A stretch of DNA of 64,000 nucleotides. Source: Hymenobacter armeniacus. GTDB taxonomy: Bacteria > Bacteroidota > Bacteroidia > Cytophagales > Hymenobacteraceae. A model generated the notes under the pieces. That model made no database searches and was not told the DNA's origin. It worked only from the letters and a program-made list of their open reading frames with translations. The position numbers were made by a program, and so were the translations under genes. The first letter of the stretch is position 1. The number at the start of each line of letters is the position of its first letter. Positions 1 to 64,000 of this stretch are shown here, piece after piece. The DNA lies in the NCBI RefSeq assembly GCF_014699055.1, contig NZ_JACXAC010000001.1, forward strand, positions 868,001-932,000, read 5' to 3'.

Positions 1-812
1 TGTCGGTGCCGGTGCAATTGCCGGTGCCGGGGTCGTTGGTGCTGCCCCAGGGGTGGGCCAGGCCAAAGTAGTGGCCGATTTCGTGGGTGGCGCCGCGCAG
101 CAGGGCCCGCGAGGGGTTGCTGGTGCCCTGGTTGCCGAAGTAGTCGTTTCGGACCACGAAGCCGTCGCGGGGGTTGGTAGGCTGGTTGGGCGGCGACACG
201 TAGCCGACCGTGAAGCCGCCGGCCGTGGCCACGCCGATGCTGTTCACCACCCAGATGTTGAGGTATTTGCTTTGGTCCCATACCCCCACGGCTTGCACGG
301 AGCCGTTTTGCGGGTCGTTGGTCAGGTTGGGCAGGTAGTGCCGGGTGATGCCGGTGGTGCAGTTGCCGTTGGGGTCTTTTTTGGCCAGCCGAAACTGAAA
401 GCCCACCGAAGCCGCAATGGGCCGAAAGAGCGGAATGATGGACGCCGTGTCGGGGTTCAGCTTCTGATAGTCCAGGTTGAGCTGGTCGATAGCGCTTTGC
501 ACCTGTGCGTCGCTGATGTTGTCGGTGCCGCCGGCGTGAATCACGTGCACCACCACCGGTATGGTCACGTCGGGGGTGGCGGTGGGGCCGGCGGCCGTGC
601 GCAGCTGCGCCTGGCTCGCGGCTTCGAGGCGGCGGTAGAAGGCCTGCTGGGCCTCGTGGGCGCCGGGGTGCTCCGCAAAATACCGTTCCTGTTCGGCTGT
701 GGTGCCGCACCAGTTTGCGGGGCGGGGGGCCTGCACGCTTTGCGCGCGAACCCCGGTGGTGAGCAAGGCCAAAGCCATGCCCAGCACCCGGGAGTAACGT
801 TGCATTGACATA
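1..812 (-). CDS. Secreted M43 (pappalysin-type) zinc metalloprotease, C-terminus cut by window edge
   Basis: Secreted endopeptidase of the M43/pappalysin family. The frame opens ATG-TCA-ATG; I take the first ATG, and the second (base 806) is equally possible. A signal peptide ends near the residues LLTTGVRAQ. The zinc site HEIGHYFGLAH lies near residue 240. An upstream block, PNGNCTTGITR, is shared almost word for word with the next gene on the same strand, so the two are tandem paralogues. About 270 residues are visible. The PKD and sorting domains seen in the neighbour would lie beyond base 1. Substrate is unknown; family and catalytic type are firm. Confidence 0.9.
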
Positions 813-818
813 GAAAAA

Positions 819-890
819 GGGAAAGGGGTGGAAAAGTCAGGTTGCCGTAAACCATGTCAAATGGCAGCCTTGACCTTTCCACCCCTTTCC
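819..890 (-). terminator. Long imperfect hairpin between the two metalloprotease genes
   Basis: The arms around 821-846 and 863-890 are inverted copies of about 26 bases with only a few mismatches, separated by a short loop. Read on the minus strand the hairpin is followed by CCCTTTTTC, so it fits an intrinsic terminator for the upstream metalloprotease (stop at 943). The T-run ends just before the start codon of the next metalloprotease, so the hairpin also sits in that gene's leader. Confidence 0.6.
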
Positions 891-942
891 TCTTTGCCCC
901 AATGCGGGCTCAGAATTCGGGGCTCAATAACAGTGCGCTAGG

Positions 943-3159
943 TCAGGGAATCACCACTTTCGATGTCCAACGTGCTGCGGCAGTGCGCAGTTCAACTACA
1001 TACACACCAGGAGCCGGCCGGGTTGCGCCCGCGGCCAGCAGCGGTAAAGATTGGGCACCCGGGCGGCCGGTGGCCAGCACCACGGGCTGCACCAGGCGGC
1101 CCACCAAGTCGGTGAGGCGCAGCTCCACGGGCCCGCTCGCCGTCAGGTTGAATTCAACGGTGGTTTCGGCCGTGAGCGGGTTGGGGAAAACCCGCAGCGC
1201 GCCCGCCGCCGCCGCGTTGCGGCTGGCCAGGGCGCTGGCCAGGCCAATGCGCACGTTGTCGAGGTACAGGGTGTTGCCGCCGTTGCTCACCATCTGAAAG
1301 CGCAGCTGGAAACGGCTGGTGAGGTAGGCGGCCGGAATGGGCAGGCTCAGGCGCTGCCAGTCGGAGGCGACGGTGGGGGTGAAGCCGAACACGCGCAGCG
1401 TGTCGCGGGTGTTGAGGTCGGTGCCGAAGAAATTGCGCTGGGTTTGCCAGGTCTGGCCGCAGTCGGTGCTGAACTGCACGCTCAAGTACTCGTTCACGAC
1501 GGTGGGGCGCAGGGCGTAGGCCCGGTCAAACGTGAGCACGGGCGGGTTGGCCGCCGTGAAACCGCTCAGGTTGACGTTGGGCGAAACCAAACGCGTTTGG
1601 GTGCCGGCCGGAATCAGCGAGCTGCGCACGGCCACGCAGGCCGTGCCGTCGCTCACTTGCAGGGCGCCGGGGGAGGCGCTCAGGCGCAACCAACGGGCCG
1701 CGCCCGACGTCGACGACGACGAAGTTGACCAGTTGCGCAAGTCGATGCCCGCGAAGTTGGAGGGGAAATTGGCGTTTTCGAACGACTCGGCCACCGGCGC
1801 AATCAGGCCAGCGTTGCCGCCTATCACCTGCATCAGGCCGGTGCGGGTGGTGCTGCCGCTCACGCCGTTGGCCGTGATGGTCAGGGTCACGTTGTAGATG
1901 CCGCCCGTGGGGTAGGTCACGGCCGGGTTGCGCTGGTTGCTCGTGCTGGGCTGGCCGCCCGGAAACTGCCAGGCGTAGGTGGTGCCCGGCGCGGTCAGGT
2001 TGGCGTTGTAGGAAAAGTCCTGAAACGACACCGTGCTGCCTTCGCAAATGACCGTGGCGGCGGGCAAAAAGGCCACCGTGGGCGCGCAGTTGCCGCCCAC
2101 AAAGCCGTCGTTGGTGCCCGTGGCCAGCAGGTTGGCCGGCGTGGTGAGGCGCTGGCGGCAGCTCAGCTGCAACGAAGCCCGCATCACCGCCCGCTGCCCC
2201 AGCGTGAACATGCGGGTGCACGACGAGTAGTCCATGTAATTCTGCACGTTGGCCAGAATGGGCTGGCTCGTGGCCGGGTCGGTGCAGGGCGCGAAGCTCA
2301 GGTTGCAGCCGCCCGAAATGCCCGTGGTGTTGGGCGTGTCGGCAATGCCGTCGTCGATGCCGCAGTTGGAGGCCAGGCCCGGCGTGTTGCTGCCGCCCCA
2401 GGTGTGCGGCAGGCCGAAGTAGTGCCCGATTTCGTGGGTGAGGGAGCGAGTGGCCAAGTTGCTGCCGCCCGAAGTGCCGATGCTGCCAAACTGCGCGTTG
2501 CGAATCACGATGCCGTCCACGGAGCCGCCCGAGCAGGGCAGGTAAGCGTAGCCGCCGGCGCCGTTGGCGCTCACGCACACCCACACGTTGAGGTAGCGGG
2601 CCTGGTCCCACACAATAAGGCTTTTCACCCGGTCGTCGCCGATGTTGGTGTCAGTGGAGTAAGTGCGCGTGATGCCCGTGGTGCAGTTGCCGTTGGGGTC
2701 TTTTTTGGCCAGGCGCATCTGGAAGCCCACATTGGCGTAGCGCGGCCGGAAAAACGGAATGACGTCGGCCGTGTCGCGGTTGGTTTTGCTGAAGTCTTCG
2801 TTGATGACGCGCACGGCGTCGTACACCTGCGCATCGGTGACGTTGCTGCTGCCCCCCGTGTGAATGATGTGTATCACCATCGGCACCGTCACGTCGGGCG
2901 TGGCCAGCAGGCGGGCCTGGACCGCGGGCGGCATGGCGGCCACCCGGCGTAGAAACGACTGGTATTCCAGCGCCGCGCCGGGCTGCCGGGCAAAGGCCGC
3001 CTGCTGGGCGCTGTCGAAGGCGCAGCGGAAGCCGGTTTGGTGCTCGGGGTAGCGGCGGGTGAGGCCGGCGGGGGTTTGGGCGGTGGCCGAATGGCCCAGG
3101 GCCACGGCTGTGCCCACGCCGAGCAGCCAGTGCCGGGCAATGCGTAACAGTTTCAGCAT
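943..3159 (-). CDS. Secreted M43 metalloprotease with PKD domain and type IX sorting domain
   Basis: A 738-residue extracellular protease. I start at the ATG giving MLKLLRIARHWLLGVG, because this yields a proper signal peptide ending SATAQ; the frame runs further upstream but adds a basic, unlikely extension. Zinc site HEIGHYFGLPH at 242-252. A PKD-like domain follows the catalytic part (FQDFSYNANLTAPGTTYAWQ region), then a jelly-roll-like domain. The last ~80 residues form a type A Por sorting domain (VFPNPLTAETTVEFNL; GVYVVELRT), which marks export by the type IX secretion system. Tandem paralogue of the partial gene downstream. Confidence 0.93.
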   Translation of the reverse strand: MLKLLRIARHWLLGVGTAVALGHSATAQTPAGLTRRYPEHQTGFRCAFDSAQQAAFARQPGAALEYQSFLRRVAAMPPAVQARLLATPDVTVPMVIHIIHTGGSSNVTDAQVYDAVRVINEDFSKTNRDTADVIPFFRPRYANVGFQMRLAKKDPNGNCTTGITRTYSTDTNIGDDRVKSLIVWDQARYLNVWVCVSANGAGGYAYLPCSGGSVDGIVIRNAQFGSIGTSGGSNLATRSLTHEIGHYFGLPHTWGGSNTPGLASNCGIDDGIADTPNTTGISGGCNLSFAPCTDPATSQPILANVQNYMDYSSCTRMFTLGQRAVMRASLQLSCRQRLTTPANLLATGTNDGFVGGNCAPTVAFLPAATVICEGSTVSFQDFSYNANLTAPGTTYAWQFPGGQPSTSNQRNPAVTYPTGGIYNVTLTITANGVSGSTTRTGLMQVIGGNAGLIAPVAESFENANFPSNFAGIDLRNWSTSSSSTSGAARWLRLSASPGALQVSDGTACVAVRSSLIPAGTQTRLVSPNVNLSGFTAANPPVLTFDRAYALRPTVVNEYLSVQFSTDCGQTWQTQRNFFGTDLNTRDTLRVFGFTPTVASDWQRLSLPIPAAYLTSRFQLRFQMVSNGGNTLYLDNVRIGLASALASRNAAAAGALRVFPNPLTAETTVEFNLTASGPVELRLTDLVGRLVQPVVLATGRPGAQSLPLLAAGATRPAPGVYVVELRTAAARWTSKVVIP

Positions 3160-3292
3160 ACGTTCTGAAAAGAGGGTGGAAGAAGAGCAAAAGCGGCGCC
3201 GGGACTTCGAAACCGGGTGGAGCACAGGCCCGCGACGGCCGCCATTGCCGAGCAAGTTACGCCCGGCCGGCTGCTTCGCTCACCCGCCGCCC

Positions 3293-4027
3293 TTAGGAGG
3301 TGCGCCAGCCGCTGGCCCCGAGCAGCGGCACAAACCGAAACTCCTCAAACTCTTCGCGCACGAAGCTTTCGGGGCCTTCGCGCGTCACGCGCACCATGCG
3401 CTGCGTCTGGTTGTCGCCCACGGGTATCACCAGCCGGCCGCCAATCTGCAGCTGGCGGAGCAGCGCCGGGGGCAGTCCGGGGGCCCCGGCCGTCACCAGA
3501 ATGCCGTCGAACGGCGCGCGGGCAGGCAGGCCTACCGAGCCGTCGCCGCAATACAGCTGAGCCCCGCCGGCGCCCAGCGCCGCCAGCCGCCCCCGGGTGC
3601 GGGCATACAGCGTTGAGTTGAACTCGATGCTGTCGACGTGGGGCGTGAGCTGCAGCAGCACCGCGCACTGATAGCCCGAGCCCGTGCCCACTTCCAGCAC
3701 GCGGTGGCTGGGCTGCACGCCCAGCAGCTGCGTCTGAAACGCCACCGTGTAGGGCTGCGAGATGGTCTGACCCTCGCCAATGGGAAACGCCTTGTCTTGG
3801 TAGGCGTGGGCCTCGAAGGCGGGCTCGAAGAACAGGTGGCGCGGCACCGTGGAAATGGCCGTCAGCACCCGCTCGTCGTGGATGCCGCGCTGGCGCAGCT
3901 CGCGGGCGAGGGCGCGCCGCTGGCCCTGGTGGCGGTAAGTGTCCGGAAGCGGTGTAATGGCGAGAGCGGGTTGGGTGGTGGTCGAAAAAAAAGCCGGGCG
4001 GCCGTCAGCGGGGCGCGGCAGCCGCAA
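3293..4027 (-). CDS. pcm: Protein-L-isoaspartate O-methyltransferase
   Basis: Repairs isoaspartyl residues in damaged proteins by SAM-dependent methylation in the cytoplasm. Motif I for SAM binding, LEVGTGSGYQ, lies at 111-120, and the family signature GEGQTISQPYT at 84-94. Further matches are PFDGILVTAGAP and GGRLVIPVG. At 244 residues it is longer than the usual ~210-220: the first ~25 residues (to about ITPLPDTYR) are not family-like, so the true start may be a non-ATG codon further in. Its 5' end faces the sugar transferase gene on the other strand. Confidence 0.92.
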   Translation of the reverse strand: MRLPRPADGRPAFFSTTTQPALAITPLPDTYRHQGQRRALARELRQRGIHDERVLTAISTVPRHLFFEPAFEAHAYQDKAFPIGEGQTISQPYTVAFQTQLLGVQPSHRVLEVGTGSGYQCAVLLQLTPHVDSIEFNSTLYARTRGRLAALGAGGAQLYCGDGSVGLPARAPFDGILVTAGAPGLPPALLRQLQIGGRLVIPVGDNQTQRMVRVTREGPESFVREEFEEFRFVPLLGASGWRTS

Positions 4028-4041
4028 ATGGGCAACGGCCC

Positions 4042-4049
4042 TACCTTTG
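4042..4049 (+). promoter_or_regulatory. TAnnTTTG -7 box for the sugar transferase gene
   Basis: TACCTTTG, a perfect match to the Bacteroidota -7 consensus, 52 bases before the TTG start of the following gene. No clear -33 TTTG at the expected spacing. Confidence 0.6.
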
Positions 4050-4101
4050 CGCGGCGCGGTTTTTGTCCTCAGGCCGCTAAAATACTACCTCGTCCGCCGT
4101 T

Positions 4102-5523
4102 TTGCAGCTCGTCCGCCGTTTTCAATACATCAAACTGGTCGCCGCCGATTTCGGCGCGGCCCTGCTGGCATGGATGTGCTTCTACCTCGTTCGCAAATAC
4201 TTGCTGAACGAGCTGACGGGCTACCGCTTCACCGAAGGGGCCCTGTTCGACCTCACCGGCTCGGCCATTTTCATCGCCGTATTCTGGACCTTTCTCTACA
4301 CCCTAGTCGGGGAATACCGCGACATCTACCGCAAGTCGCGCCTGGGCGAAATCATCCGGCTGGCGCGGGTGTCGTTGCTCGGCGCAGTGGTCATCTTTTT
4401 CACCCTGCTGCTCGACGACCAGGGCGTGGTGAACTACCGGGCCTACTACAAGACGTTCTCGGCGTACTATCTGCTGCACTTCTTCATCACGGGCATTTTG
4501 CGCACCATTGCCGTGAGCAGCGTGCAGCGCCAGATTCGCAAGGGACGCATTTCCTTTCCCACCTTGCTGGTGGGCTCCAATGCCTTGGCCTTGAGTACGT
4601 TTCATGAGCTGGCGCGGACCAGCCGGCACCTGGGCCTGCGGCTGGTGGGCTTTGCGCCCGTCGGCGACACCATCGACCCGGGCCTGGCCGCTGAGCTGCC
4701 CGCGCGCGGCTCTTACCAGCGCCTGCCGGCCCTGGTGCGGGCCCTCAAGATTGAGCAAATCGTCATCGCCATCGAGCCCAGCGAGCACCGCCTCATTCAG
4801 GACATTCTGACCTTGCTCGACGGCACTCCGGCCCGCGTCAGCATCCTGCCCGACTTGTACCAGATGCTGCTGGGCTCGGTGAAGGTGAACCACTTGTTTG
4901 GTACGCCGCTCATCGAAATCAAGCAGGATTTGCTGCCCCTGTGGCAGGTCATCCTCAAGCGCCTCATCGACATTGTGGGCTCGGCGCTGTTTCTGCTGCT
5001 GGCCAGCTGGGTGTATGCCTTTACGGCGCTGATGGTGAAGCTGTCGTCGCCCGGGCCGGTGTTTTACCGGCAGGAGCGGATTGGGCGCAACGGGCACCCG
5101 TTCCGCATCATCAAGTTCCGGTCGATGTACGTCGACGCTGAAAAGGCCGGCCCCGCGCTCAGTTCCGACCACGACCCGCGCATCACCAAGTGGGGCCGCT
5201 TCATGCGCAAGGTGCGCCTCGACGAGCTGCCCCAGTTCTGGAACGTGCTGAAGGGCGACATGAGCATCGTGGGCCCGCGGCCCGAGCGCCAGTTTTTCAT
5301 CGACCAGATTGTGAAAATTGCGCCGCACTACCGCCACCTGCACCGCGTGCGCCCCGGCCTGACATCCCTTGGCCAGGTGAAATACGGCTACGCCGAAACC
5401 GTGGCCCAGATGGTGGAGCGCCTGAAATTCGACATTCTCTACATCGAGAACATGAGCCTGGCCATGGACTTCCGCGTGCTGCTCTACACGCTGAAAATTA
5501 TTATCGAGGGGCGGGGCAAATAA
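4102..5523 (+). CDS. Polyprenyl-phosphate sugar phosphotransferase (initiating glycosyltransferase)
   Basis: Transfers a sugar-1-phosphate onto undecaprenyl phosphate, the first step of exopolysaccharide or O-antigen-like assembly, at the inner membrane. The N-terminal half has several membrane segments plus a nucleotide-binding-like domain (TLLVGSNALALSTFHELA). One more membrane segment at about 293-315 precedes the catalytic bacterial-sugar-transferase domain: SSPGPVFYRQERIGRNG, FRIIKFRSM, LDELPQFWNVLKGDMSIVGP, RPGLTSLGQ. Length 473 is normal. The start is TTG, the only start codon after the upstream in-frame stop (4078-4080); a 13-base direct repeat CGTCCGCCGTTTT brackets it. No other polysaccharide genes adjoin, so the sugar is unknown. 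Confidence 0.92.
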   Translation: MQLVRRFQYIKLVAADFGAALLAWMCFYLVRKYLLNELTGYRFTEGALFDLTGSAIFIAVFWTFLYTLVGEYRDIYRKSRLGEIIRLARVSLLGAVVIFFTLLLDDQGVVNYRAYYKTFSAYYLLHFFITGILRTIAVSSVQRQIRKGRISFPTLLVGSNALALSTFHELARTSRHLGLRLVGFAPVGDTIDPGLAAELPARGSYQRLPALVRALKIEQIVIAIEPSEHRLIQDILTLLDGTPARVSILPDLYQMLLGSVKVNHLFGTPLIEIKQDLLPLWQVILKRLIDIVGSALFLLLASWVYAFTALMVKLSSPGPVFYRQERIGRNGHPFRIIKFRSMYVDAEKAGPALSSDHDPRITKWGRFMRKVRLDELPQFWNVLKGDMSIVGPRPERQFFIDQIVKIAPHYRHLHRVRPGLTSLGQVKYGYAETVAQMVERLKFDILYIENMSLAMDFRVLLYTLKIIIEGRGK

Positions 5524-5642
5524 ACATGTCGGGTAAGCCGGCCGGCGGCAACCAGTACTACCCGTGGTGAGCGGCACCGGGTGGTGGAATCGGCTTGCCC
5601 GCAGCCGTTGCACAAGGCTCGCCGGCAGCGGGCGCGGGGCCG

Positions 5643-5650
5643 TACCTTTG
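5643..5650 (+). promoter_or_regulatory. TAnnTTTG -7 box for mnmA
   Basis: TACCTTTG 49 bases upstream of the mnmA ATG, in a short intergenic gap after the sugar transferase. No -33 element seen. Confidence 0.6.
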
Positions 5651-5699
5651 CACGTGCCGGCCGGAACCTTTCAAGCTCCGGGTGAATTGCACCACCAAT

Positions 5700-6860
<1,161 letters not shown>

Positions 6861-6891
6861 CGCCTCATTTCCCCTGTCTATCGGTTTGCGT

Positions 6892-7707
6892 ATGCATCAC
6901 AAGCTTTCCTTCCTTTCTGGCGCCCGCTTTCTTGTGCTTTCCGGCGTTGGGCTGGCGCTGGCCGCCGGCCTGCCCGCGTGCAAAAACGAGGTGGACGTGA
7001 CGCCGCAAACCGACAAGGCCTACTACCCCGTGGCCGTGGGAAACTCCTGGACCTATGCCGTGGCCGACACAACCTGGAGCGAAGCCAGGCTGGTGAACCG
7101 GGTGGTGGTGCCCAGCGTGCCCACAGTGAATGCCTTCAAGCTGCGGGAAACCATTACGGAAACATTCACCGACGCCGCGGGCAACAAGGCCTACCGCCTG
7201 GTGCGGGCCAAGATGGTGCCGCCCTCTACGGCCTGGGTCGACGACAGCGTATTTGTGCTCACGGCCAACGACCAGTTTGTGGCCCTCAGCCGCAACAATG
7301 TGCGCACCGTTGAGCTGGTGTTTCCGGTGAAGGACGAGGGCACGTGGAACCTCAACGCGTTTAACAACAGCGCCCAGGATACCGTCACCAACCAAACCCG
7401 GCAATATACCCGGGTGGGGCAGGCCTACACCACCGGGGGCGGTGCCACGGGCTTGCCTGGGAAGGCCTACAGCACCACGCTCACCACCAACAACACCGGC
7501 ACTGCCGCCGAAAACAGCCTCATCAAGCGTAGCGGCTACCAGCAGGTGTTTGCCAAAGGCATTGGGCCGGTGTTTCGGCGCCGTTTCAACAAGAGTTTTT
7601 TCAATTACCCCGACCCCAACAATACGAGCGTCCAGATTTACGTGGACGGCTCTTATTTTGGCGCCCGCACTCGCCACGAAACCTTGATTGACTACGTGGT
7701 AAAGTAG
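6892..7707 (+). CDS. Putative lipoprotein of unknown function
   Basis: A 271-residue protein with a lipoprotein signal: a hydrophobic stretch then LPAC, with Cys30 as the lipidated residue. After it comes YYPVAVGNSWTYAVAD, a phrase frequent in secreted Bacteroidota proteins of unknown role. The rest is soluble and beta-rich in appearance. It begins 31 bases after mnmA and is followed 40 bases later by a secreted protease, so the three may be cotranscribed. I do not recognise a functional family. Confidence 0.8.
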   Translation: MHHKLSFLSGARFLVLSGVGLALAAGLPACKNEVDVTPQTDKAYYPVAVGNSWTYAVADTTWSEARLVNRVVVPSVPTVNAFKLRETITETFTDAAGNKAYRLVRAKMVPPSTAWVDDSVFVLTANDQFVALSRNNVRTVELVFPVKDEGTWNLNAFNNSAQDTVTNQTRQYTRVGQAYTTGGGATGLPGKAYSTTLTTNNTGTAAENSLIKRSGYQQVFAKGIGPVFRRRFNKSFFNYPDPNNTSVQIYVDGSYFGARTRHETLIDYVVK

Positions 7708-7747
7708 GTTGTTTTCTTTTTCGCATTCATCGCCTCAGCTCATTTCT

Positions 7748-9442
7748 ATGGCGCTTTCGACACGTAAATGGTTAGGGTTGGCACTGCTGGCCGGGGCGCT
7801 TGAGTTGCTGGCGGCGGCTCCTGCTGCGGCGCAGGGCACGGTGCGGCGCCACCTGGTGTACTTCCGCGACAAGGCCGGTACGCCTTACTCCGTCACCCAG
7901 CCGCAGGCCTTTTTGTCGGCCCGCGCCATTGCCCGCCGCACCAAGCAGGGTATCGCCGTGCTGCCCCGCGACCTGCCCGTGAACCCGGCCTACGTGACGC
8001 AGGTGAAAAACCTGACCGGCAGCCCGCAGGTGGTGTACACGTCGCGCTGGTTTAATGCCGCCGTGGTGGCCTGCGACTCCGTCACCCTGGCCCGCATCAC
8101 GGCGCTGCCCATTGTGCGCAGCGCGGCCACGCTCAACCGCAGCCAGCAGAAATTCTCGCCCGCGCCGGCTCCCGTGCAGGTTCCGCCAGTGGCCGCCCGC
8201 GGCACGCTGGCCACCCGCGCCCAGTACGGCCCGGCCTACCAGCAGGACCGGCAGATTGGCGCCACGGCCATGCACGACGCGGGCTTCCGCGGCGACGGCA
8301 TGCACATTGCCGTGTTCGACGCCGGCTTCCCGGGCGTGAACCAGATTCCGGCCATGCAGCCGCTATTTCAGGAAAACCGGCTGGTGGCCACGCGCAACTT
8401 CGTGGACGGCGGGAAGAATGTGTACCTGCGCAACAGCCACGGCACCAACTGCGTGTCGGCCATTGCGGCCAACCAGGCCGGGTTCTACATCGGCACCGCG
8501 CCCAAAGCCACGTTTCACCTCTGCATTACCGAAGACGTAAACTCGGAGCATCCCATCGAGGAAGCCAACTGGCTGGCCGCTGCCGAATACGCCGACTCGG
8601 CCGGCGTCGACGTCATCAGCTCCTCGCTGGGCTACACCACGTTCGACGCCCCGTCGCGCTCCTACACCTACGCCGCCATGAACGGCCGCACGGCCATCAG
8701 TTCGCGCGCGGCCACCGTGGCGGCCCGCGTGGGCATGGTGGTGGTGAGCGCCGCCGGCAACGAAGGCAACAATTTCTGGCGCTACATCTCGGCCCCGGCC
8801 GATGCCGACTCCATCATCTCGGTGGCCGCCGTCGATTCGATGGGCAACAAGGCCGGGTTCAGCTCTTTTGGGCCCTCGGCCGATGGGCGCATCAAGCCCA
8901 CGCTGGCGGCAATGGGCCAGGCGGCGGCCGTGCTCTCGCCCAGCGGCGCGGCGTTTCGCGGCAACGGCACGTCGTACGCCTGCCCGGTGCTGGCGGGCAT
9001 GGTGGCCGGCTTTTGGCAGGCCAACCCCACGCTCACCGCGCAGCAGGTGATTGCGGCCCTGCGCAGCACCGCGTCGCAAGCCAACAACCCCGACAACAGC
9101 CTCGGCTACGGCATCCCAAACTTTGTGACGGCCTACAACGCCCTGCACCCCACGGCGCCGCTGGCCGCCACCGCCAGCAGCCCCACCGCCGAGGCCCTGG
9201 GCCTGTACCCGAACCCGGCCGGCGAAGGGGCCCTTACGCTGGTGCTGCCCCAGGACCTGCGCGGCCAGCCCCTGACGCTGCGCGTGCTCGACGCCCGCGG
9301 CGCGGTGGTGGCCCAGCAGCGGCTCAGTGCCAGCACCAGCAGCGAGGTGCCCGTGCGAATGGGACGCCTTGCCAAGGGCGCTTACACCTGCGAAGTAAGC
9401 GCTGGCACCACCCGCCGTACCGTGAAATTTGTGCAGCAATAA
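7748..9442 (+). CDS. Secreted subtilisin-like serine protease with type IX sorting domain
   Basis: S8-family peptidase of 564 residues. Signal peptide ends APAAAQ (about residue 29). Catalytic triad is visible: Asp191 in IAVFDAGF, His231 in NSHGTNCVSAIA, Ser409 in GNGTSYACP, with oxyanion Asn338 in SAAGNEG. The C-terminal ~80 residues (LYPNPAGEGALTLVLP ... GAYTCEVS) are a type A Por sorting domain, so export by T9SS is expected. Start is the first ATG with a signal peptide; the frame extends upstream only through a TTG. A strong terminator follows. Confidence 0.95.
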   Translation: MALSTRKWLGLALLAGALELLAAAPAAAQGTVRRHLVYFRDKAGTPYSVTQPQAFLSARAIARRTKQGIAVLPRDLPVNPAYVTQVKNLTGSPQVVYTSRWFNAAVVACDSVTLARITALPIVRSAATLNRSQQKFSPAPAPVQVPPVAARGTLATRAQYGPAYQQDRQIGATAMHDAGFRGDGMHIAVFDAGFPGVNQIPAMQPLFQENRLVATRNFVDGGKNVYLRNSHGTNCVSAIAANQAGFYIGTAPKATFHLCITEDVNSEHPIEEANWLAAAEYADSAGVDVISSSLGYTTFDAPSRSYTYAAMNGRTAISSRAATVAARVGMVVVSAAGNEGNNFWRYISAPADADSIISVAAVDSMGNKAGFSSFGPSADGRIKPTLAAMGQAAAVLSPSGAAFRGNGTSYACPVLAGMVAGFWQANPTLTAQQVIAALRSTASQANNPDNSLGYGIPNFVTAYNALHPTAPLAATASSPTAEALGLYPNPAGEGALTLVLPQDLRGQPLTLRVLDARGAVVAQQRLSASTSSEVPVRMGRLAKGAYTCEVSAGTTRRTVKFVQQ

Positions 9443-9460
9443 GCTCACGTTTAGGAAGTA

Positions 9461-9489
9461 AAAAAAGGCCCGCGCATGGGCCTTTTTTT
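9461..9489 (+). terminator. Intrinsic terminator after the subtilase gene
   Basis: AAAAAAGGCCC, a six-base loop, then GGGCCTTTTTTT: an 11-base stem with A/T flanks, readable on both strands. Confidence 0.85.
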
Positions 9490-9577
9490 ATGTGGTTTTG
9501 ACAGGATATTCACTTGTTTTTGAGGCTGATATTTTGTAATTTTAAAGCATCAATTAACCCCGTTTTATTGCAGTAGA

Positions 9578-9901
9578 ATGTTGCAGATGATGATTACCAA
9601 GCGCATCGGGCGCCGTCAGTTCCACTTCACCGTGCAGGGCAGCAACCTGCACGAAACCGTGGCGGAATACGACCGGCTCAGCTTCCCCGATGTGGCGGCC
9701 TGTGGCCTGTGCGGCTCCGATAATCTGGACCTGACCAGCCGGGTGGCGCAAGGCAAATACAAGTACACCTCGGTGAAGTGCCTCTCGTGCCGCGCCGACC
9801 TCACCTTTGGCAAAAACAAGGACGACGACCAGAGCTATTTCCTGCGCCGCAAAGAAACCGGCGAACTCGATTGGAGGGCGCTGGACAAAGTCGAGAAGTA
9901 A
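9578..9901 (+). CDS. Small zinc-ribbon protein of unknown function
   Basis: A 107-residue cytoplasmic protein. Four cysteines in two CxxC pairs (42/45 and 68/71) spaced as in a zinc ribbon: CGLCG and CLSC. The N-terminal half (RIGRRQFHFTVQGSNLHETV) looks like a small beta domain. Starts with ATG-TTG-CAG-ATG-ATG, so initiation at codon 4 or 5 is possible. Stands alone between a terminator and ribE. I do not recognise the family; a nucleic-acid-binding role would be a guess. Confidence 0.72.
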   Translation: MLQMMITKRIGRRQFHFTVQGSNLHETVAEYDRLSFPDVAACGLCGSDNLDLTSRVAQGKYKYTSVKCLSCRADLTFGKNKDDDQSYFLRRKETGELDWRALDKVEK

Positions 9902-10057
9902 AATCCTTTTTCCCGTCCGGCGGTTTTATTCACAGAACGGCATTCCGGCCACCGGGTGCCGTTCTTTGCGTTTTAACTGACTCTTTCGCTGCGTCCGGCT
10001 GCTTTCCGGCATTGGCGCAACGCTCGGGTCGGCCCCATCACCGTCATTTTGCCATTC

Positions 10058-10654
10058 ATGTTTACCGGAATTATCGAAGCCCTGGGCACCGTCGTTGCCG
10101 TCGAAAACCAAGGAAGCAACCGCCATTTTACCGTCAGTTCGCCTTTTGCGGCGGAGCTGAAAATCGACCAGAGCGTGGCGCACGACGGCGTGTGCCTCAC
10201 CGTGGTGGCCGTGGATGCAGCCGCCGGCACGCACGTCGTCACGGCCATTGACGAGACGCTGCGCGTCACCAACCTGGGCCAGTGGGCGCCCGGGCGCCAC
10301 GTCAACCTGGAGCGCTGCCTGGCCGCCACGGGCCGCTTCGACGGACACATTGTGCAGGGCCACGTCGATGCCACGGCCACTTGCTTGAGCGTGGAAGACC
10401 AGCAGGGCTCCTGGCTGTTCCGGTTCGGGCACGAGCCGGGCCCCGGCCGCCTCACCGTCAACAAGGGTTCTATCTGCGTGAACGGCACCAGCCTGACCTG
10501 CTTCGACAGCACCGACGACGGCTTCACGGTGGCCATCATCCCGTACACCTACGAGCACACCGGCTTCCAGCAGTTGCGGCCCGGCGATACCGTCAACCTC
10601 GAATTTGACATTGTGGGCAAGTACGTGGCCAAGCTTCTGGCCCAAAACGCCTGA
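10058..10654 (+). CDS. ribE: Riboflavin synthase, alpha chain
   Basis: Dismutates two 6,7-dimethyl-8-ribityllumazine molecules to riboflavin. The diagnostic N-terminus MFTGIIEALG fixes the start; a TTG nine bases upstream is in frame but unnecessary. Two lumazine-binding repeats are present: VAHDGVCLTVV with HVNLERCLAATGRFDGHIVQ, then INKGSICVNGT-type NKGSICVNGTSLTC with DTVNLEFDIVGKYV. 198 residues is normal. No other rib genes adjoin. Confidence 0.95.
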   Translation: MFTGIIEALGTVVAVENQGSNRHFTVSSPFAAELKIDQSVAHDGVCLTVVAVDAAAGTHVVTAIDETLRVTNLGQWAPGRHVNLERCLAATGRFDGHIVQGHVDATATCLSVEDQQGSWLFRFGHEPGPGRLTVNKGSICVNGTSLTCFDSTDDGFTVAIIPYTYEHTGFQQLRPGDTVNLEFDIVGKYVAKLLAQNA

Positions 10655-10717
10655 CAACTTGCGGGAAAGCCAGCGCGTAGGAAGAATTCCACCTTTCCAC
10701 GTAAACCCCTTTCCATC

Positions 10718-10918
10718 ATGTCGAAGCGCGAATTGAATGAGCCCAACGAGGGCGACAAACGCTACATCCGCCGGAACGAGAGCGGCCAGATTGAGCACTC
10801 GGTCGAGCTGCACAAGTCGCTGTCTCAAGACGACAAGCACAACTCGAAAAAGACCAGCAAGCCAGGCCAGGGCGACCGCGGCGACGGCCACACCGGCAAC
10901 CGCAGGCCCGCGAAATAA
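10718..10918 (+). CDS. Small hydrophilic conserved protein
   Basis: 66 residues, very charged, no hydrophobic core: MSKRELNEPNEGDKRYIRRN at the start and a Lys/Gly/Asp-rich tail. I recall similar short proteins as conserved hypotheticals in Hymenobacter and relatives; function unknown, probably disordered. It lies 63 bases after ribE and ends at a strong hairpin, so it may be on the ribE transcript. Confidence 0.65.
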   Translation: MSKRELNEPNEGDKRYIRRNESGQIEHSVELHKSLSQDDKHNSKKTSKPGQGDRGDGHTGNRRPAK

Positions 10919-10929
10919 AAACTGCTCAG

Positions 10930-10959
10930 AAAAGCCCGCCGAGCAATCAGCGGGCTTTT
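10930..10959. terminator. Bidirectional intrinsic terminator
   Basis: AAAAGCCCGC and GCGGGCTTTT arms around a ten-base loop, between convergent genes. It overlaps the last codons of the flavodoxin-fold gene on the minus strand. Confidence 0.85.
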
Positions 10960-11558
10960 TGCATGGTGGCCAGCGTCGGCATCGGGCGGGAGTCGGGGGC
11001 CGGGGCCGATTCAGAAAAAAAATGCTGGGCCTGCTGCAGGGCGCGGGCATCGTCCTGAATGTCGTTGGGCCGCGAACCGGTGCCGTAGAGCATGCCGCCC
11101 CAGCGCATGTTCATGTACCGGGCCGTGAGCACGAGGCTGTCTTCGAGGGGTTGGGTTTCGGTGCGGTCGCCGCTGCTCACCACGATGGACCACAGGGTTT
11201 TGCCCCGCATGGCCTCCCGAAAGTCCAGGTTGGGCGTGCGCAGCCAAGCGCTCCAATAGTCGAGGTAGTGCTTGGCGTGCACGGGCAGGCTGTACCAGTA
11301 CAGCGGCGCCACCAGCACCAGGTCGGTGGCGTCGAGGGTGGCGTCGAGGAGGAGCAGGGCGTTGCCGGTGGGCGTGGGGTAGGGCGTGTGGTGGCGCAGG
11401 TCGACGAAGTAGGGCAGCGGGTGGTCCTGCAGATGAATCCAGCGTTGCTGGGCACGGGGCGGCAGCGAATTAGCTGCGCAATAAGCCAACTGCTCGGAAT
11501 TGCCCATGCGGCGGGTGCTCGAAAGCAGGAAGAGAAAGCGGCGCGCCGGATTGCTCAT
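10947..11558 (-). CDS. Flavodoxin-fold NAD(P)H-dependent oxidoreductase
   Basis: A 203-residue protein of the NADPH-dependent FMN reductase / flavodoxin-like fold. The FMN phosphate loop is SSTRRMGNSEQL near the N-terminus. LVLVAPLYWYSLPVHAKHYL matches the flavin-contact loop of the group, and TLWSIVVSSGD is the next core strand. Start is the ATG of MSNPARRFLFLLSS; a TTG two codons earlier is in frame. It follows the PAP2 gene by 12 bases and is probably cotranscribed with it and hemF. Substrate unknown. Confidence 0.82.
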   Translation of the reverse strand: MSNPARRFLFLLSSTRRMGNSEQLAYCAANSLPPRAQQRWIHLQDHPLPYFVDLRHHTPYPTPTGNALLLLDATLDATDLVLVAPLYWYSLPVHAKHYLDYWSAWLRTPNLDFREAMRGKTLWSIVVSSGDRTETQPLEDSLVLTARYMNMRWGGMLYGTGSRPNDIQDDARALQQAQHFFSESAPAPDSRPMPTLATMQKAR

Positions 11559-11570
11559 ATTCAACGATTC

Positions 11571-12149
11571 TTACGCTTTTTCAGGCCAACGCTGGGATTG
11601 CCAATGCCGAAACACCAACGCGGCGGTCCAGCCCAGCACTCCCCCAATGGCGGCCCCGCCCAGCACATCGGTAGGGTAATGAGCGCCAAGATACATACGG
11701 CTATATGATAGTACAGCTGCCCATAGGAATATGACAATTTTTAAACCTCGAAATCTTTCCGTGGGCAGCGTGACGGCCATGAACACGGCCAGCGCCATGG
11801 AGTTGGCCGCGTGCGACGACAGGAAGCCAAACTGCCCGCCGCAGCCATCGGGCAGGTGCAGCTGCGTAAAAATGGCCGCGTCGTGGCAGGGGCGGGGCCG
11901 CCCGAAAAAAGGTTTGAAAAGCCGGCTGGTGATGCTGTCGGCCAGGGCCACGGCTGCCACCACCAGCGGCAGCAGCACGGCCGCCCGCCACCGAAAATGG
12001 TAAACGAGCCAGCCAATGAGCACGGCGTACACCGGAAACCACACCGTGCGGTCGGAGGCCAGCACCATCACGCGGTCCAGCCACGGCGCATGGGCGTGGT
12101 TGATGGCCAGCAGCCACGCCCGGTCAAGGGCATTGATGGCCTCAAGCAT
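11571..12149 (-). CDS. PAP2-family membrane phosphatase
   Basis: An integral-membrane phosphatase of 192 residues. The three PAP2 motifs are present: KPFFGRPRP, then FLSSHAANS in place of the usual PSGH (Ser for Pro and Ala for Gly), and SRMYLGAHYPTDVLGG. About five membrane segments. Likely substrate is a lipid pyrophosphate such as undecaprenyl diphosphate, or phosphatidic acid; this is inference. Its ATG overlaps the end of hemF (GATGCTTGA), which indicates translational coupling. Confidence 0.9.
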   Translation of the reverse strand: MLEAINALDRAWLLAINHAHAPWLDRVMVLASDRTVWFPVYAVLIGWLVYHFRWRAAVLLPLVVAAVALADSITSRLFKPFFGRPRPCHDAAIFTQLHLPDGCGGQFGFLSSHAANSMALAVFMAVTLPTERFRGLKIVIFLWAAVLSYSRMYLGAHYPTDVLGGAAIGGVLGWTAALVFRHWQSQRWPEKA

Positions 12150-13068
12150 CGGCCAGCCAGTCTACGCCCTTCCGAAGCCAGGCCAGGGTGGTGGCCTCGG
12201 GCGAGCCAGGAGCCGGCGGAGCGGGATTGTAGGCCCAGCCGGTGCGCGGGGGCAGGCTCATGAGGATGCTTTCGGTGCGGCCCCCGGTTTCGAGCCCAAA
12301 GCGGGTGCCGCGGTCGAAAGCCAGGTTGAACTCGGCGTAGCGGGCGCGGCGCAGGGTTTGCCAGGCTTCTTCGCGCTCGCCGTAGGGCAATGGGTGGTTT
12401 TCGGCCATGAGCTCAGCGTAGAAAGGGCCGAACAGCTCGGCCACGTCGCGCATGAAGGCAAACAGCTCCTCGGCGGTCCCGTCGGGGCCCACGGTGAGGC
12501 GGTCGTAGAAAATGCCGCCCACGCCGCGCGTTTCCTGGCGGTGGGGCAGGTAAAAGTAGTCGTCGGCCCAGCGGGTAAACTTGGGGTAGTACGCCGGATT
12601 GTGCCGGTCGCACACGGCCCGGAGCCGCTCGTGGAAGCGGCGGGCCTGGCCCTCGTCCACATAAATGGGCGTCAGGTCGATGCCGCCGCCAAACCAGGCC
12701 TCGCCGTTGCCGGCCTCGAAGTAGCGCACGTTCATGTGAATGATGGGCACCCGGGGGCTGCGCGGGTGCAGCACCACGCTCACGCCGGTGGCGTAAAAAT
12801 GCGGGTCGGGCATGTGCAGCTGCCGGGCAGCGGCGGCGCTCATTTCGCCCCACACTGCCGAAAAACCCACCCCGCCTTTTTCCAGCACGCGGCCGTGTTC
12901 CAATACTTTGGAGCGGCCCCCGCCGCCGCCCTCGCGCTGCCAGGCATCGGTCAGGAAGTGAGCGGAGCCGGCGTCGGCCGTTTCGAGCTGCTGGCACAGG
13001 CGAAGCTGGAATTCAGCCAGCCAGGCTTCAATTTCGGGACGGACGGTGGGAGAGGCGGTTGGATTCAC
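12142..13068 (-). CDS. hemF: Oxygen-dependent coproporphyrinogen-III oxidase
   Basis: Oxidative decarboxylation of coproporphyrinogen III in haem synthesis, using O2. Strong family blocks: HMNVRYFEAG, WFGGGIDLTPIY, DDYFYLPHRQETRGVGGIFYD split over two stretches, RYAEFNLAFDRGTRFGL and SILMSLPP. 308 residues is typical. Its start is preceded by a divergent promoter region shared with the E1 gene. First gene of a probable hemF - PAP2 - flavodoxin-fold operon. Confidence 0.97.
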   Translation of the reverse strand: MNPTASPTVRPEIEAWLAEFQLRLCQQLETADAGSAHFLTDAWQREGGGGGRSKVLEHGRVLEKGGVGFSAVWGEMSAAAARQLHMPDPHFYATGVSVVLHPRSPRVPIIHMNVRYFEAGNGEAWFGGGIDLTPIYVDEGQARRFHERLRAVCDRHNPAYYPKFTRWADDYFYLPHRQETRGVGGIFYDRLTVGPDGTAEELFAFMRDVAELFGPFYAELMAENHPLPYGEREEAWQTLRRARYAEFNLAFDRGTRFGLETGGRTESILMSLPPRTGWAYNPAPPAPGSPEATTLAWLRKGVDWLADA

Positions 13069-13159
13069 TGAGAAATCGGGGAAGTTCGGACGGGCCGGGC
13101 GGGCAAAGGTCTGCCAAAACAGACCCCGCAGGCCAAAAAAAGAGGTTCGGGGCCCGGCG

Positions 13160-13167
13160 CAAAGATA
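13160..13167 (-). promoter_or_regulatory. TAnnTTTG -7 box for hemF
   Basis: TATCTTTG on the minus strand, 91 bases before the hemF ATG. It sits only 17 bases from the oppositely directed box of the E1 gene. Confidence 0.6.
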
Positions 13168-13184
13168 CGGACGGAGGCCGGGCG

Positions 13185-13192
13185 TACTTTTG
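13185..13192 (+). promoter_or_regulatory. TAnnTTTG -7 box for the E1 gene
   Basis: TACTTTTG, 24 bases upstream of the E1 ATG. Divergent with the hemF box, so the two promoters overlap in their upstream regions. Confidence 0.6.
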
Positions 13193-13216
13193 TGGCCTCA
13201 CCCGCCACTTGCCCTG

Positions 13217-15430
13217 ATGTCTGAATTCGCAGCTCCCACCGCTTCCGATACCACCGACCTTTCCAACACCCGCGTGGCCAATGCGGCTGCGGCCGCGGCG
13301 GCCGCCTTTTCGGCCAGCAGCCACGCCCCGGCCCCGGCCGTGGACCGCTACCTGCTGCGCCGGGCCTACCGCCTGATGCACACCGCGGCCGCCATGGCCG
13401 ACCTCTACGAAGAACAAAAAGCCATTGCCGCCCGCTACGTGCACGCCACTGCGCGCGGCCACGAAGCCGTGCAGCTGGCCGCCGCCTTCCTGCTCACCGA
13501 AACCGACTTTGCCGCCCCCTACTATCGCGACGATGCCCTGCTGCTGGGCCTGGGCCTGCGCCCGTATGAGCTCATGCTGCAGCTCATGGCCAAAGCTGGC
13601 GACCCGTTCAGCGGTGGCCGCACCTACTACTCGCACCCCTCGCTACGGCGGGCCGGGGTGCCGGTCATACCGCACCAGAGCTCGGCCACGGGCATGCAGG
13701 CCATTCCGGCCACGGGCGTGGCGCACGCCATCAAGTACTTCGAGTCGCTGACGGCGGAAGCGCTGGCGGGGGCCACCGAGGCAGTGAAGCAGAACCGCGA
13801 AAGCCTGGTGGCCAACCGCTCGCTGAGCTTGTGCTCGATTGGCGACGGCGCCATGACCGAAGGCGAAGTGTCGGAGGCGCTGCAAATGGCCATTCTGCAT
13901 CAGTTACCCATTATTTATCTGGTGCAGGATAATGATTGGGGCATTTCGGCCACCGGCCGCGAGATGCGGGCCATGAATGCCTACGAATTTGCGGCCGGCT
14001 TCCCCGGCCTGCGCCGAATGCAGGTAGACGGCGCCGATTTCGGCTCTTCTTACGCCGGCCTCACCGAGGCGTTTGCCCACGTGCGGGCCCGGCGCGGGCC
14101 GGTGCTGGTGCACGCCAAATGCCCCCTGCTGGGCCACCACACCAGCGGCGTGCGCCGCGAGTGGTACCGCCACGACCTTGCGCATCATCAAACGCAGGAC
14201 CCCCTGCCGCGCCTGCACCAGCAGCTGCTGGCTATGGGCTTTGCCGAAACTGAACTGGAAGAGTTGCGGGCCGAAGCCAGCGCCACGGTGCAGGCCGACT
14301 GGGCCGAAGCCCTGGCGGCGCCCAACCCCGACCCGGCCACCTTTGCCGACCACGAATTTGCGCCGCCCGCGGTGACGGCCGAGGCCGGCGAGCGCAGCCC
14401 GGCAGGCGCCGAGAAAGCCCTGATGGTGGACGCGGCCCTGCACGCCGTCGACGACATTTTGCGGGAGTTTCCGGAAGCCTTGTTCTACGGGCAGGACGTG
14501 GGCGGCGAGCTGGGCGGCGTGTTCCGCGAGGCCGCGTTGCTGGCGAAAAAGTACGGTGATGGCCGCGTATTTAACACGCCCATTCAGGAAGCTTACATCG
14601 TGGGCAGTACGGCCGGCATGGCGGCCGTGGGGGCCCGGCCCATTGTGGAAATCCAGTTTGCCGACTACATCTGGCCGTCGCTGAACCAGCTGGTGGAGGA
14701 GCTGTCGAAATCCTGCTACCTCACCATGGGCAAGTTTCCGATTCCGGCGCTTATTCGCGTGCCCATTGGGGCCTACGGCGGGGGCGGGCCTTACCACTCC
14801 GGCTCCATCGAGAGCACGCTGCTCACCATTCGGGGCATCAAAGTGGTGTACCCCAGCAACGCCGCCGACATGAAGGGCCTGATGCGCGCCAGCTACCTCG
14901 ACCCCAACCCCGTGGTGATGCTGGAGCACAAAGGCCTGTACTGGAGCAAAGTGCCCGGCACCGAAGACGCCAAAACTGCAGAGCCCGCCGCCGGCTACGT
15001 CATTCCGTTGGGCCAGGCCGCCGTGGCGCAGGCCGCCGACGCCGAGAAGCTGCGCCGCGGCGAAACGGCCCTGGTCGTGACCTACGGCATGGGCGTGCAT
15101 TGGGCCAAAACCGCCAGCCGCGAGTTTCCCGGCCAACTCGAAATCCTGGACCTGCGCACCCTCAACCCGCTCGATTTTGAAGCCGTAACCGCCGCCACGC
15201 GCCGCCACGGCAAAGTGCTGGTGCTGACTGAAGAGCCCTTGCTCAACAGCTTTGCCGAGAGCCTGGCCGGCCGCATTCAGCGCCACTGCTTCGAGTCGTT
15301 GGACGCCCCGGTGTTCACCTTGGGCGCGGCGAATCTGCCCGCCATCGCCCTCAACGTGGAGCTGGAACGCCAGATGCTGCCCAGCGCCGAGAAAGTTGCC
15401 GTGGCCATTACCGAGCTGCTGGCCTATTAG
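13217..15430 (+). CDS. 2-oxoacid dehydrogenase E1, alpha and beta parts fused
   Basis: Thiamine-diphosphate-dependent E1 of a 2-oxoacid dehydrogenase complex, probably the branched-chain (2-oxoisovalerate) type. 737 residues hold both subunits: the alpha part has the ThDP motif GDGAMTEGEVSEAL near residue 209 with DNDWGIS and TSGVRREWYR; the beta part has FYGQDVGGELGGVF, FNTPIQEAYIVG, EIQFADYIWPSLNQ and GGGGPYHSGS. Start is the ATG 24 bases after a -7 box; the open frame runs further upstream across the promoter without homology. An Ala-rich stretch at about 22-32 precedes the fold. No E2 or E3 gene nearby. Confidence 0.92.
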   Translation: MSEFAAPTASDTTDLSNTRVANAAAAAAAAFSASSHAPAPAVDRYLLRRAYRLMHTAAAMADLYEEQKAIAARYVHATARGHEAVQLAAAFLLTETDFAAPYYRDDALLLGLGLRPYELMLQLMAKAGDPFSGGRTYYSHPSLRRAGVPVIPHQSSATGMQAIPATGVAHAIKYFESLTAEALAGATEAVKQNRESLVANRSLSLCSIGDGAMTEGEVSEALQMAILHQLPIIYLVQDNDWGISATGREMRAMNAYEFAAGFPGLRRMQVDGADFGSSYAGLTEAFAHVRARRGPVLVHAKCPLLGHHTSGVRREWYRHDLAHHQTQDPLPRLHQQLLAMGFAETELEELRAEASATVQADWAEALAAPNPDPATFADHEFAPPAVTAEAGERSPAGAEKALMVDAALHAVDDILREFPEALFYGQDVGGELGGVFREAALLAKKYGDGRVFNTPIQEAYIVGSTAGMAAVGARPIVEIQFADYIWPSLNQLVEELSKSCYLTMGKFPIPALIRVPIGAYGGGGPYHSGSIESTLLTIRGIKVVYPSNAADMKGLMRASYLDPNPVVMLEHKGLYWSKVPGTEDAKTAEPAAGYVIPLGQAAVAQAADAEKLRRGETALVVTYGMGVHWAKTASREFPGQLEILDLRTLNPLDFEAVTAATRRHGKVLVLTEEPLLNSFAESLAGRIQRHCFESLDAPVFTLGAANLPAIALNVELERQMLPSAEKVAVAITELLAY

Positions 15431-15455
15431 TCAGTTAATCTTCCTGATACAAAAA

Positions 15456-15488
15456 ATCCCCGGCACTGTAGAGTGCCGGGGCTTTTTT
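15456..15488 (+). terminator. Intrinsic terminator after the E1 gene
   Basis: CCCCGGCACT and AGTGCCGGGG arms with a four-base loop, flanked by A6 and T6. Confidence 0.88.
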
Positions 15489-15555
15489 GTATTGCTTGGG
15501 TATCGGAGCACAAACTGCTTGGTTGTTCCAACCGCAGGGCATTCGGCCTCCCTGT

Positions 15556-18183
15556 TTAAAATGGATAGCCAATGCCGAGGTTGAAGGCAATCGGGTTGGC
15601 GCTTTTGTTGAAGTTGCGCAGCGCCCAGGTTTCGCCTGCGGGAGCGGTGGGGTCGTAGATTTTGGTGGCCAGGTCGAGGCGCAGGATAAGGAAAGTGAAA
15701 TCGAAACGGATGCCGATGCCCGTGTCCAGGGCCAGCTGGCGGTAGAAGGAGTTCAACTGGAACTGCGCATTCTCGCGTTTGTAGCCGTTTTCATCCTTAC
15801 GCTCCTGCAGGCCCCACACATTGCCAAAATCAGTGAATATGGCTCCTTTAATAAAGCCGTAGATGGGGAAGCGGTATTCGGCGCTGCCTTCGAGCAGCAG
15901 CTCGCCGGGCTGTTCAGTAAGGTAGTCGCGCGAGCCGTTGGAAAGGCGGGGCGTGTAGCCCCCCGGGCCCAGGCGGCGCGGCTGCCAGGCTCTCAAGCTG
16001 GTGGAGCCGCCCGCAAAAAACGACTTGTCGTAGGGCACCACAAATTCGTCGTCGGTTTTGCTGAGGGCGTGCACCGCGCCGCCATTGAGCCGCCACACAA
16101 AGTTGGTTTGAGGCGAGAGGCGGTAGTAGCGTCGGTAGTCGACGCTGATACGGGCAAAGTCATATACGTTAAGTCCGGTTTCATCAAAAAGTGGACGGCG
16201 GTACAAGCTCCGCGTGAGCCCGCCAAACTCAACGGCCAGTCGCAGGTACTGGGCATTGCGGGTTTGATTGAAATCGTTGGAATTGTACAGAGATGTGAAG
16301 CCGAAGCTGGGCTCCAACTGCTTGTTGAACGAACGATACAAAGAGGAGCCTTCCGTGAGCTTCAGGTCGTCCAGCCGTTGTTGAAACGCCTCGCTGGGGT
16401 CGGAATTTACCAACGTCAGCACCACGGGCGAAAACACGTACTGGTGAAATGCCGAGCGCTGCCAGATGTAGTCGAAAGCAAACTCGAAGTTTGAGCGGGT
16501 ATATTCCGGGCGGTCCACGTACGTTTCTGAAAGCGTAAACCGGGTTTTTGGATTGTATTTCGTCAGAAAATGGTTGGTGCGAAATGGTACCAGAAACTGT
16601 GGCAGCGTGAGCGACGCCGTGGCACCAAACTGCTTGGTTAGTACCGACTGCTGCGTCTGGTTTTCGGTGGCCACCCGCACCAATTGCCCTTCCAGGCCTG
16701 CGCGAATGCCAAATTCCAACACCTCGGCCCCGCCAAACGGGTTCCGTGTTTTCAGGCGCAGGTTTAGAAAGGGACCGGCTAGGTTGGCCACGAAGGTGGC
16801 GCCAAACTCGTCGTTGATGGCGTATTTGGGCGCCGGGGCGGCGTTTATGATGGCGTTGAGTTCACCCGTGGTAGGATGTAGGCCGGCGCTGTCGGCGGCG
16901 GGCGGGTCGGCCACTTTGCGGTAGCTTACCGTGCTGAAGCGGAACATGTCCAGGTTGGAGAGCAGGCGCTGGGTTTGCTGGGTGCGCAAGAGGCTGTACT
17001 TCTGGCCTGGCCGCACCAGCACCTTGCGGGCCAACAGGCTGGTACTGAATTCCTGCTCGTAGGCCGCAAACCGGACCGAGTCGGTGACCGTGGTGTCGGT
17101 GCGCAGGCCCAGGCTGGGGCGAGCGCGAAGGGCGCTCACGGTGCCGGCCCGGCGCAGGGTGTCGCCGGTGGCGCTGCGCAGTGTGCGGCCAACGCCGGCG
17201 TCGGTCACGAAGCGCACCTGCCGTATCCGATACACGCGGTGGCCCTGGCCAGGGCCGGGGTTTGCTATGAAGGTGCGCAGGCGCACAGTGAATTTCTCAT
17301 AGCTCGTGTCGGCCTCTAAGGTAATGTATTGCGGGCGGAAATCGAAGTAGCCCGCGTTCTTGAGCAAGGTTTCGAGTCGGGTACGTTCTTGACCGATTAC
17401 GTCCTCGTTATACCGCTCGTTTTCGTGCAGCAGCGTGGCATTTTGGCCCTGGCGCACCAAAGCCGCCACCCCCGAATCGGGAATGCTGGGCGGCTGCAGG
17501 CGGTAGAGAAACGGCCGGTTTTCGGCGATGTTGTACGTCACCGTGACCCGGCGGTAGCGCTTGCTCACGTCCAGCGAATCGGAACTGCCTTTGTGCAGCC
17601 CACCCAGGGCGCGCAGCAAGATGCCGCGCCGGTAGCGGGCCGTATCGGTGGCCGTGACTTTGGCCCGGAAAAAGCCCTGCGAGTGCAGAAACGTCGTCAT
17701 CTGCTCCACGCTGCGGCGGGTCAGGGCCGTGTCGTACACCACGGGCGCCTCGCCCAGGCGCATGATGGCGTTGCCCTTGTCGAGCGCCAGCTGCTTGCGG
17801 TTCACCTTGCGCTCGCGGCGGGCCAGCAGCTTGCCCAGTTCGGCCGAGTCGGTGCCGGCGGCTTTCAGGCGGGTCGCGTAAGTGGTCTGAATCTCGTGCA
17901 GCTTGTTTTTGATGCGCACCGAGTCGTAGAAGTTGTAGCCCAGCTGGTAGATGGCCAGCTTGGGCGGAAACCGGGTGTTGGGTTTTTGCTGGGCCAGGGA
18001 CTTGAGCCGTTCTTTGTCGGCCTGCTCCACGCCTTTTATCTCGACGCGGCTCAGCAGGCGCTGGCCCGGCCGCAGCAGTTTAAACGGCGAACAGGCCACC
18101 AGCAGGGCCAGCAGCAGCGGCCCCAGTCGGCGCCCGGCCCGTAGCTTTGAAGAATAGGTCGACAACAATGGTTTCAAAAGCAC
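15556..18183 (-). CDS. TamL-like BamA/TamA-family outer-membrane lipoprotein
   Basis: An 875-residue Omp85-type protein, likely the Bacteroidota TamL partner of TamB in surface or outer-membrane assembly. N-terminal lipoprotein signal LLLALLVAC (Cys31), then POTRA-like repeats (RRVTVTYNIAENRPFLYRL), then the barrel with the surface-antigen strand TDFGNVWG and the terminal strand ending LGIGYPF, with a final Phe as in outer-membrane proteins. The start is GTG; TTG codons just inside are alternatives and there is no ATG nearby. The start overlaps that of the divergent methyltransferase gene by 16 bases. Confidence 0.9.
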   Translation of the reverse strand: MLLKPLLSTYSSKLRAGRRLGPLLLALLVACSPFKLLRPGQRLLSRVEIKGVEQADKERLKSLAQQKPNTRFPPKLAIYQLGYNFYDSVRIKNKLHEIQTTYATRLKAAGTDSAELGKLLARRERKVNRKQLALDKGNAIMRLGEAPVVYDTALTRRSVEQMTTFLHSQGFFRAKVTATDTARYRRGILLRALGGLHKGSSDSLDVSKRYRRVTVTYNIAENRPFLYRLQPPSIPDSGVAALVRQGQNATLLHENERYNEDVIGQERTRLETLLKNAGYFDFRPQYITLEADTSYEKFTVRLRTFIANPGPGQGHRVYRIRQVRFVTDAGVGRTLRSATGDTLRRAGTVSALRARPSLGLRTDTTVTDSVRFAAYEQEFSTSLLARKVLVRPGQKYSLLRTQQTQRLLSNLDMFRFSTVSYRKVADPPAADSAGLHPTTGELNAIINAAPAPKYAINDEFGATFVANLAGPFLNLRLKTRNPFGGAEVLEFGIRAGLEGQLVRVATENQTQQSVLTKQFGATASLTLPQFLVPFRTNHFLTKYNPKTRFTLSETYVDRPEYTRSNFEFAFDYIWQRSAFHQYVFSPVVLTLVNSDPSEAFQQRLDDLKLTEGSSLYRSFNKQLEPSFGFTSLYNSNDFNQTRNAQYLRLAVEFGGLTRSLYRRPLFDETGLNVYDFARISVDYRRYYRLSPQTNFVWRLNGGAVHALSKTDDEFVVPYDKSFFAGGSTSLRAWQPRRLGPGGYTPRLSNGSRDYLTEQPGELLLEGSAEYRFPIYGFIKGAIFTDFGNVWGLQERKDENGYKRENAQFQLNSFYRQLALDTGIGIRFDFTFLILRLDLATKIYDPTAPAGETWALRNFNKSANPIAFNLGIGYPF
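18142..18149 (+). promoter_or_regulatory. TAnnTTTG -7 box for the TrmH-type gene
   Basis: TAGCTTTG 18 bases before the ATG of the methyltransferase gene, which would give a very short leader. The box lies inside the first codons of the divergent TamL-like gene. Confidence 0.55.
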
Positions 18184-18926
18184 TAGGCAAATACGTGCAG
18201 TCGCTGCACCAAAAAAAGTACCGGCAACGCCACGGCGCGTTTCTGGTGGAGGGAGGCAAAAGCGTGTTGGAGCTGCTAAGTTCTGGCCTGGAAACCGAAC
18301 ACCTGCTGGCCACCGCCGAATTTGCTTCCCAAAACCGTGCCCTGCTGCCGGCCCGGCTGCTCACCGTGGTGTCTGAGCACGAGCTTACCCAGCTCGGCAC
18401 CCTGGCCAACAACACCACCGCCCTGGCCGTGGCCCGCCTGCCCACCGAGCCGCCGCTGCCTCCAACGCTGCCGGCGGGGGCTTTGTTGCTGGCCCTCGAC
18501 GAAGTGCGCGACCCCGGCAACCTCGGCACCCTGCTGCGCCTGGCCGACTGGTACGGCCTGCCCGGCGTGGTGCTCAGCCCCGGCTGCGCCGACGCCTACG
18601 CCCCCAAAACCGTGGCCGCCACCATGGGCGCCTTCGCCCGCGTGCCCGTGTGGGAGCGCGACCTGGCTGCCTGGCTACCCACGCTGCCGCCCGAAGTGGG
18701 CATTTTCGGCGCCGACCTGACCGGCGACAACGTGCACCGCCTTGCGCTGCGGCCCGCCGGCGTACTCGTGATGGGCAGCGAATCGCACGGCCTCACCCCG
18801 GACGTGGCGGCGGCCCTCACGCGGCGGCTGCACATCCCGCGCGGCCCCGGCGGCCAGGCCGAAAGCCTCAACGTGGCCATTTCGGCGGCCATTTTGCTGG
18901 ATAATTTTTTTCGGGGCGTAGCGTAA
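18168..18926 (+). CDS. TrmH/SpoU-family RNA 2'-O-methyltransferase
   Basis: SAM-dependent ribose methylation of rRNA or tRNA by a knotted (SPOUT) enzyme. The three motifs are clear: LDEVRDPGNLGTLLR, VLVMGSESHGL and IPRGPGGQAESLNVAISAAI. The N-terminal substrate-binding domain has KKYRQRHGAFLVEGGKSVLE, as in TrmH-family 23S rRNA enzymes. 252 residues is normal. Start is the ATG after the -7 box. The exact target nucleotide cannot be told from sequence. Confidence 0.93.
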   Translation: MVSKALGKYVQSLHQKKYRQRHGAFLVEGGKSVLELLSSGLETEHLLATAEFASQNRALLPARLLTVVSEHELTQLGTLANNTTALAVARLPTEPPLPPTLPAGALLLALDEVRDPGNLGTLLRLADWYGLPGVVLSPGCADAYAPKTVAATMGAFARVPVWERDLAAWLPTLPPEVGIFGADLTGDNVHRLALRPAGVLVMGSESHGLTPDVAAALTRRLHIPRGPGGQAESLNVAISAAILLDNFFRGVA

Positions 18927-18969
18927 AGAAGGTATGCGGGCCAGGCGTAGGGGGGGCGGCCAATGCGTT

Positions 18970-19008
18970 AAAAAAGCGCCTTCAGAAATTTTCCGAAGGC
19001 GCTTTTTC
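18970..19008. terminator. Bidirectional intrinsic terminator
   Basis: AAAAAGCGCCTTC and GAAGGCGCTTTTT form a 13-base perfect stem between the convergent methyltransferase and outer-membrane barrel genes. Confidence 0.9.
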
Positions 19009-19030
19009 AAGTTGTCCTGCCGCGCTAGGC

Positions 19031-20182
19031 TTAGAAGCCGATGATGTTCAAGCCGAAGGTTAGGAGATGGGTCTGAGGGCCTTTGCCTTCCTGAAACAGC
19101 TCGTTCATGTTGTACTTGGCGAAAAGCTGCAGGGCGTGGAAGCCGATTTCGCCCTGCACCCCATACTGCCAGTTGTTGAGATTCAGCGGGCCGGAGATTT
19201 TGTCTTCGTGCTTATAGTCGCTGCCGGCCACCTTGTATTCGGTTTTGGTATTGCTGGCCAGGCGGTAGCCCCCGAAGCCGCCGATGCCGGCCGAAAGTGT
19301 GCGTTTGTCTTCCTTATTGCGCAGCTGCAGGCGCAGCATCACGGGCAGGTTCAGGGTGCCGATGTAGAGCTGGGCTTTGTCGATTTGCTTGGCATCGGGG
19401 GCGCGCTCCACAAAGGTGGCGGTGCTGCTCTGCATCCACTGGTCGTTACCGTTCAGCTGCAGGTAGTTGCCGCCGAACTCAGGGCCAAAGGTGAGGGCCA
19501 GCTTGGAGCGTTTGGTGTAGTGTAGCGCCTGCACGTAATCAAGGCCAAAATTAATGTAGGTCGAGCCCCAGGTGCTGAGCGAGGGCGTGACCAGCGCTGC
19601 CGTCGAAGTTGAGTTCACCAGAGTGGTGAGGCCAATGTCGAAGCGCAGGTCCACGTGGTGACGGTCGTAGGCGTTTTCGCGCTTCAGCGAGTCCTCTTTG
19701 GTCTTAGCCTTGCCGTTTTTGCTGCTGATTTCGAAAGAGTTTTTGCCGTCGCCGTCGTTGTAGGTGGTGATGCCGAACTTCTTGTTCAGGTACACCTGCG
19801 TTTTGGTGGGGCCTTTGGTGCCGTCGGTGCCAGGCTTGTGCGCCGTGATGCGGATTTCCTCGGGCAGGTTCTGGCCGGGCTGGTCCTTGTCGGGGTAGAA
19901 GCGCATCGTCACCTGGTTGGTGGTGCCGGCCTTGGCCGCCGCCTCGGCCTGGGTGATGTAAGTGGCCAGGCGGGTCGTGAGCGAGTCGAGGTGGTAGTTT
20001 TTAAGCTGGCGCAGTTGAGCGGCGTCGCGCACCGTCACGGTGAGGGTGGCTTTGTTGGGCAGGCGCATCACAATGGTGTCTTGCACCGTGGCGGGCACGG
20101 CCAGGCGGGCGGCGCGGGCCTCGTTCAGGCCCGCGGTGAGTCCGGAAAGCAGCAGAAAAAAGGGGAGAAAAGCGCGTTGCAT
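19031..20182 (-). CDS. Outer-membrane beta-barrel protein of an ECF sigma operon
   Basis: 383 residues with a signal peptide (cleavage near NEARA). The first part has RDAAQLRQLKNYHLDSLTTR, a periplasmic helical segment. From about residue 170 there are alternating amphipathic strands (YINFGLDYVQALHYTKRSKL, ALTFGPEFGGNYL), ending GLNIIGF, typical of PF13568-type barrels. It is the last gene after an ECF sigma factor and a membrane protein, 24 bases after the latter. This sigma / inner-membrane regulator / barrel trio is common in Bacteroidota; the signal sensed is unknown. Confidence 0.82.
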   Translation of the reverse strand: MQRAFLPFFLLLSGLTAGLNEARAARLAVPATVQDTIVMRLPNKATLTVTVRDAAQLRQLKNYHLDSLTTRLATYITQAEAAAKAGTTNQVTMRFYPDKDQPGQNLPEEIRITAHKPGTDGTKGPTKTQVYLNKKFGITTYNDGDGKNSFEISSKNGKAKTKEDSLKRENAYDRHHVDLRFDIGLTTLVNSTSTAALVTPSLSTWGSTYINFGLDYVQALHYTKRSKLALTFGPEFGGNYLQLNGNDQWMQSSTATFVERAPDAKQIDKAQLYIGTLNLPVMLRLQLRNKEDKRTLSAGIGGFGGYRLASNTKTEYKVAGSDYKHEDKISGPLNLNNWQYGVQGEIGFHALQLFAKYNMNELFQEGKGPQTHLLTFGLNIIGF

Positions 20183-20206
20183 GATTTCTAAAAGAAGAAG
20201 GGTGAA

Positions 20207-21268
20207 TTACAATTGAATGGATTTGCTGACGGTGCGGCCCGCCACCGTGGCCCGCACGGTCAGGTTTTCGGGTAGGCCGGCCACTTCGGCCAGGCTCACC
20301 CGCTCGCCCCGCACCAGGTTGCCGGCTTGTTGGAGCAGGCGGCCGCCGAGGCGGCGGCGGGCGGCGGGCGCCTCGCTCGATGCGACGGCCGAGGAGCTGG
20401 TTTGGGCCAGCCGGGCCGCCGAGGCATCGCCGGTGCGCACGTCCACCGTTATCAGCTCGTGGGTGCCCACGGGGACGATTTCCGGCGTGGTGGCGGGCAA
20501 GGTTTGGGCGGCCACTACCGGGGCCGGGTCCGGGGCCTGCCGCCGCTCGTCAGCAGCGATGGCCGGGGTCGGCTGGGCAGTGGGGCGAGTAGCTGCGCGG
20601 GCCACGAGGGGGGCTTGTTCGGGGGCTGCGTCCAGCCGCCGGGCGGGTCCTGTCAAGTGGCGGGGCGACTGCTCGGAAGCTGCCTGGCCGGCCTTTGATG
20701 CGGTAGATGCGATGTCGGAGGGGCGGGTTGCCCGGAGGGTTGCATTTTTTTGCACAGATTCAGCCAGAATATTTTTCGTCTGCTCAACCGGCTTAGCGGC
20801 CGCGATGGAGGCCGTTTTTTCGGCTTGCTCCGCCATGCCCGCGCCCTGTGGCAAGTCCGACGCTGCGGTTTGAGCTTGCTGGGAAGCAGCCGTCCCGCCC
20901 GATTTCTGCGACGCAACGGTGCCGGTGGCGGGAGTGCCGGCGGGAGAGCCCAACCACAGCTTTGTGCCACCCACCACTAAGAGCAGCGCCACAGCGGCTG
21001 CCAGGGCCATGGGCCACCACGCGGCGGCGCGGCGCTTGCGGGGCCGCAGGTGCTCGTCCTCGAGGCGCTCCCACAGCTCGCGCCGGGGCGGGGTGGCGTG
21101 GGCGCTCAGCCGCTGCCGAAACAGCTCGTCGAGGCGAGCGTTGGGCGCCGGGGCGGCGGGCTCGGCGGGGGCAGCGGCCTGCAGGCGGGCCCACAGGTCG
21201 TCGGCCGGCGGCGTGGCGTGGCCGTCGAGCTTCTCGCGGAATAAGTCGTCGATATCTTCGGGAAACAT
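20207..21268 (-). CDS. Single-pass membrane protein, candidate anti-sigma factor
   Basis: 353 residues with one membrane segment at about 84-106 (MALAAAVALLLVVGG). The cytoplasmic side carries two near-identical segments, DLFREKLDGHATPPADDLW (8-26) and ELFRQRLSAHATPPRRELW (48-66), an internal duplication. The long periplasmic part is Ala/Thr/Gln-rich and low complexity. It starts 8 bases after the sigma factor gene, so an anti-sigma role is a reasonable inference; I see no zinc-anti-sigma motif. The duplicated segment would be the candidate sigma-binding unit. Confidence 0.75.
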   Translation of the reverse strand: MFPEDIDDLFREKLDGHATPPADDLWARLQAAAPAEPAAPAPNARLDELFRQRLSAHATPPRRELWERLEDEHLRPRKRRAAAWWPMALAAAVALLLVVGGTKLWLGSPAGTPATGTVASQKSGGTAASQQAQTAASDLPQGAGMAEQAEKTASIAAAKPVEQTKNILAESVQKNATLRATRPSDIASTASKAGQAASEQSPRHLTGPARRLDAAPEQAPLVARAATRPTAQPTPAIAADERRQAPDPAPVVAAQTLPATTPEIVPVGTHELITVDVRTGDASAARLAQTSSSAVASSEAPAARRRLGGRLLQQAGNLVRGERVSLAEVAGLPENLTVRATVAGRTVSKSIQL

Positions 21269-21276
21269 AGGTCTGT

Positions 21277-21834
21277 TTAGTTGCTGGCGATGGCAGAAAA
21301 CTGAACCCGCCGCTGCAGCATGGCGCGGGCCTTGCTCAGCTGCGATTTGCTGGTGCCTTCGCTGATGCCCAGCAGCTCGGCAATTTCCTGGTGGCCGTAG
21401 CCTTCCAGGGCGTAGAGGTTGAAGACGGTGCGGTAGCCCGTGGGCAGAGTGGTGAGCAGCTCCATCAGGTCTTCGGCCTGCAATTGGGTGTCGGCGGTGG
21501 CGGCGGTAGTGGCCAGGTTTTCGGGTTGGGCAAAATCTTCAAACGACACCGTCATCATCTCGCGCTGGCGCAGCTGCATTAGCGCCTCGTTTACCATGAT
21601 GCGGCGCACCCAGCCCTCGAAGCTGCCCTCGAACCGGTAGGTGGGCAGGGCCCGGAACATCTTGGCAAACCCCAGGATGAGGGCTTCCTCGGCGTCTTCG
21701 CGGCGCTTGAGGTAGCGGCGGCACACGGTGAGCATGAGTCCGGCCAGCCGGTCGTAGAGCTGGCGCTGGGCCCGATGCTCGCCGCGCACGCAGGCAGCGA
21801 TGAGTTCGGCTTCGTTCACGGTAAGGGTGGGCAA
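21277..21834 (-). CDS. ECF RNA polymerase sigma factor
   Basis: A 185-residue sigma-70 family member of the extracytoplasmic type. Region 2 spans roughly 20-90: RREDAEEALILGFAKMFRAL, then FEGWVRRIMVNEALMQLRQR. Region 4 is LPTGYRTVFNLYALEGYGHQ with the helix-turn-helix IAELLGISEGTSKSQLSKAR. First gene of the sigma / membrane protein / barrel operon. The 96-base upstream gap has AT-rich stretches but no clean -7 box. Confidence 0.95.
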   Translation of the reverse strand: MPTLTVNEAELIAACVRGEHRAQRQLYDRLAGLMLTVCRRYLKRREDAEEALILGFAKMFRALPTYRFEGSFEGWVRRIMVNEALMQLRQREMMTVSFEDFAQPENLATTAATADTQLQAEDLMELLTTLPTGYRTVFNLYALEGYGHQEIAELLGISEGTSKSQLSKARAMLQRRVQFSAIASN

Positions 21835-21930
21835 AACGCAGAAAGGATGGTGAGTTAGCGCGGCAGATGCCGAAAGGGAAGCCGGGGTTGCCTGGCCTGG
21901 TAAAAATATTATGCCCGCTTCGTCGCACCG

Positions 21931-23220
21931 TTATAAGTCGCCCAGGCGGCGGCCTTGTTGGCGGCCCAGGCGCGGGTGCTTGGCTTGGCCCACCACCTGC
22001 GCGGCGTAGATGCCGTGGTGGCCCGAAAGCAGGTAAGCCACCACGCACGTCAGCCCCAGGTACACGCCGGCCTTCGCCCCGAACAGCTCCAGCCCCATGA
22101 GGGTGCAGGCCAGCGGGGTATTGGCCGCCCCTGCAAACACGCCCACAAAGCCCATGGCCGCTAGCAGCGCCACCGGCAGCGGCAGCACCACCGCCAGCGC
22201 GCTGCCCAGCGCCGCACCAATGAAAAACAGCGGCGTCACCTCGCCGCCCTTGAAGCCGCAACCCAGCGTAAGGGCCGTCAGGGCCAGCTTCAAGGCCCAG
22301 TCGGTGGGCGGGAGCGGATGCCGGAAAGCCTCAACTATCATCGGAATGCTCAGCCCGCTGAACCGGTCGGCGCCCAGGCCCCACAGCAGCAGCGCCAGCA
22401 CCACGCCGCCCACCACCGGCCGCAGCGGCGGGTAAGCAATGAGCGCAAACCAGCGCCCCACCGCGTGCGTGAGGCCCCCAAACAGCCGCGCCACCAGCCC
22501 GCACAGCCCACCCACGAGCAGCGTGCATCCCAGGCCCAGCGGCGTGAGCGCCAGCGCCGGCAGCTCGGGGTAGGGCGTGTGGCCCACGCCCCAGGCCCGG
22601 GTCACGGCATCGGCCACCACGGCGGCTAGGAAGCTGGGCACCAGCGCCTCATACCGAAGGAAGCCCAGCAAAAAAACTTCCAACCCAAACACCGCGCCCG
22701 CCAGCGGCGTGCCAAACACCGAGGCGAAGCCCGCGCTCATGCCCGCCACCAGCAGCAGGCGCCGGTCGCGCGGCCGCAGCCAGCGGCGCAGCTGGTCGGC
22801 CAGGGCGCCGCCCATTTGCACCGCCGTGCCCTCGCGGCCCGCCGAGCCGCCCGCCAAGTGCGTGAGCAGCGTGCCGCCCAGCACCAGCGGCACCATGCGC
22901 AGCGGCAGCGTCTGGCTGGGCCGATGGATTTCGTCCAGAATCAGATTGTTGCCGCGGCCGGCCCGCTCGCCGTAGTAATGGTAGGCCAGGCCGATGACCA
23001 GCCCGGCCACGGGCAGCAGCGCCAGTGCCCAGGCGTGGGCTTCGCGCCAGTGCGTCACCCAATCCAGCCCCACCAGAAAGCCGGCCGAGGCCGTGCCCGC
23101 CAGCGCACCCACCACGGCGCTAATCAACAGCCAGCGCAGCAAATACAGCGCCGCCGAAGCGGTGCCTCGTGTTTGAAAGCGGGGTAAGAGAAAATCGGAA
23201 AAGGGAAAGCGAGGCGGCAC
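21931..23220 (-). CDS. CLC-family channel/antiporter, probably the fluoride-specific (CLC-F) type
   Basis: About ten membrane helices. The chloride-CLC motif GREGP is replaced by GREGT (in GGSAGREGTAVQMGG), and the GSGIP selectivity motif is absent, with GNNLILDEIH at that place; the third motif is GFKGGEVTP. These are features I associate with fluoride/proton antiporters of the CLC-F group. A fluoride riboswitch directly upstream supports this. An ATG at 23283 is in frame but falls inside the riboswitch's conserved UGAUG, so I prefer the GTG at 23220, which leaves ~20 residues before the first helix. Role: fluoride export and resistance. Confidence 0.92.
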   Translation of the reverse strand: MPPRFPFSDFLLPRFQTRGTASAALYLLRWLLISAVVGALAGTASAGFLVGLDWVTHWREAHAWALALLPVAGLVIGLAYHYYGERAGRGNNLILDEIHRPSQTLPLRMVPLVLGGTLLTHLAGGSAGREGTAVQMGGALADQLRRWLRPRDRRLLLVAGMSAGFASVFGTPLAGAVFGLEVFLLGFLRYEALVPSFLAAVVADAVTRAWGVGHTPYPELPALALTPLGLGCTLLVGGLCGLVARLFGGLTHAVGRWFALIAYPPLRPVVGGVVLALLLWGLGADRFSGLSIPMIVEAFRHPLPPTDWALKLALTALTLGCGFKGGEVTPLFFIGAALGSALAVVLPLPVALLAAMGFVGVFAGAANTPLACTLMGLELFGAKAGVYLGLTCVVAYLLSGHHGIYAAQVVGQAKHPRLGRQQGRRLGDL

Positions 23221-23272
23221 GGCGCGAACGTAAGATGAGCTGGTCGGCCCGGCCTGCGGGGCCGTCCGTTCG

Positions 23273-23330
23273 GTAGGAATCATCAGCGCGGAGCGGGGGC
23301 TCCGGCGGTTCGCGGTGGAAATCCATCACC
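23273..23330 (-). promoter_or_regulatory. Fluoride riboswitch (crcB motif)
   Basis: Read on the minus strand the segment has the crcB-motif landmarks in order: GGTGATGG, a closing CACC, then AACCGCC, a GC hairpin (CGGAGC, loop CCCC, GCTCCG), and CTGATGATTCCTAC. It starts about 15 bases after a TATATTTG box and leads into the CLC gene. One weakness: the loop-to-tail pseudoknot pairs only GGA with TCC before a U-U mismatch, and the first loop is one base longer than usual. The combination with a GREGT-type CLC makes the call likely. Confidence 0.82.
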
Positions 23331-23344
23331 GTTGGCAGGGGTGG

Positions 23345-23352
23345 CAAATATA
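23345..23352 (-). promoter_or_regulatory. TAnnTTTG -7 box for the riboswitch-CLC transcript
   Basis: TATATTTG on the minus strand, 14 bases before the first conserved base of the fluoride aptamer, so transcription would start just ahead of it. Confidence 0.65.
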
Positions 23353-23447
23353 GCGCAAGGCCGGTTTTGGGCCGCTGCGGCGTTATTTCCGGGCCGCGCA
23401 TCGGTTATTTGCCGGGCCATCGCCCTTTTGCCCATTCCCTTTTTTCC

Positions 23448-24440
23448 ATGGAACTGCTCACGGTCACCAACATTAGCCTGACGGAACAGGGGAATGAAGT
23501 GTTGCGCAACATCACGTTTTCACTTCCTGCCCACCGCAAGCTGGCCTTGGCCGGCGAATCCGGCACCGGCAAAAGCACCTTACTGCAAATCATTGCCGGC
23601 CTCACGCAGCCCAGCACCGGCGAGGTGCGCGTGCAGGGCGAGCGGGTGCGCGGGCCGGTCGAAACGCTGGTGCCGGGCCACCCCGGCGTGGCGTATCTGT
23701 CGCAAAAGTCGGACCTGCCGCATTCGCTGCGCGTGGAGCAGGTGCTGCGCTACGCCAACAAGCAGCCGGCCGCCGAAGCGCAGGCCCTGTTTGCCCTCTG
23801 CCGCATCGACCACCTGCTCACGCGCCGCACCGACCAGCTCTCGGGCGGCGAGCAGCAGCGCGTAGCCCTGGCCCGCCTGCTACTAGGCGCCCCGCGGCTG
23901 TTGCTGCTTGATGAGCCCTTTTCCAACCTCGACCGGGTGCACAAGCGCACGCTGCAGGGCATCATCGAAGAATTGGGGCCGCACCTGGGCATTACCTGCC
24001 TGCTGGTGTCGCACGACGCGGCCGATACTTTGCCCTGGGCCAATGAAATTTTGGTGCTGCAGCGCGGCGAAATGGTGCAGCGCGGCACGCCGGCAGAGGT
24101 ATATCATCGGCCCGTAAATGAATACACGGCGGCGCTTTTTGGCGATTACAACCTACTGCGCGGCGCCGCGCGCCAGGCACTGGGCCCGGTTCCGAAGTCG
24201 CGCCGGGGCCCGGCAGGCGGTGCGCTGCTGGTGCGGCCCGAAAGCTTTGTTCTTGCCCGTGGGGCCGGCGGGGTCCTCCCCGGCGTGGTAAGGACGGTGC
24301 GGTTTTACGGCAGCTACTACGAAGTGGAAGTGGCGCTGGCTGAGGAAACAGTGCGCGTGCGCCAGGGCCGGGCCGAGGTTGCGCCCGGCGATGCGGTCAG
24401 CCTCACCCTGGCCAGCGGCAGTGGCTGGCCCATCAACTAA
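23448..24440 (+). CDS. ABC transporter ATP-binding protein
   Basis: A 330-residue ATPase subunit of an importer-like ABC transporter. Walker A GESGTGKST at 36-44, signature LSGGEQQR near 130, Walker B RLLLLDEPFSNLD, and the switch histidine in LLVSHDAADT. The last ~90 residues resemble a TOBE-type regulatory domain (LLVRPESFVLARG), as in the iron, molybdate or sugar importer ATPases. Start is the ATG of MELLTVTNISL. No permease or binding protein is adjacent, so the substrate cannot be assigned. Confidence 0.9.
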   Translation: MELLTVTNISLTEQGNEVLRNITFSLPAHRKLALAGESGTGKSTLLQIIAGLTQPSTGEVRVQGERVRGPVETLVPGHPGVAYLSQKSDLPHSLRVEQVLRYANKQPAAEAQALFALCRIDHLLTRRTDQLSGGEQQRVALARLLLGAPRLLLLDEPFSNLDRVHKRTLQGIIEELGPHLGITCLLVSHDAADTLPWANEILVLQRGEMVQRGTPAEVYHRPVNEYTAALFGDYNLLRGAARQALGPVPKSRRGPAGGALLVRPESFVLARGAGGVLPGVVRTVRFYGSYYEVEVALAEETVRVRQGRAEVAPGDAVSLTLASGSGWPIN

Positions 24441-24466
24441 ATCGGGCCCCGACTTCTACCAAATGC

Positions 24467-24498
24467 AAAGCACCGGCCCTGTGTAGTGCCGGTGCTTT
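24467..24498. terminator. Intrinsic terminator between convergent genes
   Basis: AAAGCACCGGC and GCCGGTGCTTT, an 11-base perfect stem; the T-run is only three bases. Confidence 0.65.
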
Positions 24499-24535
24499 GT
24501 CACGTGTGCATTGGGCGATGCCCGGTGCTTGCTGC

Positions 24536-24895
24536 TTAATACTGTCCGATGGACAGCAGCACCAGCGTGCAGGCTTCTTCCGTTTGGATGCCGCGCTGTT
24601 GGGCCAGGCGTTCCAGCTCCGGATTTTCGGTGCCGGGGTTGAAAAGGATGCGCTTGGGCTGCAGGTCGAGGATGTAGTCGTACCAGGCGGGCTGGTTTTG
24701 CGGGCCCACGTAGAGCGTGACGGTGTCGATGTCTTTTTCCTGAGGGCGGTCGGTGCGAATGGGCAAGCCGGCCACTTCACCTTTGCGAATGCCCACCGGC
24801 ACCACTTCATGCCCGTGCCGCTTCAGCATGTGGGCGGCCCGGAAGGAATACCGGTCAGGATTGTCGGAGGCGCCAAGAACGAGGGTCTTTTTCAT
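24536..24895 (-). CDS. CoA-binding domain protein
   Basis: 119-residue single-domain protein of the CoA-binding (Rossmann-like) family. The nucleotide loop LVLGASDNPDRYSFRA is at the N-terminus, followed by DTVTLYVGPQNQPAWYDYIL and RILFNPGTENPELERLAQQ, all as in the short bacterial YccU-like members. No catalytic domain is attached; the physiological role of these proteins is unclear. Confidence 0.88.
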   Translation of the reverse strand: MKKTLVLGASDNPDRYSFRAAHMLKRHGHEVVPVGIRKGEVAGLPIRTDRPQEKDIDTVTLYVGPQNQPAWYDYILDLQPKRILFNPGTENPELERLAQQRGIQTEEACTLVLLSIGQY

Positions 24896-25030
24896 GGATG
24901 ATGCGATGCTAAATGAGGAAATGCCACCGGGCCGTTTGTCGCTACACTGGTAAGAATAAGGCCGCCAAGCCCGGTGAAGTGCCGCTGCTCAAGCCGGGGA
25001 TGTGGTGGCCTGAGCGCCGGTTCTTGCCTT

Positions 25031-26599
25031 TTACGACAAAATCGCGAAAACCGCTTCGGCGCACCGTTCGCCGTCCATGGCCGCCGATACAATGCCGCCC
25101 GCGTAGCCCGCGCCCTCGCCGCACGGAAACAGCCCCGCCACCTCCGGGTGCTGCAGCGTGGCCGGGTCGCGCGGAATGCGAATGGGGGCGGAGGTTCGAC
25201 TTTCCACGCCCACAATCTGCGCGGCGTTGGTGGCGTAGCCGGGAATCTTGCGGCCGAAGTCCTGAAAGCCTTGGCGCAGGCGCTCGGCCAGGTTGGGGCC
25301 CAGCACGTCGTCCATGCGCACCGACACGAGGCCGGGCTGGTAGGAGGTTTCGAGCAGGCTGGCCGATGTTTTTCGTTTGAGGAAGTCGCCTAGCAGCTGG
25401 GCCGGCGCCTGCTGGGTGTTGCCGGCCGCCGCGCAGGCCCGTTGCTCCAGCGCCTGCTGAAACCGCAGGCCCGCCAGCGGGCCGTGCTGGCGCAGGTCGA
25501 GGTCGGCCAGCTCCATGGCGGCCACAATGCCGGAATTGGCAAAGCGGGAGTCCCGGCGGCTCGGCGACATGCCGTTCACCACCACCTCGCCCTGGGCCGT
25601 GGCCGCCGGCACAATGAACCCGCCCGGGCACATGCAAAACGAAAACACGCCGCGCTGCTCGCCCTTCACCTCGGTTTGGTGCACCAGCGAGTAGGAGGCG
25701 GCCGGCAGCAGGCCGCGGTCGGTGCGGCGGTACTGGGCCTGGTCAATCAGCGCCTGGGGGTGCTCCACGCGCACGCCCATGGCAAAGGGCTTGGCTTCGA
25801 TGAGCACGCCCCGCTGGTGCAGCAGTTCGTAGATGTCGCGCGCCGAGTGGCCCGTGGCGAGAATGGTGGCCTGGGCTTCCAGCGTTTCGCCCGCGGCCGT
25901 CACGACGCCGCGCAGCCGGTTGCGGTCGAGCAACAGGTCCGTCACCCGCGTTGCGAAGCGCACTTCGCCGCCGGCCTCTATGATGGCTTCGCGCAGGGCC
26001 TGCACCACGGCGGGCAGTTTGTTGGTGCCGATGTGCGGGTGGGCGTCCACCAGAATATCGGGGGTGGCGCCGTGCTGCACCAGTCGGCGCAACACGCGGC
26101 CCACGTCGCCGCGCTTGGTGGCGCGGGTGTAGAGCTTGCCGTCTGAATAAGTGCCGGCGCCGCCTTCGCCAAAACAGTAGTTGGAATCGGGATTTACCAA
26201 CTGTTCCTTGTTGATGGCCGCTAGGTCGCGCCGCCGCGTGCGCACGTCGCGGCCACGCTCCAGCACAATGGGTTTCAAACCCAGTTCCAGGCAGCGTAGC
26301 GCGGCAAACAAACCAGCCGGCCCGGCGCCAACTATCAAAACCTTAGGTGTAGTTGATTTAACATTTGGATAAACAAACCAAGGGCCAAACAAGTCACGTG
26401 GTGGTGTATTTGTGTAAACATCGGCCCGTAATCTAACTTGCGCTTGCCGGCCCCTTGCGTCAATAGAACGCTTTTTTAAATGCACAAAGTCAGCTTCGCC
26501 AGCTCTTAGACCAGCGTGTTTGAGGATGGCTTCGTAGCGAGCAAACTCATCAAAGGCCACTTCAGGGCTAAGTAAAAGCTCAACTTCTTTTTTAAACAT
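25031..26599 (-). CDS. FAD-dependent oxidoreductase (COG2509-like)
   Basis: A 522-residue flavoprotein. The dinucleotide-binding motif VLIVGAGPAGLFAA is at 88-100, after an N-terminal ~80-residue domain typical of this uncharacterised FAD-dehydrogenase group. Other matches: NPDSNYCFGEGGAGTYSDGK, ATGHSARDIYELLHQRGV, FSFCMCPGGFIVPA and the second FAD site LFPCGEGAGYAGGIVSAAMD. Start is the ATG of MFKKEVELLL, 56 bases after a good -7 box; the frame is open further up without a better start. About 300 bases at the 5' end are lower in G+C than the rest. Substrate unknown. Confidence 0.9.
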   Translation of the reverse strand: MFKKEVELLLSPEVAFDEFARYEAILKHAGLRAGEADFVHLKKRSIDARGRQAQVRLRADVYTNTPPRDLFGPWFVYPNVKSTTPKVLIVGAGPAGLFAALRCLELGLKPIVLERGRDVRTRRRDLAAINKEQLVNPDSNYCFGEGGAGTYSDGKLYTRATKRGDVGRVLRRLVQHGATPDILVDAHPHIGTNKLPAVVQALREAIIEAGGEVRFATRVTDLLLDRNRLRGVVTAAGETLEAQATILATGHSARDIYELLHQRGVLIEAKPFAMGVRVEHPQALIDQAQYRRTDRGLLPAASYSLVHQTEVKGEQRGVFSFCMCPGGFIVPAATAQGEVVVNGMSPSRRDSRFANSGIVAAMELADLDLRQHGPLAGLRFQQALEQRACAAAGNTQQAPAQLLGDFLKRKTSASLLETSYQPGLVSVRMDDVLGPNLAERLRQGFQDFGRKIPGYATNAAQIVGVESRTSAPIRIPRDPATLQHPEVAGLFPCGEGAGYAGGIVSAAMDGERCAEAVFAILS

Positions 26600-26655
26600 A
26601 TGTGTAAGAAAGGTATTTATCCTTTTGAGAAACAAGTGGTTCAAATAAACCAAAG

Positions 26656-26663
26656 CAAAGGTA
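26656..26663 (-). promoter_or_regulatory. TAnnTTTG -7 box for the FAD oxidoreductase
   Basis: TACCTTTG on the minus strand, 56 bases before the start codon, in a relatively AT-rich gap. Confidence 0.65.
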
Positions 26664-26807
26664 CGAACATACCGAACCCTGCACTTCCTTAGAGACAACC
26701 CAGAACCAGCGTGAGCCCCCGTAAGATTCACTGCTGTCTGTTCACTGTGTCGTGCCTATACCCTGCCCGAAAGCATCCTATGCTTCGCGCTTTCGTTAGT
26801 TTGCCGC

Positions 26808-28127
26808 ATGGCTGATATTTCAACTGCTTCCCCGGCGTCGCGCTTTCGTTCCATTATTAGCGGTTCCATTGGCAACTTGGTCGAGTGGTACGACTGGTAT
26901 GCCTATTCGGCATTTGCCCTCTATTTCGCGCCCATATTCTTTCCCAACGGCGATGCCACGGCCAAGCTTCTGAATACCGCGGCCATTTTTGCCGTGGGTT
27001 TTCTGATGCGGCCCATTGGCGCATGGCTGCTGGGGGCCTACGCCGACCGACACGGGCGGCGGGCTGCCTTGCTGCTGTCGGTCCGGCTCATGGCCGGTGG
27101 CTCGCTGCTGATTGCGGCCACGCCGGGCCATGCGCGCATTGGGGTGGCGGCCCCTGCCTTGCTGCTGCTGGCCCGCCTGGTGCAGGGCATCAGCGTGGGC
27201 GGCGAATATGGTACGTCGGCCACGTACTTAAGCGAGATGGCCGGGGTTCGGCACCGCGGTTTTTGGTCCAGCTTTCAGTACCTCACGCTCATGGGAGGGC
27301 AGTTGTTGGCGCTGCTCGTGCAGTTGGGCCTGCAGCAGGTGCTGAGTCCGGCCCAGATGAGCGAGTGGGGCTGGCGGGTGCCGTTCGTGATTGGGGCTTT
27401 GGCGGCGCTGGGCGCCTTGTACCTGCGCACGCACATGAGCGAAACGGCCGCTTTTGAGCAACACCGGCAGGCCGCGGATGCCAGCGCGGTGCCGGGCGTT
27501 CGAGCCTCGGTGCCCAGCCAACTTCGGGTGCTGGCGCAACACCCCAAGGCCGTGCTCACGGTGGTGGGCCTCACGCTCGGGGGCACCCTGGCTTTTTACA
27601 CTTACACTACTTACGCGCAGAAATTCCTCGTGAATACCTCGGGCTTCAGCAAGGAAGCGGCCACGCTGATTTCGTTTGGCGTGATGGCCGTAGCGCTGCT
27701 GTTCCAGCCACTGCTGGGCGCCATTTCCGATAAGGTGGGGCGCCGGCCTGTGCTGCTCATGTTCGGCGTCGGGGCCACGCTGGGCACGGTGCCGCTGCTA
27801 CGCCTGCTGGCCAGCACGCACGACGCCTGGGTGGCGGCGGGCCTGCTCATTGCGGCGTTATTCGTGGTGAGTGGCTACACGTCCATCAGCGCCGTTGTCA
27901 AAGCCGAGCTGTTTCCGACCGAAATCCGGGCCCTGGGCGTGGGGTTACCGTTTGCGCTCACCGTGGCCATTTTTGGCGGCACAGCCGAGTACGTGGCCTT
28001 GTTTGCCAAGCAGCGCGGGGTGGAGGAGTGGTTTTACTGGTACGTCACGGCCTGCGCGCTGCTGTCGCTGGTGGTGTACTGGCGCATGAGCGAAACCCAG
28101 GCCGAAAAAGGCCACCTGGTGGATTAG
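26808..28127 (+). CDS. MFS permease of the metabolite:H+ symporter (MHS) group
   Basis: 439 residues with twelve predicted membrane helices. N-terminal GNLVEWYDWYAYSAFALYFA is the signature of the MHS family (KgtP, ProP, citrate permeases). The MFS loop motif is YADRHGRRAALL, and its second copy ISDKVGRRPVLL follows helix 8. RLVQGISVGGEYGTSATYL and AELFPTEIRALGVGL also fit. Likely substrate is a dicarboxylate such as 2-oxoglutarate, or an osmolyte; sequence alone does not decide. A near-consensus TAGTTTG lies just before the ATG. Confidence 0.92.
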   Translation: MADISTASPASRFRSIISGSIGNLVEWYDWYAYSAFALYFAPIFFPNGDATAKLLNTAAIFAVGFLMRPIGAWLLGAYADRHGRRAALLLSVRLMAGGSLLIAATPGHARIGVAAPALLLLARLVQGISVGGEYGTSATYLSEMAGVRHRGFWSSFQYLTLMGGQLLALLVQLGLQQVLSPAQMSEWGWRVPFVIGALAALGALYLRTHMSETAAFEQHRQAADASAVPGVRASVPSQLRVLAQHPKAVLTVVGLTLGGTLAFYTYTTYAQKFLVNTSGFSKEAATLISFGVMAVALLFQPLLGAISDKVGRRPVLLMFGVGATLGTVPLLRLLASTHDAWVAAGLLIAALFVVSGYTSISAVVKAELFPTEIRALGVGLPFALTVAIFGGTAEYVALFAKQRGVEEWFYWYVTACALLSLVVYWRMSETQAEKGHLVD

Positions 28128-28145
28128 GCGCGGCCAGAGCACGCG

Positions 28146-28421
28146 TTATTTTGACTCAGCGGGCGTCGGCGGTGTGCCGGCAAAGCCGTTGGCCAGCTTG
28201 CCCAGGTCGATGTGCGACCGGGCGGTGTTGGTGTACACTTCGGTGAGCATGCCCGACAGCGCTTTGGCCACTTCCGGCCCACTGCGCGCCATGGTGCCCG
28301 AGATGACTCTGTAGTAAAACGCGGCGAGGGCGTCGCCGTCCCACATGCCGCGCAAGTTGTCGTGCAGGGCGCGCGCCTGCTCGAGGGAGGTGTCGATGAT
28401 TTTCTGGTCAGTTTCGGTCAT
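28146..28421 (-). CDS. Small protein of unknown function
   Basis: 91 residues, helical in appearance, no signal peptide or membrane segment: begins MTETDQKIIDTSLEQARAL. Convergent with the permease gene (18-base gap). I do not recognise the family. The even charge spacing and good start support a real gene, but it lies in a region where other frames are also open. Confidence 0.55.
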   Translation of the reverse strand: MTETDQKIIDTSLEQARALHDNLRGMWDGDALAAFYYRVISGTMARSGPEVAKALSGMLTEVYTNTARSHIDLGKLANGFAGTPPTPAESK

Positions 28422-28515
28422 GGGGCGGTGCGCGGTGCGCAGTGGATGCCCTTAGGTACGGCCGGCTCCGCTGCGGGTTGGGGCAACCGGGGCTGGCAGG
28501 CGCCATAACGCAGCA

Positions 28516-28564
28516 ATGGCCGGCAGCGCGCCAAGCCGAAGCTTGGTGGTGCGCTGCCGGCCAT
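28516..28564 (-). repeat. Perfect 14-base inverted repeat in a long hairpin, downstream of the dioxygenase gene
   Basis: ATGGCCGGCAGCGC and GCGCTGCCGGCCAT frame an inner stem CCAAGC/GCTTGG. On the minus strand it follows the dioxygenase stop by 21 bases. There is no T-run, so it may stabilise the 3' end or act as a weak terminator rather than a standard one. Confidence 0.7.
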
Positions 28565-28585
28565 GCGGCCAAGGGAACCGGGCTG

Positions 28586-29581
28586 CTAGTGCGCGCCCAC
28601 GCCTTCTTCGAGCACGCTCTCTACCCAGCCTTTGCCCCAGTCTTCGAGCTCCTGGGCGCTCCAGAGCTGGGGGTAGAAGATGCGGCGCTGAAACTTGGGG
28701 GGCAGGTAGTTGCGCCAGTTGGTGCCACCGGTGGCGGCCACGTCGGTGGGGTTGCGGTGCAGGTAGCGCACCGCCGATTTGAAGTGCATGAGCGGCCAAT
28801 TCACGTTCACGCTCACGTCGAGCTGGCGCATGGCGCGCAGCAGGCGCGGGTGGTGGCGGTCTTCTTCGGGCAGACGCTGCACTACGGCCCACACGTTGCG
28901 GTCGTGGTAAGCTTCGGCGTGGCGCACGAGGTCGGCGGTGTATTTTCGCTCGAACTCAATCAGCGTCAGGGCCTTGGCGCCGCTGGCCTCGATAGTGGCG
29001 CCGGCTTTCCAGTAGATGCAGCCCAGCAGCTGGTCGAAATCGTGGGCCGAAGCCTCGCCCAGGGTCTGGCGCTTCACTTGGTCGGTCAGGTTTTCGAGGG
29101 CGGTGCTGGCAATCTCAATCATGCGGTACTGCACGCTCTGGAAGCCCGAGGCCGGCATGAGGGCCATGCGAAAATCCAGAAACTGCTGCTTGTCCATGCC
29201 GTCGACCATCACGTCGAACGAGTCGATGAGGTTCTCGAAATAGCGGTTGATGCGGCCCAGGCGCAGTACGACCTCGCCCAGCGTGGGCTGTTGAAGGTCG
29301 CCGATTTGCTCGTACTCGCAGAGGCAGAGCTTGAAATACAGCTCCGAAATCTGGTGGTACATGATGAAAATCCGCTCGTCGGGCAGGTTGGTGAGCGGGC
29401 GTTGAAGGGAAAGTAAAGTGTCTAGCTCGATATAATCCCAGTAATTGATGTACTTGGCGTGGTAGAGTCCTTCGAGGTAGGCGGCCAGGTCCTGGCCGTC
29501 GGGAACGTATTTTTCCTGCAGCCGTCGGAGTTGGGCCAGTACGGCAGGGGAAAACTCGTCCGGGGTGGGAAGGTCGGACAT
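28586..29581 (-). CDS. Tryptophan 2,3-dioxygenase family protein
   Basis: Haem enzyme that opens the indole ring of tryptophan to N-formylkynurenine, first step of the kynurenine route. FIMYHQISELYFKLCLCE aligns with the substrate-site helix of TDO (His in YHQ). MHFKSAVRYLHRNPTDVAAT followed by GGTNWRNYLPP corresponds to the proximal-haem-His helix and the flexible GTGGS-like loop. 331 residues from the ATG of MSDLPTPDEF; the reading frame stays open far upstream across the sdaAB gene, but that part is antisense shadow. No kynurenine pathway genes adjoin. Confidence 0.88.
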   Translation of the reverse strand: MSDLPTPDEFSPAVLAQLRRLQEKYVPDGQDLAAYLEGLYHAKYINYWDYIELDTLLSLQRPLTNLPDERIFIMYHQISELYFKLCLCEYEQIGDLQQPTLGEVVLRLGRINRYFENLIDSFDVMVDGMDKQQFLDFRMALMPASGFQSVQYRMIEIASTALENLTDQVKRQTLGEASAHDFDQLLGCIYWKAGATIEASGAKALTLIEFERKYTADLVRHAEAYHDRNVWAVVQRLPEEDRHHPRLLRAMRQLDVSVNVNWPLMHFKSAVRYLHRNPTDVAATGGTNWRNYLPPKFQRRIFYPQLWSAQELEDWGKGWVESVLEEGVGAH

Positions 29582-29777
29582 AAGAAAAAGGGGTAATGGT
29601 GGGAGGGAAATGCCTGGGTGGAGGCAGGGCAAATATCGACAAAAACCTGAGGTTGCAAGCCACGGATTTAGGCGGCGTGCCGAACATTTAACTACGGTAG
29701 CGGTTAAGCGGCATTTTGGCGGCGGGTTTTGGCTCGGGCGCGGGCCGGCGCCGGGCGTTGGAAGGGCCGCGCGGCGG

Positions 29778-29785
29778 TAGATTTG
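29778..29785 (+). promoter_or_regulatory. TAnnTTTG -7 box for sdaAB
   Basis: TAGATTTG, 51 bases before the ATG of the serine dehydratase gene, in the divergent gap with the dioxygenase gene. Confidence 0.55.
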
Positions 29786-29836
29786 GGGGCCGTCCGCTAC
29801 TTTTAAGCCCCCAACCGTAGAGCGCGGCGCAAGTCC

Positions 29837-30517
29837 ATGGCCGAAAAATCCAGCATTTTTGATATGATTGGTCCCGTGATGATTGGGCCCAGCTCGTCGC
29901 ACACGGCTGGCGTGGTGCGCATTGCGCGCGCCGCCATTCGCATTCTGGGCGCCGTGCCCACCGAGGCGGTCATCACCTTCTACAACTCGTTTGCCCGCAC
30001 TTACGAAGGCCACGGCTCCGACCGCGCCATCGTGGCGGGCCTGCTGGGCTACGCGCCCGACGACACCCGCATCCGCACGGCCTTCGACCACGCCGCGGCG
30101 GCCGGCCTGCGCTACACCTTCCAGAGCGTGGGCAATGCCTCTACCATGCACCCCAACACCATCAAGCTGAACTTGCTGGACGGCGCCACCGGCCACCGCG
30201 TGGAGGTGGTGGGCCAGAGCCGCGGGGGCGGGGTCATCCGCGTGGTGGAGGTCGACGGCTTTCCAGCCGATTTTTCGGGCGCGCTGCACACGCTCATCAT
30301 CGATGCCCACGACGTGCCGGGCTCCATTGCCTTCATTGCTTCCGTCATTGCCCACGACCAGTGCAACATCGCCACCATGTTTGTGAGCCGCAAGGGCCGC
30401 AATGATGCGGCCCGACAATTCATTGAGATGGATAGCCCCATCAAAGAAATAACCCTGCAGTACCTGCGCCAGCTAAGCTGGGTGCAACGCATCACCTACA
30501 TTCCCACGCTGGAATAG
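29837..30517 (+). CDS. sdaAB: L-serine dehydratase, iron-sulfur type, beta subunit
   Basis: Beta chain of the two-subunit [4Fe-4S] L-serine ammonia-lyase (serine to pyruvate and ammonia). Family signature MIGPSSSHTAGVVRIAR near the N-terminus, then YEGHGSDRAIVAGLLG and HPNTIKLNL. The C-terminal ~75 residues are an ACT domain (LIIDAHDVPGSIAFIASVIA). 226 residues is right for a separate beta subunit. The alpha subunit with the cluster cysteines is not in this window, which is unusual because the pair is often adjacent. Confidence 0.92.
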   Translation: MAEKSSIFDMIGPVMIGPSSSHTAGVVRIARAAIRILGAVPTEAVITFYNSFARTYEGHGSDRAIVAGLLGYAPDDTRIRTAFDHAAAAGLRYTFQSVGNASTMHPNTIKLNLLDGATGHRVEVVGQSRGGGVIRVVEVDGFPADFSGALHTLIIDAHDVPGSIAFIASVIAHDQCNIATMFVSRKGRNDAARQFIEMDSPIKEITLQYLRQLSWVQRITYIPTLE

Positions 30518-30589
30518 GAGGTGGGTAATAAAAATGACGAATTGCCGATTACAACCCTGCTACTTCCGCATAAAACACTTTTCTGCAAA

Positions 30590-32131
30590 ATGAAACGACG
30601 GACTATTCCCGCTTCGATGAAGCACGGGCTCCTGGCCGGCTTGGCCGGCGCGTTGGCGCTGGCGCCGGCGGCCCGGGCCCAACAAACGCCGGCCGTGCCG
30701 GGGGCGCCGCCCGCGGCGGCCCCCAGCGGCACGGCGCAGGCCCTGCCCACCGGCCCCTGGTCGCTGCAAAGCGCCGTGGATTATGCCCTGGCCCACAACC
30801 TCAACGTGCGCTTGAGCGAGCTGCAGGCGCAAAACAACCAGCAGGTGCTGCGCCAGAGCCGCGCCGCGCTGCTGCCCTCGGCCAACCTGAGCGGCTCGCA
30901 GTCGTGGCAGTACGGCACCAGCGTGAACCCGCTCACTTACGAGTTTCAGAGCAACACCGTGCGGGCCAACAACTTTGCTGGCATTGCGCAGCTCACGCTC
31001 TTTCAGGGCTTCCAGCTGCGCAATACCATTCGGCGCAACGACCTGGATTACCAGGCCAGCTTGGCCGACATTGAGAAGGCCCGCAATGATTTGAGCCTGA
31101 ACGTGGCGTCGGCGTTTTTGCAGCTGGTGCTGGCCCAAGAGCTGGTGCGCGCCAACCAGACGCGCGTGGAAAGCGACCAAGCCCAGATTGCCCGCACCAG
31201 AATTTTGCTCAAAGCCGGCAGCATTCCCGAAAGCACCTTGCTCGACAGCCAGTCGCAGCTGGCCACCGACGAGCTGAACGTGGTGACGGCCCAGAATCAG
31301 GCCGATTTGGCCCGCCTGTCGTTGCTCCAGCTTATGAACATCGACCCGGCTAACGCGGCGGGGTTTGCCATTGAGGTGCCCCAACTGCCCGACCCCGACG
31401 AGGAAGGCGCCCTGGCGCTGGATTTGAACGCCACTTACCAGACGGCGGCCGGCCGGCTGCCCGAAATCCGGGCGGCGGAGCTGCGGGTGCAAAGCGCCCG
31501 CCGGGGCACCGACCTGGCCCGCGGCGGCTATTACCCGCGCCTGGCCCTCACGGGGCAGGTATTTTCGGGGTATTCGTCGGTGCGCACGGTCACCTCGGTT
31601 GGCAACGACTCGACGGCCCGCCGCACCACGTTCTACGTGAACAACGGCGGCGTACAGACTCCGCTCACCGTGACCACCTATCAGCGCAATATCCTGAGCC
31701 TGCCGCAGGGGTTCTGGGACCAGCTGAACCAGAACCTGGGCCAGCAAATCCAGTTTCAGCTCAACATTCCCATCCTGAACGGTTTGCAGGTGCGCACCGG
31801 CGTGCAGCGCGCCATCATCAACGAAAAGGCCCAGACCGTGCGCGCCGAGCAGGCCCGCCTCACCCTGCGCCAGAGCATTGAGCAGGCCTATGCCGATGCC
31901 CGCGCGGCCCAGCTGCAATACGCTGCCGCCAAGCGGCAGGTGGTGGCCCTCACCCTCACGCAGCGCAATTCGGAAATCCGCTTCAACAACGGGCTGCTGA
32001 ACGGCACCGAGTTCAACATCGCCAAAAACAACCTCAACTACGCCGAGTCGAACCGCATTCAGGCCAAGTACAGCTACATTTTCCGGCGCAAGGTGCTCGA
32101 TTTCTATCAGGGCAAGCCGCTGGCGCTGTAA
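30590..32131 (+). CDS. TolC-type outer-membrane efflux protein
   Basis: Outer-membrane channel of a tripartite efflux or type I secretion system. Signal peptide ends PAARAQQ. Two OEP repeats with long helices: LQSAVDYALAHNLNVRLSEL opens the first, and the membrane strand region includes TLFQGFQLRNTIRRNDLDY; the second repeat contains QFQLNIPILNGLQVRTGVQR. I start at the ATG of MKRRTIPASM; a later ATG nine codons in also leaves a signal peptide, and an upstream GTG is in frame. Followed 76 bases later by the adaptor protein. Confidence 0.93.
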   Translation: MKRRTIPASMKHGLLAGLAGALALAPAARAQQTPAVPGAPPAAAPSGTAQALPTGPWSLQSAVDYALAHNLNVRLSELQAQNNQQVLRQSRAALLPSANLSGSQSWQYGTSVNPLTYEFQSNTVRANNFAGIAQLTLFQGFQLRNTIRRNDLDYQASLADIEKARNDLSLNVASAFLQLVLAQELVRANQTRVESDQAQIARTRILLKAGSIPESTLLDSQSQLATDELNVVTAQNQADLARLSLLQLMNIDPANAAGFAIEVPQLPDPDEEGALALDLNATYQTAAGRLPEIRAAELRVQSARRGTDLARGGYYPRLALTGQVFSGYSSVRTVTSVGNDSTARRTTFYVNNGGVQTPLTVTTYQRNILSLPQGFWDQLNQNLGQQIQFQLNIPILNGLQVRTGVQRAIINEKAQTVRAEQARLTLRQSIEQAYADARAAQLQYAAAKRQVVALTLTQRNSEIRFNNGLLNGTEFNIAKNNLNYAESNRIQAKYSYIFRRKVLDFYQGKPLAL

Positions 32132-32207
32132 GCGGCCCGGGCGCGGGCCCACTTCCCTCACACTTTCTGCAAACTGAATACCTACTTACTGAACAGATTA
32201 CGCTTTC

Positions 32208-33602
32208 ATGAAAAATAACCGTTTACTCTTCATTCTGCTCGGCCTCATCGTGGTGGGCCTGGTGGGCTACACCATGGCCAAGAAAAAAGGCTGGGTGGGC
32301 AAGCCCAGCGGCGTGGAAGTGCTGGTGGCCAAGGCCGGCCCCACCACCATCGTTGAGAAGGTGAGCGCCTCGGGCAAGGTGCAGCCCGAAACCGAAGTGA
32401 AAATCTCGCCCGACGTATCGGGCGAAATCATTGAGCTCTACGTGCAGGAGGGCGACTCCGTGCGCAAGGGCCAGCTGCTGCTCCGCATTCGCCCCGACAA
32501 TTACCAGGCCCAGGTAAACATGCAGAGCGCCCAGGTGGGCACCCAGCGCGCCAACGTGGGCCAGGCCCAGGCCCGCCTGCAGCAGCTGCTGGCCTCGGCC
32601 AAGCAAACCGAGCTGACCTACCGCCGCAACGCCTCGCTGTACAAGCAAAAGGTGATTTCGCAGGCCGACTACGAAGCCAGCCAGGCCGCCTACAACGCCT
32701 CGCAGGAGGAAATTAACAGCGCCCGCCAGCAAATCCGGGCGTCGCAGAGCACGGTGAGCGCGGCCTCGGCTTCGCTGGAAGAAGCCCGTAAAAACCTCAA
32801 CAAAACCACCATCTACGCCCCGGTGAGCGGCACGGTGAGCAAGCTCAATGTGAAAAAAGGCGAGCGCGTGGTGGGCACCACCCAGATGGCCGGCACCGAA
32901 ATCATGCGCATTGCCAACCTCAACAACATGGAGGTGCGCGTGAACGTGAACGAGAACGACGTGAACAACGTGAACCTCGGCGACTCGGTGGAAGTGGAAG
33001 TAGACGCGTACAGCAACCAGGACGAGAAATTCCGCGGCCTGGTCACCAACATTGCCAACACCGCCAAAGACGCCCTCACCGCCGAAGCCGTGACCGAATT
33101 TGAGGTGCGCATTCGCCTGCTGCCCGAAAGCTACAAGCACTTGCTGCGCACCGTGCGGGGCCAAACCATTGTGCCCTTCCGCCCGGGCATGACGGCCTCG
33201 GTCGACATCATCACCGACCGCAAAAGCAACGTGCTGAGCGTGCCCCTGGCCGCCGTGACCACTCGGTCGGATTCCTCGGCGCTGAAAAAGAACGAGAAGA
33301 ACGCCGAACGCGTGAGGGGCGCGGTGGTGGCTGCTGACGAAAAAGGTGGCCCCAAGCCCGAAATTCAGGAGGTGGTGTTTGTGGTGCGCGACGGCAAAGC
33401 CGTAATGACGCCCGTGAAAACCGGCATCAGCGACTTCCAGAACATCGAAATCCTGCGCGGCGTGAAAGCCGGCGACCAGGTGGTAAGCGGCCCCTTCCGG
33501 GCGGTGGCCAAAACCCTCAAAGACAAGGCAACGGTTGACATTAAAGACGAAAAGTCTCTCAACAAAGAAGCCTTGAAAGACGAGTCGAACGAGGACAAGT
33601 AA
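32208..33602 (+). CDS. HlyD/RND-type periplasmic adaptor subunit
   Basis: Membrane-fusion protein linking an inner-membrane pump to the TolC-like channel. N-terminal membrane anchor at about 5-22. The lipoyl half-motifs are KVQPETEVKISPDVSGEIIE and IYAPVSGTVSKLNVKKGERV, separated by a helical hairpin rich in Gln and Ala. Beta-barrel and membrane-proximal domains follow, and the tail is strongly charged. 464 residues. In Bacteroidota this type is usually followed by MacB-like ABC permease genes; here gpsA follows instead. Confidence 0.92.
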   Translation: MKNNRLLFILLGLIVVGLVGYTMAKKKGWVGKPSGVEVLVAKAGPTTIVEKVSASGKVQPETEVKISPDVSGEIIELYVQEGDSVRKGQLLLRIRPDNYQAQVNMQSAQVGTQRANVGQAQARLQQLLASAKQTELTYRRNASLYKQKVISQADYEASQAAYNASQEEINSARQQIRASQSTVSAASASLEEARKNLNKTTIYAPVSGTVSKLNVKKGERVVGTTQMAGTEIMRIANLNNMEVRVNVNENDVNNVNLGDSVEVEVDAYSNQDEKFRGLVTNIANTAKDALTAEAVTEFEVRIRLLPESYKHLLRTVRGQTIVPFRPGMTASVDIITDRKSNVLSVPLAAVTTRSDSSALKKNEKNAERVRGAVVAADEKGGPKPEIQEVVFVVRDGKAVMTPVKTGISDFQNIEILRGVKAGDQVVSGPFRAVAKTLKDKATVDIKDEKSLNKEALKDESNEDK

Positions 33603-33623
33603 GCCCTGTTTCGCCTCCTGCAG

Positions 33624-33715
33624 CGTCATGCTTCGCGAAGTCGAAGCATCTTTACGGCCAAACCAAGCCTCGCTTGGCAAAGCGGTAGAGATGCTTCGGC
33701 ACGCTCAGCATGACG
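33624..33715. repeat. Intergenic 92-base imperfect palindrome ('MLRHAQHD' element)
   Basis: CGTCATGC at the left end and GCATGACG at the right end close a long imperfect inverted repeat. Inner blocks CGAAGCATCT and AGATGCTTCG also match, and the tip is AACCAAGCC-TCGC-TTGGC. One strand encodes the phrase MLRHAQHD, which I know as a recurring spurious peptide in Hymenobacter-type genomes. It lies between the adaptor gene and gpsA. It looks like a dispersed repeat, possibly acting as a terminator. Confidence 0.75.
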
Positions 33716-33752
33716 TTTTGCTTTTTTCTCATTGCCCTCAATTCCCACCCAC

Positions 33753-34742
33753 TTGGAAAAAATCGCCATGCTCGGCGGCGGCTCCTGGGCCACCGCCCTC
33801 ACCAAAATCCTCAGCGAAAACGGCGCCCGGCTCGACTGGTGGCTGCGCTCGAAAGACGACGTGCAGCACCTGCTGCGCACCCGCCACAACCCGCGCTACC
33901 TCTCGGCCGTGCAGTTTGACCTGAACCGCGTGTACCCCACCACCGACCTCGAAGATGCCATCGAAGAGGCCGACTGGCTGGTGCTGGCCGTGCCGGCCGC
34001 CTTCGTGCAGCCGGTGCTCGATAAGCTGGACCGCGACGCGCTGAAACACAAGCGCGTGGTGTCGGCCATCAAGGGCATGATTCCGGGCAAGAACCAGCTC
34101 GTGACCGACTACGTGGCCGAGCGGTTCCGGCTGGGCCGGCACCAACTGGGCGTGATAGCCGGGCCCTGCCACGCCGAGGAAGTGGCGCTGGAAAAGCAGA
34201 GCTACCTCACCATTGGCTCGCCCGATGCGGGCCTGGCGCTGGAGTTTTGCGAGCTGCTGCGCAACCGCTTCGTGAGCGCGCACCCGGCCGCCGACCTCGA
34301 CGGCATCGAATACTGCGCCGTGATGAAAAACATTATTGCCCTCACCGGGGGCATTGCGCACGGCCTGGGCTACGGCGACAACTTTCTGGCCGTGCTGGTG
34401 AGCAACGCGGTGCAGGAAATCCGCCGGTTTCTGCAGGCCATCAACCCGCAGCCGCGCGACCTTTCGGCCTCGGCCTACCTCGGCGATTTGCTAGTGACGG
34501 CGTACTCGCAGTTTTCGCGCAACCGCACCTTCGGCAGCATGGTGGGCCGCGGGTATTCGGTGAAATCGGCCCAGCTGGAAATGAACATGGTGGCCGAGGG
34601 TTACTACGCCGTGAAGTCCATCCACGAGCTTAACAAAAAGCTCAAAGTGAACATGCCCATCACCGAAGCGGCGTTTAATATCCTTTACGAACGAATTGCG
34701 CCGGCCGTGGAGCTGGAGATTTTGAAGGAGAAGCTGCGCTAA
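33753..34742 (+). CDS. gpsA: Glycerol-3-phosphate dehydrogenase [NAD(P)+]
   Basis: Makes sn-glycerol-3-phosphate for phospholipid synthesis. NAD-binding strand and loop IAMLGGGSWATAL at the start, LVLAVPAAFVQPVL, SAIKGMIPG, VIAGPCHAEEVA, the catalytic lysine in YCAVMKNIIAL, and NRTFGSMVGRGYSV. I start at a TTG (MEKIAMLGGG) because the first ATG downstream would cut the nucleotide-binding strand; another TTG seven codons upstream is possible. 329 residues is normal. The EamA-type gene follows after 30 bases. Confidence 0.95.
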   Translation: MEKIAMLGGGSWATALTKILSENGARLDWWLRSKDDVQHLLRTRHNPRYLSAVQFDLNRVYPTTDLEDAIEEADWLVLAVPAAFVQPVLDKLDRDALKHKRVVSAIKGMIPGKNQLVTDYVAERFRLGRHQLGVIAGPCHAEEVALEKQSYLTIGSPDAGLALEFCELLRNRFVSAHPAADLDGIEYCAVMKNIIALTGGIAHGLGYGDNFLAVLVSNAVQEIRRFLQAINPQPRDLSASAYLGDLLVTAYSQFSRNRTFGSMVGRGYSVKSAQLEMNMVAEGYYAVKSIHELNKKLKVNMPITEAAFNILYERIAPAVELEILKEKLR

Positions 34743-34772
34743 AACGTCCTTTCGCCACCACGTCACTCGCCC

Positions 34773-35201
34773 ATGATAAATTGGCTCCCGCTCGCGCTGC
34801 TCACGGCCTTGTGCCTGGCGCTCTACAACTTTTTCATCAAGCTGGCCGCCAATCACCTGCCGCCGGCCGTGGGCGCGGTGGTGCTGCAGCTGGTGGCCGC
34901 CGCACTGGGCGCCGCTTGGCTGCTGAAACTGAAGCTGGCCGGGCAGCCGCTGAACGTATCGGGCAAAGGGCTGGCGCTGGCGGCATTGGCGGGCCTGGGT
35001 GTGGGTTTGGCTGAAATCCTCACGTTTGTGGTGTTTCAGCGGGGCGTGCCGTCGTCGGTGGGCACGCCCGTCATTGTGGGCAGCTCGGTGCTGCTTACGG
35101 CCCTGCTGGGGCTGGCAGTGCTCCGCGAAACCCTGGCGCTGCCGCAGGCCGTGGGCTTGGTGCTGGTGGTGGTGGGCATTGCGCTGCTGGCGCGGAGCTA
35201 G
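34773..35201 (+). CDS. Half-size EamA/DMT-superfamily membrane protein
   Basis: 142 residues with four to five membrane helices, the size of one EamA repeat. Starts INWLPLALLTALCLALYNFF and ends LPQAVGLVLVVVGIALLARS, both typical of EamA units; the Glu in LAVLRETLALPQ is the usual loop residue. Such half-size members work as dimers. Substrate unknown. Probably cotranscribed with gpsA. Confidence 0.85.
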   Translation: MINWLPLALLTALCLALYNFFIKLAANHLPPAVGAVVLQLVAAALGAAWLLKLKLAGQPLNVSGKGLALAALAGLGVGLAEILTFVVFQRGVPSSVGTPVIVGSSVLLTALLGLAVLRETLALPQAVGLVLVVVGIALLARS

Positions 35202-35214
35202 CGCGTGGCAGCGC

Positions 35215-37089
35215 TTATAAATCCTCGTTGAGGAACCAGTACGAGGGCATTCCGGCCGGTGCGGGACCGGTTACGGGCACGCGGTAAATTTCCACCTCGG
35301 TGTTGCGAAAAGCGGGCGCAAAATCGAAACGGGGCTGAAAATAGCCCCGCTTATCGGGGAAGGCGACTACGTAGGGATACGCCCGGCCGGGCACGGGGCG
35401 CCCATCGAGCTGCCAGGGCTGGCCGGGCAACTCCGACCGAAAATAGAGTCGCAAAAAGATGCTGTGCGTGGGCTCGGGCACCAGCACGGGGCCGTGCGGC
35501 TGCTGTGAGAGCCAGGCATAGGCCGCGTGGTAGTCGGCATTGTGCTGCTGCGGGATGCGGTTGTCGCGCCACAGGCTCACAAACTGGTAGCCCAACCAGG
35601 CCACGGCCACCAGCACCAGCGTGGGCCGGAAAGCCTTCCACTGGCGCACCCGGGGGTGCTGCAGCAGCCACTCCAGCACCATGGCCAGAATTACGAAGAA
35701 AAACAGGGCTTTGTAGAGCAGCGTGCGGCCCGGCGCAAACACGCGTTGGGCAATGAGCAGTACGTAGGGAACTGCGCAAAACCAGAACGCGGCGGGCGCC
35801 AGGCCCAACCACCAGGCGGCATGGGCGGCTGGCAACTGCCCTTTCCGGGCGCGTTGCAGCAGCAGCAGGGCAGTCACGCCGCCCACGAGGGTGAGCAGGG
35901 CTCCGGTCTTAATCTGACCCACCAGAAACCCTTCCGTTTCCCACAAATAAGCCGGCAGGCCCGCCACAAACTCGGCAAAGGGCCGCGGGGCCACGAAGCC
36001 GTTGCCGAAAAAGATGGCCGGCCCCGAAACAAACAGCACCGGCGAATAGAGCAGGAGGGTAGCGGCCACGGTTAGGCCTCCCGTAACCACTAGCCTCAGC
36101 AGGTTAATCTGGGATTTTTGGCGCAGAAAGCTCAGGCCAAGCCAGGAGTAGGCCGAGGCAATGACCACCGCGAAGGTGGGCACGGCATACGCCCCCGCTA
36201 CGCCGCTGAGTACCAGCAGCGCCCACGCGGCGCGGGGTGCCCGGGTTTTGCCGGCCAGCGCCAGCGTGACGAAAAACATGACCCCGGCGCAGCCCGTCAG
36301 CAGCCAGTAGCCCCGCCCCACGGACGAATGATACACGCTTAGCTTGGAGAGGCTGAAGAGCAGCACCGCCACCGCGGCCGGCCGAAATGCCAGCCGACGG
36401 TGCAGCAGGCCCACCAGCAGCAGCACCGTGACGGCCGTGGTAGTAAGCAGTACTGGCAGCCGCATGGTCCACCAAAAGCTTGGATTAACGTGGTAAAACG
36501 CCCAGCTCAGCACGTTGGAGAGCACGTGGTTGTTGGGCAAGGGGTAGTAGCAGGCCGTGACGAACAAGCCCTGACTAACAAAGAGGGTATACGATGCCGC
36601 GTCATCGTATTCGGGCGTCACGGAAGCCAGGCTGAGGTAGGCGCGCAGCCCCGTGAGAACAGCCAGCCCCCACGCAGCCCAGCGTTTCTGGCGTGGGCTC
36701 AACGATTGTATGGTGTGCCACAGCGAGCCAGCGGCGGCTAGCAGACTCAGCCACAGAGCGCGAAGCTCCTGGCGTCCGGCCGGCAGGGCGGCTAGTAAGG
36801 TGGCCGCCGCGCCGCACCCGGCCGCCAACGCAGCCAGTAACTGCCAGGTGTGCGTCAGCTCCTGAGCCGTGAAAGGCCGGGTACGCCAGGTGTAGAAAGG
36901 GAAGATGGCATCCAGCTGCCGCGCCTCCTGCCAGGTGGTGTGGTGCAGAATGAATGCTGCGTACCCGGCACATAAGCCCAGCAGCACGAGTCCGCAAAGC
37001 AGGAAAAAGGACCACGCGAACGGCGCGGGCTCAGCCTGCGGTGGGGTGGGTGAAAACGACTCGGTAGGAGTGAGCAAAGCGGGCGGCAT
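35215..37089 (-). CDS. PMT/GT39-like polytopic membrane glycosyltransferase (paralogue 2)
   Basis: 624 residues with about 12 membrane helices, in the dolichyl-phosphate-mannose mannosyltransferase-like clan. The first large outer loop holds TPEYDDAASYTLFVSQG, with an acidic pair where GT39/GT83 enzymes carry their catalytic Asp or Glu, then CYYPLPNNHVLSNVLSW. The ATG lies 1 base after the stop of the upstream paralogue, so the two are translationally coupled. The pair shares the PxPNNHVLxNxL motif. Acceptor and donor unknown; a polyprenyl-phosphate sugar donor is likely by family. Confidence 0.82.
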   Translation of the reverse strand: MPPALLTPTESFSPTPPQAEPAPFAWSFFLLCGLVLLGLCAGYAAFILHHTTWQEARQLDAIFPFYTWRTRPFTAQELTHTWQLLAALAAGCGAAATLLAALPAGRQELRALWLSLLAAAGSLWHTIQSLSPRQKRWAAWGLAVLTGLRAYLSLASVTPEYDDAASYTLFVSQGLFVTACYYPLPNNHVLSNVLSWAFYHVNPSFWWTMRLPVLLTTTAVTVLLLVGLLHRRLAFRPAAVAVLLFSLSKLSVYHSSVGRGYWLLTGCAGVMFFVTLALAGKTRAPRAAWALLVLSGVAGAYAVPTFAVVIASAYSWLGLSFLRQKSQINLLRLVVTGGLTVAATLLLYSPVLFVSGPAIFFGNGFVAPRPFAEFVAGLPAYLWETEGFLVGQIKTGALLTLVGGVTALLLLQRARKGQLPAAHAAWWLGLAPAAFWFCAVPYVLLIAQRVFAPGRTLLYKALFFFVILAMVLEWLLQHPRVRQWKAFRPTLVLVAVAWLGYQFVSLWRDNRIPQQHNADYHAAYAWLSQQPHGPVLVPEPTHSIFLRLYFRSELPGQPWQLDGRPVPGRAYPYVVAFPDKRGYFQPRFDFAPAFRNTEVEIYRVPVTGPAPAGMPSYWFLNEDL

Positions 37090-37090
37090 G

Positions 37091-38875
37091 TTAGTTGGGG
37101 AGGTGCGCGCGCACGGGGCGCGGAACTTGAATTGCAGCTGGCAGGCGATAAATAATGACCATCTCGTCTGCGTATCCAGGCTGCAATGGCAGGTTGCTGG
37201 CCCACGCGGGCCGGGTGGCCGCCTGCTCTTTGCCCCACACCACGTAGCGCACGGGGCCGGTGGGCGCATACTGCAGGGGCAGGGGGCGGTGGGCTAGCAA
37301 GCTCAGGTGGTAGAACAACAGGCCGTGATAAGACGCACCCACAAATACCGGCCCGGCCGGCTGATGACTGAGCCAGTTGTACGCCCGCGTGACTTTTTGC
37401 GTCTGGGTCCGGCTGCGGAGCAATACCGGCACTTGGGACCTGATTGCCGCAAACTTCACCACAAAAATCCCAAGCAGCAACCCACCAACCACCGGCCTGA
37501 GCCCGCGAGGCGACTGGTGCCGCCAGGCCCAATCGGCGGCCAGGGCCAGCAGCACGTACAGAAAGTAAGTGGTGAACAGCAAGACGCGGGCCGGGATGTA
37601 AAACTGCCTGGCCAGCATGACGGGTGCAGGCAGCACGAGCAAGGCCCAGCACAGACCCGCCAGCCAACGGGTGTCGGGCCCGACGCCGGGCCGGGCCAGG
37701 AGTGCAGGCGTACCCACTGCCACTGCCGCCCACAACAGCAACGCGCCGCGGGGTGGCCCGTACAGCAGCCCCGCCGTCTCATACAGGTAGGCCTTGCCGG
37801 AAGCTAGGAAGTCCGCCAGTGAGTGCGCCTCCAGGTAGCGGTTTGCCAACAACCGCTGCCAACCCGAAATGCAGCCCACCGGGTAGTAGAGCAGCGCCGT
37901 GAGCAGGCCAATGGCCGCGAGTGCTGCAACGGTCTGCGCAAGCAAGGTCTGGCGCGAAGCACCGGAACGCGCGCCTGCTACCAGCAACCCGGCCGCCAGC
38001 GCCAGCAGCGGCACGGCAAACGTGGGCACGGCGTATAAGCCAGCGGTGCAGCTCAGTATAAATGTTGCCCAAGCCAGCCGCCGGCAAGGGCGATGAGTGA
38101 CCAGGCAGAACACCGCAAAAAATGCCGCCAGCAGGCCGGTGAGCTGCAGAAAATAGCCCCGCCCCGACGCCGCATAGGTGAGGCTGACGGTGCTGAGCCC
38201 AAACAGAGCCGTGGCCAGCGTGGCCACCCGAAACCCGCGAAAATGCGTGAGCAGCAGGTAGCCCAGGCCCATGCCCGCCGTAGCGGCGAGCAACGAAGGC
38301 AGCCGCATAATGAGCCGCACTTGGCCCGGCAGCAGCAGCTTCAGCGGCCAGCACAGCAGGTTGTACAGCACGTGGTTGTTGGGGATGGGGTAGAAGCTGG
38401 TGATGGCCACAGGCCCTTGGTGCACAAAGGCATCGTAGGAAACCAACTCGTCGGGGCTCAGCGAGTCGGTCAGCAGCCAGCCCAGCTGCAGGGCCAGCAA
38501 GCTCACCAGCACCGCTGCGCCCAGTGCCCTTTCACGCTTCGTCAGTCTAACCAGAGTGCGTTTCAACACGAGTCGCACCTGAGCCATTTCCTGGCCCAAA
38601 AGGCGAAACTCTTCCCGAAACGCATCCATCCGAAGCAAGGCCACGCTGACTAGCGCGCTACCGCCTGCCACGGCCCAGATACCTCCTCGGAGCAATGCCA
38701 GTTCACCTTGCGCAGCCGGCAGGGCAAGGAACTGAGGCCCATCGGGGTAATACTCAAAATAGGCGACTTGCCCGAGATGCGCCACTGCCGCCTGTGCGCC
38801 AAAGCTAAATACCAGCGCCAGCAGGACACTTACGCCCAAGGCTCCCAGCGCGGCCACCAGCAGAATCAGGCGCAT
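37091..38875 (-). CDS. PMT/GT39-like polytopic membrane glycosyltransferase (paralogue 1)
   Basis: 594 residues, about 12 membrane helices. Loop 1 motif LSPDELVSYDAFVHQG followed by SFYPIPNNHVLYNLLCW matches its downstream paralogue, and LTYAASGRGYFLQLTGLL and AGLYAVPTFAVPLLAL are shared as well. It begins 12 bases after maf and ends one base before the next start, as the fourth gene of a pdxH - DUF1015 - maf - GT - GT run. Likely transfers a sugar from a lipid-linked donor on the outer face of the inner membrane; target unknown. Confidence 0.82.
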   Translation of the reverse strand: MRLILLVAALGALGVSVLLALVFSFGAQAAVAHLGQVAYFEYYPDGPQFLALPAAQGELALLRGGIWAVAGGSALVSVALLRMDAFREEFRLLGQEMAQVRLVLKRTLVRLTKRERALGAAVLVSLLALQLGWLLTDSLSPDELVSYDAFVHQGPVAITSFYPIPNNHVLYNLLCWPLKLLLPGQVRLIMRLPSLLAATAGMGLGYLLLTHFRGFRVATLATALFGLSTVSLTYAASGRGYFLQLTGLLAAFFAVFCLVTHRPCRRLAWATFILSCTAGLYAVPTFAVPLLALAAGLLVAGARSGASRQTLLAQTVAALAAIGLLTALLYYPVGCISGWQRLLANRYLEAHSLADFLASGKAYLYETAGLLYGPPRGALLLWAAVAVGTPALLARPGVGPDTRWLAGLCWALLVLPAPVMLARQFYIPARVLLFTTYFLYVLLALAADWAWRHQSPRGLRPVVGGLLLGIFVVKFAAIRSQVPVLLRSRTQTQKVTRAYNWLSHQPAGPVFVGASYHGLLFYHLSLLAHRPLPLQYAPTGPVRYVVWGKEQAATRPAWASNLPLQPGYADEMVIIYRLPAAIQVPRPVRAHLPN

Positions 38876-38887
38876 GCGGCGGCAGGA

Positions 38888-39481
38888 TTAATGGTGGGCG
38901 GGCTGCAGCGTGGGCAGTGCGCCCAGCGCTTGCAGCTCCGCCCACACGCGGTGCACGGGCAGGCCCATCACGTTGAAATACGAGCCCTCGAGGCGCGTCA
39001 CGCCCACCATGCCTATCCAGTCTTGCGCGCCGTAGGCCCCGGCTTTGTCGAAGGGCCGGGCAGTGGCGATGTAGTGGGCAATTTCGGCCGGGCTCAGCGG
39101 GCGAAAGTGCACCGTGGTCTGGTCCGAAAACACGGTTTCGCGGCCGTCGCCGCAGCGCAGGCACACGCCCGTGAACACGTCGTGGGCGCGCCCCTGCAGC
39201 CGGGTGAGCATGGCTGTGGCCTCGGCTACGTCGGCGGGCTTGTTCAGCACGTCGTCATCGAGGCACACAATGGTATCGGCGGTGAGCACCACTTCGTCGG
39301 GCGCCAGGCCGGCCACATAGGCCGAGGCTTTGCGGGCGGCCAGGTATTCGGCCACTTGGGCGCGCCGAAGGTGCGGCGGGAAGTCCTCGTCTACGTCCAC
39401 CAGCCGCACTGCGTAGGGCAGGCCCAGGTCGGTGAGGAGTTGGCGGCGGCGGGGCGAGTTGGACGCTAGTATCAGTTTCAC
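38888..39481 (-). CDS. maf: Maf-family nucleoside triphosphate pyrophosphatase
   Basis: House-cleaning enzyme that hydrolyses dTTP/UTP or modified pyrimidine nucleotides. Signature ASNSPRRRQLL at the N-terminus, TADTIV in the middle and DKAGAYGAQDWIG near the end; Gln in the last motif fits the dTTP/UTP (YhdE-like) subgroup. 197 residues. Start is GTG, overlapping the stop of the DUF1015 gene by four bases (GTGA), so coupling is likely. Confidence 0.94.
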   Translation of the reverse strand: MKLILASNSPRRRQLLTDLGLPYAVRLVDVDEDFPPHLRRAQVAEYLAARKASAYVAGLAPDEVVLTADTIVCLDDDVLNKPADVAEATAMLTRLQGRAHDVFTGVCLRCGDGRETVFSDQTTVHFRPLSPAEIAHYIATARPFDKAGAYGAQDWIGMVGVTRLEGSYFNVMGLPVHRVWAELQALGALPTLQPAHH

Positions 39482-40830
39482 GAAGGCAGGAGCGGGATGT
39501 GGAAGTAGTCGGTAAACTCGTTGCCGGCTTCGTCGTCGGCGATGCTGCTGAACAGGAAGCCGCCGAGGGTTTTGGGGTAAAAAAACGTCGATTTAGGCGG
39601 CATCACGGCGCCGGAGTGGCATACGGCTTCCACCTCGGCCATGCTCACCTCGTTCACAATGAACGCCGCCTGGGCTTCGCCGCGGTCCACGCGCTGCAGG
39701 CACTCGGCAAAGCTGCGCACGTAGGCCACGCCCGGCCACGCCCGCTGGGCATCGGCCCCCACAATGCCCAACACCCGCTCGAAAACAAAATAATGAAGCA
39801 CCGTCAAGTCGAGGGCTTTCACCTCGTCGGTGGTCGGCCAGCTCAGCTGGGCGTGGGCCTCGGGCTTCAGGCGGAGCTTGTAGGCCTGCCCGCCGGTGTA
39901 GAGCCCAAAGGCCCATGGCTTGCCGGCGATGATTTCGGGCAGGTCGTTGGCGTCTTCTTTGGGCGTCACCACGAAGAACTGCTCCAGCTGGGGCAGCAGG
40001 GCTGCCATGCGTTGGCCCGTGGGCACTTCCAGCAGCAGCCGGTGCGTGGGCAGAATGCGCAGGTCATCGGCCGCCGCGTTGGTGAGGTACATCAGGTGGT
40101 AGTTCCAGGGCTCGCGGCCGGTGGCTTCGCCGCCCGCGGCCAGCTCGCGGGCCTGCCGATAGGCCAGGGAACCCTCGTAGCGGTGGTGCCCATCGGCCAG
40201 AATGACTTGCCGGCTGGCCAGCACCTGCTGAAAGCGCCGGATGATGGCTGCGTCCTGAATCACGGCCAGCACGTCGCGCGCGCCCTGGTAGTCTTCTTCG
40301 GTTTCGTAGAGCGGCGAGCGCATGGCTTCGTCCAGGTAACTTTCCAGTTCGAAGTCGTCGTCGCGGTACAGGCCGTGCGTGGCGCTGGTTTGAAACTCGG
40401 TGCGGGCCAGCAGCTCGGCCCGGTCGTTCACCGAGGCCGGCAGCGTGTTCTCGTGCCGCAGCACCACGCCCTCGTCCCAGTCGTAAGCCCGAATGTGGCA
40501 CATGAAGCCTTTGCGGCAATACTCCCGCGTGCTGCCCGGCAGCCGGAAATATTGATAGTAGGCATAAATACCCGGCAGCTGGTCTTGCCGCAGCACGCCC
40601 GTGGTTTTCCATTCCTGCAGGCGCTGCGCCGCGGCGGCGGCGGCATCGTCGCCGCGCGGCACCGAGAGGTGAATCGAGTTCAGCGGGTTGCGGTACAAGG
40701 CCTCGCGCTGCTTTGGCGACACCACGTCGAACAGCGGCGAAACAAAGTCATCGATGTGGGCGCTCAGCGTTGGGTTGTAGCGCCAGCCGCGCAGGGGTTG
40801 AATTTCGGCCAAGGGGATGCAGTGAGGCAT
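39478..40830 (-). CDS. DUF1015-family protein
   Basis: About 450 residues, cytoplasmic, member of the DUF1015 (COG4198) group of uncertain function, sometimes linked to HPr-kinase-like folds. Family blocks: EIQPLRGWRYNP at the start, NPLNSIHLSVPRG, GIYAYYQYFRLPG, the conserved ILADGHHRYEGSLAYRQ and a C-terminal CHSGAVMPPKSTFFYPKT. I take the ATG of MPHCIPLAEIQPLRGWRY; an ATG 16 codons earlier (base 40878) would put the start 12 bases from pdxH and is also plausible. ADGHHR is the presumed active or metal site. Confidence 0.9.
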   Translation of the reverse strand: MPHCIPLAEIQPLRGWRYNPTLSAHIDDFVSPLFDVVSPKQREALYRNPLNSIHLSVPRGDDAAAAAAQRLQEWKTTGVLRQDQLPGIYAYYQYFRLPGSTREYCRKGFMCHIRAYDWDEGVVLRHENTLPASVNDRAELLARTEFQTSATHGLYRDDDFELESYLDEAMRSPLYETEEDYQGARDVLAVIQDAAIIRRFQQVLASRQVILADGHHRYEGSLAYRQARELAAGGEATGREPWNYHLMYLTNAAADDLRILPTHRLLLEVPTGQRMAALLPQLEQFFVVTPKEDANDLPEIIAGKPWAFGLYTGGQAYKLRLKPEAHAQLSWPTTDEVKALDLTVLHYFVFERVLGIVGADAQRAWPGVAYVRSFAECLQRVDRGEAQAAFIVNEVSMAEVEAVCHSGAVMPPKSTFFYPKTLGGFLFSSIADDEAGNEFTDYFHIPLLPS

Positions 40831-40890
40831 GAAAAAGAAGGTGGAGGACAGGTGCGGGGCAAAGTCCTCAAGTTCCATTGGCTGCTTGAT

Positions 40891-41541
40891 TTACGGGGCC
40901 AAGCGGCTGCGCTGCCAGCTGCCACCGGCCAGCTCGTACACGATGCGGTCGTGCAGACGGCTCGGGCGGCCTTGCCAGAACTCGATGCGCTGGGGGCGCA
41001 GAATGTAGCCGCCCCAGTGCGGGGGGCGCGGCAGCGGGTCCTGGTCATGAAACCGGTCGGCCACCTCGGCTTCGCGAGCTTCCAGCTCTTCGCGGCTGCC
41101 AATGAACTGGCTTTGGGGCGACGCCCAGGCGCCCACCTGGCTGCTGCGCGGGCGGCTCTGAAAATATTCGGTCGACAGCGCCTCGGGCGCCTTTTCGATG
41201 CGGCCTTCCACGCGCACCTGTCGCTCCAACCCGGGCCAGAAAAAGTTGATGGCCGCCAGAGGATGGGTTTCCAACTCCTGGCCCTTGCGCGAGTCGTAAT
41301 TGGTGTAAAACAAAAAGCCGGCGTTATCGGGCAGACCTTTCAGCAGCACCACCCGCGAGGAGGGCTGTCCGGTGGCCCCCACGGTGCTTAGCGTCAGCGC
41401 CGTGGGCTCGTCTACCTGCGCCGCCAGGGCCTCGTCGAGCCACACCCGAAATTGGGCCACCGCATCGGGCAGCACATCGGCTTCGGACAAGGTGCGTTGC
41501 GCGTAGGTTTTGCGCAGGTCTGCTAACTGTGGGTCAATCAT
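40891..41541 (-). CDS. pdxH: Pyridoxamine 5'-phosphate oxidase
   Basis: FMN enzyme that oxidises pyridoxine/pyridoxamine phosphate to pyridoxal phosphate. Matches: SRVVLLKGLPDNAGFLFYTN, NFFWPGLERQVRVEGRIEKA, FQSRPRSSQVGAWASPQS and the C-terminal substrate site PPHWGGYILRP with FWQGRPSRLHDR. 216 residues is usual. First gene of a five-gene minus-strand run. Confidence 0.96.
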   Translation of the reverse strand: MIDPQLADLRKTYAQRTLSEADVLPDAVAQFRVWLDEALAAQVDEPTALTLSTVGATGQPSSRVVLLKGLPDNAGFLFYTNYDSRKGQELETHPLAAINFFWPGLERQVRVEGRIEKAPEALSTEYFQSRPRSSQVGAWASPQSQFIGSREELEAREAEVADRFHDQDPLPRPPHWGGYILRPQRIEFWQGRPSRLHDRIVYELAGGSWQRSRLAP

Positions 41542-41784
41542 GGCGTTTTCTATGCTAAGCCGTTCCGGATTGGACAGCTGCCGTGGGCGTTACGTACAAG
41601 CCAAAAAGGAACATTTTTGGCCAGGCTTCAGTCTTACCTTACCCACGTGGCCGGAGCAAGGCGGTGCAAGTTACGACCGACTCCAAAGGCTGGCGCGCCG
41701 CCGCGCCGCTTTCGGCCTCATCGCCCTTGGCGGTACAATGAGCCAGCAGTGGCCCGCAACTCCACCTTCTCTTCCGAACTAAAT

Positions 41785-42342
41785 ATGCGTCCCGGTACCC
41801 TCCTCATCTCTCAGCCCTTTCTGGGCGACCCCAACTTTGAGCGCAGCGTGGTGCTGCTCTGCCGCGACGAGCCCGCAGAAGGCACGTTCGGCCTTGTCCT
41901 CAACCGCCAGACCAACCTGACCCTGGGCGATGTGCTCGACCTGCCTGCGGAAGTGGCCGCGGCCGCGGGCGCCTTGCCCATCTACGTGGGCGGCCCCGTC
42001 GAGCCCAATACGCTGCACTACCTGCACCGGCGCGCCGACCTGCCCGGGGCCGTGGACCTGGGGCAGGACGTGTACTGGAGCGGCGACTTTGAGCTGCTGC
42101 TGGGCCTGCTGGGCAGCGGCGTGGTATCCGGCGACGAGGTGCGCCTGTTCGCGGGGTATTCGGGCTGGTCGGCGGGCCAGTTGGCCGCCGAAATGCAGGG
42201 CGATAGTTGGATACGGCACCCCGCAAGCGCCGGGAAAGTGTTTACTTTGGCATCTGATGCCTTTTGGCGAGACATTTTGCGGGAAAAAGGCGGCCGCTAC
42301 AAGGTGCTGTCCAACTATCCCGTCGACCCTCGCCTGAACTAA
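41785..42342 (+). CDS. YqgE/AlgH-family protein (DUF179)
   Basis: 185 residues. The family opening PGTLLISQPFLGDPNFERSV is intact, followed by GTFGLVLNRQTNLTLGDVL, IYVGGPVEPNTLHYLHR, LFAGYSGWSAGQLAAEM and a final FWRDILREKGG. Start is the ATG immediately before this block; the frame extends upstream without homology. Function of the family is unsettled. The DUF349 gene follows after 91 bases on the same strand. Confidence 0.93.
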   Translation: MRPGTLLISQPFLGDPNFERSVVLLCRDEPAEGTFGLVLNRQTNLTLGDVLDLPAEVAAAAGALPIYVGGPVEPNTLHYLHRRADLPGAVDLGQDVYWSGDFELLLGLLGSGVVSGDEVRLFAGYSGWSAGQLAAEMQGDSWIRHPASAGKVFTLASDAFWRDILREKGGRYKVLSNYPVDPRLN

Positions 42343-42433
42343 TGGGTTGCTGAGGCCCTAAATTTGTTTTATTCCACTCTTTTTTTGCGCGCTGCTCTGG
42401 CCTCCACGGTGAGGCTGGCTTTTACGAAGTTCT

Positions 42434-44902
42434 ATGGCTGCTGAAGAAAACCCCACTGCCCCGCAAGCCGGCGGCGCCGATGCGTCGGCGGAAGACCGGA
42501 TGACCATTTTGCAACGCCGCCTGGCCGAGATTCAGGGCCGCGCTGCCGGTACGGAAACCCCCGCATCTGGCGCGAGCCAGACCGAGCTTCCCGCGCAGGG
42601 CTCGCCCGCCCTGCCCGAGAGCGAGCCCGCCGGTGCCGGCACCGCCGAACCCGCGCCTGATGCGCCGGCGGCCCCCGCGCCTGCTAGTGCCCCGGCCCCC
42701 GGTACCCCCGAAGCCGCTGCCGCCGCCGAAACCGCCGCCCACGTGCCCGATTCGGTGACGACGGATGGCCACGACATGTCGGCCCCGCAGGCACGTGCCG
42801 TAGCCCACTACGGTGCCGAAATGGCCGTGCCGGCGGAAGAGCCAGCCGTCACGCCTTCGCCCGAAGCGCTGCCTGCCCAGGAGCAGATTGCCAGCGCCAA
42901 GCCGGCGCCCATAGCCGACCCCGAAACCAGCCTCAGCGGCACCGGTGACGCGGCGACGGTAGAAGACACTGCCCCGGCGCCCACCGTGGCCCTGCACGCA
43001 GCCGAAGACTTGGAAAACGCTTCCGAGGGCGTGGCACATCTCCCGACGTCGGAAGAAACCCCGTTGAACGCTGCTCCGGCCGACGTGGCTGCCATCGACG
43101 CGGGCCAGGAGCCCACGGGCGAAGCCGGCAGCGCCGACAGTGCGGAGCCGGAAGCCACCGAACTGGCAGTGCCCGATTTCACTTCCCTCGACCTGCCGGC
43201 GCAGGCGGCTTATCTGGTTGACCTGATTCGGCGGCCCGATGCCCGCCGGCACCGCAAGCAGATTCAGGACCTCACGCGCCAGTACGAAGCTAATGTGGGC
43301 TTGGCCCGCAGTGCCGCCCGTCAGAAGTTTGCCGAAGGTGGCGAAGGCGCCGAAGCTTTCGCCTTCCAGCAGCCCGAAGGCCACCAGGAGCTAAATAAGG
43401 CCTTGCAGGAATTCCGCGAAAACCGCGCGAAAGACGCTAAAGCTGAAGACGCCAGCCGCGCCGACAACCTCATCAAGAAGCGCCAGCTGCTCGACCAGCT
43501 GCGCGGCTTGGTAGAAGCGGCCGAAACCAAGGACAGCTCGGCCAAGCTGAAGGCCCTGCAGGCCGAGTGGAAGGCCACTGGTGCCGTGCCGCAGTCCGAC
43601 AGCCAGAGCATCTGGGACACCTACCACGGTTTGCTCGACATCTACTACAGCAAGCAGGGCCAGTTCCTGCAGATGAAGGACCTCGACCGCCGCCGTAATC
43701 TAGAGGCCAAAGAAGCCCTCATTAAGCGCGCCGAGGCCCTGGCCCAGGCGCCCGGCATCAACAAGGCGCTGGATGAGCTGACCAAACTGCACGAAGACTG
43801 GAAGAACATCGGCCCGGTGCCCAACGACCAGCGCGAGCCGTTGTGGCAGCGCTTCATTGCCGCCTCCGATGTGCTCCACCAGCGCCGCAAGGAGTTTGTG
43901 GACCAGCGCTCCACCCAGGAGAAAGCCAACTTGGTGGTGAAGCAAGCCCTGCTGGAGCGTGTGCTCCCTTTCGCCACCTTCGAAACCGACCGGGTGAACC
44001 TGTGGCGTTCGAAAACCGACGAGTTGCAGGAAATCAAAGCCGAGTGGGAGGCCGCCGGCCTCGTGCCGCGCGCCCAAGCCGATGCGTTGAACAAGCAGTA
44101 CTGGGCCGCCTACAAGGCGTTTTTCAACCGCAAAAACGAATTCTTTAAGTCGCTGGACAATGAGAAATCGGCCAACGTGAAAGCCAAGCAGGCGCTTATC
44201 GACCAGGCCGAAGAAGCCCAGAATAACCCCGACCACGACGCGGCCCGCCAGGTTATCATTCGGGTGCAGAAGGAGTGGAAGGAAGTGGGCCGCGTGCCCG
44301 ACAAGCTGGCCGACAAGCTCTGGCACCGCTTCCGCGCCGCCTGCGACGCCGTGTTTGAGCGTCCCAAGCAGGAAGCCCGCCAGCGGGAAGAGAAAGTGCA
44401 GCAGGCTTCGGTGGAGCAATCGGCCCATCTCGATAAGATTGCCGAGCAGGTGAATGCCCTCACGGCCGACAGCCCTGGTTCGCTGGAAGGATTCCGCGAA
44501 ATTCTGGCCGGCTGGGCTACTGAGTTTGACCCCACCGACGAGCAGCCCACTCGCGGCACCGCCGACCGCAGCGAGGAGCAACTGCTCAGCCTGCTGGGCA
44601 AGTACCTCGACCACGTGCCCGGCCTGAGCTACGACGACCGCACCAACCTGTTGTTCCAAACCGAAGTGGCCCGCCTCAAAGCCCGTCCGCACGCGCAGCA
44701 GCAGCTCACCCGTAAGGAAATGGCCCTGCGCAAGGAAATCAACGAGCTGGAAAACGATGCGGCCACCCTGCAAACCAACCTCGATTTCTTCGCTCGCTCG
44801 AAAAATGCGAACCAGCTCCGCGAGGAGTACCAGGGCCGCATCGCCGAAGGCCAGAAGCGCATCGAGGCCCTCAAAAAGCAACTGAAAATGATTCGCAGCT
44901 AA
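42434..44902 (+). CDS. DUF349-repeat protein with long acidic/Ala-Pro-rich N-terminus
   Basis: 822 residues. The first ~250 are low complexity, rich in Ala, Pro, Glu and Thr, presumably disordered. At least four DUF349 units follow, recognisable by W-x(2-3)-G-x-VP: AEWKATGAVP (~378), EDWKNIGPVP (~454), AEWEAAGLVP (~535), KEWKEVGRVP (~610). A coiled-coil C-terminus closes the protein. No signal peptide, so cytoplasmic. DUF349 proteins have no settled biochemical role; an RNA or ribosome link has been suggested in other phyla but cannot be shown here. Confidence 0.9.
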   Translation: MAAEENPTAPQAGGADASAEDRMTILQRRLAEIQGRAAGTETPASGASQTELPAQGSPALPESEPAGAGTAEPAPDAPAAPAPASAPAPGTPEAAAAAETAAHVPDSVTTDGHDMSAPQARAVAHYGAEMAVPAEEPAVTPSPEALPAQEQIASAKPAPIADPETSLSGTGDAATVEDTAPAPTVALHAAEDLENASEGVAHLPTSEETPLNAAPADVAAIDAGQEPTGEAGSADSAEPEATELAVPDFTSLDLPAQAAYLVDLIRRPDARRHRKQIQDLTRQYEANVGLARSAARQKFAEGGEGAEAFAFQQPEGHQELNKALQEFRENRAKDAKAEDASRADNLIKKRQLLDQLRGLVEAAETKDSSAKLKALQAEWKATGAVPQSDSQSIWDTYHGLLDIYYSKQGQFLQMKDLDRRRNLEAKEALIKRAEALAQAPGINKALDELTKLHEDWKNIGPVPNDQREPLWQRFIAASDVLHQRRKEFVDQRSTQEKANLVVKQALLERVLPFATFETDRVNLWRSKTDELQEIKAEWEAAGLVPRAQADALNKQYWAAYKAFFNRKNEFFKSLDNEKSANVKAKQALIDQAEEAQNNPDHDAARQVIIRVQKEWKEVGRVPDKLADKLWHRFRAACDAVFERPKQEARQREEKVQQASVEQSAHLDKIAEQVNALTADSPGSLEGFREILAGWATEFDPTDEQPTRGTADRSEEQLLSLLGKYLDHVPGLSYDDRTNLLFQTEVARLKARPHAQQQLTRKEMALRKEINELENDAATLQTNLDFFARSKNANQLREEYQGRIAEGQKRIEALKKQLKMIRS

Positions 44903-44929
44903 GGCGCGTATCACACCCCAGAAAATCAG

Positions 44930-44964
44930 AAAGGCCCGCCGAAAATTTCGGCGGGCCTTTTTTT
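44930..44964 (+). terminator. Intrinsic terminator after the DUF349 gene
   Basis: AAAGGCCCGCCGAAA paired with TTTCGGCGGGCCTTT, a near-perfect 15-base stem followed by T-rich sequence. Confidence 0.9.
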
Positions 44965-45008
44965 GGGAAATAGTCGGGTTTTGGCTGGCATAAGTGTGGC
45001 ACCCGGCG

Positions 45009-45016
45009 TACTTTTG
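45009..45016 (+). promoter_or_regulatory. TAnnTTTG -7 box for tRNA-Thr
   Basis: TACTTTTG 12 bases before the mature 5' end of the tRNA, with a TTTTG some 25 bases further upstream. Confidence 0.65.
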
Positions 45017-45028
45017 TGCCACCAAACA

Positions 45029-45101
45029 GCCGCCTTAGCTCAGTTGGTAGAGCTTCTGACTTGTAATCAGAGGGTCGTTGGTTCGAGTCCGACAGGCGGC
45101 T
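45029..45101 (+). tRNA. tRNA-Thr (anticodon TGT)
   Basis: Full cloverleaf: acceptor GCCGCCT with AGGCGGC, D stem GCTC/GAGC, anticodon stem TCTGA/TCAGA with loop CTTGTAA (anticodon TGT, reads ACA), T stem GTTGG/CCGAC with loop TTCGAGT. Discriminator T; CCA is not encoded. 73 bases. Confidence 0.97.
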
Positions 45102-45108
45102 CACAGGT

Positions 45109-45158
45109 AAAAGCCCGGCAAACATCTTCATCTGGAAGAGCGTTTGCCGGGCTTTTTC
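45109..45158 (+). terminator. Intrinsic terminator after tRNA-Thr
   Basis: AAAAGCCCGGCAAAC and GTTTGCCGGGCTTTT, a 15-base perfect stem and T-run; also placed to end the PAP2 gene on the other strand. Confidence 0.88.
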
Positions 45159-45174
45159 GCTGCTGTGAAAGGCT

Positions 45175-45987
45175 TTATTTTGGGCGCCACGTCACGCTCA
45201 TGCCCATGCCGCCCGAGGGGCTCCAGAGGGGCATGGCGCTTACGTCGCGCCCTATGGGCTTGCGGCCCCAACGGTTGCGGTGGGAGAGGTAGGCCAGGTG
45301 GGCCGAAAGGATGCCTACACCGGCGCCGGCCACCACGTCGCTCTGCCAGTGCTTGTCGTTTATCATGCGCAGGGCGGCCACACTTGTGGCTATGGTGTAG
45401 GCGCCGATGCCGTACCACTGGCTTTTGTCGCGAAACTCGGTGTGCACGATGCTGGCCGCCAGAAACGCCTGCGCCGTGTGCCCCGACGGAAATGACAGGT
45501 TGTTGGATTGGTCGGGGCGTTCTATTGCGGTGAGGGTTTTTATCACGTACACGGTAGACAGCATGATGGCCTCGCTTTTGAGTACAATAAGCGCCAGGTT
45601 CACCCGGTCGTCGCGGGAGTCGACGCCAGCCAGCAGTACGCCCCCAATTTCGAGATAAGGCGCCCATTGCAGGTAGTCGTCGACGTGGGTGCGGTAGCTG
45701 CCAAACACGCGGCGGATGTCATTGTGGGCATCGTAGGAGCTGTAGAGGCCGTGGCCGTTGATGGTGCTCGCGCCATAGCCAATGAGCACTGCTGGCACAA
45801 TGGCCGCCCGAAAGCCCTTGCTTTTGAGGAAGGGCTTTTTGCCCTGCGAAACGCCGCCGGGGTTTTCGTACTTGTGGGTGGTGTCGGCTGGGGCCGGTTG
45901 TGGCGTTTGGGCGTTGGCTTGTTCGGGCAATGCGCCCAAGGGCAGGAAGAAAGCCACGGCCAGGAGCTTTCGGATGAGTGGGGTCAT
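45175..45987 (-). CDS. Secreted or periplasmic PAP2-family phosphatase
   Basis: 270 residues with a signal peptide ending EQANAQ. PAP2 motifs: KTLTAIERPD, then the canonical FPSGHTAQAFLAAS, and RMINDKHWQSDVVAG with the catalytic His. Unlike the integral-membrane PAP2 at 11571-12149 this one carries a cleavable signal and a longer, partly soluble N-terminal part, resembling the periplasmic LpxE-like or OMP-type PAP2 proteins of Bacteroidota. Substrate unknown, likely a lipid phosphate. Confidence 0.9.
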   Translation of the reverse strand: MTPLIRKLLAVAFFLPLGALPEQANAQTPQPAPADTTHKYENPGGVSQGKKPFLKSKGFRAAIVPAVLIGYGASTINGHGLYSSYDAHNDIRRVFGSYRTHVDDYLQWAPYLEIGGVLLAGVDSRDDRVNLALIVLKSEAIMLSTVYVIKTLTAIERPDQSNNLSFPSGHTAQAFLAASIVHTEFRDKSQWYGIGAYTIATSVAALRMINDKHWQSDVVAGAGVGILSAHLAYLSHRNRWGRKPIGRDVSAMPLWSPSGGMGMSVTWRPK

Positions 45988-46089
45988 AGCAGAGAGGGTT
46001 TCTTGGCGCGAAGTAAGCAGGCGACGGCGCTGCGGTCTGGTTTTTCGATGGGGCAGGAGCGGGGAGAAGCGCGGGCAAGGCTGTTCCAG

Positions 46090-46097
46090 TACTTTTG
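46090..46097 (+). promoter_or_regulatory. TAnnTTTG -7 box for the HD hydrolase
   Basis: TACTTTTG, 71 bases upstream of the chosen GTG start. Confidence 0.55.
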
Positions 46098-46168
46098 CCA
46101 GGCCGTCTTACGCGGCACGCGGCTTGCGCGCCGAAGCGCAGCCGCGCTTACCCTGATTGATTTTTCTA

Positions 46169-46816
46169 GTGGATTTAATTACGAAAACCGCCGCGTTCGT
46201 GGAGGAGAAATTTACCGGCGAAGGCAGTGGCCACGACTGGGCACACATTCGCCGCGTCTGGCTGATGGCGCGCCACTTGGCCCAGGAGTCGCCGGCAGCC
46301 GATGCCGAAGTCACGGAACTCGCCGCGTTGCTGCACGACATCGCCGACTGGAAATTCCACGGCGGCGACTACGAAGCCGGGCCGCGCGCCGCCCGGGAGT
46401 GGCTGCAAACCCAGGGCGCTGCCGAAGCGCTGATTGCGCGCGTCGAAACCATCATTCGGGAAGTGTCTTTCAAAGGGCTGGGAGTGGCCACGCCGGTTTC
46501 GTCGGTTGAGGCGGCGCTGGTGCAGGACGCCGACCGGCTCGATGCCATCGGCGCCGTGGGCATTGCCCGGGCGTTTGCGTACGGCGGCCACAAAGGCCGC
46601 GCCCTGCACGACCCCGCCGTGGCTCCCGTGGCGCACGACAGCTTTGCCAGCTACCAGCAAAACACCGCGCCGACGCTCAACCACTTCTATGAAAAGCTGC
46701 TGCACCTCAAAGACCGCATGCACACCGCTGCCGGCAAAGCCGTGGCGGAGCAGCGCCACGCCTACATGGAAGGCTTCGTGGCCCAATTTTTGGCCGAATG
46801 GGACGGACAAGCCTGA
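46169..46816 (+). CDS. HD-domain phosphohydrolase
   Basis: About 215 residues. Metal-binding HD pattern: HDWAHIRRVW near the N-terminus, LLHDIADWKFHGG, and DADRLDAIGAVGIARAFAYG with the last Asp, as in the YedJ/YpgQ-type metal-dependent hydrolases. There is no ATG near the start: I use the GTG giving V/M-DLITKTAAFVEEKF; a TTG four codons upstream is the alternative. These enzymes act on nucleotides in the members studied; the substrate here is open. Confidence 0.88.
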   Translation: MDLITKTAAFVEEKFTGEGSGHDWAHIRRVWLMARHLAQESPAADAEVTELAALLHDIADWKFHGGDYEAGPRAAREWLQTQGAAEALIARVETIIREVSFKGLGVATPVSSVEAALVQDADRLDAIGAVGIARAFAYGGHKGRALHDPAVAPVAHDSFASYQQNTAPTLNHFYEKLLHLKDRMHTAAGKAVAEQRHAYMEGFVAQFLAEWDGQA

Positions 46817-46866
46817 TGAGTCCGGCGCGGCCTGATTGTTCGGGGGCCGTCGCTCGCCACAACTGC

Positions 46867-46874
46867 TACCTTTG
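46867..46874 (+). promoter_or_regulatory. TAnnTTTG -7 box abutting a start codon
   Basis: TACCTTTG only four bases before the ATG of the small lipoprotein gene, so the transcript would be leaderless or nearly so. Confidence 0.6.
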
Positions 46875-46878
46875 CGCC

Positions 46879-47109
46879 ATGAAGTTGCTGCTCCGTTTGT
46901 TTTCGTCTTTGTTGCTGCTGTTGGCCGTGGGCTGCCGCACGTGCCCCATCGAGTCCTGCCACACCCGCAAGGTGCACCTGCACAGCGGCGTGAAGTACCA
47001 CGGGCAACCCTTCTGGAAGATGCAGAACCCAGCCATTGGGCAAAAAATCAAGACTTACAATCCCAAAGCCGGGAAGAACCCGCAGGACAAGAGCAAGACG
47101 TTGAAATAG
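46879..47109 (+). CDS. Small putative lipoprotein
   Basis: 76 residues. Lipoprotein signal LLLLLAVGC with Cys19, then a short basic domain beginning RTCPIESCHTRKVHLHSG and ending in Lys. Two further cysteines follow the lipid site closely. Unknown function; similar tiny lipoproteins are common in the phylum. Its own -7 box and a terminator make it a single-gene unit. Confidence 0.72.
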   Translation: MKLLLRLFSSLLLLLAVGCRTCPIESCHTRKVHLHSGVKYHGQPFWKMQNPAIGQKIKTYNPKAGKNPQDKSKTLK

Positions 47110-47125
47110 TCCTACTCAATGTCCC

Positions 47126-47162
47126 AAAAAAGGCCACAGCGCTTGTCGTTGTGGCCTTTTTG
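47126..47162 (+). terminator. Intrinsic terminator after the small lipoprotein
   Basis: AAAAAGGCCACA and TGTGGCCTTTTT with an 11-base loop. A near-consensus TATCTTCG follows and may serve gyrA. Confidence 0.85.
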
Positions 47163-47254
47163 TCGTATCTTCGCGTGCGTATAAAGAACCATTCACCCTG
47201 CGGCTAAAAAGTCCCTTTTAAGGGTATTTACTTGGTCGCCTATCAACCCCCTCA

Positions 47255-49903
47255 ATGGCGGAAGGCGAAAAAATCATTCCGATTAACATCGAAGACGAGA
47301 TGCGGGGCGCCTACATCGACTATTCGATGTCGGTTATCATCTCCCGGGCCCTGCCCGACGTGCGCGATGGCCTGAAGCCCGTGCACCGGCGCGTGCTTTA
47401 CGGCATGAGCGAGCTGGGCGTGGGCTACAACAAATCCTACAAAAAATCGGCCCGTATCGTGGGCGAGGTGCTCGGTAAGTACCACCCGCACGGCGATACT
47501 TCCGTGTACGACACCATGGTGCGCATGGCCCAGGACTGGAGCCTGCGCTACCCGCTCGTGGACGGCCAGGGCAACTTTGGCTCCGTCGACGGCGACTCGC
47601 CGGCCGCCATGCGCTACACCGAGGCCCGCCTCAAGCGCATCGCCGACGAAATGCTGGGCGACCTCGACAAAGACACCGTCGATTTCCAGCCCAACTTCGA
47701 CGACTCGCTGGAAGAGCCCAGCGTGCTGCCCGCCAAATTCCCGAACCTGCTGGTGAACGGCACTTCGGGCATTGCCGTGGGCATGGCCACCAACATGGCC
47801 CCCCACAACCTCACGGAAGTGGTGAACGGCATCATTGCCTACCTCGACAACCCGGATATCACCGTGGCCGAGCTGATGCAATACGTCACGGCGCCGGACT
47901 TCCCCACCGGTGGCATTATTTACGGTTACGAGGGCGTGAAGCAGGCGTTCGAAACCGGCCGGGGCCGCGTGGTGATGCGTGCCAAAGCCACCTTCGAAAC
48001 CACTAAAACAGGCAAAGAGCAAATCGTCGTCACCGAAATTCCCTATATGGTGAACAAGGCGTCGATGATAGAAAAAACCGCGGCGCTCATCAATGACAAA
48101 AAGATTGAGGGCATATCGGACATGCGTGACGAGTCGGACCGCGACGGCATGCGCATCGTCTACGACCTCAAACGTGACGCCATGCCCAGCGTGGTGCTGA
48201 ACAATCTGTTCAAATACACGCAATTGCAGAGCTCCTTCGGTGTCAACAACGTGTGCCTGGTAAAGGGCCGCCCTATGACGCTGAACCTGCAGCAGCTCAT
48301 CCACTACTTCGTGGAGCACCGCGCCGAAATTATCATTCGCCGCACCAAGTACGAGTTGGCCGAAGCCCAAAAGCGCGCCCACATTCTGGAAGGCCTGCTC
48401 ATTGCGCTCGACCATTTGGATGAGGTAATTGCCCTCATCCGCGGCTCGCGCGACCCAGAAGTGGCCCGCGGCCAGCTCATCGAGCGTTTCGCGCTGAGCG
48501 AAGTGCAGGCCCGCGCTATTCTCGACATGCGTCTGCAGCGTCTCACCGGCTTGGAGCGCGACAAGATTGTGGCCGAATACAACGAGCTGATGAAGCTCAT
48601 CGACTACCTGAAGTCGGTACTGGAGTCAGATGTGTTGCAGCGCGGCATCATCAAAACCGAACTGGAAGACATTCGCGAGCGGTACGGCGACGCCCGCCGC
48701 ACAGAAATCAACTACCAGGGCGGCGACTTCTCGACGGAGGACATGATTGCCGACGAATCGATGGTCATCACCATCAGCCGCGAAGGCTACATCAAGCGCA
48801 CCAACTTGGACGAGTACCGGGCCCAGGGCCGGGGAGGGGCCGGCTCGCGCGGTGCCATCTCGAAGAAGGACGACTTCACCGAGCACCTCTTCGTGGCCAC
48901 CACGCACGAGTACCTGCTGTTCTTCACCGAGCTCGGCCGCGTGTTCTGGCTGAAAGTATACGAAGTGCCGGAAGGAGGGAAGGCTACCAAGGGGCTGCCC
49001 ATTCAGAACCTCATCGAGATTCCGCGTGAAGACAAGGTTCGCTCGGTGCTCAACGTGCGCGGCCTTAAAGACCCCGATTACCTCGAAAACACTTTCCTGA
49101 TGTTCTGCACGGAGCAGGGCACCGTGAAGAAGACCCCGTTGGAAGCGTATTCGCGTCCGCGCACGGCGGGCATCAACGCCATCACCATCAACGAAGGCGA
49201 CCGGATTCTGGACGTGCAATTGCTCACGCCCAACGCGGAGGTGATTCTGGCTTCGCGGACGGGGCGCGCGGTGCGCTTCAACGAAAGCGAAGCTCGTTCC
49301 ATGGGCCGTTCGGCAGCTGGCGTGCGGGGCATTCGCCTCGAAGACGTGCCCGGCAACCGCGTGGTGGGCATGGTGTGTGTGGCCGACCCCACGCAGGAAC
49401 TGCTGGTGGTGAGCGAAAACGGCTTTGGCAAGCGCAGCCAGCTCGAAGAGTACCGCGTGACCAAGCGCGGCGGCAAGGGCGTGCGTGCCATGAAGCTTAC
49501 CGAAAAGACGGGCAACCTGGTGGCTATCAAAGACGTGAATGATGGCGACGACCTGATGATTATTAACAAATCGGGCATCACCATTCGCCTCCGTATGAGC
49601 GACTTGCGCACCATTGGTCGGGCCACTCAAGGCGTTCGTCTCATCAAGATTAGCGCCAACGACGAAATTTCTTCCGTGGCCAAAGTAGAAGCAGAAGAGA
49701 AAGACGAAGAGGCCACCAGCGCTGCCTTGCTGGTGGGTGCCGAGGGCGCAGTAGGCGCTGACGGCACGCAGGCCAGCGTTGGTGTTTTGGGCCCGGAGGC
49801 AGACGATGCCGATGAGCTGGATGACGACGAACTGGACGAGGAAGAAGACGACGATTCCGACGATTCGGATGATGATTCGGCAGAAGAAGCCGATTTGGCA
49901 TAA
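47255..49903 (+). CDS. gyrA: DNA gyrase subunit A
   Basis: 882 residues. Breakage-reunion domain with catalytic Tyr121 in AMRYTEARL; the quinolone region is [11 protein letters not shown] with Thr82, Ser83 and Asp86 at the positions of E. coli Ser83, Ala84 and Asp87. The C-terminal beta-pinwheel has the GyrA-box-like KRGGKGV in [16 protein letters not shown], which supports gyrase rather than topoisomerase IV. The tail is strongly acidic (runs of Asp/Glu), as in other gyrases. Start ATG in [16 protein letters not shown] is standard. Confidence 0.97.
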
Positions 49904-49918
49904 TTGCTGAATAGGAGC

Positions 49919-49950
49919 GAGGCGGTCCATTTGGGCCGCCTCCTTTATTT
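49919..49950 (+). terminator. Intrinsic terminator after gyrA
   Basis: GAGGCGG and CCGCCTC arms with a short loop, then CTTTATTTTT. The T-rich tail also contains TATTTTTG (49946-49953), a possible -7 box for the next gene. Confidence 0.75.
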
Positions 49951-50098
49951 TTGGCGAACTCAAGGCCAGTTCCGTTCGTTTCGGCTGCGTTGCTGGCTTA
50001 TCACTCACTTACCTTTTTCCTTTTTCCGCTCCGTTTGTGGTGGCAGCTATCATAGCACAGGCTACACCGGCACCACGAAGGGCACATTCCCAACATTT

Positions 50099-51256
50099 AT
50101 GAAGAAGACTTTTTTGACCTTCGCGATTGGTGCTTCGCTGTCGGCAGGCTTGCCGGTTGTTGTTTCCGCGCAAACTTCGGCCGTGACCAATGCGATTCTC
50201 AATCAGCGTTCCGGATTGCTCGACAAGGCTCGCGTGGAAATCGATAAAGCTATTGCGAACGAAAAAACGAGTGGCAAGGCTAAAACCTGGTACACGCGCG
50301 GTGAAATCTACCAAGGTATGCTTGAAAGCCCGATTTATGGCAAGCAGCTGCAGCCTGGCGAGGGCCTGCAAAAAGCCGTTGAATCGTATAACAAGACGAT
50401 TGAGTTGGACTCGAAGACCGGTGAGTTTGGTAAGCAGGCTGTCGCCAAGATGGACAACCTCTACGGGTTCGCCTTCAACGATGCGGTGAACAGCTACAAC
50501 GCCAAAGACTACGACAAAGCCATTGCCAGCTATAAACTAGCTTCGCAGCTCAAGCCGCAGGATACCACCGCCGTATTGTATTCAGCGTATGCCTACGAAG
50601 CCAAGCAGGACTATGCCGGAGCCAAGGCGAGCTATAACCAACTGCTCGGCATGAACTACAAGTCGGCCACCTTGTACACGCGCTTGTTGCAAATGGCCAA
50701 ACAGCAAAAGGACGATGTCGAGGCAGCCAAAGTGCTGCAGCAAGCCTTGGCAGCCTACCCGAACAACAAGACGTTCATGCTCGAGGACCTAAATCTTTCG
50801 CTTGCGTCGGGCAAGGGACCGGAAGCGTTGGATAAAATCTCGAAAGCCATTGCTGCCGACCCGTCCAATTCGAACCTGTATGCTGTGCGTGGGTCAATGT
50901 ATGACCAGCAGAAGAAGTCGGACTTAGCGCTGGCGGATTATCGCAAAGCGGTCGAGCTTGACCCCAACAACTTTGATGCTCAGTTTAACCTAGGTGTCTA
51001 CAATTATAACAAAGCTGCCGATGCGTATACCAAAGCCAGCAAGATGGACCTGAAGGCGTATCAGGTTAGTGGCAAGAAACTGGAGTCAGAAGGCAAAAAG
51101 TATTTTGAAGCTTCGGTGCCTTATTTTGAGAAGGCGTTGCAGTTACAGCCTGACGACCGCAACACTCTTGCTTCGTTGCAAAAAGTGTATTTCCGTCTTG
51201 GTCGCACTGCGGATTCTGAGCGCCTAAATGCTAAGCTTCAGTCGCTTAAAAAGTAA
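50099..51256 (+). CDS. Secreted TPR-repeat protein
   Basis: 385 residues. Signal peptide MKKTFLTFAIGASLSAGLP, cleaved near VVVSAQ. Four or more tetratricopeptide repeats follow, for example AVNSYNAKDYDKAIASYKLA and SDLALADYRKAVELDPNN and YFEKALQLQPDDRNTLASL. Periplasmic or outer-membrane-associated by signal. TPR proteins are scaffolds, so partners must be sought elsewhere. Codon use is less GC-biased than in gyrA. The start is set by the signal peptide; the upstream extension has none. Confidence 0.9.
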   Translation: MKKTFLTFAIGASLSAGLPVVVSAQTSAVTNAILNQRSGLLDKARVEIDKAIANEKTSGKAKTWYTRGEIYQGMLESPIYGKQLQPGEGLQKAVESYNKTIELDSKTGEFGKQAVAKMDNLYGFAFNDAVNSYNAKDYDKAIASYKLASQLKPQDTTAVLYSAYAYEAKQDYAGAKASYNQLLGMNYKSATLYTRLLQMAKQQKDDVEAAKVLQQALAAYPNNKTFMLEDLNLSLASGKGPEALDKISKAIAADPSNSNLYAVRGSMYDQQKKSDLALADYRKAVELDPNNFDAQFNLGVYNYNKAADAYTKASKMDLKAYQVSGKKLESEGKKYFEASVPYFEKALQLQPDDRNTLASLQKVYFRLGRTADSERLNAKLQSLKK

Positions 51257-51278
51257 ACACAAGGACTTATAGTGGGGG

Positions 51279-51309
51279 AGCCCGGCTGCGAATGCAGTCG
51301 GGCTTTTTC
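51279..51309 (+). terminator. Intrinsic terminator after the TPR gene
   Basis: AGCCCGGCTGC and GCAGTCGGGCT, a stem of about 11 bases with one mismatch, then TTTTTC. It marks the left edge of the AT-rich stretch. Confidence 0.82.
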
Positions 51310-51312
51310 ATT

Positions 51313-52221
51313 GGTTAAGTGATTGCCCGAATTTTTATGACTCATAACTTAACATAATATAAATTATAAGACAATTTTAGATTTGTTTGCTGACTTGGCT
51401 AGTGTGTAGAAAAATAAGTCAAGAGTTATTCAATGGTTATGAATTAGATGTTACTTCAGGTTTGAAAATACAACCAGATTCGCGGCTCTTTGAAACTAGT
51501 TATCTAAGTGGATGATGAGCCGACCTGCTGTCATAAGTAAGGGCTTTTGCTTCAGATTCATTTGCCGACCAAAGTTTTGAAACACAGCTACAGTATATAC
51601 ATCTATTCCTGAAGCATCATTGTGTTTTAAAAAGCCGTAACGCGCAAAGAAGGCATAAGAGATTGATTCAATTGAGTATTTTTTCCTTCAGCGGAATGCA
51701 GACGGGTTTTAAGTGGTTGGTTTCTCGTTTATGCTCCTTCACTTGCTTTTCTGCAAAGAGACTTCGTTGAGTCGTTTACAACCGGTTTCATCATGTATCG
51801 CTTAGTCCAAGCAAAGGCAAATTACAATATGATGGATGCAGTACAAAAAAGTTTAAAAAATGAAGAAATTTTATACTTATAAATACTTTTTATATAAGCC
51901 TAGATAATATGATGCCTATTGTTGTAAAGTTTATCATGCAGTAAATTAGTATCTCATGTTACAGGGCTGCAACAGATGCTCTAGAAAAACAGAAATTATA
52001 TGCTGCTAAGAAGTTTTAATGTTTTGTTACTTTAACACTTTCAGGCCGTAAATAGACAAATTTAAAGCACATAAATTAGGACCACCAGTCCTGCTAAAAT
52101 AAAGTACGACAAATCACACTCGTTAGCAATAAATAGTATATAACACTGTCCATTTTAAACTTTTTTATACTTTGAATCCTTTATATCTCATCATCAGTAA
52201 CAAGCATTAAAACAACCTCGA
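51313..52221. other. AT-rich stretch without an intact gene
   Basis: About 0.9 kb with visibly low G+C (roughly one third by eye) in a genome that is otherwise near two thirds. No frame long enough for a normal gene, no tRNA, no clear inverted terminal repeats. The left third holds a frameshifted minus-strand coding remnant. The right end has a near-consensus promoter (TATACTTTG around 52166) in front of the orphan gene. It looks like decayed or foreign DNA. Confidence 0.7.
51496..51775 (-). pseudogene. Possible frameshifted gene remnant
   Basis: On the minus strand, a protein-like frame (51775-51668; includes HKRETNHLKPVCIPLKE) ends just after a run of six A's. The next frame (51687-51496) continues from the same point for 63 codons: KYSIESISYAFFARYGFLK, then HNDASGIDVYTVAVFQNFG, to a stop. 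Dropping or adding a base in the A-run joins the two. A third short frame (AIHDETGCKRLNEVSLQK) lies just upstream in the remaining phase. I do not recognise the family. Chance open frames in AT-rich DNA cannot be excluded. Confidence 0.35.
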
Positions 52222-53211
52222 ATGCCAAAACTTATAGACTACCCCAGAACCTCTTATGCTGGCGCATGGGAACTAGCAGAAGTCGTAGACGACACCGGAG
52301 GCAAATGTGCCATAGAAACTGCAGCGAAGAAGCTCAACCGCAAGGTGAGCGGTTCATTTAAAGCCATCATTGGCTCGGCCGTGAAGTTTGGGCTCATGAC
52401 AAGCAAGCGGGAATTGCTAAGCACCACAACGCTATTTAAGCGCATAAAACATGCATACGACAAAAAAGAGGAACTCCTCTTTCATCGTGAAGCATTCCTC
52501 ACACCCCCACTGTTCACGCAACTGTGCCGAAAATTCCGCTCTCGTGAACTCCCGGTACAAATGCTTGACGTGATGCTTATCCGGGAATTCGGTGTAGAAG
52601 AAATTAACGCACAAGGGGTAGCCAAAGCGTTTGTGGAAGGATGCCGCATGGTAGGCCTTCTAGACGAACACAATATGGTAGCGGACATTGATGCTCTGGC
52701 AGCCCAACAGCCACCGCGTCGGACACTGTCGAATCCAGCCCCAGCTCCAAATTCATTTCGTTCAACAAATCGCACTGAAGAAGAGCAATCAAACGGCATC
52801 GCCAAAAGGCCGCACGCAACGGAAGATAGTTCCATCCTAACACTGCCTTTTCAACAGGAAGGCACATTGAACTCAACTCTAAGCGCTGCAGCCACTGAAC
52901 AAAACACGCACCATAGCGATGCCATCGCCAGCTTATTTGGCTTGTTACCAACGTTGCCCGAAAACGGCACTACGAACTCGACAGATAGCGACCGCCCCGC
53001 AACAACAGCCGGACCAACGGAAGATGTCGCGCCCCACATGGCCATGCCGAAAACGCCTGTTTTCACTCCAAACGCCATTGGCACCACTGAGTATCAGTTG
53101 CAAGTGAGCGGCCCTGGGGTTAATACACTACTTTCAATAGTGGAGGAAGAAGACGTAACTATTGCCATCGCCTTGCTGGAAAAAATTCGCCGTCAACTTC
53201 GCAACGCATAA
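52222..53211 (+). CDS. Orphan protein of unknown function, two-part architecture
   Basis: 329 residues, lower G+C than its neighbours. Residues 1-145 look like paired winged-helix units: WELAEVVDDTGGKCAIETAA with KLNRKVSGSFKAIIGSAVKF, then a second unit around LIREFGVEEINAQGVAKAF and EGCRMVGLLDE. Residues 165-285 are Ser/Thr/Pro-rich and disordered. The last ~35, YQLQVSGPGVNTLLSIVEEE then DVTIAIALLEKIRRQL, resemble the C-terminal tail of DUF5343-type proteins I remember, often near mobile or defence genes. No catalytic motif or signal. A regulator, adaptor or lone defence protein are all possible. Confidence 0.8.
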   Translation: MPKLIDYPRTSYAGAWELAEVVDDTGGKCAIETAAKKLNRKVSGSFKAIIGSAVKFGLMTSKRELLSTTTLFKRIKHAYDKKEELLFHREAFLTPPLFTQLCRKFRSRELPVQMLDVMLIREFGVEEINAQGVAKAFVEGCRMVGLLDEHNMVADIDALAAQQPPRRTLSNPAPAPNSFRSTNRTEEEQSNGIAKRPHATEDSSILTLPFQQEGTLNSTLSAAATEQNTHHSDAIASLFGLLPTLPENGTTNSTDSDRPATTAGPTEDVAPHMAMPKTPVFTPNAIGTTEYQLQVSGPGVNTLLSIVEEEDVTIAIALLEKIRRQLRNA

Positions 53212-53215
53212 ATAA

Positions 53216-53266
53216 AAGGGCAGCAGCCGGACCATCGTTTAACTGACGGTCTGGCTGCTGCCTTCT
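53216..53266. terminator. Bidirectional terminator between the orphan gene and the his operon
   Basis: GGCAGCAGCC..GGACC and GGTC..GGCTGCTGCC form a long imperfect stem, with A- and T-rich flanks. It would end both the orphan gene and the convergent his transcript. Confidence 0.8.
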
Positions 53267-53287
53267 TTACTGTTGGCATTTGGCAAC

Positions 53288-53974
53288 TTACTTTCCCGTC
53301 AGATGGCGGGTGCTGGGGGTGCGATGACGTTGCTGCAAAACCTCAAGCACCTCGCTGAAAGACACGCCCGTGCCAACCAGCAACACCACCAGGTGATACA
53401 ACAGGTCGGCTACTTCGCCTTTGAGCCCTTCGTGGTTACCGGCTACTGCATCAATGACGGTTTCAACGGCCTCCTCTCCTACTTTCTGGGCAATTTTGGC
53501 TATGCCTTTCTGGAAAAGCTGCACCGTGTACGAATCCGGGGTGCGTTCCGGAAAATGCTTCCGCTCGCTCACCAACCGCTCCAACTCCACGAGGAATCCG
53601 ATGGACGCTGCAGGAGCCTGCAGTTGCTGTGGCTGCTCAAAACAACTCGTTGTGCCGCGGTGGCAAGTTGGCCCAGCGGGAATTACTCGAATCAGCACCG
53701 TGTCGGCGTCGCAGTCGATATGACTGCTGACAACGGTGAGGAAGTTTCCGCTGGTTTCGCCCTTGGTCCAAAGTCGGTTTTTGGAACGGGAAAAGAAGGT
53801 TACCCGCCCATCGGCCTGCGTACGTGCCCACGCTTCTTCGTTCAGGTAGCCCAACATGAGGACCTGACCGGTGTCTGCATCTTGAATCACGGCGGGAGCC
53901 AAGCCCGTTGCAGAGTCGAAACGCAAAGAGACGGGCGCTGGCAAGTGGGTTTCCATGTTTACAGATTTGTGCAT
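53288..53974 (-). CDS. hisIE: Phosphoribosyl-AMP cyclohydrolase / phosphoribosyl-ATP pyrophosphatase
   Basis: Bifunctional enzyme for steps 2 and 3 of histidine synthesis. HisI part (about 20-110): VLMLGYLNEEAWARTQADGR, FFSRSKNRLWTKGETSGN and CDADTVLIRVIPAGPTCH with the zinc Cys residues. HisE part (about 125-215): LFQKGIAKIAQKVGEEAVET and GEVADLLYHLVVLL. 228 residues from the ATG of MHKSVNMETH; a second ATG six codons in may be used. Last gene of the operon, 39 bases after hisF. Confidence 0.96.
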   Translation of the reverse strand: MHKSVNMETHLPAPVSLRFDSATGLAPAVIQDADTGQVLMLGYLNEEAWARTQADGRVTFFSRSKNRLWTKGETSGNFLTVVSSHIDCDADTVLIRVIPAGPTCHRGTTSCFEQPQQLQAPAASIGFLVELERLVSERKHFPERTPDSYTVQLFQKGIAKIAQKVGEEAVETVIDAVAGNHEGLKGEVADLLYHLVVLLVGTGVSFSEVLEVLQQRHRTPSTRHLTGK

Positions 53975-54013
53975 AGGGATGAAAGCAAAAAAGACACTGC
54001 TACTGGTTTGCCG

Positions 54014-54769
54014 TTACAATCGCACGGGAATGCCAGCCTGGTGCAGATAACTTTTCAGCGATGGCAACGACGTCTCATTGAAGTGAAAAATGCTGGCTGC
54101 CAGCGCGGCGTCAGCTCCACCGCTTTGGAACACTGCCGTGAAGTCGCTGGCCTGCCCTGCGCCGCCAGACGCAATCACGGGTACGGGCACGGCATCGCTC
54201 ACGGCACGGGTAATATCCAAGGCAAATCCGGCTTTGGTGCCGTCGTGGCTCATCGAGGTCAACAGCAGCTCCCCGGCACCCAAATTGGCGGCCTCCCGGC
54301 ACCAGGCCACGGCTTCCCAGCCGGTGGCGGTGGTCCCGGCGCGGGTCATCACCTGCCACTGATGGTCGACGAATCGGGCATCAACCGCCACCACCACGCA
54401 CTGCGAGCCAAACCGGCGCGCCAGTTCCGACACAAATGCCGGGCGCGCAAGCGCTGCCGAATTAATAGAAACCTTGTCGGCGCCGCTCAGCAGCAGGGCT
54501 TCCACGTCGGCCACGCTGCTGATGCCGCCACCCACGGTAAAAGGAATATCCAGCACCCGCGCCACCTCCCGCACCAGCTCAGTCAGGGGCTGCCGCCGCT
54601 GGTTGGTGGCCGTAATGTCGAGGAAGACCAGTTCGTCGGCTCCCTCGCGGGCATAGCGTGCGGCCAGGGCGACGGGGTCGCCGGCGTCGCGCAGGCCCTC
54701 AAACTGGATGCCCTTCACGGTGCGGCCGTCGCGCACGTCGAGGCAAGGAATCAGGCGCTTTTTTATCAT
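54014..54769 (-). CDS. hisF: Imidazole glycerol phosphate synthase, cyclase subunit
   Basis: (beta-alpha)8 barrel that, with HisH, forms IGP and AICAR from PRFAR. Catalytic Asp11 in LIPCLDVRDGRTVKG and Asp in AVDARFVDHQWQ (D130 equivalent). Phosphate-binding loops FTVGGGISSVADVEALL and VIASGGAGQASDF. LTSMSHDGTKAGFALD is also diagnostic. 251 residues is standard. Confidence 0.97.
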   Translation of the reverse strand: MIKKRLIPCLDVRDGRTVKGIQFEGLRDAGDPVALAARYAREGADELVFLDITATNQRRQPLTELVREVARVLDIPFTVGGGISSVADVEALLLSGADKVSINSAALARPAFVSELARRFGSQCVVVAVDARFVDHQWQVMTRAGTTATGWEAVAWCREAANLGAGELLLTSMSHDGTKAGFALDITRAVSDAVPVPVIASGGAGQASDFTAVFQSGGADAALAASIFHFNETSLPSLKSYLHQAGIPVRL

Positions 54770-54816
54770 GGGGGTATTCTTAATGAGTAGCCAGCCGGAT
54801 TGCGCCGCGCTGGTGG

Positions 54817-55533
54817 TTACAAAAAGCGGCGCAAATCAGCCAAGGCAATGGTGCCTTCGTACAGGGCTTTGCCAATAATGGCACCGTGCATGCCCGCCTC
54901 GGCCAACTGCTCCACATCCGCGACCGTGGTCACGCCGCCGCTGGCGATGAAACGGGCCTGCGGGAATTCCTGCAACAGCCCCTGGTAGCGTTGCAACGAA
55001 GGCCCCTGGAGTAAGCCGTCCTTGCTTACGTCGGTGCAGATGAAGGTGTGGCCACCAGCCTCTAAATAGCCGGCAATAAATTCGGAGAGCGTAAGCGTGG
55101 CCTTGTCGGCCCACGCGTTTATCATAATGTGCTGGTCCTTGAAATCGGCCCCCAAAAAGATGGTATCGGCGCCGTAATGACGAAGCCAGGCGCTCACCGT
55201 GGCCGGCTCACGCACGGCCAAACTCCCTGCCGTGACGTGCGCGGCTCCGGCCGCCAGCACCTGCGTCAGGGCCTCGGTGGTCTGAATGCCCCCGCCGGCA
55301 TCAATGTCGAGGCTGGTGGCGCGGGCAATGGCTTCCAGTACGGCCAGATTAACGGGTTGGCCCGCGCGGGCACCGTCCAGGTCTACCAAGTGCAGGCGGC
55401 GCAGGCCGGCATCGGCAAAACGCTGCGCCATGGTCACCGGGTCGGCGTCGTAGGTGGTCTGGTGCGCAAAGTCACCGGCGCTGAGGCGCACGCAGCGGCC
55501 GTTCAGTAAATCGATGGCGGGGATAATTTCCAA
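54817..55533 (-). CDS. hisA: ProFAR isomerase
   Basis: Amadori isomerase of the pathway, HisF-like barrel. Asp8 in IIPAIDLLNGRCVRL is the general base; GGGIQTTEALTQVLAAGA and FICTDVSKDGLLQGPS (second Asp) and FIASGGVTTVADVEQL follow. 238 residues. Start is TTG, as no ATG or GTG lies between the preceding gene and the core motif. 24 bases after hisH. Confidence 0.96.
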   Translation of the reverse strand: MEIIPAIDLLNGRCVRLSAGDFAHQTTYDADPVTMAQRFADAGLRRLHLVDLDGARAGQPVNLAVLEAIARATSLDIDAGGGIQTTEALTQVLAAGAAHVTAGSLAVREPATVSAWLRHYGADTIFLGADFKDQHIMINAWADKATLTLSEFIAGYLEAGGHTFICTDVSKDGLLQGPSLQRYQGLLQEFPQARFIASGGVTTVADVEQLAEAGMHGAIIGKALYEGTIALADLRRFL

Positions 55534-55557
55534 GGCAGTGCGAAGAAGGCAACGGAG

Positions 55558-56145
55558 CTAGAGCTCCAAAAAATTAGACAAAATGCGGGTGCCAACGGCG
55601 CCGCTTTTCTCGGTGTGGAACTGCACCCCATAGAAATTAGCGTGCTGCACGGCTGCGCTGAACGGCGCGGGGTGAGCGGCCTGCGCAATGGTGTACTCGC
55701 CCACCGGCGCGTAGTAGCTGTGCACGAAGTACACGTGGTCCTGCTCGGTGAGCCCAGCAAAAAGCGGGCTTTGCAGTGCCTGCAGGTTGTTCCAGCCCAT
55801 GTGCGGTACTTTGTGCTGCGCATCGGGCACGAACCGCCGCACGTGAAACGGCAACAGGCCCAACAGCGTGGTGTCGTTTTCTTCGCTGTGCTGCCCCAGC
55901 AGTTGCATACCCAGACAAATGCCCAAAAAGGGTTGTCGCAAGCTGGGCAATACCTGGTCGAGACCGGCTTCCCGCAGGGCCGCCATGGCCGAAGCAGCCT
56001 CCCCTTCGCCCGGGAAAAGCACCTTATCGGCTTTATTCAGTACTTCGGGGTCGCAGGTAAGTGTGGGCACGGCCCCTAGTCGCTCCAGCGCAAACAGCAC
56101 CGATTGCACGTTGCCACCCTTGTAATCAACTACCGCAATTTCCAT
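55558..56145 (-). CDS. hisH: Imidazole glycerol phosphate synthase, glutaminase subunit
   Basis: Class I glutamine amidotransferase that feeds ammonia to HisF. Nucleophile Cys77 in FLGICLGMQLLG; oxyanion-strand GGNVQSV near residue 11; catalytic His and Glu in YGVQFHTEKSG, where the usual PEKS is TEKS (Pro replaced by Thr). HMGWN is intact. 195 residues. Confidence 0.96.
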   Translation of the reverse strand: MEIAVVDYKGGNVQSVLFALERLGAVPTLTCDPEVLNKADKVLFPGEGEAASAMAALREAGLDQVLPSLRQPFLGICLGMQLLGQHSEENDTTLLGLLPFHVRRFVPDAQHKVPHMGWNNLQALQSPLFAGLTEQDHVYFVHSYYAPVGEYTIAQAAHPAPFSAAVQHANFYGVQFHTEKSGAVGTRILSNFLEL

Positions 56146-56201
56146 AACTATATATTAGCACCATTTGGACAAATAACTACATCATCACATTTGTGTAATA
56201 C

Positions 56202-57302
56202 CTACAAGATGCCTTTGGTGCTTGGAATGCTCACGGATTCGTCGCGTTGCAAAGCCATCTTGATGGCCTTGGCAACGGCCTTGAAGATGGCTTCAATCTT
56301 GTGGTGCTCATTGTCGCCCTGGCAGGAGATGTTGAGGGTGGCACGCGCGTTATCGGTGAACGACTTAAAGAAGTGAAAGAACAGTTCGGTGGGCAGGTCC
56401 CCTACCCGCTCCCGCCGAAATTCAGCTTCCCACACCAGCCACGGACGACCGGAGAAGTCGATGGCGGCCTGGGCCAGGGCTTCGTCCATGGGCAACAGGA
56501 AGCCGTAGCGGGCTAGGCCGCGCTTGTCGCCCAGGGCCTGCGAGAAGGCGGTACCTAATGCCAGGGCAGTGTCTTCTACGGTATGATGTTCATCGATGTG
56601 TAAATCCCCCTTTACACTAATGGACATATCCACGCCACTGTGCCGACCCAGCTGTTCCAGCATATGGTCGAAAAAACCGAGGCCGGTTTTGATGCTGGTC
56701 TGGCCGCTGCCGTCCAAATTAAGCTTTACTGAAATATGAGTTTCGTTGGTGTTCCGCTCAATGACGGCAATGCGCGCGGGGTACCGCAGGAAATGGTATA
56801 TGGCTTCCCAACTGGTGGTGGTGAGCGCAGCCCGCGCATCGGGCGTTTCGGACAACAGAATGGCCTGGCTCCCGAGGTTGGCCGCGAGTTCCACATCCGT
56901 GAGGCGGTCGCCGATGACGAAGGAATTGGCCAGGTCGTAACCATTTGCGGGGTCGAGGTATTGCGTCAGCATGGCGGTGCCGGGCTTGCGGGTGGGCAGG
57001 CCCTGGTGCGGAAAGCTGCGGTCGACGTGCTCGGCAGCAAAATGGATGCCCTCGCCGGCCAGAATTTCCTGCATCAGCCGGTGCGGCGGCCAGAACGTTT
57101 CTTCCGGGAAGCTGTCGGTGCCGAGGCCGTCCTGGTTGGTCACGAGCACAAGCTCGTACTCGGGCAGTTCGCGCGCAATGCGCGCCAGGGCGCTGATGCA
57201 GCCGGGAAGGAAGGCAAATTTTTCGAGGCTGTCGACCTGCTGGCTGGGTTGCGGCTCAATCAGAATGGTGCCGTCGCGGTCAATAAACAGGGCCTTTTTC
57301 AC
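56202..57302 (-). CDS. hisB: Histidinol-phosphatase / imidazoleglycerol-phosphate dehydratase
   Basis: Bifunctional, 366 residues. N-terminal HAD phosphatase with [10 protein letters not shown] (Asp8, Asp10), [11 protein letters not shown] and [18 protein letters not shown]-terminal dehydratase with [34 protein letters not shown] and [17 protein letters not shown] holding the metal-binding His pairs. Start is GTG; no ATG is available between hisDC and the HAD motif. Same domain order as the enterobacterial enzyme. Confidence 0.97.
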
Positions 57303-57348
57303 TAGGGTAAGAATATCAGTATGGGAGGTAAACTTGGCTGCGCCGGCG

Positions 57349-59748
57349 CTAGTGCACGGCCATGGTGGCCGGTTGGCCGGCTTCTATTTCGACCAGGGCT
57401 TGCAGGAGCCGGGCATTTTCGCTGGCAGTTCCCACGGTGAGGCGCAGGCAATTGGCGCAGCCGGGCTGGGTGGTGCGGTTGCGCACCACAATGCCGCGGG
57501 CGCGCAGCTGGTCATAAATGGCCGTGGCGTCGGAAGTGAAGCGAACCAGGAGAAAGTTGGCGTCCGATGGAAAAACGTGCTCTACCATCGACAAGCGAGG
57601 CAGCTGTTCGGCCAGATAGGCTCGCTCCTTCAGCAATTCGGCCTGCATGGCTTCCAGCCGGGGCGCGGCGGCCAGGGCGGCCAGCGCGTGCTGCTGGGTA
57701 GCGGCCGAAATGTTGTAGGGCGGCTTGATTTTGTTGAGGTAGGCTATCAGCTCGGGCGCGGCATAAGCTACGCCCAACCGCAGGCCGGCGAGGCCCCACG
57801 CTTTAGAGAAAGTCTGCAGCACCACCAGCCGGGGGAATTCGGCCAAACGCGTGGTCCAGCTCGGCCCCGCCGCAAAATCTGCGTAGGCCTCATCGACGAT
57901 GACCAGACCGGGGAATGTCCGCAGGATGCGCTCCAGGGCGTCCTGAAGCAGCAGGTTGCCGGTAGGATTGTTCGGCGAACACAGGAAGACCATTTTTGCC
58001 TTCGAGCGAGCCAGCGTATCAAACGCCGAATCTGGCATCTGGAAGTCGGGCGTCAGGGGCAGGCGCTCCACGCGCACGTCGTTGAGGTTGGCCGCCACTT
58101 CGTACATGCCGTAGGTGGGCGGACACACCACAATGGCGTCCTGGCCCGGCGTGCAGGTGAGGCGCACCAGCAGGTCGATGGCCTCGTCGGAACCATTGCC
58201 CAGGAAGATATTGTCCGGCTTCACGCCCTTCAAACGAGCTAAATCGGCCTTGATGGCGCGCTGGTGCGGGTCGGGGTAGCGGTTGAACTCGTCGGGGCCC
58301 ACCGAGCCCAGGCTGTTTTCGTTGGCGTCCAGCATCACGGGCGCCATGCCCTCAAATTCGTCGCGGGCCGAAGAGTACGGCTGCATGCGCTCCACATTGG
58401 GCCGAATCAAACCGGCATAGGGGTTAGTGCCGACGGACGCTGCCTCGGCGGAGGCATTCGTAGCGAGGGCAGCCAAGCGCAGCGAAACGGCGCGGGCGTG
58501 GGCGGCCAGTCCTTCGGCTTCGGCCATGGTTTCCACCACCGGACCCAGCGCCTGCAATCCCGCAGCCGAGAGCCGCTGAAACGTAATTTTTTTAACGAAA
58601 GAATCGAGCGACACGCCGCTGTACTGGCGGGCATAGCCGCTGGTGGGCAGCGTGTGGTTGGTGCCGGAGGCGTAATCGCCCACCGCTTCGGGCGTGAGGT
58701 GACCCAAAAACACCGAACCGGCATTGGTGACCTGGTTGGCCAGCGCGTCGGCGTTGTCGGTGGACAGGATGAGGTGCTCGGGCGCGTATTGATTAGAGAA
58801 TGCCAGCATGGCCTGGTCGTCGGGCAGCAGCACGGCGCGGCTGTTGGCCAGGGCCTGGGCCGCCACGTCGCGCCGGGGCAAGGTGGCCAGCTGGCGCTCT
58901 ACTTCGGCCTGCACGCGCACAATGACTTCGGCGCGGCTGCTCAGCAGCACCACTTGTGAATCGGGCCCGTGCTCGGCCTGCGACAACAAATCGGCCGCCA
59001 CGAACACCGGGTTGGCATGACCATCGGCAATCACCAACACCTCCGACGGACCGGCCGGCATGTCGATGGCCACGCCGTGCTCAGCGGCGGCCAGCTGCTT
59101 GGCTGCCGTGACGTAGCGGTTGCCCGGCCCGAAAATCTTGTCCACCGCGGGCACGGCAGCGGTGCCAAGGGCCATGGCGGCCACGGCCTGGGCACCACCC
59201 GCTTTCACTACGGTGCGGATGCCGAGCAGCTGCGCCACGTAAAGAATAACCGGGCTGACGGTGCCGTCGGGCTGAGGCGGCGTGCACACCACGATTTCGG
59301 TGCAACCCGCCAGCCGAGCCGGCACGCCCAGCATCAGCAGCGTGCTAAACAGCGGCGCGCTGCCGCCGGGCACGTACAGGCCCACCCGCTGCACGGGTAC
59401 CGCGCGCCGCGCGCAGCTCACCCCGGGCATGGTTTCTACGCGCAGCTCGGGCTCACGCTGGGCGGCGTGGAAGGCTTCAATGTTGGCTTTCGCTTGGCGG
59501 ATGGCGGCCTGCAGCTCGGCTGGCACTGCCGCCGCTGCGGCCGAAAACTCGGCCGGTGACACCAGCAGACTGCTCAGCGCGGCGTTGTCAAGCTCGCTTG
59601 CCAGGGCTAGCAGCGCGGCGTCGCCTTCGGCTTGCACGCGGGCAAAAATAGCGCGTACTCGCGCGGCCACCTGCGGAGCTTCGGCAGCGGCCGGGCGCTG
59701 CAGCAGGGCGGCCCAGGTGCCGGGGTCGGGATAGGAATAGACTTGCAT
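57349..59748 (-). CDS. hisDC: Histidinol dehydrogenase fused to histidinol-phosphate aminotransferase
   Basis: One open frame of 799 codons covers two enzymes normally separate. Residues 1-~425 are His[47 protein letters not shown] and [19 protein letters not shown] linker of ~25 residues ([19 protein letters not shown]) leads into His[50 protein letters not shown] and the PLP lysine, Lys649, in [14 protein letters not shown]. There is no stop or frame change in the linker. Both active sites look intact. Follows hisG by five bases. Confidence 0.94.
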
Positions 59749-59753
59749 GGCGG

Positions 59754-60605
59754 CTAGGCAATCATTTTTTCGATGGGCAGCACCAGGATGCCTTCGGCCC
59801 CAACGGCCTTCAGCTGACTGGTGATGTGCCAGAACTCGTCTTCCTGCACCACCGACTGCACCGACACCCACCCGGGCTCGGCCAGCGGCGTCACGGTGGG
59901 CGACTTGATGCCCGGCAGCAGACGCCGCACTTCGTCCAGGGCGCTCAGGGGCGCATTCAACAGGATGTACTTGCTGCGCTTGGCGCGGCGCACGGCCTGC
60001 ATGCGGAAGCGCAATTGCTCCAGCAGGTCCGTTTGCTCCGGGCTGAGGTTGGGCTGCGCGATGAGCACCGCCTCGGACCGAAACACGGTTTCGACTTCGC
60101 GCAGGCCGTTGCCGAGCAAGGTAGAGCCGCTGCTCACAATGTCGCAGATGGCCTCGGCCAGGCCGATGCTGGGCGCGATTTCCACCGAGCCGCTGATGGT
60201 GTGCAAGTTGGCCTGCACCCCTTGCCCGGCCAGGTAGCGGCCCAGAATGTTGGGGTACGAGGTGGCAATGTTCTTGCCCTGCAGCGCGGCCACCGAGGCG
60301 TAAGCGTCGGCGCGGGGCACGGCCAAGCTCAGGCGGCACTTGCTAAAGCCCAGGGCTTCGACCTCGAGGTCGGGGAAACCGGCTTCGACCAGCACATTCT
60401 GCCCCACAATGCCGAGGTCGGCCACGCCGTCCTGCACGTAGCCGGGAATGTCGTCGTCGCGCAGGAACAGGATTTCGAGCGGGAAATTGGTGGCTTCGGT
60501 CTTGAGTTTATACGAGCTGCTGATGAAGCTGATGCCGCATTCGCGGATGAGCGCAAGGGAATCCTCGCTCAGGCGACCGGACTTTTGAATGGCTAAACGT
60601 AGCAT
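59754..60605 (-). CDS. hisG: ATP phosphoribosyltransferase, long form
   Basis: First and feedback-regulated step of histidine synthesis. Catalytic domain: LRLAIQKSGRLSEDSLALI, DGVADLGIVGQNVL, IATSYPNILGRYLA and the PRPP loop EIAPSIGLAEAICDIVSSGS. The last ~75 residues form the C-terminal ACT-like histidine-binding domain, so this is the hexameric HisG-L form that needs no HisZ. 283 residues. First structural gene after the his leader. Confidence 0.97.
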   Translation of the reverse strand: MLRLAIQKSGRLSEDSLALIRECGISFISSSYKLKTEATNFPLEILFLRDDDIPGYVQDGVADLGIVGQNVLVEAGFPDLEVEALGFSKCRLSLAVPRADAYASVAALQGKNIATSYPNILGRYLAGQGVQANLHTISGSVEIAPSIGLAEAICDIVSSGSTLLGNGLREVETVFRSEAVLIAQPNLSPEQTDLLEQLRFRMQAVRRAKRSKYILLNAPLSALDEVRRLLPGIKSPTVTPLAEPGWVSVQSVVQEDEFWHITSQLKAVGAEGILVLPIEKMIA

Positions 60606-60689
60606 GAAGGAAGGGGGCGGGCAGTGCCGGCAGGGGGCACGTCGTGGTTCTTACTCCGGCACAACCGGTTTGGATGCAGAACCTCCCGA

Positions 60690-60780
60690 AAAATGAAGAA
60701 AAAGCCCGGCGCTTGCTCGCCCCGGTGCGCGGTGGCGGAGGCACGGGCGGCCGGTGCTAGGCTAGCACCCGGCGCACAGC
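60690..60780 (-). promoter_or_regulatory. Candidate attenuator of the his operon
   Basis: Downstream half of the his leader RNA. A perfect hairpin, GGTGCTA/TAGCACC, contains the leader peptide's stop codon. A GC-rich stretch follows and ends GCGCCGGGCTTTTT at 60712-60699. Possible 5' arms for the final stem are GGGGCG (loop AGCAAG) or GCCCG-T-GC further up. The layout fits alternative hairpins chosen by ribosome stalling at His codons; the exact stems need folding. Confidence 0.65.
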
Positions 60781-60884
60781 CCGGCCCCCCACAGATGGTG
60801 GTGATGGCCGTGTACCCCAACCGCTGCGCCAGCCGCAGCGGCGGCGAACGAAGAAATAAAGGAAGGGGCGTTGGTGGCGTTCAT
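60762..60884 (-). CDS. hisL: Histidine-rich leader peptide of the his operon
   Basis: A 40-codon frame, ATG to TAG, 157 bases before hisG. Its middle reads GVHGHHHHLWGAGL: five His in six residues, using both CAC and CAT. The first half is Ala-rich (MNATNAPSFISSFAAAAAG). Position, His run and the following GC-rich hairpins and T-run match his attenuator leaders. The ATG is only eight bases from the -7 box, so the message has almost no untranslated leader. Scarcity of charged tRNA-His would stall the ribosome at codons 25-30. Confidence 0.85.
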   Translation of the reverse strand: MNATNAPSFISSFAAAAAGAAVGVHGHHHHLWGAGLCAGC

Positions 60885-60892
60885 TGTGGCCG

Positions 60893-60923
60893 CAAAGGTA
60901 AGCACATTTGCCAAACTGGCAAA
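60893..60923 (-). promoter_or_regulatory. his operon promoter with overlapping inverted repeat
   Basis: On the minus strand TTTG, 19 bases, then TACCTTTG: both elements of the Bacteroidota consensus at the expected spacing, the best promoter in the window. A perfect 7-3-7 inverted repeat, TTTGCCA-GTT-TGGCAAA, starts at the -33 box and covers the spacer; it could be an operator. Confidence 0.8.
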
Positions 60924-61012
60924 CATTAGCCACACAGAGTATCCAACTCCATACAGTTAAGCCTGAAATGCTGATAAGTACATAACGCGTTACCTCGCGA
61001 GCGGGCCGGCTG

Positions 61013-63574
61013 CTAAAAACGCGCCACGACGCGCAGGTTCACCAGGCGCTGCGAGAGGTAGCTTGGCACCGAATACGTCACGCCGTTCACGTCCTGCAAA
61101 TAATTGTAGCCGGCCACGTTGTTGGCCGCAAACACGTTGAGGATTTCCAGCCCCAGCCAGAGGCTTTCGAAATCGTAGAAATGCGCTTTGGGGGCGTTGG
61201 TGTTTTTCAGGCTTACCACTTTGGAGAAGCCCAAATCGACGCGGCGGTAAATGGTGGTGAGGGCATCGGTGCCGCGCAAATCGGGCTGGTTGGGCGGGCT
61301 GAACGGCAGGCCCGTGCCCAGTACCAGGTTCACGTAGCCGCGCACCGAGGGGTTGTTGGGCAAATGGTCCTGGAAAAAGACGCCCAGGTTCAGGCGCTGG
61401 TCCTGGGGGCGGCGGATGAATCCCTTGGCCTCCCGGCCCACTTTCTTGCCGTCGGCATCCACCACGTTGGCCGAGTCGCCGGCCACGTTTTCGCGGGTGG
61501 TGAGCACGCCGAGGCTAAACCACGACTCGGCGCCCCGCACAAACTCTCCGCTCAGGCGAGCGTCGAAGCCGGCGGCGTAGGCGCGGGCGTTGTTTTTGGC
61601 GAAGTAGCGCAGCCGCACGTTGTCGATGTCGTAGGGCACCACGTCGGTGAGGTACTTGTAGTAGGCCTCCCCGGTGAACTTAAACGGCCGTCCAAACTGC
61701 TGGAAGGAAATTTCCTTGCCCACGATGAAGTGGTAGGATTTCTGGGCCCGCAGCTCGGGGTTGAGGTAGGCTTGCTGCACGCCCTGGGCAATGGTGGTCT
61801 GGTCGCGCAGCTCGCGGTAGAACGGCGGCTGGTAGTACACGCCCACGGCGGCTTTGAACGAGCGGTTGGGGTGCAGGCGGCTGATTTGCGAGTACTGCAC
61901 CCGCGGGCTCACCACCAGCTGGCCGTTGGTGGTCCAGTAGTGCACGCGGGCGCCGTAGGTGAGCGTGCGCAGCGTGTCGAGGCTCCAGGTGTCCTGCACG
62001 AAGCCCTGCGAGCGGGTGCTGAGCAGGCTCAGGTCGGAGCGCAGGCGCAGGCGGCGCGCATCGGGCACGTAGTCGGCCGAGTCGGCGAAGCTGTACTCGT
62101 CCAGGGTGTCGCTGATTTTTTCGCGGCCGATTTTGGCGCCCCAGCGCACCGTGTGGCTGGGCGCCGCAGTCCAGCGCCCCCGCGTTTCGGCGGTAAAAAT
62201 CTGCGCGTCGAGAAAGTTGCGCGAGTGCTTGAACTGCGAGCCAATGTCGCGCTGCCGCACGGCCTGGTTGAATTCCAGCGACTTCGGGTCGCGGTTGATG
62301 GCGGCAAACGTGTACGCGGCTTCCACGTCGCGCAGCTCCGACTCGCGCGAAACCAACGCCGAGCCCAGCAGCTCCATCTGCAGCCGCGAGGAAAAATCGT
62401 GCTTCAGGTTGAGCCCGCTTTGGTAGGTGTCGAACTGCATGCGCTCGCGGCCATCGTAGGCGATGAAAACGCGCGTGAGCTGGTTGGGGCCGGTAGAGAA
62501 CGTAGCCTCCCCGGTTTCGGGCGAGAAGCGGTAGTCGTTGTGCGCCACCACCCCCAACAGGCCCAGCGAGGTGCGCTGCATGTCATCCTTATTGCCCAGG
62601 CCGATGGTAACCAGCGCCTGCGCGTCGTAGAACGTGGGGTTGTAGCCGCCCTGCGACTGCTTGAGCGACCGCAGCACGTACTGCGCGTTTTTGTAGCGCA
62701 CACCCGCCAGATAGCTCACGCGGCCGTTGGCGGAGCGCGCCTCGGCGTGGGCCGCGCCGCCCACCAGGCTGGCGGTGAGCGAGGCGGCAAACTTCTCGGG
62801 CGTTTTGTACTCCACGCTCAGCACCGAGGCCAGCTTGTCGCCGTACTTGGGCTGCCAGCCGCCGCTGCTGAACTCCACCTGCTTCACCAGGTCGGGGTTG
62901 ATGAAGCTCAGGCCCTCCTGCTGGGCCGAGGTCACCAGAAACGGCCGGTAAATCTCAAAGCCGTTGACGTACACCAGGTTTTCGTCGTAGTTGCCGCCGC
63001 GCACGCTGTAGGTGCTGCTCAGCTCGCTGTTGGAAACCACGCCCGGCAGCGTTTTCAGAATAGCGTTGAAATCGCCGAATGCCGAGGGAATGTCTTTAGC
63101 TTGGCGCGGGTCGATGTGCGTAATGCTGACCTGCTCGCGGGTGTCGGCCTGCTCCGAGCGCGCGGTCACCTTCACGGCGCTCAGCGCTTTGGTGTCGAGC
63201 CGCATGGTCAGCGCGAAGGGCTTGGCGGCGTCGGCCGGCAGGCGCAGGGGGATGCGCAGGGGCAGATAGCCCAGGCGCCGCACCACCAAAAAAGTATTCT
63301 GCCCACCCTCGCGCACGCGCACGGTCAGCGTGAAATTGCCCTCCGACGTGGTGTTGGCGCCGCCCGGCAGGCCCTCCACTCCCACCGCTGCCAGCTCCAG
63401 CGGCTGGCCGCTGGCGTCGCGCAAGGTGCCAGTCAGCGTCACGGCGGTGGTAGCGGGAGTTTGGGCGGGCAAGGCCGCGGGCGTTTGCGCCTGCGCCGTG
63501 GGGCCAGCCACCAGTACCACCATCACCCCACAAGCCGAAGCCTGGGCCCACAAGGCGCGTCGAAATTCCCTCAT
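61013..63574 (-). CDS. TonB-dependent receptor with N-terminal carboxypeptidase-like domain
   Basis: 853-residue outer-membrane receptor. Signal peptide ends GPTAQAQ. A carboxypeptidase-regulatory-like (CarboxypepD_reg) domain follows: VTLTGTLRDASGQPLELAAV to LRIPLRL. Then the plug: ITHIDPRQAKDIPSAFGDFN, ILKTLPGVV, YSVRGGNYDENLVYVNG and FSSGGWQPKYGDKLASVL. The rest is the 22-strand barrel, ending NLRVVARF. Start is the ATG of MREFRRALW; the open frame above it is not protein-like. No SusD partner adjoins, so iron chelate, vitamin or peptide uptake are all possible. Confidence 0.93.
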   Translation of the reverse strand: MREFRRALWAQASACGVMVVLVAGPTAQAQTPAALPAQTPATTAVTLTGTLRDASGQPLELAAVGVEGLPGGANTTSEGNFTLTVRVREGGQNTFLVVRRLGYLPLRIPLRLPADAAKPFALTMRLDTKALSAVKVTARSEQADTREQVSITHIDPRQAKDIPSAFGDFNAILKTLPGVVSNSELSSTYSVRGGNYDENLVYVNGFEIYRPFLVTSAQQEGLSFINPDLVKQVEFSSGGWQPKYGDKLASVLSVEYKTPEKFAASLTASLVGGAAHAEARSANGRVSYLAGVRYKNAQYVLRSLKQSQGGYNPTFYDAQALVTIGLGNKDDMQRTSLGLLGVVAHNDYRFSPETGEATFSTGPNQLTRVFIAYDGRERMQFDTYQSGLNLKHDFSSRLQMELLGSALVSRESELRDVEAAYTFAAINRDPKSLEFNQAVRQRDIGSQFKHSRNFLDAQIFTAETRGRWTAAPSHTVRWGAKIGREKISDTLDEYSFADSADYVPDARRLRLRSDLSLLSTRSQGFVQDTWSLDTLRTLTYGARVHYWTTNGQLVVSPRVQYSQISRLHPNRSFKAAVGVYYQPPFYRELRDQTTIAQGVQQAYLNPELRAQKSYHFIVGKEISFQQFGRPFKFTGEAYYKYLTDVVPYDIDNVRLRYFAKNNARAYAAGFDARLSGEFVRGAESWFSLGVLTTRENVAGDSANVVDADGKKVGREAKGFIRRPQDQRLNLGVFFQDHLPNNPSVRGYVNLVLGTGLPFSPPNQPDLRGTDALTTIYRRVDLGFSKVVSLKNTNAPKAHFYDFESLWLGLEILNVFAANNVAGYNYLQDVNGVTYSVPSYLSQRLVNLRVVARF

Positions 63575-63632
63575 GAATGAACGGCGGGATAGAAATGGGA
63601 AGCTATGGAGTTGAAACGCACGGCAAGACGCG

Positions 63633-64000
63633 CTATTGTTGGCGACGCCCGCCTTCGGCCTCGTCCGACAGCACCAGGCCATTCAAATGCTCGCGCAAGT
63701 TGGCCAGGGCCGCCACTGGGCCTTCGTGGGCGCTGAACACAAAATTGCCGGCCACCAGTACGTCGGCTCCGGCTTCTACCAGCGGGCCGGCGTTGGCGAT
63801 GCTTACGCCGCCATCCACTTCAATCAGGGCTTCCGAACCGCAGTCGACCAGCAATTCCTTCAGCATGGCCACCTTTTTCAGGGTATTCGGAATGAAGGCT
63901 TGGCCACCAAAGCCGGGGTTCACCGACATCACCAGCACCACGTCGAGGTCGGCGGCAATGTCTTCCAGCAGCGCCACCGGCGTGTGGGGGTTCAGGGCCA
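63633..64000 (-). CDS. rpe: Ribulose-phosphate 3-epimerase, N-terminus beyond window
   Basis: C-terminal ~120 residues of the pentose-phosphate epimerase. ALNPHTPVALLEDI, the catalytic-metal strand VLVMSVNPGFGGQAFIP, EALIEVDGGVSIANAG with the active Asp, and ADVLVAGNFVFSA are all classic. The 5' part, including the N-terminal metal ligands, lies past base 64000. Transcription runs toward the TonB receptor gene 58 bases away. Confidence 0.95.
   Translation of the reverse strand, partial: ALNPHTPVALLEDIAADLDVVLVMSVNPGFGGQAFIPNTLKKVAMLKELLVDCGSEALIEVDGGVSIANAGPLVEAGADVLVAGNFVFSAHEGPVAALANLREHLNGLVLSDEAEGGRRQQ

Follow-up and report, generated by a model that had tools for sequence, protein, structure and literature searches.

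A probable ribosome-mediated attenuator of the his operon in Hymenobacter armeniacus, with a histidine-rich leader ORF predicted to start almost at the 5′-end of the transcript

How could Hymenobacter armeniacus adjust transcription of its his operon to the supply of histidine? The question is raised by a short His-rich ORF upstream of hisG on the minus strand of a 64,000-nt stretch of DNA (contig NZ_JACXAC010000001.1 of assembly GCF_014699055.1, positions 868,001 to 932,000), which was analysed as a whole and is called the window below. Leader-peptide attenuation is a classical kind of control. Very probably, the his operon is controlled here by ribosome-mediated attenuation of transcription, with transcription starting about 4 nt before the AUG of the leader ORF. 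The leader ORF, its His run, the spacing of the promoter box, their conservation, the pairings X:Y, S and T′ described below and (in the window’s clade) the mutual exclusion of two of them rest on sequence, comparison and folding.

The leader ORF (60884-60762, minus strand as all other features of the leader; read from the sequence, with coordinates checked by script) has 40 codons followed by UAG, and its 40-residue product would be MNATNAPSFISSFAAAAAGAAVGVHGHHHHLWGAGLCAGC; codons 25-30 (60812-60795) read H-G-H-H-H-H. Between the end of the leader ORF and the start of hisG there are 156 nt. The hisG gene (60605-59754; PF01634 with E 6.5e-50, and PF08029) would be the first gene of the regulated operon, and it is followed by a joined hisD-hisC ORF, hisB, hisH and hisA. 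The joined ORF and hisB were identified by Pfam matches, as were a class-I glutamine amidotransferase, taken as hisH by its position, and a His_biosynth protein, taken as hisA. The joined hisD-hisC ORF (57349-59742, minus strand) encodes 797 aa, with PF00815 at 20-423 and PF00155 at 484-783; of 80 named loci, 12 have an ORF of at least 700 aa next after hisG, and each of these belongs to the 56 Hymenobacter-type loci. Upstream of the leader ORF lies a promoter of Bacteroidota type (60923-60893) with a −33 TTTG (60923-60920), a 19-nt spacer and a −7 box, TACCTTTG (60900-60893); 8 nt (CGGCCACA) separate the box from the ATG at 60884. The original prediction, made from the letters of the window, had listed five His codons in a six-codon stretch, a leader ATG eight bases after the −7 box, a hairpin over the leader stop codon, a GC-rich stem ending in T5, and hisG downstream. 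All five features are there: the UAG is located within the hairpin 60773-60750, and the GC-rich stem ends at 60704 with UUUUUC next to it. An inverted repeat, TTTGCC AGTTT GGCAAA (60923-60907), extends between the −33 and −7 elements; relatives keep part of it, and it is possibly an operator.

A run of His codons might, in principle, appear by chance in a GC-rich spacer. In the six frames of the window, at least five His in six codons were found in 2 of 112,930 stop-free six-codon stretches; the one besides the leader, HHHHAH at 8746 (minus strand), is a point in favor of chance. This explanation was refuted by comparison of relatives and its probability is practically negligible. Upstream DNA was collected via HisG and, with identical upstream regions counted once, gave 138 Hymenobacteraceae regions from Hymenobacter, Solirubrum, Rufibacter, Pontibacter, Adhaeribacter and other genomes of the family (hisG was matched in 201 genomes, and the counts cover the fetched ones; region L221 was left out as too short). 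An ORF with an ATG start and at least three His in seven codons (the −7 box being allowed as TWnnTTTG) was present upstream of hisG in 137 of 138 distinct regions, and in 134 of 138 the best stretch had four to six His. The conservation of His codons in relatives that the original prediction called for is thereby seen. In the sole region without a His leader (L151, G080:C54), the DNA adjacent to hisG resembles that of relatives and the leader part is replaced by unrelated DNA; this case is either a rearrangement or an assembly error.

For the order, class and phylum we used a slightly looser rule (three His in eight codons, three start codons). With this rule, the His leader ORF was seen in all 30 further genomes sampled from the same order or class. 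Across the wider Bacteroidota it was present in 36 of the 40 regions, the count for other classes being 6 of the 10 regions fetched from same-phylum, other-class matches. The same draw of 40 gave 2/40 on the opposite strand and 5% in shuffled sequence. On the other hand, other families of the same order contributed 13 regions (fetched of 15 genomes with a hisG match), of which six had such a leader and seven did not. Thus, to judge from these sequences, the His sensor appears to be common across the class and to have been lost or replaced in a portion of the order.

Within the family we distinguish clade I (31 sequences including the window), clade II (60), clade III (15) and the Pontibacter/Rufibacter/Adhaeribacter group (24). 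These groups differ in the place where the leader ORF begins relative to the promoter. The Bacteroidota promoter consensus is TTTG / TAnnTTTG, with the −7 box running from T−12 to G−5 in the Flavobacterium data presented in parts of PMC6847099 and PMC9723704. With the box at these positions, +1 of the his leader is predicted at 60888, 4 nt before the AUG, the 5′ untranslated stretch being CACA (60888-60885). A passage of PMC10783764 defines leaderless mRNA by a 5′ UTR shorter than 8 nt; the length predicted here from the box position is 4 nt, and in each of the 46 sequences of clades I and III the box is separated from the ATG by 6-8 nt (6-8 nt in 31/31 of clade I, 7 nt in 15/15 of clade III). 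The gap is 8-11 nt in all 24 regions of the Pontibacter/Rufibacter/Adhaeribacter group and 16-25 nt in 59 of the 60 clade II regions, the sixtieth being without a box. Near-leaderless starts are thus, as far as the position of the box predicts them, specific to clades I and III rather than general to the his attenuators of the family. The near-leaderless leader proposed in the original prediction fits the gaps of these two clades, including the window.

There is a minor, still appreciable chance that the attenuator is real and its leader is not near-leaderless, i.e. that the true start is further upstream and TACCTTTG is not the promoter used. The 5′-end is a prediction, the gaps of clade II would suit such a start, and so would the state of the −33 element in clade I: TTG occurred 17-21 nt before the box in 19 of 31 regions versus 18 of 31 at a control offset, thus not above control, and its conservation is unsupported. 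However, TACCTTTG is identical throughout the clade I alignment, every member of clades I and III has a short gap, and such gaps are common in the genome of H. armeniacus itself.

In that whole genome (G000), we counted 83 occurrences of TACCTTTG followed by ATG within 0-30 nt; the reversed control gave 33. Gaps of exactly 4 nt accounted for 16 of them, gaps of 3-10 nt for 45 and gaps of 24-28 nt for 22, so that the distribution is bimodal: one peak at 4 nt, and a further cluster at 24-28 nt. A gap of 4 nt would place +1 on the A of the ATG. The pattern TAHHTTTG-N4-ATG outnumbered its control in all 31 Hymenobacter genomes (41 versus 10 in the genome of the window); among 61 genomes drawn from the phylum, many members of the class showed a clear excess and many other genomes did not. 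The bimodal gaps suggest, at the level of sequence, a large class of leaderless genes in Hymenobacter. One short-gap example in the window (46867-46881, plus strand) precedes a 76-aa ORF that we labelled lipoprotein-like. Elsewhere in the phylum leaderless mRNAs or very short leaders are described as rare in the parts of the literature bearing on this point: 5.5% in F. psychrophilum (PMC9723704) and about 3.7% of leaders shorter than 10 nt in B. thetaiotaomicron (PMC7366714), with 87% of leaders longer than 10 nt in F. johnsoniae (PMC6847099).

Another promoter-like element was seen in Rufibacter and Adhaeribacter, where TATCTTTG is close to the hisG start: at 46 ± 1 nt before hisG in L107, L108, L110 and L115, and at 24 nt in L111 and L119. 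It is possibly a second promoter bypassing the attenuator.

The clades also differ in what follows the His run. Most members of clade I have HHHH-LW(G/E)AGLCAGC, and in clade III the peptide ends with HHHHL directly before the stop, or alike. In clade II and in the Pontibacter/Rufibacter/Adhaeribacter group the peptide mostly ends with HHSS, HHSSF or similar residues, and these ends sit over a conserved stop-codon hairpin, AUUCCUC...GAGGAAU. After the His run of clade I, third codon positions are invariant and second positions vary; a stop one codon past the last His was found in 4 of 31 sequences of clade I and in 15 of 15 of clade III. Invariant third positions next to changing second ones, along with the early stops in clades I and III, argue that RNA rather than the peptide end is kept after the His run.

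What RNA structure might be preserved there? In the 31 aligned sequences of clade I, strand X (GGGGGCCGGGC, 60789-60779) pairs with strand Y (GCCCGUGCCUCC, 60748-60737) to form the putative antiterminator X:Y, and hairpin S (60773-60750), which covers the leader stop codon, is nested inside it. Y is also, by alignment and folding, the 5′ strand of the putative terminator hairpin T′ (60748-60704), whose 3′ strand is GCGCCGGGC; the U-rich tract UUUUUCUUCAUUUUU (60703-60689) follows the stem. The same 3′ strand can instead form a local hairpin (60728-60704) compatible with X:Y, in which 86.3% of cells were paired, with compensatory changes.

Pairing was counted in cells of the clade I alignment and compared with 500 shuffles. 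The two parts of the X:Y helix, of 6 and 5 pairs, were paired in 100% and 98.7% of cells, and S in 96.5%. For X:Y, S and the local hairpin taken as one set, 95.8% of cells were paired versus 94.7 in shuffles, with 10 cells changed on both sides versus 3.2 expected; neither value was reached in any of the 500 shuffles. The number of pairs changed on both sides was unexceptional for this set (reached in 41/500), and sliding the pairing partner lowered its pairing to 29-52%. For T′, 92.7% of cells were paired (89.6 expected; 0/500 shuffles) and 6 cells were changed on both sides (2.8 expected; 10/500); here, too, the number of pairs changed on both sides showed no excess (282/500). By energy, the best fold of this segment in the window is T′ with −23.9 kcal/mol, the local hairpin having −15.8 kcal/mol and X:Y with S −37.8 kcal/mol. 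T′ was optimal or within 1 kcal/mol of the optimum in 26 of 31 sequences. In two sequences (L054 and L143), it is the local hairpin, not Y, that compensates for a change in the terminator 3′ strand, and T′, when forced, was 0.7 kcal/mol short of the optimum in both.

X:Y and T′ are thus predicted, from alignment and folding, to be mutually exclusive in the window’s clade via the shared strand Y. A competing terminator and antiterminator, as anticipated in the original prediction, can therefore be named, and both have support in the 31 aligned sequences; this support does not extend to clades II and III or to Pontibacter/Rufibacter. The terminator arm and the U tract vary among relatives. A strict hairpin-plus-T test was passed by 18 regions out of 31 in clade I (6/31 when shuffled) and by 5 of 24 in the Pontibacter/Rufibacter/Adhaeribacter group (shuffled 3); clade II was represented in this test by a random 20 of its 60 regions, and in all 15 regions of clade III the strongest hairpin-plus-T candidate was located just before hisG instead. 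Terminators are less regular in clades II and III and in Pontibacter/Rufibacter.

The support for structure is comparative. Two simpler computations were of no help: the 194-nt leader as a whole does not fold more stably than expected (z −0.28; 81 of 200 shuffles at least as stable), and a simple terminator scan left the GC stem unflagged, reporting just two other sites, both upstream of the leader. An automatic helix search ranked X:Y and S and missed both T and T′ owing to alignment shifts. The choice of T′ is partly post hoc. In a first simulation, with the local hairpin as terminator, ribosome position had no effect, and that candidate was rejected; this failure led us to look for T′, which shares strand Y, and the pair counts of T′ given above serve as a check.

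The effect of ribosome position was computed by equilibrium folding, with three footprint sizes in the runs over the clade. With the A-site on codons 25-28 of the window’s leader, the probability of X:Y was 0.80-1.00 and that of T′ at most 0.02. T′ rose to 0.67 with the ribosome on codon 29 and was 0.53 on codon 30; on codons 31-33, X:Y was 0.00 and T′ 0.92-0.99. On codons 35-39, T′ dropped to 0.01-0.18, as the ribosome there frees other pairings, and it was 0.93-0.95 at codon 40 and the stop. The values without a ribosome were 0.27 for X:Y and 0.59 for T′. Among the 31 sequences of the clade, 30 gave X:Y a higher probability when the ribosome was on the first two His codons than when it had passed them, for all three footprint sizes; T′ was likelier past the His codons in just 18-21, and for T′ together with the local hairpin there was no significant dependence on the ribosome across the 31 sequences (p 0.09-0.22). 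The model thus gives the window the behaviour of a textbook attenuator, with the clade uniform for the antiterminator and partial for the terminator. The architecture of transcription attenuation proposed originally is supported in its antiterminator half and in the sharing of Y by X:Y and T′, and it is uneven in its terminator half.

The exact 5′-end, actual translation of the leader, termination and the response to histidine are the steps that we infer, and they would be linked as follows. Transcription would begin some 4 nt ahead of the leader AUG, with the ribosome loading almost at the 5′-end. When charged His-tRNA is scarce, the ribosome would stall on the first His codons and leave strand X free; X would pair with the emerging Y, with S nested inside, Y would be barred from the terminator and the polymerase could continue to hisG. 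When His-tRNA is plentiful, the ribosome would cover X, Y would pair with the 3′ strand GCGCCGGGC, and T′ followed by UUUUUC would end transcription.

The uneven terminators invite a different ending of the same scheme. If attenuation were Rho-dependent, Rho would load on Y together with the C-rich stretch downstream of it (GCCUCCGCCACCGCGC), a site masked by X:Y in His starvation, and the GC hairpin would only make the polymerase pause. Such a role fits with X:Y being the most uniform element, one that sequesters the C-rich stretch; with the poor U tracts in 13 of 31 relatives; and with clade III, which keeps X:Y and shows no obvious terminator next to a U tract. We give it a small chance only: in the window UUUUUC comes directly after the stem, T′ is itself supported by the comparison, and a canonical intrinsic terminator is present in the trpE leader of this genome.

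The sequence between the terminator and hisG would matter most if control were translational, i.e. if translation of the leader altered folding around the hisG start. A motif, UUUUUCGGGAGGUUC (60693-60679), overlaps the end of the U-rich tract and is conserved around GGG in clade I; as UUUU-CGGGA after the terminator it has a counterpart, UUUGGGU, in clade III. The retention of the motif after the U tract (UUUUCGGGA) in clade I, the recurrence of CCCG upstream of hisG and the strong hairpin just before hisG in 15/15 of clade III all point toward translational control. Pairing of the motif with CCCG remained unproven, with no excess in matched over swapped sequences (14.03 versus 13.93; permutation p 0.39), and the exclusive pair X:Y / T′ is situated well upstream of the hisG start; we regard this kind of control as very improbable. 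Termination at T′ is the reading that we prefer.

One could speculate further, with somewhat less than even confidence, that in the class Bacteroidia his leader-peptide attenuation is ancient and near-universal, operating with non-Shine-Dalgarno ribosomes, and that two Hymenobacter clades have a truly leaderless sensing ORF (5′ UTR of about 0-4 nt). Bacteroidota ribosomes mostly disregard Shine-Dalgarno sequences, and attenuation requires a ribosome close behind RNA polymerase. If the generalization is true, the first ribosome would load on the 5′-end as the RNA leaves the polymerase, so that the sensing ribosome would be tied to the polymerase from the start; besides its leadered genes, Hymenobacter would have a large class of leaderless genes with a box-to-ATG gap of 4 nt. 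For transcription-translation coupling in Bacteroidota, a conserved his attenuator whose switch is readable could make a simple reporter, and the same sensor, near-leaderless in clades I and III and leadered in clade II of one genus, would offer a natural experiment on the loading step.

The genome of H. armeniacus contains other candidate leaders. The trpE leader, MTSPRTSQAWWWQFRNIGPACLCAS (WWW; G000:C5 near 718395, L154), is located about 207 nt upstream of a PF04715 match and is followed by the canonical terminator (GCCCGGC...GCCGGGCUUUUUU). Its box, TATCTTTG, is 31 nt before the ATG; hence the trpE leader is not near-leaderless. Upstream of the prephenate dehydratase gene (G000:C7 near 580842, L155) there are two tandem Phe/Tyr-rich leader ORFs, MFQTRYFFGYYYFYATA and MVPTQQVFFYYGYTFFYSKKPARCCPR. 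A GC stem and an identical CTTTTTTATTGCCCAATTC come after each of them, and the pair is possibly a duplicated attenuator. LeuA_dimer had no match in this genome.

How does the his leader compare with known systems? Searches of the window at 58000-63000 with E up to 5 gave no match to the Gammaproteobacteria His_leader (RF00514) or to Bacteroid-trp RNA (RF01692), and no T-box riboswitch among the matches. The leader’s own locus (L165) had no RF00514 match at E up to 0.5, and RF01692 had none at E 0.5 in 15 loci, including the genome’s own trpE region. Bacteroid-trp RNA, which Table 1 of PMC2864571 gives as a cis-regulatory motif of Bacteroidetes named for trp, thus did not match the present leader. 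In a relative of the same class, the hisG upstream region (L240:322-426, plus strand) had a full-length RF00514 match; at 33.9 bits it falls short of the gathering score (49), and it hints that sequences outside the limits of the Rfam family share this architecture. Like RF00514, the leader in the window has a His-rich ORF before hisG, an antiterminator and a terminator that exclude each other, and the his operon downstream; unlike it, the ORF starts almost at the predicted 5′-end, the promoter is of Bacteroidota type and the stop codon is in a hairpin nested in the antiterminator.

Attenuation of this kind was originally characterized as best known from Proteobacteria, which is fair; however, the relevant section of PMC9723704 already reports, for Flavobacterium psychrophilum and other Flavobacteriaceae, strong indications of leader-peptide attenuation in front of amino-acid operons, together with a conserved 5′ element of hisG that has no match in Rfam. 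That element belongs to the same phylum and the same gene; the section does not give the anatomy of a peptide or switch, which is described here for Hymenobacteraceae. A leaderless attenuator ORF is represented by trpL of Sinorhizobium meliloti in the part of PMC7298713 concerned with it; trpL differs in sensing Trp rather than His, in belonging to Alphaproteobacteria and in its 14-residue peptide, and its 5′-end is stated there, whereas the one here is predicted. Some His-leader attenuators of Firmicutes, as outlined in a portion of PMC9413887, resemble the present one in having presumed peptides with three to five consecutive His codons and candidate terminator and antiterminator hairpins; they come from another phylum and from few lineages, while here the leader was found in nearly all sampled Hymenobacteraceae. 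In the literature searched, with subscription papers mostly outside the search, we found neither the his leader of Hymenobacteraceae nor any leaderless his leader described. What is new in comparison with these systems are the Hymenobacteraceae leader peptides, the X:Y/T′ pair and the predicted near-leaderless start, whose restriction to particular clades is the distinctive trait.
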